Source of the DNA: Croceivirga sp.
GTDB taxonomy: Bacteria > Bacteroidota > Bacteroidia > Flavobacteriales > Flavobacteriaceae
Reading direction: 5' to 3'
Length of the DNA stretch: 48,102 nucleotides
Assembly: GCA_028284665.1 (NCBI GenBank)
Contig: JANQRG010000036.1
Location: forward strand, 1-48,102
Shown piece by piece: positions 1-48,102 of the stretch; positions within the stretch are counted from its first letter, which is position 1, and each line of letters begins with the position of its first letter. The position numbers and the translations under genes were made by a program. The notes under the pieces are model-generated. The model was not told the origin of the DNA. It saw only the letters and a program-made list of their open reading frames with translations, and made no database searches.

Positions 1-200
1 TCATTTATTCCTTTGGCAAAACCTTTTATTTCTTCTACGACTTCAGGATAAAAGCGCTGCAATTCTTTGTACGATTCAAGCCCAAATGCTATTTTTTTAG
101 GGTTTATTTTGGGGAGAACGAAGTTGGCTTTCTCACGAAGGAGTGTCCCGTACTTCAGCCCCATTTCGTAGAATTCCCCATATAATCTTGGGTGATACAT
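1..200 (-). CDS. C45-family acyltransferase/hydrolase, N-terminal part (partial)
   Basis: Only the first 66 codons lie in the window; the gene continues past base 1. The ATG is at 198-200. The start MYHPRLYGEFYEMGLKYG and the later EVVEEIKGFAKGIN resemble the N-terminus of C45-type autoproteolytic acyltransferases (acyl-CoA:6-APA acyltransferase-like NTN hydrolases). In that family a propeptide like this is cleaved before a catalytic Cys, which would be outside the window. There is no signal peptide. It starts 10 bp after the stop of the upstream secreted protein, so it is probably the last or a late gene of the operon that begins at 2837. The family call is from recall of the N-terminal pattern only. 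Confidence 0.55.
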   Translation of the reverse strand, partial: MYHPRLYGEFYEMGLKYGTLLREKANFVLPKINPKKIAFGLESYKELQRFYPEVVEEIKGFAKGIN

Positions 201-210
201 AGTTTACAAA

Positions 211-1281
211 TTAAAAATTTATACCCAAAACAACCTCAACTCCTAAGTCGAAGCGATACACTTCTGAAGTTTCAAACTGCTGGAAGAAGTCTACTCCAAA
301 AACAAGCCCTTTTTTTTGCCAAGGGATAAACCGTAATCCCTGACCGGCTCCTATTCCAATTACAAAATTGAAAGAGGTATAGCCCGATAGCTCCTCCAGT
401 AGTTCAAAACCTACCGGTACATTGGTACTAATGGATGCGTAGGTTCCTTTAAATAGTCGTTTGTAGAAGAAGTATAACTCGGGGCGAAATACAAATGAAT
501 TCACCTCTTCATATCCGTTTTCTTCTGCTACATCTTCTCTCGCCCAAGTTACTTCGAAGGATGTTTCATAAGGTCTGATCCAACCTTTTTTACTGTCTAC
601 AAAACCTGTATAGCTTATTCCGTAACCCTGAAAATACCTGCTTCCCATTCCTTTTGCGGTTACGAGATTAAACCATGGCCCAAGCGTGTTCTCTATTTTC
701 TCATTTTCTCTTAGCGGAATAAAGTCCGCCGAAACCCCGGACTTAGCTTCTTCATAGTTCTTCAGAAAGTAGTGCAAACAGTATTCCAGGGCTGCTCGGA
801 TTCTTTTTTCATGGGTAGCATGGAGTTCTGCCCTTTCATAAAGGTCAAACACTTCATCTTCGTTATGCTTAATAGTGTAGAGTTCTTTTAACATGCCTGC
901 TTCCATTTGAAAGAACGACATTTCAACATGAACCCGGGCGACCTTTACAATTCCATTGTTCATCCTTCGCTTTGATTCCTGAACATTTAATGCTTTTAAT
1001 TCAATGTAAACGAGCTCCTTATGGCTATCTTTTTTTAAAGATTCTCCATAAAAACGTTCTATGGCCGTTTCAGCGCCATCCTTTAAAAACAGTTCGGTTT
1101 TCTCTCCATTTATCTTTTCCAGGATGCCTAAACTTTTCACTTTTCGTTTATCTCTGACTGCTGCTACATAGACCTTTTCATTGCTTTGAGGTGTGAAAGG
1201 AATGGTTCTAAGCGACATTCTTTCCTGTGCACTAACGGATACCGTAAGGAAGAATATCATGACGGTGAGAAAGGGTTTCAT
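211..1281 (-). CDS. Secreted hypothetical protein with outer-membrane barrel-like C-terminus
   Basis: 356 residues starting with a Sec signal peptide (MKPFLTVMIFFLTVSVSAQ). The C-terminal half has alternating aromatic/polar strands such as GTYASISTNVPVGFELL and ends YRFDLGVEVVLGINF, typical of small outer-membrane beta-barrels in Bacteroidota. The first half is mixed alpha/beta with no motif I recognise. The ATG overlaps the stop of the upstream gene by 4 bp (ATGA), so translation is probably coupled. Function unknown; a surface or outer-membrane role is inferred from the signal peptide and C-terminal pattern. Confidence 0.75.
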   Translation of the reverse strand: MKPFLTVMIFFLTVSVSAQERMSLRTIPFTPQSNEKVYVAAVRDKRKVKSLGILEKINGEKTELFLKDGAETAIERFYGESLKKDSHKELVYIELKALNVQESKRRMNNGIVKVARVHVEMSFFQMEAGMLKELYTIKHNEDEVFDLYERAELHATHEKRIRAALEYCLHYFLKNYEEAKSGVSADFIPLRENEKIENTLGPWFNLVTAKGMGSRYFQGYGISYTGFVDSKKGWIRPYETSFEVTWAREDVAEENGYEEVNSFVFRPELYFFYKRLFKGTYASISTNVPVGFELLEELSGYTSFNFVIGIGAGQGLRFIPWQKKGLVFGVDFFQQFETSEVYRFDLGVEVVLGINF

Positions 1282-1667
1282 TTACCTTCCCTATTTAAAG
1301 AAACATAGTGCACTTCCCATAAACGATACTTGTCAGTGTCATAAGCAACTACCAGGGATCTATTGGAGAGAAAATAGATATAGAGCTTTTCTTTTTTTCC
1401 CTCACCGGATAACAATTCAATGTACTTCCCATTGGTATTGAGCAACCATGTTCCATGACTCTTTTTGCCTTCAGAAACTGCTGTATAGCTCATATCCATT
1501 TTAAAGGCCAAGTAGTCTTCTACCTCTTTTTTTGAAGGAAGGTAATACTGCTCTTCGTCAGAATATTTGTCCAAATACCAAAAGGTATATAGGTCATCTT
1601 GATTAATTTTCTGGGCATATGCGCTCAAAGAAACGATTGAGAACACTATTAAGATCCTGTTTTTCAT
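1278..1667 (-). CDS. Small secreted lipocalin-like protein
   Basis: 129 residues with a signal peptide (MKNRILIVFSIVSLSAYAQ). The mature part is about 110 residues of predicted beta strands with a pattern reminiscent of lipocalin-like Bacteroidota proteins: W near the N-terminus (FWYLDKY), then HGTWLLNTNGKYIEL in the middle, where the family usually has a GxWxl...l.l strand. It begins 3 bp after the amine oxidase stop and overlaps the next gene by 4 bp, so these three genes form one transcription unit. No ligand can be predicted. Confidence 0.7.
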   Translation of the reverse strand: MKNRILIVFSIVSLSAYAQKINQDDLYTFWYLDKYSDEEQYYLPSKKEVEDYLAFKMDMSYTAVSEGKKSHGTWLLNTNGKYIELLSGEGKKEKLYIYFLSNRSLVVAYDTDKYRLWEVHYVSLNREGK

Positions 1668-1670
1668 TCC

Positions 1671-2837
1671 CTACGGCTTTTCTTCTAACATCATTTCTAC
1701 ACATTGCCGGGCGGAGGAGATGGCATTATGCACATTTCCCCAATCTGTGCCGTCGGTGTAGGCATCACCAGCAAAGTAAAGTCTGTTGTCTATGGGCTTT
1801 TGTAATTTGGCTAGTGTTTTAGGTGCAGTAAAATCACTGGCATAGGCTCCTTTTGCAAAAGGTTCTTTTGACCAGTTTTGAGTGATGTGTTTGATATACT
1901 GTTTGCTAGCCTTCCCTTCAAATATTTCATCCAACTCTTGTAAAAACCGGGATTTGAACACTTCATCTGTCAAATTACCATACTTTTTGGCGGGAGTACC
2001 TACTGAAAAAAGACCCAGAATGTGTTTCTCACTTTCTTGTCCCCAGGCCGCATCGTAGAGCAACACCTGTCCATCTGTTTCTGGCATTACTACAAAATCG
2101 ATAAAAGAAGGATAGAACTTTTGTTCAAATTCGAAAAAGGCTTTAAACCCATCCCAATAAATAACTTCATCAAGCGCACTTCGTTTTCTTTCGGGCAGAG
2201 CAGGTGAGAAACGGATGTCTTTTGATTTTATGATTGACAAGGGTGTTGTAATGATTACCTTATCCGCAACAAATACGTCTTGATTCGCTTTTAGTAGTAT
2301 CGCTGTGTTAGTATAATCTATTGCTGTAATCTTCGTATCGTACGCAATGGTATTCTCAATGTAAGGAACTACGAAGGTTTTGAAGAAATCGAACCAAGAG
2401 CTATTAATGAATTTTTTATCAATGAATGTGTTGAGTGTACCTCGCAGTAATTTATGATTGTCCCAAACCCAATACTCGTCATTAGGTAAGTAGTCCACAG
2501 TTTTGATGTGTTCCAGCACCTTTTCATTTTCAGCCAGTAAACTGAAGTCAAGGTTTTCAGATGAAATCCATTCAGCACCAAGCGGTGTTGGGAAATCTGC
2601 AAAAGCGGTATTGATTTTCATTCTTCCCCCAAATTGAGAGTCTGCTTCGATAATGGTGAAATCAACCCCCTTTTGTTTTAGAAGGTATCCGGCAGATAAC
2701 CCGGCTGCTCCGGCACCAATAATAATAACTTTACCTGGTCTTGAATATTCTCTTAGAGCGTTAACGGTTGAAAAACCATTAAATGGTATGCTCAGTCCCA
2801 ACAGCCCACAGGCTCTTATAAAATCTTTTCTAGTCAT
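1671..2837 (-). CDS. FAD-dependent amine oxidase family protein
   Basis: 388 residues from the ATG at 2837. The dinucleotide-binding motif GAGAAG (residues 41-46) opens a Rossmann fold, and the C-terminal NRLYFAGDAYTDGTDWGNV plus a following helix is the flavin-binding signature of the monoamine oxidase/phytoene desaturase superfamily. The N-terminal MTRKDFIRACGLLGLS resembles a short Tat-type signal without a clear twin Arg. The frame is open to 2993, but that extension reads like non-coding DNA and the conserved fold begins only after residue 36 of the shorter form. First gene of the operon running to base 1. Substrate unknown; it could oxidise an amine or act as a desaturase-like enzyme. 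Confidence 0.85.
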   Translation of the reverse strand: MTRKDFIRACGLLGLSIPFNGFSTVNALREYSRPGKVIIIGAGAAGLSAGYLLKQKGVDFTIIEADSQFGGRMKINTAFADFPTPLGAEWISSENLDFSLLAENEKVLEHIKTVDYLPNDEYWVWDNHKLLRGTLNTFIDKKFINSSWFDFFKTFVVPYIENTIAYDTKITAIDYTNTAILLKANQDVFVADKVIITTPLSIIKSKDIRFSPALPERKRSALDEVIYWDGFKAFFEFEQKFYPSFIDFVVMPETDGQVLLYDAAWGQESEKHILGLFSVGTPAKKYGNLTDEVFKSRFLQELDEIFEGKASKQYIKHITQNWSKEPFAKGAYASDFTAPKTLAKLQKPIDNRLYFAGDAYTDGTDWGNVHNAISSARQCVEMMLEEKP

Positions 2838-3053
2838 TCTTGCCACATGAAACTTAGGAATGACAACAAGAAACAGGAACAGGCCTTTAAAACGGATTGA
2901 AAAGGCAATGCTATGCCAAACAAACTGCAAGCGGTAATACATTCCTTTCGGGTCATACGAAGGGTTTATACAATTCGGATCAAAAATGGGCAAGCCCGAA
3001 TTAGCAATGTCCCGGGAGTTTAAAATTGTGCTATTTCGGACGGATTTCTTGAG

Positions 3054-4187
3054 TTAATCCTGTACCTGATGCATTTTTTTAAATGAAGAAGGGGTATGTC
3101 CGGTAAACTTTTTGAATAGTGCATTAAAGGTGGATTTTGAATTAAACCCGCTTTCCAGAGCGATACCCATTATGCTGTAGTGATTGTATTCAGAACTCAT
3201 CAATTTCTTTTTGACCTCTTCCACACGGTATTGATTGATAAATTCAAAGAAGTTTTTGTTTTCTTTTTCATTGATGATCTGGGAGAGATAACCAGGACTA
3301 ATGTTTAGTGCACTGGCTAAATTTTGCAAGTTGAGTTCCGGGTTGTTATATAACGATTCGGACTCCATCAGATTGATAAGGTTGTTATGGTAGCTATCTG
3401 TTTTTGGGGAAAGTTTCTTGGAGTTTGTAGAAGGTATTTTTGATGCTTTAAACCGGGCTACTTGAAAAAGGGGATGTTGTAAGATCACAAAATAACCCAT
3501 CCAGAACAAGAATACGATCAGGCCAAATGAGACTAAACTGTAGGTACTCTCGCCTTCAAATCCCATAATGAACTGCATATAGCTAAACAACCAAACTATA
3601 AAGATTACTAATATGGCAATAACTAAGTTTCGAAGCCATAGTAGACTTTTACCTGAAAGGTTGGAGTAGTTGTCCAAAAGGAAGTTTTGATAAGAATTTA
3701 TTCTCCGGATAGCCAACCATAGCAAGGGTATACTTGTGAACAAGCCCATGGATTCTTCAAGGATCAATACCAGGTGCTCGGCGGTTTCAATGGTATCATC
3801 GTTCAAAAACAGGTTTACCGGAATATAAAGGAGTTCTACAACAACTTCCAATAGGATGGGGAGGTGCCATAGACGTTCCCATCTTTTCAATTCACTGTTG
3901 GGTTCAATTAAATAACGAACAAAAAAGTATAGTCCAATGGGGATGGCAGTTCTAATATAAATAGGGAGGTATTGGATGACCAAAGGAAGTTTTTCCTCCT
4001 CAACGGAATAATAAAAGAAGTCGTAACAAACAATAATGGAAATGGCAAATAAAGCCATGGCTAAAAACTGATTGGACTTGGAGCGAAACCTCTTGTTAAA
4101 ATAGAGAATGGAGGCAAGGAAGAGACCATGAAAGCCGGCCATCAGATGAACAGCACTTAAAAACCCGTATGCAAAATATTCTTCCAA
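3054..4187 (-). CDS. Membrane-anchored AraC-family transcriptional regulator
   Basis: 377 residues. The first about 240 residues contain roughly seven hydrophobic segments (for example HLMAGFHGLFLASILYF and SLVSFGLIVFLFWMGYFVIL). The last about 92 residues form a two-helix-turn-helix AraC DNA-binding domain: NLQNLASALNISPGYLSQII, then GIALESGFNSKSTFNALFKK and FTGHTPSSFKK. The architecture is a seven-helix membrane sensor fused to AraC, common in Flavobacteriia. The ATG lies 1 bp after the SDR stop, so it is the last gene of the DUF6090-SDR operon and may regulate it. The ligand is unknown. Confidence 0.88.
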   Translation of the reverse strand: MEEYFAYGFLSAVHLMAGFHGLFLASILYFNKRFRSKSNQFLAMALFAISIIVCYDFFYYSVEEEKLPLVIQYLPIYIRTAIPIGLYFFVRYLIEPNSELKRWERLWHLPILLEVVVELLYIPVNLFLNDDTIETAEHLVLILEESMGLFTSIPLLWLAIRRINSYQNFLLDNYSNLSGKSLLWLRNLVIAILVIFIVWLFSYMQFIMGFEGESTYSLVSFGLIVFLFWMGYFVILQHPLFQVARFKASKIPSTNSKKLSPKTDSYHNNLINLMESESLYNNPELNLQNLASALNISPGYLSQIINEKENKNFFEFINQYRVEEVKKKLMSSEYNHYSIMGIALESGFNSKSTFNALFKKFTGHTPSSFKKMHQVQD

Positions 4188-4188
4188 G

Positions 4189-4947
4189 TTAGCTTCTTAG
4201 ATAAGAAGCCCCATTCACATCAATGATCGTTCCCGAGGAATATTCTGCCCCGTCCGAAGCTAAAAACAAAATGGCGTGGGCTACTTCTTTGGGTTGTGCC
4301 ATACGTTGAAACGGCGATTCTCTTAGCAGGTTTTCCCGCTCAGCAGGGGTTAGGGTTATTGCAGCCATTTCCGTTTCCGTAAAGCCTGGGGCCACTACTC
4401 CAACGTAGATATTATGAGGCGCTAGTTTTTTAGCAAGTGACTGACTCATGGCATTTAGGGCGGCTTTACTGGCGCCGTAGGCAGGTTTAGTCGGTTCTCC
4501 CCGAAAAGCACCCCGGGAAGAAACATTAACGATACGACCACCTCCGGTTTGCATCATGGCCTTGGCGCCCCAATAACACAGATTAGCTGCTGCAAAAAGA
4601 TTGGTCTGAAAAGTGGTTTCCCAGGCATGGGCCCAATGCTCAAAATCTACCGAATCTATCTCATGGAAGATGGAAATCCCGGCATTATTGACCAAAATAT
4701 CCAGTTGCCCATATGCCCTGATAAACGTGTCTATTAGTGTTTGGCAATTTTTCTTTTGGCCAATGTCCGTTTGAAAAAGCTGATGCTCTGTACCGGGTAA
4801 TTCGGCAAGGGTTTTTTGGGCCTCTTCCAGATTGCTGCGAAAGTTTAGCCCTACTTTGGCGCCTTTTTCAGCAAAAGCTAATGCCGTTGCCTTGCCAATA
4901 CCCCGGGAAGCTCCTGTGATTAGTACTTTTTTATTTTTAAATTCCAT
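4189..4947 (-). CDS. Short-chain dehydrogenase/reductase (FabG-like)
   Basis: 252 residues from ATG 4947; an upstream in-frame TTG overlaps the previous stop and is less likely. Classical SDR features in order: cofactor motif TGASRGIG (11-18), NNAG (87-90), catalytic Ser in NVSS (about 144) and YxxxK with Tyr157 and Lys161. The C-terminal GTIIDVNGASYLRS matches the FabG-like group. Basic residues after the first strand (NFRSN) suggest NADP(H) preference. It sits 2 bp after the last DUF6090 gene and 1 bp before the AraC regulator. The substrate cannot be told from sequence; a role in fatty acid synthesis is unlikely given the context. Confidence 0.9.
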   Translation of the reverse strand: MEFKNKKVLITGASRGIGKATALAFAEKGAKVGLNFRSNLEEAQKTLAELPGTEHQLFQTDIGQKKNCQTLIDTFIRAYGQLDILVNNAGISIFHEIDSVDFEHWAHAWETTFQTNLFAAANLCYWGAKAMMQTGGGRIVNVSSRGAFRGEPTKPAYGASKAALNAMSQSLAKKLAPHNIYVGVVAPGFTETEMAAITLTPAERENLLRESPFQRMAQPKEVAHAILFLASDGAEYSSGTIIDVNGASYLRS

Positions 4948-4949
4948 GA

Positions 4950-5708
4950 TCAATTCAATTGTTCCAACTCCTCGTCAATGTTTTTCTTTAGGGCCTGGGC
5001 GCGTCGTTTAATCCCATCCCAACGAATTATCTGCTCCTGATTGCCTCCAAATTTTAACAACACCATTTTCCAATACTCCCGATTTTTTGAGAGTAGATGT
5101 GCATCCAGCTTATCCAGCATGGCGATATCTGCCACTTTCATGCCCAACATGGCAAGCCCTTCCTGATTGAGATATACATGTTCTACGAGAAGCGGGGTTA
5201 TAAACTCATCTGTGATCTGTCGTGTAGTACCATCGGTATAGGTGTCTTTAGCATTGCGGTAATAATTAAAAATGCGTTGACGGAGCGACTCATTTTTCAC
5301 ATAGCTCATTTTACCGGAGGAAACCGCTTCGTCAAAAATGCCACTGTTGCTTTTAAAATATTGATCAAACACAAACTCATAAGATTGTCTAACAAAACTG
5401 GTAACATCCAAACTATCAGGGGCTTTCAGGAGTTGTACCAAACTATCCAGCCGGCTTAGCCTTTCCCTGGATAGCGTGGTATTGTTTTCTATTTGCAGGA
5501 TGTCCAATCCAACGTCGTTAGAAAGGTTAGCCAGTAGGATCTTTTCTTGTTTTCGCTCCTTTTGTGATTCGCTGTAATTATTGATCTGTAAGGCAATTAA
5601 AATACCGATTACCACCAGGACAATTTCGCCAATGGCGTAGAGCAGGTATTTTGTGAACCTACTTTCTTGAAGGAGTTTTTGGCGGGTTTTTCTAAAGAAT
5701 TGGATCAT
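4950..5708 (-). CDS. DUF6090 family membrane protein (paralogue 4)
   Basis: 252 residues. It shares the family N-terminus MIQFFRKTRQKLLQES, followed by one transmembrane helix within GEIVLVVIGILIALQINN (about residues 27-45); the rest is a helical, charged, probably extracytoplasmic domain rich in short heptad-like stretches. This basic-amphipathic start plus conserved GEI(V/I)LVVIGILIALQ helix is the hallmark of the DUF6090 proteins found in multicopy in Flavobacteriia. The family has no known function. It is the last of the array and 2 bp upstream of the SDR start. Confidence 0.85.
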   Translation of the reverse strand: MIQFFRKTRQKLLQESRFTKYLLYAIGEIVLVVIGILIALQINNYSESQKERKQEKILLANLSNDVGLDILQIENNTTLSRERLSRLDSLVQLLKAPDSLDVTSFVRQSYEFVFDQYFKSNSGIFDEAVSSGKMSYVKNESLRQRIFNYYRNAKDTYTDGTTRQITDEFITPLLVEHVYLNQEGLAMLGMKVADIAMLDKLDAHLLSKNREYWKMVLLKFGGNQEQIIRWDGIKRRAQALKKNIDEELEQLN

Positions 5709-5709
5709 A

Positions 5710-6471
5710 CTACCTGTTCAGTTCCGCAGCTATTATTTCCAAAATCTCCTCAATATCCTCTTTTAGTGGAGCATAGTAGATAGCATTGGTGGTTTGAGAA
5801 ATGGCCTGGTAAAAAATTAAATCGTTTTCCACGGGTAAGTAATCAAACAACTTTTTTACGGCTACTCCCTCAAATTGAGAACTTCCGGCAACCTCATTGC
5901 CCACTGCTTTGAATATATTCCGTATGCTTATTTTTTCGGTCATATATTCCCCTAGACTATTTCTTCGAGATACCGCCCGGCTCTCCTGGCGTTTAACCCT
6001 TTCCAAAGCATTTCCAAAGGAAGCAATTTTTTGTCGAAGCAAAGGGTTTTTAAGCTGTTTTAGGTTCCCGGAACTGATGATATCGGTTTGTACCCCGGTA
6101 GAAGGATTATAGAATACCTCGTAGCGCAATGTAGTTCCAACGATGTTGGCAATTGCCGTTGAAGAGGTAGTATCCAACTTTTCTCTGTCAAAAAAAGTAA
6201 GGAGTTCGTCAAGTTGCATCACCAATTGCTCGTTGAGTTCAATAGCGGTATGTATTCGTTGAAGGTTGGTCCCAAATTCAGATTTCAAAGCTTCTAAGTA
6301 GGTCTTTTCAATTTGTCTTTCCGCCTTTAGGTTGTTCCAATTATTCACCTGAAGCGCAATAAGAATTCCGATAACCACCAGGATTATTTCGCCGATGGCA
6401 TACAGCAGATACTTGGAAAATCGATTCTCCCGGAGGAGTTTTTGACGAATATGGCGAAAGAATTGGATCAT
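5710..6471 (-). CDS. DUF6090 family membrane protein (paralogue 3)
   Basis: 253 residues, starting MIQFFRHIRQKLLRENRFSK, then the conserved helix GEIILVVIGILIALQVNNWN. The C-terminal domain is helical with little similarity by eye to the other copies except scattered positions, which argues for old duplications rather than recent copies. One base separates its stop from the next gene. Its start lies 4 bp inside the end of the decayed copy upstream. Function unknown; the single N-terminal anchor suggests the domain faces the periplasm. Confidence 0.85.
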   Translation of the reverse strand: MIQFFRHIRQKLLRENRFSKYLLYAIGEIILVVIGILIALQVNNWNNLKAERQIEKTYLEALKSEFGTNLQRIHTAIELNEQLVMQLDELLTFFDREKLDTTSSTAIANIVGTTLRYEVFYNPSTGVQTDIISSGNLKQLKNPLLRQKIASFGNALERVKRQESRAVSRRNSLGEYMTEKISIRNIFKAVGNEVAGSSQFEGVAVKKLFDYLPVENDLIFYQAISQTTNAIYYAPLKEDIEEILEIIAAELNR

Positions 6472-6698
6472 GGAGTAGCATTTTCCCCCTCCCGGGAGGG
6501 GAAGGTATATGTTTTTGTGCTCGTATTTACAGGCATACTATCAAAAAACATGAGGACAATCTCACCACAAGTGCAAAACAGGTAACTGGAGAACTGGCCC
6601 GTCCTTACCGAACGGGCACCTTCGGTTGGGTTTCCTGCCTTGCCGGCAGGCAGGTCCGAAAGGAGTTTTTGACGAATATGGCGAAAGAATTTAATCAT
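6468..6698 (-). pseudogene. Decayed DUF6090 gene disrupted by palindromic repeats
   Basis: The open frame begins with the family start MIKFFRHIRQKLLS, then reads DLPAGKAGNPTEGARSVRTG, then a recognisable but degraded remnant FSSYLFCTCGEIVL of the conserved helix, and stops after 76 codons where intact copies have about 250. The foreign stretch corresponds to DNA palindromes at 6634-6654 (CCTGCC...GGCAGG) and 6598-6616 (CCCGT...ACGGG); a third perfect 16-bp palindrome (CCCCTCCCGGGAGGGG) is at 6486-6501. The start still overlaps the upstream stop in the same ATGATTAA arrangement as an intact junction in this array. Best read as the stub of a fifth array member. Confidence 0.75.
6634..6654. repeat. 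21-bp palindromic repeat CCTGCC-N9-GGCAGG
   Basis: CCTGCC, a 9-base centre and GGCAGG form a hairpin-capable unit. With one mismatch the same 21 bases, plus the following tcc, occur at 8139-8159 inside another DUF6090 gene, at the equivalent codon position. Such short GC-rich palindromes are dispersed in many Bacteroidota genomes. Confidence 0.8.
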
Positions 6699-7443
6699 CA
6701 CTTTCTTTTAGTTTTTCTTGCAGCATATCAAGCAATTTTTCGGTATCCCTCCGTATTGCAGGATACATCGTATTCTTTTGAAAATCATAAAGCTCCATAA
6801 CATTGTATAGCTGATTGTGGAATAGGCGATACTGTTTGGAATTTATGTCAAGTTGCCAATCCATAACGGATTTATGCTGCTTTTTGGAAACATTGTTTTC
6901 ATAAAAATTATCGGTAGTTATGACGTATTCCTGAACGATATTGACCACCCCGTCAAAAGTTGTCCGTTCGTAGTATTGATATATTTCATGGGTATTTTTC
7001 AACTTGGCAATCGCTTTTTTCTCTACTTCGGAAAAGAGAATGATATCTCCGGTAGTTCCTAGTTCGTCTAAAGTAAAAGAAGACTTGTTAAAACTGTTTA
7101 TAGAGTAAATGACACTGTCCTTTTTTTGACGGAGCAAATTGATATTCAAGTTTTCACTATTGTAATAATCAATGTACTTTTCTATGTTGCCTTCGTGTTT
7201 TACCCGCAATTGGTTGAGGCTGTCCAGGGATTGAAGGTCCGTTTGAAGTTCGGATATTAGATTTTCTCTGTACTGCCTTAATTGTCCTTTTTTCCTTTGA
7301 TCCTCATTCCAATTGTTGATTTGCAGCGCAATCAAAATACCTATGACAACCAAAACAATTTCACCTATGGCATATAAAAGATATTTGGTGAATTTGCCCT
7401 CCGATAGGAGTTTTTGACGAATATGACGGAAGAATTTAATCAT
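6691..7443 (-). CDS. DUF6090 family membrane protein (paralogue 2)
   Basis: 250 residues with the canonical start MIKFFRHIRQKLLSEGKFTK, the membrane helix GEIVLVVIGILIALQINNWN, and a helical C-terminal domain. The start overlaps the stop of the upstream paralogue by 8 bp (ATGATTAA), and its own stop overlaps the decayed copy the same way. This is the best reference in the window for an uninterrupted N-terminus when judging insertions in the other copies. Function unknown. Confidence 0.85.
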   Translation of the reverse strand: MIKFFRHIRQKLLSEGKFTKYLLYAIGEIVLVVIGILIALQINNWNEDQRKKGQLRQYRENLISELQTDLQSLDSLNQLRVKHEGNIEKYIDYYNSENLNINLLRQKKDSVIYSINSFNKSSFTLDELGTTGDIILFSEVEKKAIAKLKNTHEIYQYYERTTFDGVVNIVQEYVITTDNFYENNVSKKQHKSVMDWQLDINSKQYRLFHNQLYNVMELYDFQKNTMYPAIRRDTEKLLDMLQEKLKESDD

Positions 7444-8203
7444 TGATTGCCGGTTCGGTTAATCTGATAATTTCATTGATCATTTTCGAAATACCTTCTT
7501 CTCTAACTGCGGTAATGTTGTTGTTCAAGTCTCCGGCCCTTTTGTAAATAAAATTTCTATGTTCTTTGCTAAATAAAGCTTTAGCATTATCCGGGTCGTT
7601 ATCGCTATCCGGATCAAAATTTAACCGTGCCCAGGGACCGTATTCGTAAAATAAGAAATTAGCCCCATATTCTTCTTCTTCCAAATAATCCGAAAGAACA
7701 TCCTTCCAGGAAATAAGGTTTCTTCTAAGCGTGTCGTTCGCAATCAAATCAAAAGATGAAGAATTTAAAAGTGCCTCAACTGTTCCGTTTTTTGGATTGA
7801 AGGATTTATTCCGCCAAACCAATTTATTGTAATATCCAATACTGTCCGCAAAGTGAGCATTTGCTTCCGTGATTTTTGGATCTTCCGGGTCGAATGCCTT
7901 TATAATCTCCTGAAACCTCGATGCCGCATGGTAGCTAATTTTGTTGAATTCGATAATAGAATCCAGTTGTTCTTTATTGGACTTGAAGTCCAGGTTGATT
8001 TCCCGTAAAAAGGCCTGTTCCTTGGCACGTTCCTTTCGCTCTTCGTTGTTGTTGTTTATCTGGAGCGCAATCAAAATACCGATGACTACCAGAATAATCT
8101 CACCAAGAGCATAAAACAGGTATTTTGAGAAGGAATCCCCTGCCTTGCCGCCAGGCAGGTCCATAAACAGTTTTTGGCGGATTCTTCGGAAGAGTTGGAT
8201 CAT
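7436..8203 (-). CDS. DUF6090 family membrane protein (paralogue 1, with in-frame repeat insertion)
   Basis: 255 residues, first gene of the array. The family start MIQLFRRIRQKLF is followed by an extra MDLPGGKAGD before the expected FSKYLFYALGEIILVVIGIL. The extra residues are encoded by the palindromic repeat at 8139-8159, inserted in frame so the protein stays open to a normal length. The insertion sits between the basic N-terminus and the membrane helix, so it may be tolerated as a cytoplasmic linker. A TATATTTG promoter element lies 29 bp upstream. Confidence 0.85.
   Translation of the reverse strand: MIQLFRRIRQKLFMDLPGGKAGDSFSKYLFYALGEIILVVIGILIALQINNNNEERKERAKEQAFLREINLDFKSNKEQLDSIIEFNKISYHAASRFQEIIKAFDPEDPKITEANAHFADSIGYYNKLVWRNKSFNPKNGTVEALLNSSSFDLIANDTLRRNLISWKDVLSDYLEEEEYGANFLFYEYGPWARLNFDPDSDNDPDNAKALFSKEHRNFIYKRAGDLNNNITAVREEGISKMINEIIRLTEPAIND
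8139..8159. repeat. Palindromic repeat inside a DUF6090 coding region
   Basis: CCTGCC-TTGCCGCCA-GGCAGG; one base differs from the copy at 6634-6654. It adds codons for LPGGKAG to the reading frame on the minus strand. Confidence 0.8.
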
Positions 8204-8231
8204 AGTATGGATGATACATAAGGGAATATCT

Positions 8232-8239
8232 CAAATATA
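8232..8239 (-). promoter_or_regulatory. Promoter -7 element for the DUF6090-SDR-AraC operon
   Basis: TATATTTG on the minus strand exactly fits the Bacteroidota TAnnTTTG -7 consensus, 29 bp upstream of the first ATG of the array. A TTG is found 23 bases further upstream, at the long end of the usual spacing. Confidence 0.55.
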
Positions 8240-8264
8240 CTGTTTTCGAGCCCATTGCATTAAC

Positions 8265-8290
8265 AAAAAATCCCCGGCATTGCGGGGATC
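8265..8290 (-). terminator. Intrinsic terminator of the Asp-box protein gene
   Basis: Reading the minus strand, ATCCCCG and CGGGGAT form a strong stem around a short loop, followed by TTTTTTG. It lies 24 bp past the stop of the gene ending at 8314 and upstream of the DUF6090 promoter, separating the two units. Confidence 0.8.
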
Positions 8291-8313
8291 TTTAAACGTA
8301 CGATTGCAATTGA

Positions 8314-11300
8314 CTACTCTTCAATCATAGGAGCTCCAATAGCATCAAGGCGCTGCAACAAACCACTCAGTTGTGCTGTGGCCGCTTTTACTTTGCTTTC
8401 CAGGGGTGCCAGTTGTTGTGTGGCGCGATCAAGCGCCTTTTCATGTGTGCCGGTAGGGCCATAGGTGGTACGCAGCGCCCTGCCTGCAATAAAACGGGCA
8501 TCACCTGGAGTCGGGGCGTTGTTTGCCCCAACTTCGCTTTTGCTTTTATTCCCATTGAGTTGGGTGTCCAGATCCTCCAGCTCACTAGCTAAGGTAAATA
8601 GGGCATTAGAAAGGTCAACGGGCTGTTGGTTGGCCAGTAAAAAGGCTTTGCGCATCGCTTTTACTTTCTTTTTAGCCTTGGTCAGCAGCATATTGGTTGC
8701 AGACAAACTTTCCTGAAAAGTGTCAAACTTGGCCTTAAAGGCTGCAAATTCATCAGCAGAAGCCCCTTGAACTGCGGGTTCAAGCATGCGAACCACCTCA
8801 AATTCTTGCGGAGCAATCAATTGGGTAGTTACCCCATCCACAACTTTTGATACACTAACGGAATAGGTACCCGGAGTTACGATGGTACCCGAAGGGCCAA
8901 AGAAATCGCGCTCACGTTCTTTGGCATCCAATCGCACTACATTTTTAGAATTTGTGGACAAGTCCCATGAAGTTCTGTTCATTCCTTTTTTGGGCTTGGC
9001 ATTCAGCGTTTTTACCACCTTTCCTGCGCTGTCCGTAATGGTCAGAATGATCTTAGGGTCTTCTTGCCTTCGCTCTTGTTCTATAGCCTCCCATCCCGGA
9101 AACGGGATATCCTGACCTGCTTTTGTCAACTTTTTTTCGCCTTCTTTTCGCTTTTTATCCAAAGTAGTGTATTCGTCCCGGAGGTAATAGGTAAAGGTTG
9201 CTCCGAATTCCGGGTTTTTGGCGCGATACTCCTGTGCTCCATGACTGCCATTGATATCACTTACCGGAATGTACCAATCGGCCTTACGGGTTGTAAAGAA
9301 CAATGCTTCATTTTGCTCCAAATCCGATTGGGAAACGGACCGCAAAGCACTGTAGTCATCCAGCACAAAAAATCCGCGACCAAATGATGCGGCAACGATG
9401 TCGTTTTCTCTTCGCTGAATAGTGATATCCCTGAACGATAGGGTAGGTAAACCCCCTTTGAATTGAATCCAATTTGCTCCCCCATTTATGGTAAAATAAA
9501 TTCCGAATTCGGTGGCCAAAAACATCAGATCTTTGTTAACGTGATCTTGAACTAAGCGCCACACCAATAAACGATTGGGTAAATCGCCAGTAATAAGGCG
9601 CCAGGTCCTACCGGCATCTGTACTTTTTATTAAATAGGGTTTGAAATCACCGAATTTATGGTTGTCGAGAGCGGCATATACCGTATTGGCATCAAAAAGG
9701 TCCGCCCGGACATCATTTACGAATGCCGTATTAGGCAGTCCCCGGATACCTTCGAAGGCAACCTTTCTCCAATTTTCGCCACCGTCCTCGGATACCTGAA
9801 TGATCCCGTCATCAGTACCGGCGTACAAAAGGCCTTCTTTTATGGGCGATTCGGCAAGTGAAGTGATAGTGCTATAGTTGGACATCGCCTTTACATCCCA
9901 GGCGTTATCCCAGCTTTGGAGGCCACCCATAATGGGTTGTTTTATACGTTCCAGGCCTTTGGTCAGATCTTCTGAGACCGCCCTCCAATCGTCTCCGCGG
10001 TTGTCCGATCGCCAGACACGGTAGGAGGCAAAATAGAGTCGTTTAGGGTCATGTGGGCTTACCAAAATCGGGGCATCCCAATTAAAGCGCTCATAGGGTT
10101 CGTTCAGACCGGGTTGCGGGGCTATGAAAACGCTTTCACCCGTCTTATGGTCGATCCGGAAAAGCCGGCCTTGTTGGAATTCCCCATAGGTAATATCAGG
10201 GTTGCCGGGTTCTGTGGCCGATTGGTGCCCATCGGCTCCCAGTACTTTGGTCCAATCCCGGTTTAAAATACCTTCACGGCGATTGGTCCTTGAAGGCCCT
10301 TTATGAGACCCATTATCCTGAGTACCTCCATAAATGTTGTAGAAAGGTTTGGCATCATCTACAGCTAATTTATAATACTGGGTAAGGGGTAGGTTGCCCA
10401 CAAAGCGCCAGGTTGCTGTGCCATCAAAGGTTTCATAAATTCCTCCATCCGATCCCATAATAATGTAGTTAGGGTCGTCCTTTCTAAAGGCTACGGCGTG
10501 CATATCACTATGCATATATTCACGGCGCATGCGGTAATAGGTCTTGCCGTGGTCATCAGACACGAGCACATTGTTGTTCATCAAATAGATACGGCCTTCA
10601 TGATGGGGATCCGCATATAATTCCTGGTAATAATGTGGGCCTGTAGCCCCCGAGATCATATCCGATTGTTTGGTCCAGGAGCTACCCCTGTCCGTTGATA
10701 GGAAAAGACCCCCTGTAGTGCGGTCCAATTCGATTGCGGCGTAAACCACATCCGGATTGAAAGGCGATAACGCCAAGCCAATTTTGCCCAAATTCGATTT
10801 TGGAATGCCCTCAGTTAGCTTCTCCCAGGTTTCTCCGCCATCGGTACTGCGATGTAAGCCGGAACCAGGCCCTCCACCCATATAGGCAGCAACCGTACGA
10901 TGACGATCCCAGGTGGCTGCAATGAGCATATCGGGGTTTCTTGGGTCAATAACCACATCGGTGACCCCTGTCCATTCGTCATTGCCTAAGGTTCTTTTCC
11001 AGGTTTCTCCGCCGTCCACCGATTTGTAGAGGCCACGTTCCCCGCCTTTATTCCAAAGGGGGCCCTGTGCAGCTACCCAAATAACGTCAGAATTGTCCGG
11101 ATGTACAATGATTTTGGAAAGATGCTGAGTACCTTGTAACCCCATATTCTTCCATGTTTTTCCGGCATCTGTGCTTCGGTAAATGCCATCGCCAAAACCC
11201 ACATGGCGGCCACCAACATTTTCTCCGGTTCCTACCCAGATCGTATGTGGATTGTTGGGGTCAATTGTGATGCAGCCTATCGAATAGCTTTTCTCTTTGT

Positions 11301-11550
11301 CAAAAATGGGTTGCCAGGTAGTACCGGCATTTACGGTTTTCCAAACATTTCCTGAACCCACTGCCACATACATGATATTTTGATTGGTAGGGTCAATGGC
11401 AATTTCCGCAATTCGACCTGAGGTGAAGGCGGGCCCAATGTTTCTAAACTTTAATTCGGAAAAGGTGGATGAAGACATTACGCCTTCTTTCTCCTGTCCT
11501 ATTGCGATAAACGCATAGCATAGGAAAATACCTAAGAGTATTTTTTTCAT
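8314..11550 (-). CDS. Large secreted Asp-box / sortilin-like beta-propeller protein
   Basis: 1078 residues with a signal peptide (MKKILLGIFLCYAFIAIGQ). It carries many BNR/Asp-box repeats of the form S-x-D-x-G-x-T-W, for example STDAGKTWKNM, SVDGGETWKRT, STDGGETWEKL, STDRGSSWTKQ, SEDGGENWRKV and STDAGRTWRLI. These build two propellers like VPS10/sortilin and BNR-type glycosidases. After about residue 720 follows a beta-sandwich-like part and a helical C-terminal tail. This is the layout of the ~1000-residue 'VPS10 domain/glycosyl hydrolase' proteins of Bacteroidota, for which no enzyme activity is established. A weak TATTTTTA element is at 11582-11589. Single gene with its own terminator. Confidence 0.87.
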   Translation of the reverse strand: MKKILLGIFLCYAFIAIGQEKEGVMSSSTFSELKFRNIGPAFTSGRIAEIAIDPTNQNIMYVAVGSGNVWKTVNAGTTWQPIFDKEKSYSIGCITIDPNNPHTIWVGTGENVGGRHVGFGDGIYRSTDAGKTWKNMGLQGTQHLSKIIVHPDNSDVIWVAAQGPLWNKGGERGLYKSVDGGETWKRTLGNDEWTGVTDVVIDPRNPDMLIAATWDRHRTVAAYMGGGPGSGLHRSTDGGETWEKLTEGIPKSNLGKIGLALSPFNPDVVYAAIELDRTTGGLFLSTDRGSSWTKQSDMISGATGPHYYQELYADPHHEGRIYLMNNNVLVSDDHGKTYYRMRREYMHSDMHAVAFRKDDPNYIIMGSDGGIYETFDGTATWRFVGNLPLTQYYKLAVDDAKPFYNIYGGTQDNGSHKGPSRTNRREGILNRDWTKVLGADGHQSATEPGNPDITYGEFQQGRLFRIDHKTGESVFIAPQPGLNEPYERFNWDAPILVSPHDPKRLYFASYRVWRSDNRGDDWRAVSEDLTKGLERIKQPIMGGLQSWDNAWDVKAMSNYSTITSLAESPIKEGLLYAGTDDGIIQVSEDGGENWRKVAFEGIRGLPNTAFVNDVRADLFDANTVYAALDNHKFGDFKPYLIKSTDAGRTWRLITGDLPNRLLVWRLVQDHVNKDLMFLATEFGIYFTINGGANWIQFKGGLPTLSFRDITIQRRENDIVAASFGRGFFVLDDYSALRSVSQSDLEQNEALFFTTRKADWYIPVSDINGSHGAQEYRAKNPEFGATFTYYLRDEYTTLDKKRKEGEKKLTKAGQDIPFPGWEAIEQERRQEDPKIILTITDSAGKVVKTLNAKPKKGMNRTSWDLSTNSKNVVRLDAKERERDFFGPSGTIVTPGTYSVSVSKVVDGVTTQLIAPQEFEVVRMLEPAVQGASADEFAAFKAKFDTFQESLSATNMLLTKAKKKVKAMRKAFLLANQQPVDLSNALFTLASELEDLDTQLNGNKSKSEVGANNAPTPGDARFIAGRALRTTYGPTGTHEKALDRATQQLAPLESKVKAATAQLSGLLQRLDAIGAPMIEE

Positions 11551-11719
11551 TTTGAGTTGATTTGAAGTGAATTAGTCGTTCTAAAAATAGCGGCTGAAGC
11601 GAAGAAACTTTATGTATTTAATAGGTTTAACAAAATATTAAGCCTTGGGCATTAACCTATTACATTGCGCAATCTGCTACCCTAAAGGCGTTTCAATGAA
11701 AAAAGACAACGGTAACCAT

Positions 11720-13393
11720 CTAATTATTCAAAATTGGAGCAAGCTGTTGCTTTTCCCCGGTCATTTCCCAATGCCCCAATACCATTGGAATATTCCCAAT
11801 ACTATTCAAGGTGTCAAAAAAATCCTTGGTTTTGAAAGGAAGTTGTCTGGACTCCTGGATCCGTGCATAATCGGCCATGGCGTTTTCCAGGAGGTACTTT
11901 CCGGTGATATAGCTGGTGCCATAACCGGGCTGTCGTAAATACAAATGCTGCTCAAAAATGAGGAGTTCTTTTTCGGTTTTCATCCATCCCCTAGGGGTAT
12001 ATTCCGAATGGATCCCACCAGCTTCCTCCATGGTCATTTCATTTGCATGGGCATACAGGGACCCCAATCCTCTGGCGGCCCGTTGTGCGATCATGATATA
12101 GACAATTTCCCCTGTTCTGGGGGTATCGTCATATAAACCGGCATCCATAAACATTTCTTCCACTGCGGTAGCTGTACCCTCATTACGGGAATCAAAAATG
12201 TTGTAGAGCAAGGGCTCCCTGCGAATAGGACTGGGGTGCGGTTCATATTCCATTCGGGCCAACTCAAACCAGTGATAAAAGTGGGAATATAAGGGTCGTG
12301 GATCATAATGGGTAGCAATCCAAAAGAAATTGCGCTTTTCTTCAGGGATATAACTGCCCAGGTGCTCTCGTAACGCTGGTTCAAAATAGGGTTTTACGGT
12401 TACAAAGTCTTGTTGGTCCAGAAAATCCATCAAACTTCTTGCTGCTGCATCAGCCATACTATCATAGGCTTCCGGTGAGGCGGCTGCAACGAGTTCAGGA
12501 AGGTCTCGATTTCGATGTTCTTCTAATTTTAAGGAGGCCCAAGCCCTGGCCAATTCCCGTTTTAATAGCATGACCTCATCTTCCCAGGTCAAAGGCACTA
12601 AATGCACGTTTTGCAAATACCAGGTGTAGTTTTCCTTACCAATTCCGGAAGGCCCTGTTTTGGTTTTGGCCTGGTCCTCTAACCAGACTACCAGAGCATC
12701 GGTAGAGGCAACTGCTTTCATAATACCAGCAACCAGAGAGTCATTCTGGCGTACTCCTTGTTGATACAATACTGTTTTTAACACAGTGCTTTGATTTTTA
12801 ATATCACGTATCCCTGCTATCCAAAGATCTTTGGCATTTCCGGTCAGGTTTTGTTGTGCCTGTTTGTTTAGTGAAGGAATCACCTTAAGGTCCTGGATCA
12901 ATCGATCCGATTCTTTTTGCGTAAGCGGAAATTCATAGGTCCACAGTTCTGTGGTGGCATGATGGGTTGGGCCCTCATGCGCAGGCACATCACTCTTATA
13001 AGTCCAAACTGATTTATAAAATGCAGGATCACGTTCCCAGGGTTTTAGCACCCGGTGATTGAAATCATAGCCGTTCATTTCTGCCCAAACTAGCATCCAA
13101 TCTACCTGCTGGGCTACGGGCCAAGAAGCCGTATCTATAGCCACAAGTTGTTGCTGCAAGTCCTGGAATTCGGGCCATCTTTTGCTAAAAGTGGGTTTCG
13201 TATAGTCCGGGGCTCCATCCAGTGTAGGTGGATGTTCAAACGATCGCCAGTCTTTGAAAAGTTGTACCAGATCGTTATACGCATTTGAGGAAACTATGGT
13301 TTTGCTATTTTCTTGGGTACTCTCCTTCTCTTCGGTTTTACAATTCGAAAAAATCAGTAGTGCAAAAAGGAGTAAAAAGCCTAACTTTTTCAT
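11720..13393 (-). CDS. DUF885 family protein, probable lipoprotein
   Basis: 557 residues. The start [23 protein letters not shown] looks like a lipoprotein signal with Cys at residue 19, although Asn at -1 is unusual. The body fits DUF885: an all-helical protein with [11 protein letters not shown] and [14 protein letters not shown] near the C-terminus. Members often carry a HExxPGHH-like motif and are suspected metallopeptidases; I do not see it here (the equivalent region reads [13 protein letters not shown]), so activity is doubtful. Monocistronic, divergent from the S9 peptidase with a 132-bp shared spacer. It may act on peptides together with that enzyme, but this is only suggested by position. 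Confidence 0.78.
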
Positions 13394-13473
13394 AGGACAG
13401 CGATATTTGAAGCTATTAGTGATTTCCCTCTAAATATAACAAGTAAACTGTTTGCTCGATAGGAAGCGTCGAG

Positions 13474-13504
13474 TTGTTAAAATCCCTGGTAACCTTTACC
13501 TTTA
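13474..13504 (+). promoter_or_regulatory. Promoter for the S9 peptidase operon
   Basis: TTG at 13474-13476, a 20-base spacer and TACCTTTA at 13497-13504 (7 of 8 matches to the Bacteroidota TAnnTTTG pattern), 21 bp upstream of the ATG. Confidence 0.5.
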
Positions 13505-13525
13505 AAATCTTCAAAACAAACCATC

Positions 13526-15574
13526 ATGCGACTTTTTCTATGTTTCCTGGCTGTTCTTTTTTTATGTTCGTTCTCAATAGCTCAAAAACCCAATTTTTCG
13601 TATACCGATGTTTTTGATTTGCAATATGTTTCGGACCCTCAAATTTCGCCCAACGGGGATTGGGTGGTATATCGCCGGATGCGGTTTGATATCATGAAGG
13701 ATCGAAGTAGTGGGAATCTTTGGTTGGTTAAAACAGATGGGAGTCAACATCAAAAATTAACTACAAGGGAAGTCTCCGAAAGCAGCCCCAGATGGTCGCC
13801 CAGTGGAGATAGGATCGCATTCTCCAGCAGCACTGATGAAGGTACTGAGGTATATGTCTATTGGGTTAGCTCGGGAAAAATTGCGAAGCTCACCCAATTG
13901 CCGTTTAGTCCGAGTTCCTTAACGTGGTCCCCGGATGGAAGACAAATTGCGTTTTCGATGAATGTGGCCGCAAAAGCACCTGTTATTGCCAAGATGCCCA
14001 AAAAACCAAAGGGAGCAAAATGGGCAGATACACCACGAATAACGGATCGGGTGTATCATGAGGCGGATGGTCGCGGCTATATCAAACCGGGATTCAACCA
14101 TGTTTTTGTGATGTCAGCTGATGGCGGGGCAGCGCGGCAGGTTACTTCCGGAGATTGGCATCATCGCGGAACGCTTTCCTGGTCACCAGACGGCAGCACG
14201 ATCTATTTTTCCGCCAATCGCGTTGAAGATTGGGAATATCGTTTCCGAAATAGCGAGATTTACGCTGCGGACGTTGAAAGTGGCGCAACTACCGCCTTGA
14301 CCGACAGGGATGGACCGGATTACAATCCTCAAGTTTCACCGGACGGCAAATGGATTGCGTATCTGGGCTATGGGGATAAAAGGCAGGCCTACCAGGTACG
14401 AAAACTCCATATAATGAATTCCAATGGCACAGACTCAAGGAGTATATCGGATGACCTGGATAGGAGCATTTCAAATATTCGTTGGGACGCAAAAGGAACA
14501 GGACTGTATTTTAACTACGATGATAAGGGGAACGGGAAAGTAGGCTACATTACTACCTCTGGCAAAGTCACCAAGTTGGCGGATAATCGTGGGGGAACTA
14601 CTTTAGGGCGACCTTACGGAAGCGGCTCGTATAGCGTTGCCAATAATGGTGCCCTGGCCTACACCTATTCCCGGCCGGAATATCCGGCAGAATTGGCCGT
14701 CTTGAGACCAAAAGCAAAGAACCCTGTCAAAGTTACCGATCTGAATGCAGGGTTGTTGGATTACAGAACCCTGGGCAAGGTTGAAGAAGTTTGGTATACG
14801 TCTTCTTTTGACAATCGCGATTTACAAGGATGGATCGTTTATCCTCCCAACTATGATGCGACTAAAAACTATCCGTTTATGGTAGAAAATCACGGCGGGC
14901 CTATCCTCAACTATGGCGATCGATTTTCGATAGAGATGCAATTATATGCCTCCGAAGGATATATCGTTTTTTATCCCAATGCCAGGGGAAGTACCAGTTA
15001 CGGAGAAGAATTTGGCAATTTGTTGTATCGTAACTATCCAGGGGAAGACTACAATGATGTGATGGATGGTGTGGACCATTGCATTCAAATGGGAATTGCG
15101 CAGGAAGACCAGTTATTTGTAACCGGGGGGAGCGCAGGGGGAATCATGACGGCATGGATGATAGGGAAAAACAATCGTTTTGAAGCTGCGGTGGTGGCAA
15201 AACCTGTGATGAATTGGATCAGCAAAACGCTTGTGGCCGATAACTATTTTGGATATGCCAATAGCCGCTATGAAGGACAGCCCTGGGAAAATGTTGAACA
15301 CTACTGGAAATTTTCACCGATTTCGCTCGTTGGAAATATAGAGACCCCAACCATGGTGATGGTAGGAATGAACGATTTACGAACCCCTCCCAGCGAAGCG
15401 AAGCAACTATACCACGCATTAAAACTGCGCAAAAAGGAAACCGTTTTGGTTGAAATTCCCGGGGCAAGTCATGGTATTGCCAACAGACCCAGCAACCTTA
15501 TTGCCAAAATTGCACATACGGTAGCTTGGTTTGACAAGTACCGAACAGCTAACATAGATGAAAAAAAGGAATAG
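13526..15574 (+). CDS. S9 family serine peptidase (prolyl oligopeptidase / acylaminoacyl-peptidase type)
   Basis: 682 residues with a signal peptide ending SFSIAQ. The N-terminal about 400 residues form a TolB/PD40-like propeller with repeats such as PRWSPSGDRIAFSS, LTWSPDGRQIAFSM and PQVSPDGKWIAYLG. The C-terminal alpha/beta-hydrolase domain has the nucleophile elbow GGSAGG (Ser536), Asp617 in MNDLRTP and His649 in GASHGI, so the triad is complete. It probably cleaves short peptides in the periplasm. First gene of a three-gene operon; its last 17 bp overlap the next reading frame. Confidence 0.93.
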   Translation: MRLFLCFLAVLFLCSFSIAQKPNFSYTDVFDLQYVSDPQISPNGDWVVYRRMRFDIMKDRSSGNLWLVKTDGSQHQKLTTREVSESSPRWSPSGDRIAFSSSTDEGTEVYVYWVSSGKIAKLTQLPFSPSSLTWSPDGRQIAFSMNVAAKAPVIAKMPKKPKGAKWADTPRITDRVYHEADGRGYIKPGFNHVFVMSADGGAARQVTSGDWHHRGTLSWSPDGSTIYFSANRVEDWEYRFRNSEIYAADVESGATTALTDRDGPDYNPQVSPDGKWIAYLGYGDKRQAYQVRKLHIMNSNGTDSRSISDDLDRSISNIRWDAKGTGLYFNYDDKGNGKVGYITTSGKVTKLADNRGGTTLGRPYGSGSYSVANNGALAYTYSRPEYPAELAVLRPKAKNPVKVTDLNAGLLDYRTLGKVEEVWYTSSFDNRDLQGWIVYPPNYDATKNYPFMVENHGGPILNYGDRFSIEMQLYASEGYIVFYPNARGSTSYGEEFGNLLYRNYPGEDYNDVMDGVDHCIQMGIAQEDQLFVTGGSAGGIMTAWMIGKNNRFEAAVVAKPVMNWISKTLVADNYFGYANSRYEGQPWENVEHYWKFSPISLVGNIETPTMVMVGMNDLRTPPSEAKQLYHALKLRKKETVLVEIPGASHGIANRPSNLIAKIAHTVAWFDKYRTANIDEKKE

Positions 15575-15980
15575 GCCCTGGTTTTGGAACCTGCTTATAG
15601 TGGTAACCCTAATATGCTGTCTGCTGGCATTTGGTTTGCACTATAAAAATTGGGTTAGCCTGGAAGAAGGGAACTTTAAAGTGGTATCCGGGATTTACCG
15701 ACAAAAAATTCCTTTGTCACAAATCCAGCGTATAGATCTTGTTGCTAAAATTCCCGAACTGGAGCGTAAAAACGGGTTTTCCTGGTTAGCCAAGGAGAAA
15801 GGGGTGTTCCTGGACTCCATTAGCGGGGCAAAGGTTTATGTTTTTGTAGACGACTTACGGCAACAAAAGGTAGAAATGGTGCACCATGATTCGCTGGTAT
15901 TGTACTTTAATCTGACAGATAGCCTGAAAACCATGGAACTCTTTGAGACTATAGCTTTGAAAATAGAAACAGGAGATTGA
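15558..15980 (+). CDS. Small PH-like membrane protein
   Basis: 140 residues. A transmembrane helix near the N-terminus (FWNLLIVVTLICCLLAF) is followed by about 100 residues of alternating strands and a final helix (ETIALKIETGD), with FKVVSGIYRQKIPLSQIQRI resembling bacterial PH-like (bPH/YdbT-type) domains. It overlaps the peptidase gene by 17 bp, so co-translation is likely. Function unknown. Confidence 0.7.
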   Translation: MKKRNRPWFWNLLIVVTLICCLLAFGLHYKNWVSLEEGNFKVVSGIYRQKIPLSQIQRIDLVAKIPELERKNGFSWLAKEKGVFLDSISGAKVYVFVDDLRQQKVEMVHHDSLVLYFNLTDSLKTMELFETIALKIETGD

Positions 15981-16003
15981 TTTTTGCACCTTAATTTTAT
16001 TCC

Positions 16004-16411
16004 ATGCGATTACTCCTCTTACTCTTGTTGTTTTCTTTTACCTGTGGTTTGGCACAAAAACAGATACGCCTGGAGGTGTTGAACGTTCCGGCATCGGAAG
16101 GAAAAATAAGTGTAGCGTTGTACAATGATGCACAGTCCTTTTTAAAATTTGACAAGGTCTTTGCCTCCAAATCGGTAATGGCCCAAAAAGGTACTACAAA
16201 CCTCATTTTACAAGACCTTCCGGAAGGGGAATATGCTGTAGCCTTGTTTTATGATAAAAACGGGAATGACGAGCTGGATACGAACTGGTTAGGGATCCCT
16301 AAAGAAAAAGTAGCATTTTCCCGAAGCAAAATGAAAATGTTTGGCCCACCAAAGTTCAAGGAATGCGCTTTTTTGCTAGAAAGGGATCTGTCCCTTCAAA
16401 TCTCGCTTTAA
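16004..16411 (+). CDS. DUF2141 domain secreted protein
   Basis: 135 residues with a signal peptide (to CGLAQ). The domain contains the family hallmarks GKISVALYNDAQSFL, LPEGEYAVALFYDKNGNDELDTNWLGIP and a late FGPPKFKECAFLL. It is a small immunoglobulin-like beta sandwich with an acidic D-x-N-x-D-x-L-D loop that looks like a metal-binding turn. The family is widespread in Bacteroidota with no known role. Third gene of the operon, 23 bp after its neighbour and just before a bidirectional terminator. Confidence 0.88.
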   Translation: MRLLLLLLLFSFTCGLAQKQIRLEVLNVPASEGKISVALYNDAQSFLKFDKVFASKSVMAQKGTTNLILQDLPEGEYAVALFYDKNGNDELDTNWLGIPKEKVAFSRSKMKMFGPPKFKECAFLLERDLSLQISL

Positions 16412-16443
16412 GGACCTTCACAGAAGTATGGAGTAGGTGCAAC

Positions 16444-16473
16444 AAAAAAGGCATCCCTTCGGACACCTTTTTT
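16444..16473. terminator. Bidirectional intrinsic terminator
   Basis: AAAAAAGG and CCTTTTTT flank a GC-containing hairpin core (TCC-CTTC-GGA). The A and T runs let it act in both directions, ending the plus-strand S9 operon and the minus-strand sigma-factor operon, whose genes converge here. Confidence 0.75.
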
Positions 16474-16495
16474 ATTTTCTGACAGCGAACACGCT

Positions 16496-17191
16496 TTACA
16501 GCCGCAGATACATGTTACCATTAATCGTATTCAAACGTAGTTGGGAAGTAGCGTTGATCGTTTTGCTTCTTACCTTTTGTCCCACATGGCGATCATCTGA
16601 AGTGATCTGAAGTCCTTCGTCAGCATAAATATCGCCGTTTACCGTTTCAGCGGTAAACTTAGCATTACCTACTTTTAGATCAATTGCGCCATTAATGGTG
16701 CTTAGCTCCAGGTTCCCGGAATAGCTTGCTATTTCTATATTTCCGTTGATCAGATCAGCTTCAAAATTCCCTTCAATGACTTCAGAGGTCATATCTCCGT
16801 TAATACTGGTCACTTTGAATTCAGCGTTTTTTGGAACAAACAAGGTATAGTCAAAGGTGTAGTCCGAGTAATAGTAGTTTCTTCTGCTTTTTTTTCGGAC
16901 TTCTTTAAATGCCTCAAAAATCTCCTTGGTATCTGAGGCAATCGTAATTGTGGTACTGCTTTCGGTTACATCTAATTGATACAGGTCCAAATGTTCGGCA
17001 TATTCTGTTTCAATATTTGCTTTAAAATATACCTCATCCTTGTCCCAGGTTTTTACATTGATCTCGGAAGCAAAGGGGACTTCCAGGACCACATATCGCC
17101 CTTTATGCGCAATGTTCTTCTCAATAACTTTTTGTCCGTTCACCAGGGAAAACCCCCCTAGCGCTAGAATTACAAAAACTATTTTTTTCAT
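16496..17191 (-). CDS. DUF4097-family secreted beta-repeat protein (second copy)
   Basis: 231 residues with a signal peptide (MKKIVFVILALGGFSLVNG). The mature protein is a run of short strands with the repeated -(S/T)-x-NG-x-(I/M)- turn (SINGDMTSEV, LINGNIEIAS, TINGAIDLKV, TVNGDIYADE, TINGNMYLRL). This is characteristic of DUF4097/putative auto-transporter-adhesin head-like right-handed helices. The end LNTINGNMYLRL mirrors LKSTNGNIYLRKE in the neighbouring paralogue. Last gene of the sigma/anti-sigma operon. Likely periplasmic or surface exposed; function unknown. Confidence 0.85.
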   Translation of the reverse strand: MKKIVFVILALGGFSLVNGQKVIEKNIAHKGRYVVLEVPFASEINVKTWDKDEVYFKANIETEYAEHLDLYQLDVTESSTTITIASDTKEIFEAFKEVRKKSRRNYYYSDYTFDYTLFVPKNAEFKVTSINGDMTSEVIEGNFEADLINGNIEIASYSGNLELSTINGAIDLKVGNAKFTAETVNGDIYADEGLQITSDDRHVGQKVRSKTINATSQLRLNTINGNMYLRL

Positions 17192-17250
17192 GACCGTTCG
17201 TTTTTTGATTTCTGTACTTGGCTTCTGTTCATCTCTATAATTACCTCAGA

Positions 17251-18003
17251 TTATTCCTTTCTCAGATAAATATTACCGTTGGTAGACTTCAACTTTATAC
17301 TTACGCCGCCATTGTTTATTTCGCCCTTTACATTCTTACTGGAAATTGAGGTTAAGCCATTTTTTTGAGGCCTCTTCAGGTCAAAGTTCGTATAGACCTC
17401 TCCATTTGTGGTCCCCAAAGACAAGTTGGCCTGGGTGTTGGCTGGCATCGTAACATCTACAGCGCCGTTTGTTGTATATATGGAAGTTGGTGAGGTTTGT
17501 TTTACGGAGGTGAACACCACTTCCACATCACCATTCAAAGCGTTAGCAGTAACCGGGCCGGTAACGTCAATGATTTCAATACCTCCGTTCAGTTGTGCAT
17601 CCGCTTCAATTTCTCCGGAAAATCCTTCGATCATAACATCTCCATGCCAGGTAGTTTTTACAGCTACATTCTGGGAGGCGGGGAGGTAAATCTCAGCTTT
17701 ATCAGACTTCCTAAGGTTTTTGACAATTAGGTTACTGCCATCCTGTACAACGGAGAAGCCTACATCTGTATTATCGGTTCCTCCTCCGCTTACTAATTTC
17801 AGGCCTTTTGCTCTTTCCGGGCGTTCTTCCCTTGCTTCACTTTTGATCAGTAGTTGATCGCTGCTGTGGGTCTTTAAAATAATCTCCGCTTTGGATTCAA
17901 TTTTCACCCAGGCAATTCCATTTAAGGATTTGGTATAATCTGTTTGGGCTTGGATCGCCATAAAAGCGAATCCGGCAATTAACATACTTGTTACTCTTTT
18001 CAT
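17251..18003 (-). CDS. DUF4097-family secreted beta-repeat protein (first copy)
   Basis: 250 residues with a signal peptide (to FMAIQAQ). It has the same NG-turn repeat (LNGGIEIID, LNGDVEVVF, TNGAVDVTM, TNGEVYTNF, TNGNIYLRK) that builds a beta-helix-like stack. It lies 18 bp after the anti-sigma candidate and 59 bp before its paralogue, so all four genes are probably co-transcribed. In Bacteroidota, DUF4097 proteins are often found next to ECF sigma and anti-sigma genes, consistent with an envelope-stress or surface-sensing circuit. Confidence 0.85.
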   Translation of the reverse strand: MKRVTSMLIAGFAFMAIQAQTDYTKSLNGIAWVKIESKAEIILKTHSSDQLLIKSEAREERPERAKGLKLVSGGGTDNTDVGFSVVQDGSNLIVKNLRKSDKAEIYLPASQNVAVKTTWHGDVMIEGFSGEIEADAQLNGGIEIIDVTGPVTANALNGDVEVVFTSVKQTSPTSIYTTNGAVDVTMPANTQANLSLGTTNGEVYTNFDLKRPQKNGLTSISSKNVKGEINNGGVSIKLKSTNGNIYLRKE

Positions 18004-18021
18004 GATTTTCGTTTTTTGATA

Positions 18022-18825
18022 TTATATTATTTTGGGTAGTGCATTGGTGATTTCTTCCTTGATAAAGGGTTGGGTTTCTTCCTGTTGCAGCAAGTCCCGC
18101 ATTGGGCCAATCGCTTTTTTCTCTTGCATTTGCACAAGATTTTGGATAATCGCTATTTGAATACTAGGATCTTTCTCTGTTTTCAGCGCCTGGATAAAGG
18201 CTTTTTTCACCCTTTCCGAATTCCTGAAACTGCTTAGCGCTTCCATAGCAGATAGCCGTACATTGGTGTGTTCATCCTCTAACAGCCGATCTACCAGGGC
18301 GTCGATAATGGTAGTATCCGGTGTTGCGAACTCCTCGATGTACTGGACCCCTTGTATCCGCTTGCTGGCCGATTGATTTTCTAATAATGAGATGACCGCT
18401 AATTGTTTTACTTTTTGTGCCTCATCCTCCACCACGGTTAACTCCTGTGAAAACCTTTGGTTTGCCGTAAAATGTCCGATAGCAAAAGCGCCAAGCAACA
18501 AGGCAAGGCCGGCAGCAATTCGTAAGGCTCCTGAGAATAGGTTTGGCCGACGCTTTACTTGTTTTACTGCGATTGGAATAGTTGTTGTCTGCTGTTTTTT
18601 CTCGTTTTCCAGCATGGCAAGGAACTTCCCTTTTAATTCGCTCGAAGGCGGTATTGGTTCCTCATTTTTAAAAGCTTCCAAAAGTGCTTCATACGCCTTA
18701 AGCTCTTCAGCGACAACTTCGGAATTGGCAAGATACTTTTTCACTTGCTCGGTCTTGTCAGCATCCAAGGCTCCCTCCAGGTACTCCGGTAGTAAACCGA
18801 TGATATGTTTTTCCTTGTCATTCAT
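18022..18825 (-). CDS. Membrane anti-sigma factor candidate with HEAT repeats
   Basis: 267 residues. Residues 1-60 are a short cytoplasmic helical region (LLPEYLEGALDADKTEQVKKYL) like the N-terminal domain of zinc-less anti-sigma factors. One transmembrane helix lies at about 99-120. The periplasmic part (about 140-267) consists of helical HEAT-like repeats, for example VRLSAMEALSSFRNSERVKK and IAIIQNLVQMQEKKAIGPM. Its ATG overlaps the sigma factor stop by 4 bp. Position, topology and coupling support an anti-sigma role; the HEAT region would be the sensory or protein-binding part. No direct evidence of sigma binding. Confidence 0.78.
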   Translation of the reverse strand: MNDKEKHIIGLLPEYLEGALDADKTEQVKKYLANSEVVAEELKAYEALLEAFKNEEPIPPSSELKGKFLAMLENEKKQQTTTIPIAVKQVKRRPNLFSGALRIAAGLALLLGAFAIGHFTANQRFSQELTVVEDEAQKVKQLAVISLLENQSASKRIQGVQYIEEFATPDTTIIDALVDRLLEDEHTNVRLSAMEALSSFRNSERVKKAFIQALKTEKDPSIQIAIIQNLVQMQEKKAIGPMRDLLQQEETQPFIKEEITNALPKII

Positions 18826-19349
18826 AGCTTTTGGTAATAGATTTCCTTTAATTTCTTCAAGGCCCTGCTCACCTTGGTTTTTACAGCACCGGGAGTGCTT
18901 CCAAGAATTTCTGCCAATTCCGGATAACGAATTTCCTGGAGTTTGTGCAGTACCAGTACTTCCCGGTCTGAGGTTTCCAATAGACTCAAAGCGCGACGTA
19001 ATTGAGAATATTCTTCTTGACCAACGGCATTGTCCAATGGCTGTTCCGCTAGACCTTCTAAGGTATCGTGATAGTTATGCTTTCTTGAAAAATGGGTCTT
19101 TAAGCCGTTTCTCGCTATGGTAAACAACCAAGAAATAAACTTGCCGTTATTGTATGTAGATCGATATTTGATCACCTTATAAAAAACATCTTGCGTTAGA
19201 TCTTCACTTAGCTGTTTGTCGCCACACATTTTGTACAAAAAATTGAACACGTGTACATGATGCCTGTCAAAGAGCACCTTTAAAACCTCTAAATCCCCTT
19301 TAGACACCAAGGCCATCAAAACCTCGTCTGCCTGTTCGGTTAAATGCAT
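18822..19349 (-). CDS. ECF-type RNA polymerase sigma factor
   Basis: 175 residues with region 2 (FDRHHVHVFNFLYKMCGDKQ, LTQDVFYKVIKY, FISWLFTIARNGLKTHF) and region 4 (LVLHKLQEIRYPELAEILGS, PGAVKTKVSRALKKLKE), and no region 3 or 1.1: a standard ECF layout. First gene of an operon with a membrane anti-sigma candidate and two DUF4097 proteins. It likely directs transcription of its own operon among others. Confidence 0.93.
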   Translation of the reverse strand: MHLTEQADEVLMALVSKGDLEVLKVLFDRHHVHVFNFLYKMCGDKQLSEDLTQDVFYKVIKYRSTYNNGKFISWLFTIARNGLKTHFSRKHNYHDTLEGLAEQPLDNAVGQEEYSQLRRALSLLETSDREVLVLHKLQEIRYPELAEILGSTPGAVKTKVSRALKKLKEIYYQKL

Positions 19350-19381
19350 TGATTGAATTTGTTGTTCGTACTATATAGTCA

Positions 19382-19401
19382 GAAAAGTACAAAAGGTTAC
19401 A
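19382..19401 (-). promoter_or_regulatory. Possible sigma-operon promoter
   Basis: On the minus strand TGTAACCTTTTG is followed directly by TACTTTTC (7 of 8 to TAnnTTTG), 33 bp upstream of the sigma factor ATG. The TGTAAC element could be part of an ECF-dependent -35 box, which would imply autoregulation, but this is a guess. Confidence 0.35.
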
Positions 19402-19466
19402 GCAGTCCCAGAATTTTTTTAAAGAAGGAGAGAGCCAAAAGGGTAACTGCTAGTTTTTGCGGTAGA

Positions 19467-19610
19467 CTATGAGCATCCGCAGTCAGTGTTGCCGCAATCC
19501 TTTTTGCCTTTTCGCTTTGAGGTAAACAGAGGAATAGGATATACAAAACGATGGGCCAAATAGGTAAGCGCTGCAAAAAGGATTAAATAAGCAATTATCT
19601 GTTGTACCAT
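19467..19610 (-). CDS. FeoB-associated Cys-tailed membrane peptide
   Basis: 47 residues from ATG 19610, 2 bp after the feoB stop. A single membrane helix (IIAYLILFAALTYLAHRFV) is followed by a basic linker and a C-terminal Cys cluster CGNTDCGC. Small proteins of this shape follow feoB in many Bacteroidota and are annotated as FeoB-associated Cys-rich membrane proteins; a role in iron hand-over or Feo complex assembly is proposed but not proven. A longer in-frame form reading into feoB is not supported. Confidence 0.85.
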   Translation of the reverse strand: MVQQIIAYLILFAALTYLAHRFVYPIPLFTSKRKGKKDCGNTDCGCS

Positions 19611-19612
19611 TT

Positions 19613-21850
19613 CTAATGAAGTATTTGGTAAGCACCTAATGCTACAAGGTACGCAAATATGGACATAAACACTAATTGTAATAGCGGCCACTTCCAGGAA
19701 TTGGTTTCCCGTTTTACGATAGCCAAGGTACTCATGCACTGCATGGCAAAGGCATAAAATAACATTAATGAAATCCCGGAAGCCAGGTTGAACAAGGGTT
19801 GTTTACCCCCTGGGGTGAGTTCGGCGGCCATACGGTTCTTTATAGTCTCTTCCTGATCGCTACCAACGCTGTAAATGGTAGCGAGGGTGCCAACAAACAC
19901 TTCGCGAGCGGCAAATGAGGTCAATACCGCAATGCCAATTTTCCAATCATAGCCCAGCGGTTTAACCAGCGGTTCAATGGCTTTTCCGGCGTATCCAATG
20001 TAGGAATGTTCCAGTCGATAGCTTGCTATTTCCTGGTTTTTAGCACTTTCACTGAGAATATTGGTCAGCAGCTGTAACGAATCCTGCGCGGCTTTTGGGG
20101 TTAGCGCCCCACGATCGGCCGGGAGACCGGTTTTAAGGCTTGCCGCATAAACCGCAAGATTCTTTTTGATGAAGTTCTGACTGTAATCGTTTAGTCCATT
20201 CTTCTGAATACGTTCTGTTACGATCTGTTCCGCATTGGTGAAATCCTTCGAAAAACCATTTGATCCCAGAAACCATAATACAATAGCGATCGCCAAAATG
20301 ATCTTGCCTGCACCAAAAACAAAACTTTTGGTCTTTTCAATAACGGTATATCCCACATTCTTTAAGAGGGGAAGACGATAGGTAGGCATCTCAATCATGA
20401 AAAAAGACCGGCTTTTAATCTTCAGGACAGTATTTAGAATCTTAGCCGCCAAAATGGCGGTCACGAAACCAAGAATATACAATACCATTAAGGTCAGGGC
20501 CTGATAACTTAAGCCCATAAAGCGTCCCTTGGGGATCACTAAAGAGATAAGAATAAGATATACCGGGAGTCTGGCAGAACAGGTGGTAAAAGGGACCACT
20601 AAAATGGTGATCAATCGTTCCTTCCAGTTTTCGATGGTTCGGGTAGCCATTACCGCAGGAATGGCACAGGCGGTTCCGGAAATAAGGGGAACCACACTTT
20701 TTCCACTAAGCCCAAAACGCCGCATAATTTTGTCCATTAGGAACACCACTCTACTCATGTAACCGGACTCTTCCAGCAGGGCAATAAAGAGAAACAAAAA
20801 AGCGATTTGTGGAATAAAGATGACTATCCCTCCGATTCCGGCCAGTATTCCCTCAGCTAACAGATTGGTCAATATGCCCTCAGGGAGGGTTGCTTTAACC
20901 CATTCACTCATAGCGGCAAACTGCGCGTCTATAAAATCCATAGGGTAGGTACTCCAGTCAAAAATGGCTTGAAAAATGAGCAAAAGGATCAGGAAGAAAA
21001 TAAGATAGCCCCATATCCGATGCGTCAATATTTTATCTAAAGTGGCCCGAACCCCTTTGGCAGCCTTCAAATCAACCAGGTAGGTCTCTTTTAAAACCTT
21101 ATTAATGAATTGATATCGTAATACCGTTTCTTTATGCTGCAGTTTTTTTAACTCGGTTTTGGATTTTGTGGAAAAAGAGGTAGCATCCTGGATGCGCTTC
21201 TTCTCGATGGGCATGAAGTTCACATCCTGGGTAATGACAAGCCAAAGCTTGTAGAGCTCTTCATTTGGGAAGGCCTGCTGCAATCGCTCAAAGTAGCTGG
21301 GAGCGATCGTTGAGGCATTTAAATTAGGTTGTGTCGACAACTTTTCATAGTCCGCGATCAACTCTTTTATTTGTTCTATTCCCGTGCCTTTCCGCGTACT
21401 CACCAGGGCAATCTTGGTGTCCAGCTTTTTTTCAAGGAGGGAGACATTCAGCGAAATCCCCTTTTTGAGCATCATATCGGCCATATTGATCACAAGAATA
21501 GTGGGGATTTTCAGGTCCTTGATCTGTGTGAAAAGCAGCAAGTTACGTTTCAGGTTTTCTACATCGCTGATCACTACAGCAACATCGGGATAATCCTTGT
21601 TGTTTTTGTTCAGCAGTAACTCAACCACCACACTTTCGTCCAAGGAGGTGGTGTTCAGGCTGTAGGTGCCCGGAAGATCTAAAATATGTGCTTTTACCCC
21701 TCGAGGTAGCTTGCAAACGCCCTCCTTTTTTTCGACGGTAATGCCCGGATAATTTCCAACTTTTTGTTTAAGCCCGGTGAGTTGATTGAAAACCGAGGTT
21801 TTTCCGGTATTGGGGTTCCCGACGAGGGCAACATTGATGTTTTTACTCAT
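19613..21850 (-). CDS. feoB: Ferrous iron transport protein B
   Basis: 745 residues. An N-terminal G domain has GNPNTGKTS (G1, residues 10-18), DLPGTYSL (G3) and NMAD (G4), followed by a helical guanine-dissociation-inhibitor-like region. Then come two Gate-type membrane halves with SGTACAIPAVMATRTI and the Cys-containing FTTCSARLPVYLIL. This is a complete FeoB for GTP-dependent Fe2+ uptake across the inner membrane. It overlaps feoA by 4 bp (ATGA) and is followed closely by the Cys-tailed peptide, so the three form one operon. Confidence 0.96.
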   Translation of the reverse strand: MSKNINVALVGNPNTGKTSVFNQLTGLKQKVGNYPGITVEKKEGVCKLPRGVKAHILDLPGTYSLNTTSLDESVVVELLLNKNNKDYPDVAVVISDVENLKRNLLLFTQIKDLKIPTILVINMADMMLKKGISLNVSLLEKKLDTKIALVSTRKGTGIEQIKELIADYEKLSTQPNLNASTIAPSYFERLQQAFPNEELYKLWLVITQDVNFMPIEKKRIQDATSFSTKSKTELKKLQHKETVLRYQFINKVLKETYLVDLKAAKGVRATLDKILTHRIWGYLIFFLILLLIFQAIFDWSTYPMDFIDAQFAAMSEWVKATLPEGILTNLLAEGILAGIGGIVIFIPQIAFLFLFIALLEESGYMSRVVFLMDKIMRRFGLSGKSVVPLISGTACAIPAVMATRTIENWKERLITILVVPFTTCSARLPVYLILISLVIPKGRFMGLSYQALTLMVLYILGFVTAILAAKILNTVLKIKSRSFFMIEMPTYRLPLLKNVGYTVIEKTKSFVFGAGKIILAIAIVLWFLGSNGFSKDFTNAEQIVTERIQKNGLNDYSQNFIKKNLAVYAASLKTGLPADRGALTPKAAQDSLQLLTNILSESAKNQEIASYRLEHSYIGYAGKAIEPLVKPLGYDWKIGIAVLTSFAAREVFVGTLATIYSVGSDQEETIKNRMAAELTPGGKQPLFNLASGISLMLFYAFAMQCMSTLAIVKRETNSWKWPLLQLVFMSIFAYLVALGAYQILH

Positions 21851-22089
21851 GGGGTCGGGGTATCTTCAAGAAGCGCTAAGGGAATGTGATTGGCTATTGA
21901 CCGTCGTATAGCAATATGGGAGCCATTGACATTGATATATAAAGGATCACCCAAAGGGGCTACCTGAACCAATTGCACCGTATTTCCGGGCAAGCATCCT
22001 AGCTCCATTAGCTTGATGGGCATGATATCGTCTTCAAATTCCTGGATAATCCCCTGCTGACCTTGTTTAAGCGATGCTATGCTTGTCAA
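21847..22089 (-). CDS. feoA: Ferrous iron transport protein A
   Basis: 80 residues of SH3-like fold: GQQGIIQEFEDDIMPIKLMELG, PGNTVQLVQVAPLGDPLYI and IAIRRSIANHI are FeoA hallmarks. The first in-frame ATG lies inside the domain, and a TAA stop is found at 22096-22098, so the TTG at 22089 (TTG ACA AGC) is the only sensible start. It probably stimulates FeoB. A TATTTTTG promoter element is 33 bp upstream. Confidence 0.92.
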   Translation of the reverse strand: MTSIASLKQGQQGIIQEFEDDIMPIKLMELGCLPGNTVQLVQVAPLGDPLYINVNGSHIAIRRSIANHIPLALLEDTPTP

Positions 22090-22121
22090 TCGTGTTTATT
22101 TAGACTGATTTTAATTAACAG

Positions 22122-22129
22122 CAAAAATA
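22122..22129 (-). promoter_or_regulatory. Promoter -7 element for feoAB
   Basis: TATTTTTG on the minus strand is an exact TAnnTTTG match 33 bp before the feoA TTG start. No clear TTG -33 box; a T-rich stretch occupies that position. I could not recognise a Fur box. Confidence 0.5.
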
Positions 22130-22148
22130 AGGGAAAAAAAGGGAAATC

Positions 22149-22823
22149 CTACTTTGTGTACGTATTCTTTAATACTGCCAGATCCCCGAGTAGTTTTTCA
22201 ATCTCTTCCGGATTGGTACCATCATAAAAGCCGCGAATGCGTTTTTCTTTATCTACGAGGATGAAGTTTTCGGTATGGATCATATCGAAGGGCCCCCCAT
22301 CTCCATCCGTTTTTACCGCTAAATAGGACTTTCGGGCAAGCTCGTAGATCTGTTTTTTATCACCGGTAACCAAATTCCACTTGGCGTCCACTACCCCTTT
22401 TTCAATGGCATATTTTTTAAGCTGTGGTACGGAGTCGATTTGCGGGGTAACGGAATGGGACAGTAATAAAACATCGTCATCTTCCAGGATATTCCCCTGG
22501 ATAGTGGCCATATTTTTGGTCATTATGGGACAAATAGTAGGGCAGGTGGTAAAGAAAAAATCGGCCACATAGATCTTTCCTTCGTAATCCTGTTCTGTGA
22601 TAGTATCGCCGTTTTGATTGATGAGTTCAAAATTAGCGATGGTATGGTACTTCTTTTTGTAGTGGAGTGCACTGTCCACCAATTCCGGGTTTACCATAGA
22701 AGGTTGATAGACCGGTAAACGTTTGTTTGGCTGCAGCGCATCATAGATGAAATAAATGATCACAAGGGAGATCAGCGAGAAAACGACTGCAAAAAAACGG
22801 TATTTGGCAAAAAACTTGCGCAT
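22149..22823 (-). CDS. SCO1/SenC family copper chaperone-like protein
   Basis: 224 residues from ATG 22823 (the upstream in-frame TTG at 22832 is not needed). One N-terminal membrane anchor (FAVVFSLISLVIIYFIY), then a thioredoxin fold with the copper-binding TTCPTICP (Cys94, Cys98) and the conserved His in MIHTENFILVD. Scaffold residues GKIYVADFFFTTCP and IRGFYDGT match Sco proteins that help assemble the CuA site of cytochrome c oxidase or act as thiol reductases. It lies 59 bp upstream of the feoA start on the same strand, possibly co-transcribed, but feoA has its own promoter element. Confidence 0.92.
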   Translation of the reverse strand: MRKFFAKYRFFAVVFSLISLVIIYFIYDALQPNKRLPVYQPSMVNPELVDSALHYKKKYHTIANFELINQNGDTITEQDYEGKIYVADFFFTTCPTICPIMTKNMATIQGNILEDDDVLLLSHSVTPQIDSVPQLKKYAIEKGVVDAKWNLVTGDKKQIYELARKSYLAVKTDGDGGPFDMIHTENFILVDKEKRIRGFYDGTNPEEIEKLLGDLAVLKNTYTK

Positions 22824-22945
22824 GGCCTGCAAAATTACGGCCTAACCCCTCATTTTTGCAAGAAACGAAACGAAGATTGCCCCTAAAACTTTCTTAAAAA
22901 AGAGTAGGGATTCCCAGGATGTTTTTAAAAGCTTTGGCAAAAATG

Positions 22946-22953
22946 TACTTTTG
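22946..22953 (+). promoter_or_regulatory. Promoter -7 element for the M50 protease
   Basis: TACTTTTG is an exact TAnnTTTG match, 25 bp upstream of the ATG at 22979. The -33 position is a T-rich run rather than a clean TTG. Confidence 0.5.
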
Positions 22954-22978
22954 TGCGGTTTAAACGCTAGAAACAAGA

Positions 22979-24334
22979 ATGAGCCCCATTGCCATACAAG
23001 TTATTCAGTTTTTTCTGAGTTTGTCCCTTTTGATCGTACTGCACGAGCTTGGACATTTTATTCCTGCAAAATTATTTAAGACCCGGGTGGAGAAGTTCTA
23101 CCTTTTCTTCGACATAAAGTTTTCGTTGTTCAAAAAGAAAATAGGAGAGACGGTATATGGAATAGGATGGTTGCCTTTGGGAGGATATGTCAAAATTGCC
23201 GGGATGATTGACGAAAGTATGGATACGGAACAAATGAAGGAGGAACCCAAACCCTGGGAGTTTCGTAGCAAACCGGCCTGGCAACGCCTCATTATCATGT
23301 TAGGCGGAGTTACGGTCAACTTTATTTTGGCGGTAATCATCTATATCGGAATGGCTTATCAATATGGCGATGAGTATATCCGAATGGACAGCCTAAAGGA
23401 TGGGGTATGGGTCGTTGAGAAAAACATAGGCGATAAAGTTGGTATCCAAACCGGCGATAAGATTTTAGCCATAGACGGCGAAAAGTTGAAGTCGTTTCAG
23501 AGTGTTTATGGAGAGCTGTTCACCGCCAATAGCATTACCGTTGAGCGGGATGGGCAGATTATCGAAAATGAGCTGCCCTCAGATTTTATCTCAACACTAT
23601 TAGAGGATGAAGATAAGATCCGTTTTTTGAGTATGCGGCAACCCTTCATTATTAGTGAAGTTTCAAAAGGCTCACACAATACTGGGGTGGATCTGAGAGA
23701 AGGCGATGAAGTACAAGCCATTAATGGTCGACCGGCAAATTACTTTGATCAGGTTGCTCCGTTATTAGAGGACTTTAAGGGGCAAGAAGTTGCGATGTTG
23801 GTTAAAGGAGAAGACGGTTTTGAACGCACCGTAACGGCTAATGTCGATGATGAGGCAAAACTGGGGGTTGGGCTGAAAGGTTTAACGTTGGAAGAACTGC
23901 AAGCCAAAGGGTATTTCGAAATAGAAGAGATCCAATATTCGTTTTTAGAGGCCATACCGGCTGGAATTAACAGAGGTGTTGAGACCTTGACTGGGTATGC
24001 CGAACAATTGGCCTTAATTTTTAACCCTTCTACGGGGGCCTATAAAGGCGTTGGTGGTTTCGATGCGATCCGAAAGATCTTTCCTGATACCTGGAACTGG
24101 GCAGCTTTTTGGTCTACCACGGCCTTGATTTCCATCATTCTGGCGTTTATGAACATCCTACCCATTCCAGCCCTGGATGGCGGACATGTTGCCTTTTTGT
24201 TGTACGAAATGGTATCCGGACGGAAGCCCAGCGACAAGTTTTTGGAGTACGCTCAAATGGTGGGCTTCTTCTTATTGATCGCCTTATTGCTGTTTGCCAA
24301 TGGCAATGATATTTACAAGGCGGTTTTTAAATAG
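22979..24334 (+). CDS. rseP: RseP-like site-2 zinc metalloprotease (M50)
   Basis: 451 residues. Helix 1 holds the zinc motif HELGH (His22, Glu23, His26). The second zinc ligand site is in the third core helix (NILPIPALDGGHV, about residue 395). Two PDZ domains lie between: roughly residues 130-210 (GDKVGIQTGDKILAIDGEKL) and 215-300 (GVDLREGDEVQAINGRPANY). This order matches RseP, which cuts anti-sigma factors and signal-peptide remnants within the inner membrane. It could act on the anti-sigma candidate at 18022-18825, but nothing in the sequence proves that. Single gene, followed by the tRNA-Asn promoter. Confidence 0.95.
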   Translation: MSPIAIQVIQFFLSLSLLIVLHELGHFIPAKLFKTRVEKFYLFFDIKFSLFKKKIGETVYGIGWLPLGGYVKIAGMIDESMDTEQMKEEPKPWEFRSKPAWQRLIIMLGGVTVNFILAVIIYIGMAYQYGDEYIRMDSLKDGVWVVEKNIGDKVGIQTGDKILAIDGEKLKSFQSVYGELFTANSITVERDGQIIENELPSDFISTLLEDEDKIRFLSMRQPFIISEVSKGSHNTGVDLREGDEVQAINGRPANYFDQVAPLLEDFKGQEVAMLVKGEDGFERTVTANVDDEAKLGVGLKGLTLEELQAKGYFEIEEIQYSFLEAIPAGINRGVETLTGYAEQLALIFNPSTGAYKGVGGFDAIRKIFPDTWNWAAFWSTTALISIILAFMNILPIPALDGGHVAFLLYEMVSGRKPSDKFLEYAQMVGFFLLIALLLFANGNDIYKAVFK

Positions 24335-24350
24335 AAATTGATTTTTTTGC

Positions 24351-24381
24351 TTGTAGTCTATTAAAGAATCGGCTATATTTG
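24351..24381 (+). promoter_or_regulatory. Promoter of the tRNA-Asn unit
   Basis: TTG (24351-24353), exactly 20 bases, then TATATTTG (24374-24381): both boxes match the Bacteroidota consensus. It lies just before the broken tRNA copy, so the transcript would run through that copy before reaching the intact tRNA. Confidence 0.75.
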
Positions 24382-24401
24382 CAGCCATTTTTAGAGAATA
24401 T

Positions 24402-24466
24402 TCCTCCTTAGCTCAGTTGCCCGCCCGGATGAACGGGTTCACCGTTCGGACGGGGTTAGAGCATCT
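24402..24466 (+). pseudogene. Truncated tRNA-Asn copy interrupted by a palindromic repeat
   Basis: Bases 24402-24419 equal the first 18 bases of the intact tRNA (24497-24514), and 24455-24466 equal the next 12 (GTTAGAGCATCT). Between them, inside the D-loop, is a 35-base element. After the match the sequence diverges (CGGGACAAG...), so the anticodon arm, T arm and acceptor 3' half are absent. It cannot make a tRNA. Confidence 0.85.
24420..24454. repeat. 35-bp imperfect palindrome inserted in the tRNA copy
   Basis: It begins CCCGCCCGGATGAACGGG and ends ACCGTTCGGACGGG; the arms pair with a few mismatches around a TTC centre. The intact tRNA next door shows the uninterrupted sequence, so the unit's boundaries can be read directly. 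A related CCCGT...ACGGG palindrome is in the decayed DUF6090 gene (6598-6616). Confidence 0.8.
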
Positions 24467-24496
24467 CGGGACAAGAGGGAAAAGTTTAAAAAATAT

Positions 24497-24571
<75 letters not shown>

Positions 24572-24582
24572 GAAGTGAGCCC

Positions 24583-24613
24583 AAAGCCATCCACTACTGT
24601 GGTTGGCTTTTTT
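24583..24613 (+). terminator. Intrinsic terminator after tRNA-Asn
   Basis: AAAGCCA-T-CCAC pairs with GTGG-T-TGGCTTT around a TACT loop (one T-T mismatch), followed by TTT. It lies 12 bp after the tRNA 3' end. Confidence 0.85.
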
Positions 24614-25033
24614 CGTGAGAATAGCTGAGTGAGAAGTTTATCCGCCGAAGTTCGGCAAGGCGACGAAGGAGGAAGCCCAGCCTTGTCCTAATTCCAAAGA
24701 AGGAATGGGGGCAATTAGAACAAAGCCTCAGAGATATTACATCTTTGAGCCTAAAATTTTCGAGAGTAATTTTGGATCCCCCCAATCCTTACCTCTAACT
24801 TTTGCAAATGGATTCTGTTTCAATTTTATAGCGTTCGGGAAGATAAGCGTAAAATAAAATTGAAATAGGGTGCAACCCATCTATTTATTAAATCCTGAAA
24901 TATAGCTCATCCTTAATCTAATATGTAAAAGCTTTACGCTTCACCTATAAATACATATCGTTTCAATCAGATTTAGTACAGTTCTGCCTTTTCATAGCTC
25001 GATTTGTTTATTGCTTTGGCAAAAATATCAATC
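24614..25033. other. Intergenic stretch with GC-rich repeat fragments
   Basis: No gene is supported. 24644-24656 is an odd palindrome (GCCGAAGTTCGGC), and GAAGCCCAGCC at 24672-24682 recurs in the repeat mosaics at 28796 and 29936. The remainder is AT-rich and probably holds the promoter of the next gene. A 63-codon minus-strand frame here mostly translates repeat DNA and is not called. Confidence 0.6.
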
Positions 25034-25639
25034 ATGAAAAGGACAGTAGAGTTACTTTTATTTTGCTTGTTGTGCAGCACATGGGCAAGATCACAAGAGT
25101 GGCTTAAAACGTACCCTCTGTCGATTAGTTTGGGAAAGGAAAGTACCTCTATTCCTTTTTACAACACTTTTACGGGACCTTATAATATGGCAATATCTAC
25201 TTCAGTAGAGTTCAGTCATAAGAAGGGCAATCATGGAAAACTCTTTCAAACTGTCAATTTAGGTTGGCTCACTTCAAAATACAGTTATCAGGGAGCGCAT
25301 TTGTCCACTTCTTTCGGTTCTCGGTACCGATTAGGTTTTGGACTTTTTATGGACGCAGCGGTTGAACTGGGAATTCAACAAAGCTTTCACAAACGGGCCA
25401 TCTTTGAACGTAATGAAACCGGGTATGAACAATTAAGGGACAAAGGTACTTTGTTCGGACTTGCTGGTGGAAATTTATCCATGGGCTACAACATTGGCTC
25501 CAATGAACACCAACTGGATCTTTTTGTTGTGTATAGACCAACTGTATTGCTCCCCTATCCAGATATTGATGTGCTCCCGCAAGAATTCATCAGTATTGGA
25601 ACACGATTTACTTTACAATCAAACACTATCATCATTTGA
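25034..25639 (+). CDS. Small secreted hypothetical protein, barrel-like
   Basis: 201 residues from ATG 25034 (the open frame from TTG 25004 adds nothing recognisable). Signal peptide MKRTVELLLFCLLCSTWARS. The mature part has alternating aromatic strands (STSVEFSHKKG, LFQTVNLGWLTSKYSYQG, STSFGSRYRLGFGLFMDAAVELG, QLDLFVVYRPTVLL), consistent with a small outer-membrane beta-barrel. It ends close to the serine hydrolase gene, so the three plus-strand genes to 28241 are probably co-transcribed. Function unknown. Confidence 0.7.
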   Translation: MKRTVELLLFCLLCSTWARSQEWLKTYPLSISLGKESTSIPFYNTFTGPYNMAISTSVEFSHKKGNHGKLFQTVNLGWLTSKYSYQGAHLSTSFGSRYRLGFGLFMDAAVELGIQQSFHKRAIFERNETGYEQLRDKGTLFGLAGGNLSMGYNIGSNEHQLDLFVVYRPTVLLPYPDIDVLPQEFISIGTRFTLQSNTIII

Positions 25640-25656
25640 TCAAAAAAATAATCATC

Positions 25657-27396
25657 ATGAAATTATATATTAGGATCACCCTATTTCTCCTATGTACCGG
25701 CATTTGTGCACAAAAACAGAACAAAGAACTCGCTGATTTTCAAAAATCTTTCCCTGACTTCGTTTCAAAAAAAATGAAAAAGCATAATGTGTTCGGAGCC
25801 AACGTATCCGTGATTATTGATAACGATTTGGCCATGGACAAAGGGTTTGGTTTTTCCGATTCGGAAAATACAAAATCGACCGAATCAGATACAAGGTATC
25901 CGATTGGTTCCGTATCCAAAGTTGTTACATTAACTGCGGTTCTGAAACTATACTCGGATGGTATCATTGATATTGACAGGACCTATACCGACTACGTGTC
26001 CGATTTTACAATGAAAAAACATTTTTCCGGGCCAATCAATTTTACAGTGAGGCATTTATTGTCACATTATGCGGGTCTGCCCCGTCTGAGAGCTAAAGGA
26101 TTCCTAAAAAAAGAGTATCTGCCCTTGGATAGCCTTCTAAGGGATAGCCGCAATGAATATCTGATAGCTCCGGCGGGTAAAGTTCACCAATATTCAGATT
26201 GGGGAACAGATTTATTGGCTTTATTGGTGCAAAGGGTAACCAAAATGCCCTATGAGGAATTTGTGGTGAGCCATATTTTTAAACCATTGGACATGAACAA
26301 TTCAGGTTTCGGGCCAGTGGACAGTAAAGGATATTTCAACGGTAAGGAAACCAAAACCTACGAATATAGTTGGCCCGGATCTGACGGTGTATATTCCACG
26401 GCTTCAGACTTGGCCAAGCTGTGCCAAGTTTACTTTGTCAATGGAGAAATGGTACCTAATTCATTTTTAAAACCGGAAATTGCACAGGAAGCTTTGACCC
26501 TTCAATTCATTGATGCCCCAATGGCTTATAATGAGCAAATTGGACTGATGTGGGATGTAAGACCTCTCAGAGGATTTAAAAGGGTAAAAAAAGCTGGAAT
26601 CCATGAGCCGTTCTATACATACGTTTTCTTTATTCCGGAATATCGTTCATGTGTTGTAATCTGTAGCAATTCCAATGCGTCAAGCCAACTTCATTGGGAT
26701 GTATGGTCTAAAGCATTTGACTTTATAGCCAAAAAGTTTAATTTAAAAGGAGGTCAGCGTCCCAAAAAAAAACAACGGAATTCGGGGAGAATCAATTTGA
26801 CCAAAGTACAGATGGAGGAATTGGAAGGTGCCTACAGTACTTATTTGGGAATTTTGAACCTAAAACCAGATGGAGACCGATTGGATGTAGTGCTTGGTCC
26901 GGACAAACGAAAAGGTGTTGCCACAATTCACGAGGACAATTTGCTTAAATTGTCTGTGAAGATAATGGGAATAAAAATTCATGCCATGGACATGTTTTGG
27001 GATAAGATTGGAGATGAACTGATTGTTGGGGTACAATACAAAAATGGCAACAGAAGAATTGGGGGGTCCAAGATTAAAAAAAGACCTATTCCAAACTCAT
27101 GGAAACAAGCCGTCGGATTTTATGAAGTGGTCAACTATGAGAATAGGGATTACAGAACCATTGACAAAGCAGAATTATTGATCAACGAGTTTGGCGTTTT
27201 GGAGTTGAGGGTCTACGTTTCCTATCCCAGTGACATTGATTTTCAATTGGGACTTTCCACCATTTCAGAGGACATGGCTATCATACCGGGGTATAATTTT
27301 GAGTTTTTTGGTGGGGAGACTGTTGAATTATCAAAAGAAAAAGATGTTTTTGAATTGAAACTATCAGGATACAAACTTCAAAAAATGGAGGATTAG
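25657..27396 (+). CDS. Serine hydrolase, class C beta-lactamase-like
   Basis: 579 residues from ATG 25657; an earlier TTG at 25636 overlaps the upstream stop and would spoil the signal peptide (MKLYIRITLFLLCTGICAQ). The beta-lactamase-type domain has SVSK (Ser85-Lys88, the SxxK nucleophile) and YSD where the family has YxN. The region expected to hold the third motif reads AGIHEPFYTYVFF. A C-terminal extension of about 200 residues (LEGAYSTYLGILNLKPDG onward) resembles the beta-sandwich tails of these peptidases. It may cleave D-amino acid peptides or esters; the Asn to Asp change leaves activity open. Confidence 0.88.
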   Translation: MKLYIRITLFLLCTGICAQKQNKELADFQKSFPDFVSKKMKKHNVFGANVSVIIDNDLAMDKGFGFSDSENTKSTESDTRYPIGSVSKVVTLTAVLKLYSDGIIDIDRTYTDYVSDFTMKKHFSGPINFTVRHLLSHYAGLPRLRAKGFLKKEYLPLDSLLRDSRNEYLIAPAGKVHQYSDWGTDLLALLVQRVTKMPYEEFVVSHIFKPLDMNNSGFGPVDSKGYFNGKETKTYEYSWPGSDGVYSTASDLAKLCQVYFVNGEMVPNSFLKPEIAQEALTLQFIDAPMAYNEQIGLMWDVRPLRGFKRVKKAGIHEPFYTYVFFIPEYRSCVVICSNSNASSQLHWDVWSKAFDFIAKKFNLKGGQRPKKKQRNSGRINLTKVQMEELEGAYSTYLGILNLKPDGDRLDVVLGPDKRKGVATIHEDNLLKLSVKIMGIKIHAMDMFWDKIGDELIVGVQYKNGNRRIGGSKIKKRPIPNSWKQAVGFYEVVNYENRDYRTIDKAELLINEFGVLELRVYVSYPSDIDFQLGLSTISEDMAIIPGYNFEFFGGETVELSKEKDVFELKLSGYKLQKMED

Positions 27397-27401
27397 ATAA
27401 A

Positions 27402-28241
27402 ATGGCCATATCTTTTTTCAAACACAGAAAGAAGGGGGAAACATTGGAAGCTCAAGAACTACTTTTCCAAAAGCCCTATATATGGCTCATTACCATTTCA
27501 ATTACCACACTCAACTTTTTAATTACCTACAGCCTTAAAAATGTAAGTATCCATTACCTGTATTTCTATGTTATTGATTTGATAACTACATATCTGATCA
27601 TTGTATTTTATGCCTATGGCATTAAGGTGTTGAACAAAAAAGCACCGATGCAAGCCGATTTTGTAAAAAGGGTCACCTATCAATTTACCCTGCATACGAT
27701 GAGCGTGGTTATTTTTAGCATCTTGCTGAACGAACTTTTGGATAATATTTTTTTCAAAGGAGAACGGCTTTCACTTTCCTTTAGTTTTTATACCCAAGAT
27801 ACGGTAGTGGCCCTTGTGTTCATATTACTTTTTCACTGCCTTTACTTGGGATTGTACTTATTATCTGTCAAAAAAAACCCTTTAGAAGAAAATCCAAAGA
27901 AAATCAAAGTGCTCCAGGGCATGGCTCATAAACTGGTAGATTTAAATGATATCATTTGTATATATACCGCTTTGGGAAATACCTATGTGATGGATGGCAA
28001 TTATAACAGGTTTGTGTCTGAAAAGACGTTGGGTGAATTTGAAGAATTGGTTTCCTATCGTTTTTTTAGAGCGAACAGGCAGTTTTTGGTGACAATGGCC
28101 ATTATCGATTCCTATAAAAGTGCAGAGAATGGAAAAGTCGAACTTTTTTTGAATGCAGATAAAATAATCGACCTTTCTAAAAGTATATATGTGAGTAGAG
28201 GCAAGGCTTCATCATTTAGGGCTTGGTTGAATATGAAATAG
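27402..28241 (+). CDS. Membrane-bound LytTR transcriptional regulator
   Basis: 279 residues. Four hydrophobic segments in the first about 165 residues (for example IWLITISITTLNFLITY and TVVALVFILLFHCLYLGLYLL) precede a C-terminal LytTR DNA-binding domain of about 100 residues (LVDLNDIICIYTALGNTYVM, RFFRANRQFLVTMAIIDSY, ADKIIDLSKSIYVSRGKASSFRAWL). There is no receiver domain. It starts 5 bp after the hydrolase stop, so it likely senses a membrane signal and controls this small operon. The ligand is unknown. Confidence 0.88.
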   Translation: MAISFFKHRKKGETLEAQELLFQKPYIWLITISITTLNFLITYSLKNVSIHYLYFYVIDLITTYLIIVFYAYGIKVLNKKAPMQADFVKRVTYQFTLHTMSVVIFSILLNELLDNIFFKGERLSLSFSFYTQDTVVALVFILLFHCLYLGLYLLSVKKNPLEENPKKIKVLQGMAHKLVDLNDIICIYTALGNTYVMDGNYNRFVSEKTLGEFEELVSYRFFRANRQFLVTMAIIDSYKSAENGKVELFLNADKIIDLSKSIYVSRGKASSFRAWLNMK

Positions 28242-28875
28242 GCCATTGCCATTGAATAATAAATTTCTACGGTCTGTGTACAAAATTAGGAATACGAAGT
28301 AGACCGATTTTGTACAGGTAAAGCGAGAGGGTAGCACGCTAAAGCGGTGCTACCGTCGGATTTTAAGTCAAAAGGCTTGTAAATTCAACACTTTTAAGTG
28401 GATTTGGGTAACGCTTAACTAGGATCGAATTGTGACAATTCCTCTTGAAACCCTTATAAACACAGGAAATTATTGTCACAATCTTTAATGACCCAAAAAG
28501 GATTCCTAGATAAAAAACAATTACTAATAAATCTGTTTTCTAAAAAATGATGAAATTACTACTTGACTTTTTTACAGCAAGCTTAAAAATATTTGCCTCG
28601 CCCAGTGGTATTTGTCCATGGTAAACTTGGGACTTGCAGTGCGAAACCCGGTTTCGCTCGCTTTTTATTTAATTCATGATTTTCTGTTTTTTACCCTGTT
28701 GTTGCGAGAAGTCTGCCTGTCGGTTTACATGCCTTTGGTATACAGACAGGTTTATCCCGAGCGGCTTGTAATGAGCCTGTCGAAGTAAGTCGAGGGAAGC
28801 CCAGCCGCTGCACTGAGCTGCACCAAAGTGTGGCGCTTTGGATAGCGCCTAAAAGCTTGATTATTTTTAAAATTT
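28242..28875. other. Non-coding, repeat- and hairpin-rich region
   Basis: No gene is supported in 634 bp. It contains crossed inverted repeats (28270-28316), a stem GGTAGCAC/GTGCTACC (28331-28355), a perfect 11-bp inverted repeat ATTGTGACAAT/ATTGTCACAAT (28429-28439, 28472-28482), a hairpin GCGAAAC-CCG-GTTTCGC with a nearby T run (28641-28665), and the repeat mosaic at 28681-28836. An open frame at 28691-28879 is repeat translation. Confidence 0.6.
28681..28836. repeat. Dispersed repeat mosaic, left of the EEP gene
   Basis: It contains TTCTGTTTTTTACCCTGTTG at 28682, then GAAGCCCAGCCGCTGCACTG at 28796, then CCAAAGTGTGGCGC at 28823. The same blocks recur at 29892-29980 in direct orientation. 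The AGCCTGTCGAAGT-type block is a motif seen in many Bacteroidota intergenic regions. Confidence 0.7.
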
Positions 28876-29676
28876 TCAATCTATTCTAAAAGAAGCGACG
28901 AAGGGTAAATGATCAGAAACCGTATCTCTGAATTTTGCCCTTCCCATTTCCAAGGTCCAATGCATCGGAAATAGTCGTAAACTGCCTCTTATGTATTCCC
29001 TTGTATAGGTTCTGGTAATCGCAAAACCGTCCAGCAGATTTGCCCTTCCCTGGGGCAAAATATGGGAAAACCTGGCTTGTAAATCCCATGACGATAGAAA
29101 GTCCATAACATCATCCCCTCCTAAATGATGGAAGTTGCTTACATCCTGACCTGGGATCATATTGAAATCACCCATCAATAGAATTGGCTTTTGTTTTTGA
29201 CCGGGTTGATTGCGATAATGCGTAATGTATTCCCCAATTACTTTACACTGGGAATCTCGCAATTCCTGTTCCGGTTTGCCGCGTCCTGATTTTAGGTGAA
29301 CTGCAATTAAATGAAAATCAAACTCACCTACCTGCATATCAATTGAAAACGCTTTTCGGCCACCATCGTAATCGCCATCAGAACCCGGAATGAATTGTGG
29401 GTCCCCCGCTTCAATTCCTGTTTTAAATAATACACCAATGTTTAAATCACCGGGCTGCGGTAAAATCCTTTTTTCGTAAACACATCCCTTTTGTTCTAAC
29501 CCTTCGATAAGTCTATCGATGTAGGTAATTGGCTTTACCTCGACAAGCGTAACAATTTCTGCATCTAATATGGCAAGACCATCAATTTGATTTTCAAATT
29601 TTTCATCCGATATCGGGTGATAGCCCGCCAAATTCCAAACCCCTATTCGTGCGGTAGTGTGACTGAATTGACTCAT
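28876..29676 (-). CDS. Endonuclease/exonuclease/phosphatase family protein
   Basis: 266 residues without a signal peptide. EEP-fold motifs appear in order: GVWNLAGYHP (metal-site Asn), VTLVEVKPI (catalytic Glu), HLIAVHLKSGRG, LLMGDFNMIPG (Asp/Asn) and the C-terminal VSDHLPFVASF (Asp-His pair). All the catalytic residues of the DNase I/Mg-dependent phosphodiesterase fold are visible. The substrate could be DNA, RNA or an inositol phosphate. It stands alone, with repeat mosaics on both sides. Confidence 0.87.
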   Translation of the reverse strand: MSQFSHTTARIGVWNLAGYHPISDEKFENQIDGLAILDAEIVTLVEVKPITYIDRLIEGLEQKGCVYEKRILPQPGDLNIGVLFKTGIEAGDPQFIPGSDGDYDGGRKAFSIDMQVGEFDFHLIAVHLKSGRGKPEQELRDSQCKVIGEYITHYRNQPGQKQKPILLMGDFNMIPGQDVSNFHHLGGDDVMDFLSSWDLQARFSHILPQGRANLLDGFAITRTYTREYIRGSLRLFPMHWTLEMGRAKFRDTVSDHLPFVASFRID

Positions 29677-30049
29677 ATTTTTCGATTTAAAGATTGACTT
29701 ACTTTAATATTATTATTGCGTCCGACTTAATACGTCAGGAGGATTTGGGGCCTACAAAAAATGTTGAGGGGGAGAAATTTCGTAAATAAGGTAAAGAAAA
29801 AAACGATAGCTACTCGCTTTACCAAAAAAATTTAATAAAACGTAATACTGCCATAACTAAACGGGCAGGGGAGCAAAACACAGAAAGCGCTGTGCCAAAG
29901 TGCGGCGCCTTCTGTTTTTCACCCTGTTGTCACGAGAAGCCCAGCCGCTGCACTGAGCTTGTCGAAGTGCTGTCGAAGTGTGGTTGAGTGCAGGCCATTT
30001 TGATCCATAAATGCCTTTACGACTGGTCGGCAACCCGAATTTTATTTTG
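29677..30049. other. Non-coding spacer with repeat mosaic
   Basis: No gene is supported. The right-hand repeat mosaic occupies 29892-29995; the rest is AT-rich and probably contains the promoter of the EEP gene near 29680-29720, though no clean consensus box was found. Confidence 0.55.
29892..29995. repeat. Dispersed repeat mosaic, right of the EEP gene
   Basis: Blocks in order: GTGCCAAAGTGCGGCGCC, TTCTGTTTTTCACCCTGTTG (29910), GAAGCCCAGCCGCTGCACTG (29936), then two GTCGAAGTG units. The two central blocks match the mosaic at 28681-28836, which has an extra segment of about 85 bp between them. Confidence 0.7.
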
Positions 30050-30610
30050 TCAATTTGCCTGGCGATTTTTATATAATTCAATTGCTTTTACATAATTCAC
30101 AGCACCTTTCCTACTTAAATCCTGAATAAATCCATCCAGTTCAGGATGATTTAACTTCACCCAACTCACCAAAGCGTCCCTCTCTTCTTGCCATATTTCC
30201 CAATTGGTGTCAATACAATCCAGATTTTCTATTTTGGTAATTTTCCCCGAATCAAAATGAAATCTATGCCTGCAGGTCAAAGGGTTGTTCTTTAGAAATT
30301 CAAATCGTAGAGAGTACACGGAAACCGTAGCAACCGGCTTATCCTCCTGATTTTCTATCGCCACTACATCATAAACGGGCTTGAAGACAGAATCCCACTT
30401 AAAATGCTCGTAATAACTCTCAGGGGTGAATGCCATTGTGTAGTCCCCTTCTGTAATGGTTAGGCTATCCGCTAGTGTTCCTTTGATCTTTTTATAATCG
30501 GAATGTTCAAAACCTTGATAATACTCCGTTATTTGCTCAGCTTCACTACTTTTCTCTTCCGTACAACTTGCGATTAAGTATACAATGGAAAGGAATACAA
30601 TTTTCTTCAT
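30050..30610 (-). CDS. Lipoprotein of unknown function
   Basis: 186 residues from ATG 30610. The start MKKIVFLSIVYLIASCTEEK is a lipoprotein signal peptide with lipidated Cys at residue 16. The mature part resembles an NTF2/SnoaL-like small domain (TEYYQGFEHSDYKKIKGTLA, YTMAFTPESYYEHFKWDSVF), followed by helices with LNHPELDGFIQDLSRKGAVN. The open frame extends to 30727, but that stretch contains the leader palindrome and is unlikely to be coding. Single gene. Confidence 0.75.
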   Translation of the reverse strand: MKKIVFLSIVYLIASCTEEKSSEAEQITEYYQGFEHSDYKKIKGTLADSLTITEGDYTMAFTPESYYEHFKWDSVFKPVYDVVAIENQEDKPVATVSVYSLRFEFLKNNPLTCRHRFHFDSGKITKIENLDCIDTNWEIWQEERDALVSWVKLNHPELDGFIQDLSRKGAVNYVKAIELYKNRQAN

Positions 30611-30924
30611 AGGGTAAATTTTCTCTATACTTGTTACCAACACGATGGTTTGAAGATCGTGTTGCTTCCCTTTTATATACCGGCTAAGATAAAGTATTGG
30701 TAGTACCTTGAAAATGCGTCCGATCATTTTTTAGTCCCGGTTTTGGTGATCTTTAGTATAGCACTTTTTACCGTTGGGCATAAAACCTTCCGAACAGCCC
30801 AATCGAATCCTGTAGATTCCCTAAAATCAAATTAAAATCATAGTGCCATAACGTTTGCAATTAACGAGAATGGAAAAACGCTTTCATTGAGCTGCTGCTT
30901 TAAAGGTCAAAACATGTTCCCTAC
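30611..30924. other. Intergenic region with leader palindrome
   Basis: Promoter and leader of the lipoprotein gene plus the 3' flank of the large mosaic gene. Apart from the inverted repeat at 30638-30664 nothing distinctive is seen, and no intrinsic terminator was recognised. Confidence 0.5.
30638..30664. promoter_or_regulatory. Perfect 9-bp inverted repeat in a lipoprotein leader
   Basis: CAACACGAT (30638-30646) and ATCGTGTTG (30656-30664) are exact reverse complements separated by 9 bases, centred about 40 bp upstream of the lipoprotein ATG. It could be a regulator's operator or an mRNA hairpin. Confidence 0.5.
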
Positions 30925-33900
30925 TTAGAATTCTACCGTCTGTACAGTCATATCCAGGTTTTCCCAATCTGTAATAGCCAATACCAGATCATGGTTAGCT
31001 GGAAACAGTACATTTCCTCGTTCGAGTTTTGAATGTGATTTAGTTATAGCATTTGCATTAAAGGCCGTGACACTTACCCGATTGGCCGCTCCTCGATTGC
31101 CTATACGTAAAATTGATAATTCTGGGGAGAGGGTAATATCTACATCTGAAGTCGGGCCGCCACCAACGCCTGATATAGCCACTGCTCTGATATCATCGTT
31201 TATTTGCCTTCCCAAAGTCAAAGTAAAGTTTTTGTCAATTGCCGGGGTGAATCTTATTTGCGTTCCGTCAGCATTAACAGAAAGGAGGTCTTCTTGCCCA
31301 TTATCGGTATCTACATTTTCCAAAACGATGGAAGTGCCGTTTGGAGAAATGGAGTTGTAAGTGTATGTGCCATTACCAGTACCGCAAATCCTTCGGGTCA
31401 GCGCCATATCTGTCGGCAACAAATAGGCTCCTTTAGCTAAATAACAGGGATGGCTGTCGGGTATTTCGGAAAGTATTTGCGATCCAAAATTACCTGTCCT
31501 GAATCCATCTGCATTTGTCACTTGAAGGTCGGCAGGCGACAACAAGAAATCCAGCACAAAAGTGGTTAAACCGAATGGACCGCCAAAAGGTAAATCGTGA
31601 TCGGTTAAAAGGTAGTTTCCGTTGGACATCACCCCTAAGGTGATACCATCTGTACTACTAAATTTGGGAGTAGTGCCCCCGTCAAAATAGTTGTAGTGGA
31701 TAAGCCCGTCTTGACGAAAAAACTCCAAACGGCAGTTTTGAGACTCTATGGCCGCGGAATCTTCCGTAGGCGGGTGGTTACAGTCCCAGCAAAAGAGGGT
31801 AACACCATCAGGATTTGTAGTCCCATCGGCAGCTGGACCCGGATGCCCGATCGGATAAATAAACCGAATTGGGACGATACAGTGGCTGTCACCTAATCGA
31901 TCAAAATAACCGGAATCCCAGGCGGCGCCGGATGGGATAAAGAACAACATTGGTGCATTATGGCGGGATACGCCATTATAAAAGATGGTTTCGATGTCTC
32001 TGTATGAACGCCCTACCCTGGCCACTTCCTCCCGGCTCTGGTCATGAAAATGCAATAAACTTTCTCTACTTAGGAGACGACCATGAATGGCTGTAAACTC
32101 GCGGCGGGTATTGGAGGTCAGGTCAAGATTTACAAACGTATCATTATTGCCGGTCCAGAACTGATCCAGTACTTTACTGGACATTGCTGTACAAAAACCG
32201 GTAGCCAGTCCACCGTTGGCTTCCCCCTTTAAAAAATGGTGATAAAATCCATAATAAGCGGCAGTAAGTACAGGATGACCAAAAATGGGATCCAACAATT
32301 CGTGCCAGACTTCAGCAGTACCAAATGTGTCCTCAAAAGTACCCCAAGAAGGAGCACCGTCGGTGAAGTTGTCAAAATTCAGGGAATGTAGGTCAAACTT
32401 GAACGGTACTTCCAGAATATTTGGAATAGTGGCGCTTCGTGAGTTACTGAGATGGCCATCCGGGTTGTTTACTTGAAGCGTAATGTTCGTTTCACTAATG
32501 CCGGCACCTCCGGTCCCTGGCATTTCAAATGAGAGGGTAGTAACATTCACAAAATTGGTGGGTACTGCTCGGCCATCTACCAAAACAGAAGCACCGTTTA
32601 GAAATGCCTTTCCCGTGACGGTCACAGTCGCCCCGGGATTCAATACTCCTGAAAAGGGATCCAATTGAGGTCTTATCCATAAGCGTAGTCGGTTGCTTTC
32701 ACTACCATCCTGACGACGAATATAGAGTTCCTTTTCCCCTCCAGTAATTGTTGAGGGTATTGTAATGGACAAACTTTCATCAGCATTGATGGTCGGAGAA
32801 ATGGAATCCGTTCCTAATCGGACCCTATCATTGGTAGTGAATTTACTTCCTTTGATGATTAGGGTATCTCCCGGGAATGGTGTTTCGGGGCTGAGCTCAG
32901 TTATCCAAGGCCTTAGAAGCAGTTCCTCCCATGCTGCTTCGGAAAATTCGTGGAACCTCAATTCGCCATCACCGCCATTCCGCAATCCATCAGCTCCTTC
33001 CCGGCCACGTTGACCACGAGCCCCCGGATGGCCATTATCGGCATCATGACACACTTCTCCGGCTCCACTTCGGCCACCCTGTCCTCCGAAACCTCCCTCT
33101 CCTCCGGGGCCTCCTTCTCCTCTTCTACCGCCTTGGTTTTTGATCTTAAATGCCTTATTTGTTACGGTAGATTCAAGAGTGTTGTTCAGTACGCCAATGG
33201 TAATATGACCTCCGTTTGCGCCATTACCACCACGTCCTCCGCGACCCCCGTCACCTCCGTTACCTCCATCTCCACCATCTCCCGGATCAGAAACACAGTG
33301 TTTACCAAAGAACCATGCCCATTTACCCCCGCTTGCATTGGCACCATTGCCACCACGACCTCCGCGTTGGCCCCTTCCCCCGCGAATGCCATCCTCTCCA
33401 TTAAGCTCAATATCGGGCATTGCCGTAAGTTCTTTGACCCAGATCTCTAACTTGGGCGCATTCACACCATTAGCACCCTTAATACCTGTAATACCATCCC
33501 TGGCATCTTCCCCATCTAAACCATCTCTCGAATTTTGTTTAGTATGTATACCCGAATAGCCACGTCCATTGAGATCTGGATTGTTAGCCCTAGGAGGGGT
33601 GCTACCTCCGGGTTTCCGCCAAGTGATAGCAGCATTGGGGCCTGCAATAACTTTTTCGGCAATTATCCAAAGGGTTACTACATCAGGTTCGATTACCAGT
33701 TTGGAGTTGGTTAAATCCAATGTTTTGGCAATAATGACAGAGTCATACACTGGAATGGAAGTGGAGTTCATCAAAACCATCTGCGAATTGGCCAAATTCG
33801 CCCAATGGGCAGGTTCTGGGCTTTCAATTAAATTCAAAATTCCGCTATTCTTTACGGATAACCGGCTATTTTCGAAACCCATCATTTCGGAAATATACAG

Positions 33901-35031
33901 TTTGTTTTTGGCCCGCTCAAAAGCATTGGCTGAGGTAACAAAATTAAGTTTGCTTTGTTGCCAGACCGAACTTCCAGTTTTATTTCTGGAAAGAAAAGGA
34001 GCCATGTTCAATGAACCTCCGCTTGTTGGGGCATTGCTCTTCAAATGATCCGAAGATGCTTTTGTGGATTGGTTTTTGTTGATAGTCTCTTGAATGAAAT
34101 ACTTGCTATTGCGGTTTAACAAATTGGTAGCCAGGATGGTCTTTAGCTCTGGTTTAGGAATGTTTGCGATGTTTTTAGCCAGTTCAGCCCAATCGATTGG
34201 GTTGGTGGATTCCATCACCTTTCTGGGCGCCAGGATGACTCTTCCCCTTGTGATGGTTGTTTGCGAGGTGATTTGGAGGGTATCCAGATCGTTGAGGTCT
34301 TCTACTCCTACAGCATTCATTATCGCTTTGACCGGTTGAAGACGAGCGTAGCTTTCATCTTCCTGTAGCCTTACCACTATCCTTTCTAGATTAAGCATAC
34401 TCCTTAGTTGTGCAGTCAGGGTGTTTTCTCTTCTTATCCGGTCTTCTTTAGCTTGCCTTGATAGCACACTACTGGAAATAGAAAGCCCTGTCAGGGTGCC
34501 CGAAAAAAAGTCTGCCCCACCTGCTTTGGCCGCTCCTATGAAGAATCCATTTTTGGATCCAATCTTTTTAATCTTACTTCTAATGGGCTTAGACTCTACA
34601 GTTTCCCCGTTAATGGTAAGGGAGGTTTCCCCTGCTTTATCACGAGAAAACAGGATGTTGTACTCCTTACCCGCTTCTATTAGGGTGTTGCCACTTGTTA
34701 CCTTGGTCCATTTGTTTGTTCGGACGGCCCCTACTAATTGGCCGGACTCGTTAATATACAGTTTGATACCTTCACCTGTAGCATCCAAGATTGTTTGGTG
34801 ACGGTCACCCGCCTTTAAATTAATGGTAGCCTCAATGGTAAAATATTCCAGGTCCTGTAATTCCCCTTTGTGGTTAAGCTTTACGAAACCACCATTATTA
34901 AAGATCAGTTTACTGTTTTTTACATCCAATTGAACCTTACGATTGGGTTTAAGGGAAATACCGGATGGAGAAGCATCATAAAAGCTGTTTTCATCAATAT
35001 TCAGATAAAACAGTGATCTGGTAATACTCAT
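30925..35031 (-). CDS. 1368-residue mosaic protein: LamG-like, collagen-like, IPT/TIG, predicted papain-like domain
   Basis: No signal peptide (MSITRSLFYLNIDEN). Domains by eye: a LamG/concanavalin-like jelly roll (about 10-195); a helical linker (about 196-400); a beta-rich part ending in four Gly-rich collagen-like blocks (about 503-523, 545-568, 582-610, 632-690, for example GDGGDGGNGGDGGRGGRGG); two IPT/TIG sandwiches (about 708-790 and 791-866). A region follows with GLATGFCTAM (Cys947), DSHCIVPI (His1050) and LFCWDCNHP (Asp1083/Asn1085) in the order and spacing of papain-like peptidases. The last about 250 residues are beta-rich. It is monocistronic with long non-coding flanks (314 and 652 bp). 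It may be exported by a non-Sec route or act inside the cell. The peptidase domain is inferred. Confidence 0.75.
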   Translation of the reverse strand: MSITRSLFYLNIDENSFYDASPSGISLKPNRKVQLDVKNSKLIFNNGGFVKLNHKGELQDLEYFTIEATINLKAGDRHQTILDATGEGIKLYINESGQLVGAVRTNKWTKVTSGNTLIEAGKEYNILFSRDKAGETSLTINGETVESKPIRSKIKKIGSKNGFFIGAAKAGGADFFSGTLTGLSISSSVLSRQAKEDRIRRENTLTAQLRSMLNLERIVVRLQEDESYARLQPVKAIMNAVGVEDLNDLDTLQITSQTTITRGRVILAPRKVMESTNPIDWAELAKNIANIPKPELKTILATNLLNRNSKYFIQETINKNQSTKASSDHLKSNAPTSGGSLNMAPFLSRNKTGSSVWQQSKLNFVTSANAFERAKNKLYISEMMGFENSRLSVKNSGILNLIESPEPAHWANLANSQMVLMNSTSIPVYDSVIIAKTLDLTNSKLVIEPDVVTLWIIAEKVIAGPNAAITWRKPGGSTPPRANNPDLNGRGYSGIHTKQNSRDGLDGEDARDGITGIKGANGVNAPKLEIWVKELTAMPDIELNGEDGIRGGRGQRGGRGGNGANASGGKWAWFFGKHCVSDPGDGGDGGNGGDGGRGGRGGNGANGGHITIGVLNNTLESTVTNKAFKIKNQGGRRGEGGPGGEGGFGGQGGRSGAGEVCHDADNGHPGARGQRGREGADGLRNGGDGELRFHEFSEAAWEELLLRPWITELSPETPFPGDTLIIKGSKFTTNDRVRLGTDSISPTINADESLSITIPSTITGGEKELYIRRQDGSESNRLRLWIRPQLDPFSGVLNPGATVTVTGKAFLNGASVLVDGRAVPTNFVNVTTLSFEMPGTGGAGISETNITLQVNNPDGHLSNSRSATIPNILEVPFKFDLHSLNFDNFTDGAPSWGTFEDTFGTAEVWHELLDPIFGHPVLTAAYYGFYHHFLKGEANGGLATGFCTAMSSKVLDQFWTGNNDTFVNLDLTSNTRREFTAIHGRLLSRESLLHFHDQSREEVARVGRSYRDIETIFYNGVSRHNAPMLFFIPSGAAWDSGYFDRLGDSHCIVPIRFIYPIGHPGPAADGTTNPDGVTLFCWDCNHPPTEDSAAIESQNCRLEFFRQDGLIHYNYFDGGTTPKFSSTDGITLGVMSNGNYLLTDHDLPFGGPFGLTTFVLDFLLSPADLQVTNADGFRTGNFGSQILSEIPDSHPCYLAKGAYLLPTDMALTRRICGTGNGTYTYNSISPNGTSIVLENVDTDNGQEDLLSVNADGTQIRFTPAIDKNFTLTLGRQINDDIRAVAISGVGGGPTSDVDITLSPELSILRIGNRGAANRVSVTAFNANAITKSHSKLERGNVLFPANHDLVLAITDWENLDMTVQTVEF

Positions 35032-35683
35032 GTTTACTTAAGTTTTAATGTTTTGTTTAATCAAATGAACCTATATGTTTTCTGTAAATGGGTGTAGCAA
35101 AACTTGCCATTGTATTTAATGGCAAAGAATGAGTCCTTCCCTTTGATAAGGAAGTCATACATATCTCAATACAGCCTAAAGGGGGGAATTGTTCTCAGAG
35201 AACATACCTACAATAATTACATGATTCTTATAGAAGGCGAGGGGAACTAAATGACAAAAGCCATCCGTAAATTAACTTAAGTAATGTAAGAAAATTATTT
35301 AAAATGCGAGATAGTAAAATTGTTAAATTAAACTATTAAGGCACTAATTTAAATACAAAGTAAGCCACCATATTCAAATTGAGTTTTAATAAGAGAAGGG
35401 TTTTGAATAATAGCTGTAAGCTTACTTCCAATTTGTTTTTTTGGTTAAGTGGCTTTACTAAATAAGTTGTTTATTCTAACAATTTCAACTTACTACTTTT
35501 AGCATTTAATGGGATTGCTATGCATAAGGTTTATTCCGCGCTATGAGTTCAATTTGAAATCGCACTATAAAAAAGTGAGTTAAACTACTAAGCTCAATAA
35601 ATCTTACTCGTATTTAGCGTAAATTTATTGAGCGTCCCGCTAACACAAAGACAAAAGGGAGAATTCAAGACTGTTTCATCGAA
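35032..35683. other. Long AT-rich intergenic region between divergent genes
   Basis: 652 bp between the mosaic gene (minus) and the pyruvate-kinase-like gene (plus). No coding frame, tRNA or strong hairpin was recognised. It must hold both promoters; many AT-rich partial matches exist but none was convincing. Confidence 0.5.
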
Positions 35684-37513
35684 ATGAAGGTTAAAATTGA
35701 AAAAATTCAGGAGACTATTGCCGATCTGAACCAGGTAGTAGCGGCGATCTTAGCAGCAGAAAAGGACCAACAAGCTGTGTTGGATGACGTACATGAAGAA
35801 TATACCCGGAGTGCTCAAAACTTGGTGCATTATCGCGCCTTTCGAAAATTTGATTTGCGCACTACCCAAAAGAAGCTCCGCAATCTTGGACTCACTCGTT
35901 TTGCCAATGCCGAAGGCCATATTTTGGCCAGCATCACCAATACCTTGTTCATTCTCAAAAAATTGATCGAAAATGCGGAAGGCGATGTGATCCGCCCCAA
36001 ACTCTCCATCAAAAAAGGGAAACGCCTCCTCAGCAAAAACACGCGGGCGCTATTGGGATATCGCTCCCAGGGAAGACGTGTACGCATTATGGTGACCCAG
36101 CCCACGGCATCTGCTTACAACTATCGGATGGTGCATGAAATGGTAGCGCATGGAATGAACGTTGCAAGGATCAATTGTGCTCACGATTCGCCTGAAGTTT
36201 GGGAAATGATCATTGCTAATGTAAGAAAAGCAGCAAAGGCACATGGGCGACAGGTAAAAATTGCCATGGATCTGGCAGGCCCAAAAATCCGAACAGGAAG
36301 TATTACCCCGGGCCCAAGGATTCGGAAATTCACTCCTGAAAAAGATGTGACCGGAAGTATTATCCAACCTGCCGAGATAGTACTGGTACCCAAGATAGAC
36401 GAATTTTCGCTTCCGAACACCTTGCCACTCGCGCCTGAGGTACTGGAAACATTGAAGGTACAGGATGAATTTATATTGACGGATACCCGGAATAAAAGAC
36501 GTAGGCTTAAAGTCATTGCAAAGCGAGATTCAGGGATTCGTGCCCATTGCTATGAAACCTCTTACATTGGTACAGGTACTATCCTAGAGTGTACCAACAG
36601 GGAATTACCGCCGGTTGTGGTGGGAGCGCTTCCTTCAGTGGAACAATCCATAATCTTACGAATGGGTGATGTTTTTACTATCGTTCAAGAGGGTATTGAA
36701 GGGCTCCCGGCTGTAATCGATGAAGATGGCAATGTGATCCAAAACGGTAAGATCTCCTGCCAGTTGCCGGAGGTTTTCGGATTCATTAGCTCCGGGGATC
36801 GCATCCTTTTTGATGACGGGAAGATAGAAGGGGTTATTGAAACGGTCCGGGAAGGCGCCTTTGATGTACGTATCCTATTGGCCAAAGAAAACGGATCAAA
36901 ACTCAAGGCCGAAAAAGGAATTAATTTTCCGGATACCAGTTTAGGTATTGGCGGATTGACAACAAAGGACAAACAGGACCTGGAATTTGTTGCCCAACAC
37001 GCCGATATTGTTAATTTTTCCTTTGTGAACTCCAAAAAGGATGTAGACGAATTGCATGAAGAACTCGAAAAACATGGGGTGTTGAATCAACTGAACGTTA
37101 TCCTCAAAATAGAGACCAAGTATGCGGTAGCCCATCTCACTGAGATCTTATTGGCGGCGATGCAATCCAAATGTATTGGGGTTATGATCGCCCGGGGGGA
37201 TCTCGCGGTGGAAACCGGCTGGGATACCATTGGAAAAGTGCAGGAAGAGATCTTGTTGTTGTGTAGCGCCGCCCATGTACCTGTAGTTTGGGCTACGCAG
37301 GTATTGGAAAACCTTGCGAAGAAAGGACTACCGTCCCGATCTGAGATCACAGATGCTACCATAGCACTTCAGGCAGAATGTATTATGCTCAACAAAGGTC
37401 CCTATATCAACAGAGCGATCGCTTTGTTGGACACAATGCTTTCGGATATGGAAGCCAATCACGAAAAGAAGGAGGTAATGCTCCCCAAACTGGAAAGTCT
37501 TTTGACCAAATAA
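35684..37513 (+). CDS. Atypical long pyruvate kinase family protein
   Basis: 609 residues. About 130 N-terminal residues are a helical extension (KIEKIQETIADLNQVVAAIL...) unlike ordinary pyruvate kinase. The barrel then shows NVARINCAHDS (159-169), MDLAGPKIRTG (195-205), KGINFPDTS (411-419), ILKIETKYAV (Lys475, the proton-relay Lys), MIARGDLAVE (501-510) and ATQVLENLAKKGLPSRSEITDA. The B-domain insertion is enlarged (about 206-400), and the C-terminal regulatory domain is essentially missing. In the rabbit enzyme K+ is bound through Asn, Ser, Asp and Thr; here Ser is Ala and Thr is Leu, and the Glu117 position is Lys201, as in K+-independent enzymes. It is probably a phosphoenolpyruvate-pyruvate phosphotransferase, but a divergent role is possible. 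Confidence 0.85.
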   Translation: MKVKIEKIQETIADLNQVVAAILAAEKDQQAVLDDVHEEYTRSAQNLVHYRAFRKFDLRTTQKKLRNLGLTRFANAEGHILASITNTLFILKKLIENAEGDVIRPKLSIKKGKRLLSKNTRALLGYRSQGRRVRIMVTQPTASAYNYRMVHEMVAHGMNVARINCAHDSPEVWEMIIANVRKAAKAHGRQVKIAMDLAGPKIRTGSITPGPRIRKFTPEKDVTGSIIQPAEIVLVPKIDEFSLPNTLPLAPEVLETLKVQDEFILTDTRNKRRRLKVIAKRDSGIRAHCYETSYIGTGTILECTNRELPPVVVGALPSVEQSIILRMGDVFTIVQEGIEGLPAVIDEDGNVIQNGKISCQLPEVFGFISSGDRILFDDGKIEGVIETVREGAFDVRILLAKENGSKLKAEKGINFPDTSLGIGGLTTKDKQDLEFVAQHADIVNFSFVNSKKDVDELHEELEKHGVLNQLNVILKIETKYAVAHLTEILLAAMQSKCIGVMIARGDLAVETGWDTIGKVQEEILLLCSAAHVPVVWATQVLENLAKKGLPSRSEITDATIALQAECIMLNKGPYINRAIALLDTMLSDMEANHEKKEVMLPKLESLLTK

Positions 37514-37631
37514 ATAGATAAGATCTTTGCAAGGCTGGAACTACCTGCTTAGTCGCTTTGCAATGACTTTGATCATCCCTTTTAATTTAAAAGCAATCTA
37601 ATTATAAATAGCTGATTATCAGTTATTTATA

Positions 37632-37662
37632 TTGATTCTACTTGTTTTAAGTTGTATATTTA
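37632..37662 (+). promoter_or_regulatory. Promoter of the Cys-rich small protein gene
   Basis: TTG (37632-37634), exactly 20 bases, then TATATTTA (37655-37662; 7 of 8 to TAnnTTTG), 24 bp upstream of the ATG. Confidence 0.6.
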
Positions 37663-37686
37663 AGAGAACCTAAAATTAGAAGAGTT

Positions 37687-37938
37687 ATGGCAATACGGTT
37701 AGGAAACACTTGTTTGAATTGCGACAATATGGGAAGCGATAACATGTGTTCGGTTCACAGCGTTAAAGTTGGCCATTTATACACCTGTGACAGCTTTGAA
37801 ATGAAAGCTCGATTGGCCGATGAAAGAAATTGCGCAACATGCCTTCGCTATGAGAGGGAGGATTGCGCCAACCCTACAAAAGCAGCTCCTGGAATGATGT
37901 GTGCTGTTTGGGCGCCCAAGAGCCTGATGAGTGCTTAA
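37687..37938 (+). CDS. Small protein with two four-cysteine modules
   Basis: 83 residues. Cysteines at 9, 12, 21, 34 and at 49, 52, 60, 72 give CX2C-X8-C-X12-C followed by CX2C-X7-C-X11-C: an internal duplication of a four-Cys unit, each likely holding one zinc or Fe-S centre. There is no signal peptide or membrane helix. I do not know a named family. Its own promoter and a strong terminator mark it as an independent gene, possibly well expressed. It could be a zinc-ribbon regulator or a metal-storage protein; nothing decides between these. Confidence 0.75.
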   Translation: MAIRLGNTCLNCDNMGSDNMCSVHSVKVGHLYTCDSFEMKARLADERNCATCLRYEREDCANPTKAAPGMMCAVWAPKSLMSA

Positions 37939-37955
37939 ATGGGTATGAACACAAT

Positions 37956-37984
37956 AGGGTCGGCAATAAAGGCCGACCCTTTTT
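37956..37984 (+). terminator. Intrinsic terminator after the Cys-rich protein gene
   Basis: AGGGTCGGC and GCCGACCCT form a perfect 9-bp stem around AATAAAG, followed by TTTT. It lies 17 bp past the stop codon. Confidence 0.92.
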
Positions 37985-38035
37985 GCTATTTGAACAGGGA
38001 TTCTCGTTCCTGATCCATACTATCGATCCTTAAAA

Positions 38036-38470
38036 ATGGGCAAAGCATCCAAAATAGAACTTGTTAAAAAGGTCTTTACCGAATATCTGGAGGAAAACGG
38101 TCACCGAAAGACCCTGGAACGTTATGCCATCTTGGAAGAGATATATGGGATTGAAAAGCATTTTGATGTGGACGATCTGTATTTCCACATGAAAAAAAAG
38201 AACTACCGGGTAAGCCGTGCCACGATCTACAATAACATCGAATTGATGATTGATGCCAAGCTCGTGCGCAAGCATATGTTCGGTGGCAACAAGGCACGTT
38301 ACGAAAAATCATATTTTGACCGGCAGCACGATCATATCATTTTAGCCGATACGGGAGAGGTACTTGAGTTCTGTGATCCACGAATACAATCCATTAAGAA
38401 AACCATTGAAGAGGTCTTTAAAATCACCATTACTTCGCATTCCCTGTATTTTTACGGGGTAAGGGAGTAG
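38036..38470 (+). CDS. Fur-family transcriptional regulator
   Basis: 144 residues: an N-terminal winged helix ([46 protein letters not shown]), then a dimerisation domain with [20 protein letters not shown]. His and Glu/Asp ligands of the regulatory metal site are present (HDH, the FCD region), but the structural CXXC pairs of Fur/PerR are absent; the only Cys is in FCD. In Flavobacteriia such short Fur-like proteins are common. It may sense iron, zinc or peroxide; the sequence does not decide. Confidence 0.9.
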
Positions 38471-38655
38471 CAGATTTGCCTGATAGAACAGGGACCACTA
38501 TGGTAGCCCATTTGTATTTCTATAGGATGATTTTGACAGATGCTATTCTTACCCTAATCGTATACTTAGGTTCTTAGCCGGCATAACCAAAGGCCTACCA
38601 ATGGCAATTGTTGAACGCTTAAGGAAGCAATTGGTCGATTGTAAATCAGCTAGCC

Positions 38656-40446
38656 TTATGCCTCGCAACTAGCGCATTCCTTCTTCTGTTTGAACTTTTG
38701 GGCAGCATTCATACTATGCTGATAATACAAGGATTTTAACCCAAGTTTCCAGGCGGTCACATGGATCTTATTCACTTCTTTGGTGGGCATGTCGGGATGC
38801 ACAATAATATTGACCGACTGTCCCTGATCAATATGGTTCTGTCGGTTAGCGGCCTGATATACAATATCCAATTGATCAATCTCTGAATACGTTTTAAACA
38901 CCGCTTTCTCTTCATCCGATAAAAAGTCAAGATGTTGTACGGAGCCGTCCCGGTCGCGAATACTGCGCCATACCTCCGCGGTGTTTTGCCCCTTTTCCTC
39001 GAGCAATTCCATGAGGTATTTATTTTTGATGGTCACCTTAATTTTTGCAATATCCTTTACATAGATATTCGACCAAATGGGTTCAATGCCTTGTGATACC
39101 TGCCCTAATATAAAAGCAGAGGAGGTAGTTGGCGCTATGGCATTTAAGGTAGCATTGCGGCGGCCGTACCCTTTTAGCACTTTAGGCTCTCCAAAACGTT
39201 GTGCCAATTCTGCTGAGGCGTTATAGGATTTATCCTTAATGGCTTTGAAGATCTCACTGTTGAGGTCGTAGGCCTCCTGACTGTTGAAGGCCAGGCGTTT
39301 TGATTGCAGTAGGGAATGCCAGCCCAGTGCCCCCAGTCCCAAGGCCCGGTTCTCTTTGGCAAAATTATAGGCCCTTTCCATGAATAAAAAAGTTTGCCTA
39401 TCCTCTCTGTCCGAAGAATCCCGATACACTTCCAGTTTTTCCAAAAACTCAGTGATCACGGCATCCAGAAAACAGACCATAGTTTCTACCGCATCGGTAT
39501 CCTTCCATTTGTCGTAATGCAAGAGGTTGATGCTGGAAAGTACACAGACAAATGACCAATCGTCATTGGAGGGCAACATGATTTCCGTACAGAGATTACT
39601 GGCGTGTATGCGGTGTTGCTTTTCTTGGTACACCTCAACTGCCCCGTTGTTAGCGTTGTCACTAAAAAATACATAGGGATAGCCCATTTCCCCTCGACTT
39701 TGCAGCACTCTGGCCCAAACCGTCCGCTTTTTAACATCTCCATCGATCATCTCTTGCATCCATTGATCGCTGACGGTAACCCCGTGTGTTAGCTGTTGGA
39801 TGGGGTTGCCTTCGGTGCCAATTTCCAGAAATTCCATGATATCCGGATGATCTATAGGTAGATAAGGAGAAAAACGTCCTCTTCTCACGGATCCCTGACT
39901 AACCACATCTACCATGGATTCAAATAGCTGCATGATGTGCACCGCACCAGAAGCTTCTCCGTTGTTCTTAACCGGTGCCCCACGATGGCGGATTTTTCCA
40001 AAATACCCTGAAGTACCGCCTCCCAGTTTGGACATCATTCCAACTTCAGATTGGGTATACAGAATATTACCCATGTCGTCATCAATGTGGGAACCAAAAC
40101 AACTGATCGGCAGCCCCCTTTCTTTTCCAAAATTGGACCATACCGGTGATGCCAAGGAGAAAAACCCTTCGGACATATAGTTGTAGAACTTTTTGGCATA
40201 ACCGGGGATCTGCAAAATCTGCTCAGCGCGTTCTGCAATTTCCAGAATACGGCTTTCCGGGGTAGCCCCTTCCGTTAAATAGCCTGAAGCCAAAAACTTG
40301 CGGCTGTATTCGTTGAGCCAAGCAAAGCCACCATCGTTATCCTTAGCAGCTAAATCGCTAATGGCCTCCTTTCTGGCATTTATAAGTTGTTGGGAATTGC
40401 TCGGTGTGGTGGTTTTCTCCTGTATTGGAAGCGTGTTTTTTTCCAT
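38656..40446 (-). CDS. nrdA: Class I ribonucleotide reductase large subunit
   Basis: 596 residues. Active-site features: LPISCFG (first redox Cys), NLCTEI (NxCxE with the radical Cys), VCVLSSINL (second redox Cys), KSLYYQHS (Tyr-Tyr radical relay) and a C-terminal CASC shuttle pair. The N-terminus has no ATP-cone, shorter than NrdA of E. coli type. It reduces ribonucleotides to deoxyribonucleotides. nrdB ends 3 bp upstream, so they are co-transcribed as nrdB-nrdA. Confidence 0.95.
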   Translation of the reverse strand: MEKNTLPIQEKTTTPSNSQQLINARKEAISDLAAKDNDGGFAWLNEYSRKFLASGYLTEGATPESRILEIAERAEQILQIPGYAKKFYNYMSEGFFSLASPVWSNFGKERGLPISCFGSHIDDDMGNILYTQSEVGMMSKLGGGTSGYFGKIRHRGAPVKNNGEASGAVHIMQLFESMVDVVSQGSVRRGRFSPYLPIDHPDIMEFLEIGTEGNPIQQLTHGVTVSDQWMQEMIDGDVKKRTVWARVLQSRGEMGYPYVFFSDNANNGAVEVYQEKQHRIHASNLCTEIMLPSNDDWSFVCVLSSINLLHYDKWKDTDAVETMVCFLDAVITEFLEKLEVYRDSSDREDRQTFLFMERAYNFAKENRALGLGALGWHSLLQSKRLAFNSQEAYDLNSEIFKAIKDKSYNASAELAQRFGEPKVLKGYGRRNATLNAIAPTTSSAFILGQVSQGIEPIWSNIYVKDIAKIKVTIKNKYLMELLEEKGQNTAEVWRSIRDRDGSVQHLDFLSDEEKAVFKTYSEIDQLDIVYQAANRQNHIDQGQSVNIIVHPDMPTKEVNKIHVTAWKLGLKSLYYQHSMNAAQKFKQKKECASCEA

Positions 40447-40449
40447 AGT

Positions 40450-41724
40450 TTAAAAAAGGTCGTCACTGGTTATACTCTGTGTTCTTTTGCTGTAGTTGAT
40501 AGATCGTTTCACGAAAAAGTCGCCGTGTTTCGTACCGATAATTTCGTCATCAAACCATTCCGTTTGTGCCAGGAGTTTGGGATCTACATCGAATATTTTT
40601 TGGATACCGATACTTTCAAGAGAGTTGTTGAAGCGATGCTTCAAAAATTCGTTAACCACGGCTTTCGGAAGGAAATCAAGTTCGCCCGCTTCAAAGATCC
40701 AATCTACAATCTTGCTCTCCGCAATGAAGGCATCTTCACACAATTGTTGTATGGTCATATGATAGGTGTCATCAAACCATTCCGGGTGCTCCTTTTGGAT
40801 GATCTTGATAACATCAATCCCAAAGTCGCCATGTATTTGTTCTTCTTTAGAGGTGGCCTCTACCACATTGGAAATGCCTTTTAGCATGTTCTTATGCTTG
40901 TTAAAGGCCATGATGATCAAGAACTGAGAGAAAAGTGAAACATGCTCTATAAACAATGAGAACAACAAAATGGATTCTGCATATTCCTTATTATCCTCGC
41001 TTTTGGCATTTCGTAAGGCTGCTTCCAGGTACTGTACCCGTTTCATAATAGCCGGCTTCTTCTTGAGCGATTCAAACTCTTTGTTCAAGCCCAGGATCTC
41101 TAACAAATGGGAATAGGCATCATGGTGTCGTACCTCACTTTCGGCAAAGGTGGCCCCTACAGAACCGATCTCAGGTTTAGGCATGCGGTGATAAATGTCC
41201 CCCCAAAAGGTTTTTACGGCGACTTCAATTTGAGAGATAGCCAGCATGGTGTTGGTGATCGCACTACGCTCAACATCGGACAACCGGGATTTGAAATCCT
41301 GAATATCGCTGGTGAAGTTGAATTCGGTATGGATCCAATAGGAGTGTCGAATAGCAGGGACATATTCGTACAATTCCGGGTATTCGTAAGGTTTTAAATT
41401 GATCCGCTTTTCAAAGATGTTGGATTGTCGGCTTAGGGTTTGTTGATTCCTATAAATGATGTACGCCTTAGCCACATCCTGAAACTCACTTAACATCAGT
41501 TTTTGTTCTACGACATCCTGAACTTCTTCAACCGTAGGGATGTAATTTTCATCTTTTCCCTTGCGTTCCAGGAGTACGGAATACACCTGTTCGGCAATTT
41601 TTTGAGCATCAGCGATTTGGCCATGGTCCACGGCGGTCATCGCCTTTAAAACAGCATTAGTGATTTTGTAAAGCGCAAAGGGTTGTGTACTAAAATCCCT
41701 TTTAGTGATGTGAGCAATTTCCAT
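40450..41724 (-). CDS. nrdB: Class I ribonucleotide reductase small subunit with N-terminal ATP-cone
   Basis: 424 residues from ATG 41724; the extra 18 codons upstream are unlikely. Residues about 3-95 (TKRDFSTQPFALYKITNAVL through AKAYIIYRNQ) are an ATP-cone fused to the radical-generating subunit, an arrangement described for Leeuwenhoekiella blandensis NrdB. The ferritin-like part keeps metal ligands: IEVAVKTFW, ESEVRHHDAYSH (Glu, His and a Tyr at the E. coli Tyr122 position), FIEHVSLF and EEQIHGDFG. Allosteric on/off control is therefore expected on NrdB. Metal type (Fe or Mn) is not readable. Confidence 0.93.
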   Translation of the reverse strand: MEIAHITKRDFSTQPFALYKITNAVLKAMTAVDHGQIADAQKIAEQVYSVLLERKGKDENYIPTVEEVQDVVEQKLMLSEFQDVAKAYIIYRNQQTLSRQSNIFEKRINLKPYEYPELYEYVPAIRHSYWIHTEFNFTSDIQDFKSRLSDVERSAITNTMLAISQIEVAVKTFWGDIYHRMPKPEIGSVGATFAESEVRHHDAYSHLLEILGLNKEFESLKKKPAIMKRVQYLEAALRNAKSEDNKEYAESILLFSLFIEHVSLFSQFLIIMAFNKHKNMLKGISNVVEATSKEEQIHGDFGIDVIKIIQKEHPEWFDDTYHMTIQQLCEDAFIAESKIVDWIFEAGELDFLPKAVVNEFLKHRFNNSLESIGIQKIFDVDPKLLAQTEWFDDEIIGTKHGDFFVKRSINYSKRTQSITSDDLF

Positions 41725-41852
41725 AAAATAAGTGAATGTTATACGAATCGTTCTAGATAACGACACTGTAAAATTCACATTTTGTTTACAATCATTTTAC
41801 GTTCTGAAATTTTGGTTCTCCACAATCTTATCAACAGCTTTAGCACCGAATC

Positions 41853-41996
41853 GTGAAAAGGAGGAGATATGCTTCTGAAATTGAAGCGCTATTTAGTGAG
41901 AAAGCTGATTCCTCCAGGATAAATATCCTATCGAACCTGGTAGAAGAGTATCGCTGCCAAAACGCTATCGAAGCGGAAAAGGTGCTGCGGGCTTAG
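41853..41996 (+). CDS. Possible small protein, 47 residues (GTG start)
   Basis: An open frame with codon usage that looks coding: MKRRRYASEIEALFSEKADS, then an amphipathic helical tail ending CQNAIEAEKVLRA. A stop lies 12 bp upstream, so GTG is the only reasonable start. It sits in the 395-bp region between nrdB and the response regulator. A remnant of a longer gene is equally possible. Confidence 0.4.
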   Translation: MKRRRYASEIEALFSEKADSSRINILSNLVEEYRCQNAIEAEKVLRA

Positions 41997-42119
41997 TGAT
42001 TGCTAGAAAATTGGCCCTTAAAAAACGAAGCTCCGCAAGCTATAGGTCAATCTGAATGTTACTCAGGAATTTTGTTCCAACGTTATAAGAGTATAGGTCT
42101 TTATGGTAAAGCCAATCCA

Positions 42120-42761
42120 TTAGCTAATCAACCCTTCCCGCAATGCTTTGCTTATGGCTTCTCCTTGCGACTGTACATGTAGTTTATCGTAGACATGCTT
42201 GATATGGGTCCTGACAGTATCCAAACTAATGGTAAGATCGTTAGCAACCATTTTATAACTATTGCCTTTCGCGAGGGAGACCAGTACATCAATTTCCCGG
42301 GAGGTCAAATTATAGTCCAAAGCAGTTTTTTTTGGTCCTTTTTGTTTGATGCTATCAATGATCAAACGGGCGATGGCCGGACTCATCGGCGAGCCACCTT
42401 CCAAAACATCTTTAATTGACGTCACTAATCGTGTAGAAATGTACTTTTTTAGAAGATACCCATTAGCCCCGGCATACAGCGCATCGTAAACGGAGGAGGT
42501 ATCGTCAAAAACGGTGAGCATCAAAACATGGATTGTAGTAGTTATGGAACGTATTTTTTTTACCCCATCGATACCGTTTATCTCTGGCAGGTCAATGTCC
42601 ATTAAGATAACATCCGGATTAAGATGTAACAGATGGTTTTCCAAATTAGTACATTCCGGGTAGTCACCAACGATATGAAATCCCTTTTCCCGGGACAGCA
42701 GTGTGACAAGGCTGTTTCTCAGACTTTCGTTGTCTTCATAAATTAAAACGTTTACACTCAT
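42120..42761 (-). CDS. LuxR-type (NarL/FixJ) response regulator
   Basis: 213 residues: receiver domain with acidic pocket (YEDNES) and phospho-acceptor Asp55 in VILMDIDLPE, followed by a LuxR helix-turn-helix (LTSREIDVLVSLAKGNSYKM, LTISLDTVRTHIKHVYDKL). The ATG overlaps the kinase stop by 4 bp, so it is the partner of the kinase at 42758-46213. Targets unknown; the lipoprotein genes divergent from the kinase are plausible. Confidence 0.94.
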   Translation of the reverse strand: MSVNVLIYEDNESLRNSLVTLLSREKGFHIVGDYPECTNLENHLLHLNPDVILMDIDLPEINGIDGVKKIRSITTTIHVLMLTVFDDTSSVYDALYAGANGYLLKKYISTRLVTSIKDVLEGGSPMSPAIARLIIDSIKQKGPKKTALDYNLTSREIDVLVSLAKGNSYKMVANDLTISLDTVRTHIKHVYDKLHVQSQGEAISKALREGLIS

Positions 42762-45700
42762 GGTTGTTCGGTACTAAGGGGTTGTTCGATAATGAGGCTT
42801 TCTTTTTTGATCTTTAGACAAACTGATGTTCCTTTATCTTTTGTGGAGGTGATCCGTAAGGACGTATCGATCTCTTCGGCGCGTTTGTGTAAATTTTTTA
42901 GACCATTCCCTTTGGTCTCCGATGTGATTTCGAATCCTTTACCATCGTCATCAATAGTCATGCACAAAAATTCATCTTGTGCTGCAAAGCGTATAACGAC
43001 CTTTTTGGCCAGGCTATGTTTTACAATATTGTTGATAGCCTCTTTGGCGATAAGGTAAATGTTCTTGCGTTGGGAAGTGTTAAGTTTTATGTCTTCCGGA
43101 TTTTTAATACTTGTAAAGTACAACATGATGTCCAGTGGTTCCAGGACTTCAATGGCATGTTCTTTTAATTTAAAAATCAACTTATCCAGGCCATCATTTG
43201 CGGGATTAATGACCCAGACCATATCTCCCATTTTCTCCATCATTCCGGAGGAATATTTTTTAATTTGACCAAATTGCTTTTTCACCGTACTGTTTTCCGT
43301 GGCATCTTGCTCTGCTATTTTACTGATAATATGGATGCTGGTGAGTGTGGAGCCCATCTCATCGTGTAAATCCCGGGCTATGGTACCCCTTAGTTTTTCT
43401 TCGGACAAATATTTGGTAATGCGTTCCGAGCAAATAGCTGCGATTTTTTTTAATAGCTCCAAATGGTGTTTCTTGTAGAAATTGCGTTTCGGATGTTCCG
43501 AATCCAAAACCGCGAAAACCTGATTCTCCACAAATAAGGGAACGGTTATTTCTGATAGTCCCATTTCAATATCCAGAATATACCTGGGGTCCTTTGACGT
43601 ATTTTTTATGATCTCTGCACTTCCGGTATAGGCAACGGTACCTACAATACCCTGGTTCATTGGAATTTCAATCTTGTTGATGATATTCTTACCATGAGGA
43701 TTCTTTATGCCAAAGGCCGCTTTTTGAAGTAGTAGTTCACGTTTGTCATCGAGCAAGTAAATGACGCAATCCACAAAATTCAGTTCTTGTACGCAATAAC
43801 GGGCTGTTGCCCACAAAATACCGTCCACAGTGTTTTGTCCGTAAAGTGAAGTTGCGAAGCCTTTTAGTTGTTTTTCCATTTCCAACTTTCTTCGCTGGAA
43901 AGCAAATAGTAATACCAGTAGCGATAGGGTAAGTGCAGCTACTATTGTTGTAAACCACCAGCGTTTCCAGAAAGGTGCTGCTATGGTAACGTGTAAGCTA
44001 TCTGATGAAGTGTGCCAGACCCCTTTCTTGACTGAAGCGGCCATTTGAAGCCGGTAGTCTCCGGCTGCTAACCTTGAGAGGGTCACGTTGCTATTTGTGC
44101 CCAGAGGATACCAATCTCCATCCTCCGCGAGACGATAGCGGTATTGAACATCCATAGGGTTTCCGTAGTAGGGCGTAGCAAAGCCGAGGGTTATACTTCG
44201 ATCTGTATAGTCCAACTCCAGTTTTTTGAACTCGTTGATTTCTTTAGCACTGTTCAGGAGTGTGATTTGCCTTAAATACGGATACAGCTTTTTAGGGCGA
44301 ATCGTGACCCTTTCAGGATAGAAATAGTTGATGCCACTCATACCTCCTATAAATACAAGTCCTTCCTTATTCCGGTAACAGCTGTTTGGATAAAAGTAAT
44401 CCCCAAGAATGTTTTCGGTAAAACCAAAGCTCAACAGCTTGTCCGATTCATGTTCCAATCTGAAGAGTTTATTTTCGCCTACCAGCCAAAGGTGCTCTAG
44501 TTCATCCTTGAAAAGGGTCTGCACTTTTGTGTCCTGTAGTTCAGGAACACTTTTTTGTATTGAAAGGGTATCTCCGGAAGGATGAAAGAAATAGAGACCG
44601 CTATGTGTGCCCAAATAATAACCATGCTCATGTTCCAAAACGCAAAAGGCAGCAGTATATTCAATCTGCTTTGTGATCTCATAGCTAAATGTGTAGTTGG
44701 CATCCAAACAAAAAAGACCTTTCAAGGTTCCGATAAAAATATTCCCCTTACTATCTTCATAGCTAAATACCACATTGTCATTGCTTCCAGGGAAATCGAT
44801 TTCATGTATGACATAGGTCCTTCCGTCCATCAAATAAGCCCCATCTCGCGAACTGATGATATGGTCGCCATTGCGAAGGGTCTTGATTTGATTTATAAAA
44901 TCTTGTGCTACCTTTTCTTTTAATGCACGACCTTCGGGATCATCTGTAAAGCGTGGTCTTTTAAACGTATTGCTTTCCGGATTGTACAACCATATCCCCT
45001 TATTGGTCTGTCCAATGATAAGATGGGCGCCATCGTAGACAAGCCCTCGTATGGATGCGTGGTTAAGGCCCTTGGTGCTACCTTCCGAAGCCTCAATGGT
45101 AGAGAAGGTATTCTTCTTCAAATTCCACTGTGTTAGGCCATGCCCCGTAGCCAACCATAGGTTTCCTTTATTGTCTGCCGCGAAATTCCGTATGCGGTTA
45201 TCAAATTCCTGAACGGAATCATAGGGGTTGTTTCGTACATATCGAATATGTTCTTTTGACCGATCTATATACAGCAAGCTATTTTCGGTCGCCGCCCATA
45301 AATGCCCCTTGCTCCTTTGGTAAACCGCCCTAAAAACGGTCTCGGGATAGGGAAGTCCGCCCAATGTTAACACTACTTTTTGCAGCTCTTTTGATGTAAG
45401 ATCATACCGAAGTAGCCCTTTGGAAGAAGCTAAGTAGATGTTATCGTCAGCTGTTACAAATGCATTGTGTACATAAAGAAAAGTATCAGGTCCCGGAAGT
45501 TTTAATCGTTTTCGTTCACGAGTGGAAAAATTGTAGTACCATGTCTTGGCTTCCCAGTTGGTGACGATAATCTCATCTTCGGAAATGGCATGTACCCACC
45601 CTATGTAGTTTACTGGCACCGTATCCTTTTCTCCGGATAGCAGATTGTGGCGCCACACCTTGTTTTTATGGGTATAAAAAAGTGTATACTCAAAATTGGA

Positions 45701-46213
45701 AAAACGTGTAGACCGAAGGGTTAGGTTCTCTTCTGGCGATCCTTTTAGATATTTTGCCGGGGTAAAGGTATTGGTCTTCTCATCATATTCAAATAGGCCC
45801 GAATCGCTCAAACAATGAATGGGTAATCCGTTGATGTGAAACAGTAGTTTAGGCTCATCCTTAGGGTTGATTGTGGGGATACAAAGGAATTTTCGTAGCT
45901 GCTCGTCATATTTGTACACCTCTTTTTCTGTCGATACCCAAACGTTCCGATGGCCGTCAAGAATCATGGAGACCATTTCTTCCCCCTTAAAAAAATCATC
46001 AGTGTGAGTACCATCAAAACGTTGAATCCCATACATATACATGATCCAAACAAATCCTGATCTGTCTTCCAATACTTTTTTAAAACTATGTGTTCGGAGC
46101 CCTTGCTCAGCGTCAAATGCTGTAACGGAGGCTTCGGGCAATTGCGCGAATATGGGATTCCATAACTGCATTGCCAACACGGGAAGCATCCAAAAGTTAC
46201 GGAACAACTCCAT
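42758..46213 (-). CDS. Propeller-sensor histidine kinase (HisKA_3 type)
   Basis: 1151 residues with a signal peptide (to NPIFAQ). The periplasmic sensor has two-component-regulator propeller repeats (for example GNLWLATGHGLTQWNLKK, GNIFIGTLKGLFCLD), then a Y_Y_Y immunoglobulin-like domain (YRYRLAEDGDWYPLGTNSNV). One membrane helix (TTIVAALTLSLLVLLFAF) follows, then a GAF domain (about 780-930), HisKA_3 with ARDLHDEMGS (His950) and an HATPase domain (NNIVKHS, DDGKGF, GNGLKN). No receiver or AraC domain is fused, so output goes through the adjacent LuxR regulator. It probably senses a polysaccharide or other external ligand. Confidence 0.94.
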   Translation of the reverse strand: MELFRNFWMLPVLAMQLWNPIFAQLPEASVTAFDAEQGLRTHSFKKVLEDRSGFVWIMYMYGIQRFDGTHTDDFFKGEEMVSMILDGHRNVWVSTEKEVYKYDEQLRKFLCIPTINPKDEPKLLFHINGLPIHCLSDSGLFEYDEKTNTFTPAKYLKGSPEENLTLRSTRFSNFEYTLFYTHKNKVWRHNLLSGEKDTVPVNYIGWVHAISEDEIIVTNWEAKTWYYNFSTRERKRLKLPGPDTFLYVHNAFVTADDNIYLASSKGLLRYDLTSKELQKVVLTLGGLPYPETVFRAVYQRSKGHLWAATENSLLYIDRSKEHIRYVRNNPYDSVQEFDNRIRNFAADNKGNLWLATGHGLTQWNLKKNTFSTIEASEGSTKGLNHASIRGLVYDGAHLIIGQTNKGIWLYNPESNTFKRPRFTDDPEGRALKEKVAQDFINQIKTLRNGDHIISSRDGAYLMDGRTYVIHEIDFPGSNDNVVFSYEDSKGNIFIGTLKGLFCLDANYTFSYEITKQIEYTAAFCVLEHEHGYYLGTHSGLYFFHPSGDTLSIQKSVPELQDTKVQTLFKDELEHLWLVGENKLFRLEHESDKLLSFGFTENILGDYFYPNSCYRNKEGLVFIGGMSGINYFYPERVTIRPKKLYPYLRQITLLNSAKEINEFKKLELDYTDRSITLGFATPYYGNPMDVQYRYRLAEDGDWYPLGTNSNVTLSRLAAGDYRLQMAASVKKGVWHTSSDSLHVTIAAPFWKRWWFTTIVAALTLSLLVLLFAFQRRKLEMEKQLKGFATSLYGQNTVDGILWATARYCVQELNFVDCVIYLLDDKRELLLQKAAFGIKNPHGKNIINKIEIPMNQGIVGTVAYTGSAEIIKNTSKDPRYILDIEMGLSEITVPLFVENQVFAVLDSEHPKRNFYKKHHLELLKKIAAICSERITKYLSEEKLRGTIARDLHDEMGSTLTSIHIISKIAEQDATENSTVKKQFGQIKKYSSGMMEKMGDMVWVINPANDGLDKLIFKLKEHAIEVLEPLDIMLYFTSIKNPEDIKLNTSQRKNIYLIAKEAINNIVKHSLAKKVVIRFAAQDEFLCMTIDDDGKGFEITSETKGNGLKNLHKRAEEIDTSLRITSTKDKGTSVCLKIKKESLIIEQPLSTEQP

Positions 46214-46243
46214 AGCAACACCTAGCGGGATTAGTCATTATAT

Positions 46244-46251
46244 CAAAAGTA
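46244..46251 (-). promoter_or_regulatory. Promoter -7 element for the kinase-regulator operon
   Basis: TACTTTTG on the minus strand, exact TAnnTTTG match, 31 bp upstream of the kinase ATG. No clean TTG -33 box. Confidence 0.45.
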
Positions 46252-46339
46252 GATAAAGTATATAATAGTGAATATCACATATTTATGGGATTGTGGAAAA
46301 CAGGGATGTTCTGCAATTTTGAGATATAAACTATGACCT

Positions 46340-46921
46340 ATGAAAATATTTGCCTTTGTTAATGGCACCGATATATTGCGAACGTATCTATCTATCGGTA
46401 CCCTGGTGACCCTAGTATTATTTTTTGCTTCATGTGGATCAGACGATGGAGCCAGTGAAGAAAACGCCGATTCCGATTCGACCGAAACCGAATTCACCAT
46501 CGATGTGAGCGGAAGCTTTTCAAGGGATATGGAGGGTACCAATGCCACCTACAGGTTCAATGAAATGCCCAGTGGCTTTGTAACCCCCTATCAGTTGGCT
46601 ATTTATTTAACAGATGCCGAAGGCTATACCGTCACCGCGACCATCTTGGTAGAAGAAGCAGAGCTGCCTCCGCCGGGAGACTACAACGTAACCGACTGGT
46701 CTAGCGGTGTAGGGCTACAGCCCTTGGATGCCGGCCTGATCTTCGGGCAGAACGGAGGGATGAGCCACAATACGGCAGGGAGCAGTTTCGGTGAGGTTTC
46801 CATTTCGGAGACAGGAACGGGTTTTTTGAGCGGAACACTTGTAGGCAACCTGACACCTACTGCCGATGGTTCAGGATTAATTACCATGAATGGCACCTTT
46901 CAGGCAGAATTCAATCCATAA
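46340..46921 (+). CDS. Lipoprotein, tandem paralogue A
   Basis: 193 residues with a lipoprotein signal ending LFFASC (Cys about residue 32) and an acidic linker SDDGASEENADSDS. The mature beta-rich domain (FTIDVSGSFSRDMEGTN, YQLAIYLTDAEGYTVTA, PPPGDY, FGQNGGMSH, GFLSGTLVGNLTPTADGSG) aligns along its whole length with the next gene's product. The acidic residues after the Cys fit surface export signals of Bacteroidota lipoproteins. Function unknown. Confidence 0.85.
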   Translation: MKIFAFVNGTDILRTYLSIGTLVTLVLFFASCGSDDGASEENADSDSTETEFTIDVSGSFSRDMEGTNATYRFNEMPSGFVTPYQLAIYLTDAEGYTVTATILVEEAELPPPGDYNVTDWSSGVGLQPLDAGLIFGQNGGMSHNTAGSSFGEVSISETGTGFLSGTLVGNLTPTADGSGLITMNGTFQAEFNP

Positions 46922-46929
46922 GAAGAAGG

Positions 46930-46965
46930 TTTCAAAAACAAGCTCCTCAAAAAAGCTTTTTGAAA
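46930..46965. repeat. Inverted repeat between the tandem lipoprotein genes
   Basis: TTTCAAAAA (46930-46938) and TTTTTGAAA (46957-46965) are exact reverse complements around an 18-base loop. No U tail follows, so it is not a clear terminator. Confidence 0.45.
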
Positions 46966-47006
46966 TATCCTCCATAGTGGTATTGCTTTACTATAAATGA
47001 AATTGT

Positions 47007-47564
47007 ATGAAAAATAAGAAAAACAACTATGGCCTAAAGGGTATCATTATTATGATGCTCTTGGGAGTATGGACGGGCTGTAGTGAGGATGAAGATGATA
47101 TGGAAACGCCCGATCTGGATACCGTGGGTTTCAATATTACAGTCTCCGGAGACTTTTCCAGAAACATGCAGGGGACCAACGCGTACTACAGGTTTCAGGA
47201 GTTGCCTGCTTCATTGACCACGACCCACCAGTTGTCCATTTATCTAACGGATGGCGAAGGGTATACGGTAACGGCCATTATTGGCGTGAACGGGGAGTCG
47301 ACACCCCCGCCGGGCGACTATCCCGCGCTCAACCTTACGGGTAATGGATATAACGGCGATGACCCGTCAACCTCAACTTTTTTATTTGGGCAAAACGGGG
47401 GAATTAGCCATTCCAGTAATCTACAGGGCCAGGGAGGACTCTCTATTACCGCAACAAGCGACGGCCTTTTAAGCGGCACGCTGGAAACACCCTTGAGCCC
47501 TACTGCTAATGGGACAGGAAGCATCGTTGTGAGTGGCACTTTTACTGTGGAGTTCAGGCCTTAG
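47007..47564 (+). CDS. Lipoprotein, tandem paralogue B
   Basis: 185 residues with a lipoprotein signal ending GVWTGC and an acidic stretch (SEDEDDMETPD). Same domain as paralogue A: FNITVSGDFSRNMQGTN, HQLSIYLTDGEGYTVTA, PPPGDY, FGQNGGISH, GLLSGTLETPLSPTANGTG. The C-terminal VVSGTFTVEFRP mirrors TMNGTFQAEFNP. It lies 85 bp after paralogue A; a tandem duplication that has since diverged. Function unknown. Confidence 0.85.
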   Translation: MKNKKNNYGLKGIIIMMLLGVWTGCSEDEDDMETPDLDTVGFNITVSGDFSRNMQGTNAYYRFQELPASLTTTHQLSIYLTDGEGYTVTAIIGVNGESTPPPGDYPALNLTGNGYNGDDPSTSTFLFGQNGGISHSSNLQGQGGLSITATSDGLLSGTLETPLSPTANGTGSIVVSGTFTVEFRP

Positions 47565-47745
47565 CATAACCCGCTTGTACAGACAAGTATACCGCTGATT
47601 TTTTAAAAGACCCTACTTAACCTATCATTTTAAAAAAGAAGAATGAATACGACTACTTCATATGCCTCAAATGGTAGTTGTTTCGTGATATTTTGATGGC
47701 AACACGATTAAAAATGATTCCTAATATTAATTTAAACTAGAAATT

Positions 47746-48102
47746 ATGAAAAATGGTACATACAGGTATTTTGTAAACGGCCTAACTATGCTGTTGCTCT
47801 TTGGCATGGCATTGGGCTGCAGTAATGACGATGATGAACCGTCCAATGTTGTTGTTTTAAATGATGAACTCATAACTGAATTTCAAGCTCTATGTTGCAA
47901 CAGTGCAGGGGGGTGTTATGATATTAATATTCTTTACAGTGTTACACGAGATGATGCCTTAAAAAATATATTTTTCGAAGGCACCTTGGATGATGGTACC
48001 CAGGCATTCAGTGTTGTAAGGGATGATTTTGAAGGAACGGAATTGTCTGTGGACAGAAATGTTGAAGGTTTTCCTTCCAATGCGCTCACTTGGGGGAATG
48101 TA
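47746..48102 (+). CDS. Lipoprotein, N-terminal part (partial)
   Basis: 119 codons to the window edge. The lipoprotein signal ends GMALGC and is followed by SNDDDEP, as in the two genes before it, but the mature part (ITEFQALCCNSAGGCYDINI) is not the same domain. Three Cys residues lie close together near the start of the mature protein. The remainder is outside the window. Confidence 0.8.
   Translation, partial: MKNGTYRYFVNGLTMLLLFGMALGCSNDDDEPSNVVVLNDELITEFQALCCNSAGGCYDINILYSVTRDDALKNIFFEGTLDDGTQAFSVVRDDFEGTELSVDRNVEGFPSNALTWGNV

What the first reader, a model, noticed from the sequence alone, without database searches (positions are those of the whole stretch)
30925..35031. Giant mosaic protein with collagen-like repeats and a predicted papain-like peptidase domain, without a signal peptide
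One chain combines a LamG-like lectin fold, a helical linker, four collagen-like Gly blocks, two IPT/TIG domains and a region with Cys947, His1050 and Asp1083/Asn1085 in papain-like order (GFC...; SHCIVPI; CWDCNHP). Such combinations suit a secreted structural or predatory/defensive protein, yet no export signal is visible. The gene is isolated by long non-coding flanks. I know no described protein with this full order of domains.
Basis: partly seen in the sequence, partly recalled or inferred. Interest (0 to 1): 0.75.

Follow-up and report, generated by a model that had tools for sequence, protein, structure and literature searches.

The report
Leaderless glycine-scaffold protein with swappable enzyme
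A rare 1,368-residue bacterial protein, found in a few distantly related bacteria and lying in what looks like a single-gene insert, seems to hold up an undescribed enzyme-like domain on a glycine-rich stalk that carries a different enzyme in another lineage.

Summary
The ORF is real: 30925-35031, minus strand, 1368 aa. LamG and two TIG domains are confirmed. The 'collagen-like' blocks are better read as Pro-poor, partly GGX (polyglycine-II-like) stretches inserted in a beta-rich module. The domain order is not unique: four full-length relatives (49-51% identical) occur in three Algoriphagus and one betaproteobacterial MAG, none with an evident signal peptide. Window residues 446-864 also align (99.9% probability) to a Priestia plasmid protein that ends in an SGNH hydrolase instead. 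The gene lies in single-gene inserts: here it took the place of a PadR-permease pair, leaving about 100 bp of the permease (30728-30826); in Algoriphagus three of three non-carriers fetched have an empty site. The papain-like call is neither confirmed nor refuted: C947/H1050/D1083/N1085 are invariant in 5 of 5, but only chance-level Pfam, NCBIfam and PDB matches exist, C39/C10 profile comparisons score at chance, and the AlphaFold model is unusable there. An eCIS marker is absent from this genome.

The parts
30925..35031 (-). Whole gene, 1368 aa, ATG start, no evident signal peptide
34453..34896 (-). LamG/concanavalin-like domain, residues 46-193
   Evidence: Pfam Laminin_G_3 E 4.4e-14; ten-residue mean pLDDT 74-88 over residues 61-150; Foldseek top matches include concanavalin-like jelly rolls
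33757..34446 (-). Partly helical, little-conserved linker, residues 196-425 (12% invariant columns, as in LamG)
32920..33756 (-). Beta-strand module with Gly-rich insertions, residues 426-704 (67-69% identical to Algoriphagus, 63% to the betaproteobacterial copy; homologous to Priestia P0002 from about residue 446)
33457..33534 (-). Gly-rich stretch, residues 500-525 (one Gly phase)
33322..33402 (-). Gly-rich stretch, residues 544-570 (mainly one Gly phase)
33202..33285 (-). GGX block, residues 583-610, 57% Gly, two Gly phases, 16 of 16 Gly invariant
33061..33135 (-). GGX block, residues 633-657, 56% Gly, two Gly phases, 14 of 14 Gly invariant
32962..33036 (-). Gly-rich stretch, residues 666-690 (mainly one Gly phase, 7 of 9 Gly invariant)
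32668..32919 (-). First TIG/Ig-like domain, residues about 705-788 (border set by eye)
32428..32667 (-). Second TIG/Ig-like domain, residues about 789-868 (border set by eye)
31537..32427 (-). Orphan Cys-His domain, residues 869-1165: proposed hydrolase (papain-like order), no known family detected
32191..32193 (-). Cys947 codon, candidate nucleophile, invariant 5 of 5
31882..31884 (-). His1050 codon, candidate catalytic base, invariant 5 of 5
31783..31785 (-). Asp1083 codon, candidate third residue, invariant 5 of 5
31777..31779 (-). Asn1085 codon, invariant 5 of 5
30928..31536 (-). C-terminal beta-rich region, residues 1166-1368, no family
30728..30826 (+). Remnant of the 3' end of a MacB/FtsX-type permease gene that occupies this place in a sister species
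30827..35603 (.). Approximate extent of the acquired DNA; the giant gene is its only recognised gene
35684..37513 (+). Flanking pyruvate-kinase-domain gene, anchor for synteny

Best explanation
A stand-alone, horizontally acquired presentation protein. A LamG-type domain binds a ligand (probably a glycan); a beta module packed with polyglycine-II-like strands and two TIG domains forms a stiff stalk; the stalk holds up a C-terminal Cys-His hydrolase, most likely a papain-like cysteine peptidase or amidase with Cys947 as nucleophile, His1050 as base and Asp1083 orienting the His. The stalk is a chassis whose C-terminal enzyme can be exchanged (SGNH hydrolase in Priestia). It should act outside the cytoplasm but leaves without a Sec signal, by an unidentified route or on cell lysis. 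SHOWN: the gene, its relatives, the different C-terminus in Priestia, the single-gene inserts, low dN, no evident leader. INFERRED: extracellular site, stalk shape, ligand binding, catalysis, export route.
For: Full-length relatives with the same order in Bacteroidota and one Pseudomonadota MAG. Scaffold homology to a Priestia protein over window residues 446-864 (profile columns 458-876; 99.9%, E 6e-38), after which that protein is annotated SGNH/GDSL hydrolase in 7 of 7 plasmid records with a weak Pfam GDSL hit (E 7e-5, below its cut-off). The Cys-His region is among the most constrained parts: 61-66% identity to the window versus 22-28% for LamG; dN 0.050-0.058 versus 0.12-0.19 for LamG. 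C947/H1050/D1083/N1085 invariant. The low-confidence model puts Cys947 near the start of a helix (943-959), His1050 just before a strand (1051-1053) and Asp1083 just after one (1078-1082). Four short Bacteroidota proteins sharing the Gly module (L006, L007, L012, L015) have N-termini that look like Sec signals by eye, so the module can work outside the cytoplasm. Single-gene inserts.
Against: No match of the Cys-His region to a known peptidase above chance (Pfam, NCBIfam, PDB); hhalign against C39-like and C10-like profiles scored at chance (39 of 60 and 51 of 60 column-shuffled nulls scored at least as high). The model of that region is unusable. Invariance of the four residues is weak evidence, because 46% of columns there are invariant. 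No export route identified; domain types suggest, but do not prove, an extracellular site. The linker part of the Priestia match is not supported (E 0.09). Gly-rich composition inflates the Priestia profile score. Only one alternative enzyme type was seen.
Confidence: 0.45

Rival explanations
1. Effector or toxin-like cargo of a contractile injection system (eCIS or T6SS), which would explain the missing Sec signal.
For: No evident Sec signal in 5 of 5. Two of the five carrier genomes have the eCIS marker Pvc16_N. PMC11297309 (passages seen) works from the hypothesis that eCIS toxins lack a canonical signal peptide. An SMI1/KNR4 gene lies upstream of the Priestia relative in both regions viewed, and an immunity-22 gene in one of them.
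Against: Pvc16_N not found in this genome, G453 or G454. None of the ten window neighbours scanned is an injection-system or immunity-like protein by Pfam, and the inserts hold no second recognised gene. T6SS was not searched.
Confidence: 0.15
2. A purely structural or adhesive protein: residues 869-1368 are a non-catalytic disulfide- or metal-stabilised region, and the C-H-D order is coincidence.
For: Seven further Cys are invariant (579, 661, 1051, 1081, 1084, 1100, 1196), including a CxxC that flanks the proposed Asp1083; no peptidase match by any search used.
Against: The Priestia relative has an enzyme-family domain at the equivalent place. The low-confidence helix/strand order around C, H and D fits a papain-like core.
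Confidence: 0.25
3. A Cys-His enzyme of another chemistry on a papain-like fold (transglutaminase, acyltransferase or deamidase) that cross-links or modifies surface polymers.
For: The C-H-D order is shared by papain-like and transglutaminase-like enzymes (recalled); the enzyme on the Priestia scaffold is of an esterase-type family.
Against: No such Pfam family in the scans.
Confidence: 0.15

Closest known systems
PE_PGRS proteins, especially PE_PGRS35 of mycobacteria (PMC9436101, passages seen)
   Same: A glycine-rich domain proposed to fold as a polyglycine-II sandwich, followed by a C-terminal enzyme (an aspartic protease in PE_PGRS35).
   Different: No PE domain in the window protein; it adds LamG and TIG domains, its Gly strands alternate with beta strands, and the enzyme-like domain is a Cys-His one. 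Resemblance of design, not shown homology.
Priestia megaterium/aryabhattai plasmid 'SGNH/GDSL hydrolase family protein', 882 aa (WP_286676976.1 in one record, P0002)
   Same: Homologous Gly/beta module and TIG pair in the same order; also no evident Sec signal (by eye).
   Different: No LamG match, short N-terminus, SGNH hydrolase in place of the Cys-His domain.
Short Gly-rich proteins of Bacteroidota (L006, L007, L012, L015)
   Same: Gly/beta module, 39-42% identical.
   Different: N-termini that look like Sec signals, about 280-400 residues stop to stop, no TIG or Cys-His region seen.
Bacteroides ovatus SGBP-B (PDB 6e57, 6e9b)
   Same: Best Foldseek matches of the C-terminal model, over about 170 columns, taken to be the TIG pair.
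   Different: A glycan-binding protein of a polysaccharide-utilisation locus; no Gly module or Cys-His domain (recalled).
Papain-like peptidases (clan CA), e.g. Peptidase_C39_2
   Same: C-H-D order, and a low-confidence helix/strand order that fits.
   Different: No sequence or profile similarity above chance.

Membership tests
Papain-like cysteine peptidase (clan CA) | Detectable sequence/profile similarity to a member family | tested here: not met
   Pfam empty; NCBIfam and PDB hits only at chance level; hhalign against C39-like and C10-like profiles at null level. Clan members can be too distant for these tests
Papain-like cysteine peptidase (clan CA) | Conserved Cys...His...Asp/Asn in this order | tested here: met
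   C947, H1050, D1083, N1085 invariant 5 of 5; weak, because 46% of columns there are invariant
Papain-like cysteine peptidase (clan CA) | Papain-like fold with the three residues adjacent | tested here: inconclusive
   AlphaFold2 model with ten-residue mean pLDDT 22-36 over residues 871-1090, not usable
Papain-like cysteine peptidase (clan CA) | Peptidase activity dependent on the Cys | not testable with these tools
   needs an assay
Collagen-like (GXY triple helix) | Long GXY repeats, Pro-rich, collagen Pfam match (definition recalled) | tested here: not met
   Pro 0-4%, densest blocks GGX with two Gly phases; no collagen family in the Pfam scan at E up to 1
Laminin_G_3 / concanavalin-like | Pfam score over cut-off | tested here: met
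   53.3 bits versus 27.6; 4 of 5 family members match at E up to 1
IPT/TIG | Pfam score over cut-off | tested here: met
   43 bits versus 20.9, two stretches; 5 of 5 members match at E up to 1
PE_PGRS | N-terminal PE domain | tested here: not met
   No PE family in the Pfam scan; the N-terminus is LamG
PE_PGRS | Export by ESX-5 | not tested
   not searched
eCIS effector | Encoded in an eCIS-bearing genome | tested here: not met
   Pvc16_N (PF14065) not found in G000 (97% complete draft), G453, G454; present in G451, G452. One marker only
T9SS cargo | Sec signal plus a C-terminal sorting domain (definition recalled) | tested here: not met
   No evident Sec signal; no sorting-domain model in the NCBIfam scan of the whole protein at E up to 1
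T6SS cargo | T6SS in the genome | not tested

The most novel reading that the evidence does not exclude
A mobile, leaderless delivery chassis: a polyglycine-II/TIG stalk that spreads between phyla as single-gene inserts and carries exchangeable C-terminal enzymes (an undescribed Cys-His hydrolase family in Bacteroidota and Pseudomonadota, an SGNH hydrolase in Bacillota), with the chassis itself mediating exit from the cell and attachment by an unknown, Sec-independent route.
Probability: 0.2. Interest if true: 0.75.

Novelty: new variant of a known kind. Interest (0 to 1): 0.5.

Why it matters
It joins two puzzles. First, a conserved enzyme-like domain with invariant Cys, His and Asp matches no family in Pfam, NCBIfam or the PDB above chance. 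Second, a protein built of domain types usually found outside the cytoplasm has no evident export signal in any of five full-length sequences or in a Bacillota relative. A scaffold that can move as one gene between phyla and carry different enzymes would be a simple test bed for Sec-independent presentation of enzymes and for the role of polyglycine-II domains outside mycobacteria.

Tried and rejected
Homology of the Cys-His region to known peptidases. Pfam: whole protein and the core of 5 of 5 sequences at E up to 10 gave none. PHROGs: none. NCBIfam: whole protein, then A3, gave besides CoaZ_rpt a Soli_cterm match in 3 of 5 members (best E 1e-4); one search places it in the second TIG (3 of the 4 TIG segments given; the window's own TIG segment was not given again). 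In the Cys-His/C-terminal segments one search lists only ClpP (E 0.06 and 0.19; two Algoriphagus) and uridine phosphorylase (E 0.09; the MAG copy), far below their cut-offs and taken as chance; ClpP is not a Cys peptidase (recalled). PDB by profile: best E 0.36 and 0.24, none a cysteine peptidase. hhalign with C39-like and C10-like sets from related genomes scored within the column-shuffle null. Of the 30 loci I gave 19 to that script; one (L103) was dropped as too short, leaving 14 C39-like and 4 C10-like segments (the label C10-like is recalled). A first attempt read minus-strand loci on the wrong strand and was redone.

Foldseek hits of the N-terminal model to clostridial neurotoxin receptor-binding domains (13-18% identity) are read as fold-level jelly-roll matches, not kinship. 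'pdb_via' was not available.

Phage or viral origin: no match in 50,697 phage records (C-terminal part, whole protein) or in viral contigs (89 pattern matches, 0 confirmed). Defence systems: no PADLOC match for the protein, P0002 or two neighbours.

Mobility signals: no convincing repeats at the borders of the insert. One 15-nt inverted pair (87% complementary) lies inside the coding region near both gene ends (30982-30996 and 35009-35023); I take it as chance but did not test it. Promoter-like sites were fewer than in shuffles (4 versus 9.8) and terminator-like sites about equal (5 versus 5.2).

Weak profile matches: three in the order of G453 (E 0.007-0.046, 26-58 positions, two with internal stops) taken as chance; one further Pseudomonadota match covers only the first TIG. 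The core in plasmids at E up to 10: one match, E 5. Four neighbours of the MAG copy had no Pfam match.

In one search nine partial relatives were read; three (L010, L011, L013) were read on the wrong strand and not assessed, two (L008, L009) are TIG repeats, four are the short Gly proteins cited.

Literature, search listings only: asked for the domain combination and listed three papers each, none of which by title and abstract start describes it; some searches were on neighbouring subjects. Only the open-licence library is covered. PMC10318531 (passages) showed no LamG, and its one TIG passage is an unrelated gene name.
Full report
What is there. The ORF lies at 30925-35031 on the minus strand, 1368 aa, starting with ATG. 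Only two in-frame codons precede the ATG before a stop, so a longer N-terminus is impossible. No hydrophobic stretch occurs in the first 60 residues. Pfam finds Laminin_G_3 (46-193) and two TIG stretches; NCBIfam adds the 'choice-of-anchor Z' repeat at the TIG region. Residues 869-1368 have no family match above chance.

The glycine blocks. Five stretches were examined. The two densest, 583-610 and 633-657, are GGX repeats with 56-57% Gly and 4% Pro, with Gly in two phases; 30 of their 30 Gly are invariant across five sequences. A collagen triple helix needs Gly in one phase and is usually Pro-rich (recalled). The pattern resembles the polyglycine-II sandwiches proposed for PGRS domains (PMC9436101, passages). 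In the AlphaFold model the Gly stretches are long insertions between beta strands at 430-471, 527-542, 609-615 and 690-696 (pLDDT below 50 over 474-524, 545-605 and 635-686, so the polyglycine-II reading rests on sequence).

Relatives. A scan of genome contigs gave 22 pattern matches, 4 of which encode relatives, all full-length: three Algoriphagus (L002, L003, L005) and one betaproteobacterial MAG (L004). Identity to the window is 49-51%. Their N-termini show no signal peptide by eye, and none has an in-frame ATG, GTG or TTG upstream. The MAG copy has 70% GC against 67.5% in its flanks, so it looks adapted to its genome rather than a contaminant. The family is rare in what was searched: 1 of 60 relatives (itself; 0 of 10 other species of the genus); 1 of 395 in the phylum with the C-terminal profile (itself); 3 of 72 in the genus of the Algoriphagus G451 (the three known carriers); 2 of 398 in the phylum of the MAG (itself and one TIG-only match); 4 of 349 in its order with the core profile at E up to 0.05 (itself plus three judged chance). 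With the whole protein, 13 of 395 phylum genomes match; apart from the window's own gene, the 14 listed matches are partial, in the Gly module or the TIG region only. The genome-contig scan finds close relatives only, so more distant ones may exist.

Which parts are constrained. Identity of the window to the MAG copy is 22% in LamG, 25% in the linker, 63% in the Gly/beta module, 63% and 46% in the two TIGs, 66% in the Cys-His region and 55% in the C-terminal region. Among the Algoriphagus copies dN is 0.050-0.058 in the Cys-His region and 0.043-0.051 in the C-terminal region, against 0.12-0.19 in LamG and 0.15-0.24 in the linker; the first TIG is as low (0.032-0.051). dS is saturated (about 1.5 or more) or undefined, so ratios (0.036 overall for L003-L005, the only pair with a defined overall value) are rough.

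The scaffold carries another enzyme elsewhere. tblastn in the plasmid collection gave 14 records: 7 Priestia (query from 442 to 834-864) and 7 Streptomyces (TIG region only). The Priestia protein (882 aa) aligns to the family profile over columns 458-876, window residues 446-864, at 99.9% probability, E 6e-38, with both TIGs included. Beyond that point it is annotated SGNH/GDSL hydrolase in 7 of 7 records, with a weak Pfam Lipase_GDSL_2 hit (E 7e-5, below cut-off). Gly-rich composition inflates such scores; ordinary blastp finds the start of the Gly module (E 4e-14) and one TIG (E 1e-7, the window's second against the Priestia first) separately. So two different C-terminal domains follow the same scaffold.

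How the gene got here. In the sister species G001 the place between the pyruvate-kinase-domain gene (93% identical) and the homologue of the neighbour at 30050-30727 holds a PadR regulator and a MacB/FtsX permease. G008 has a like pair next to the kinase (by eye; only the G001 pair was scanned). The window keeps only the end of the permease: 89 bp from 30728 at 88% DNA identity to G001, 98 bp at 77% to G008, and a tblastn match to residues 850-904 of 906 at 30689-30826, 65% identity, E 5e-14. PadR has no match in the window. Similarity to G008 resumes at 35604. The acquired DNA is therefore about 30827-35603 and contains this gene alone. Whether the pair was lost in the same event cannot be told. 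The other two genomes fetched (G007, G005) have unrelated genes next to a 53-54% identical kinase and do not inform. In Algoriphagus, the three non-carriers fetched (G459, G506, G456, the best-scoring non-carriers among the 25 genomes) have the neighbouring genes side by side, with 62, 97 and 97 bp between the matched stretches; for the two with 97 bp the carrier L005 has 4784 bp between the same points. Carriers L002, L003 and L005 share the position. So two unrelated sites hold single-gene inserts; the site in the MAG was not compared with an empty one. No border repeats were evident, so the mechanism of insertion is unknown.

The peptidase question. C947, H1050, D1083 and N1085 are invariant in 5 of 5, but so are 46% of columns in that region; a rough product of four gives about 4-5% by chance. 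The five-sequence AlphaFold model has ten-residue mean pLDDT of 22-36 over residues 871-1090, so adjacency cannot be judged; its helix/strand order fits a papain-like core, which is only suggestive. Homology searches gave chance-level hits at most, and hhalign with C39-like and C10-like profiles was inside the null (39 of 60 and 51 of 60 shuffles at least as high). I put a papain-like hydrolase at roughly 50%, mostly on the motif order and on my recall of how such domains look.

Export. Four short proteins sharing the Gly module (L006, L007, L012, L015) have N-termini that look like Sec signals; this protein and the Priestia relative have none visible. The eCIS marker PF14065 was not found in this genome, G453 or G454, and is present in G451 and G452. 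T6SS was not tested. PMC11297309 (passages) works from the hypothesis that eCIS toxins lack canonical signal peptides, so the idea is reasonable in general but unsupported for this genome.

Verdict. A real, conserved, rare and horizontally acquired protein, not unique in architecture, whose scaffold carries a different C-terminal enzyme in Priestia. The functional reading (a scaffold presenting a Cys-His hydrolase outside the cell) is plausible but rests on inference for catalysis and location.

Noticed in passing
window 30050-30727: This 225-aa ORF has its listed ATG next to the junction with the permease remnant; its true start may be internal. The G001 homologue appears as two overlapping ORFs in different frames (L051:11928-12604).
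   Followed up: partly
window 4950-8203: Four neighbouring paralogous ORFs with very similar N-termini and a hydrophobic stretch (DUF6090-like by recall).
   Followed up: no
L021 and L113 (Priestia plasmids): An SMI1/KNR4 gene, and in L113 also an immunity-22 gene, lies upstream of the SGNH relative; such families are immunity proteins in polymorphic toxin systems (recalled).
   Followed up: no
L006, L007, L012, L015: Short Bacteroidota proteins made of the Gly/beta module with N-termini that look like signal peptides.
   Followed up: partly
L087, L088, L090, L096: C10-like cysteine peptidase segments (label recalled) turned up by the Peptidase_C39_2 search in related genomes.
   Followed up: no
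L051:8650-11715 and L052:12126-15191: PadR plus MacB/FtsX permease pair that occupies the giant gene's place in a sister species (G001) and lies next to the kinase in another (G008).
   Followed up: yes
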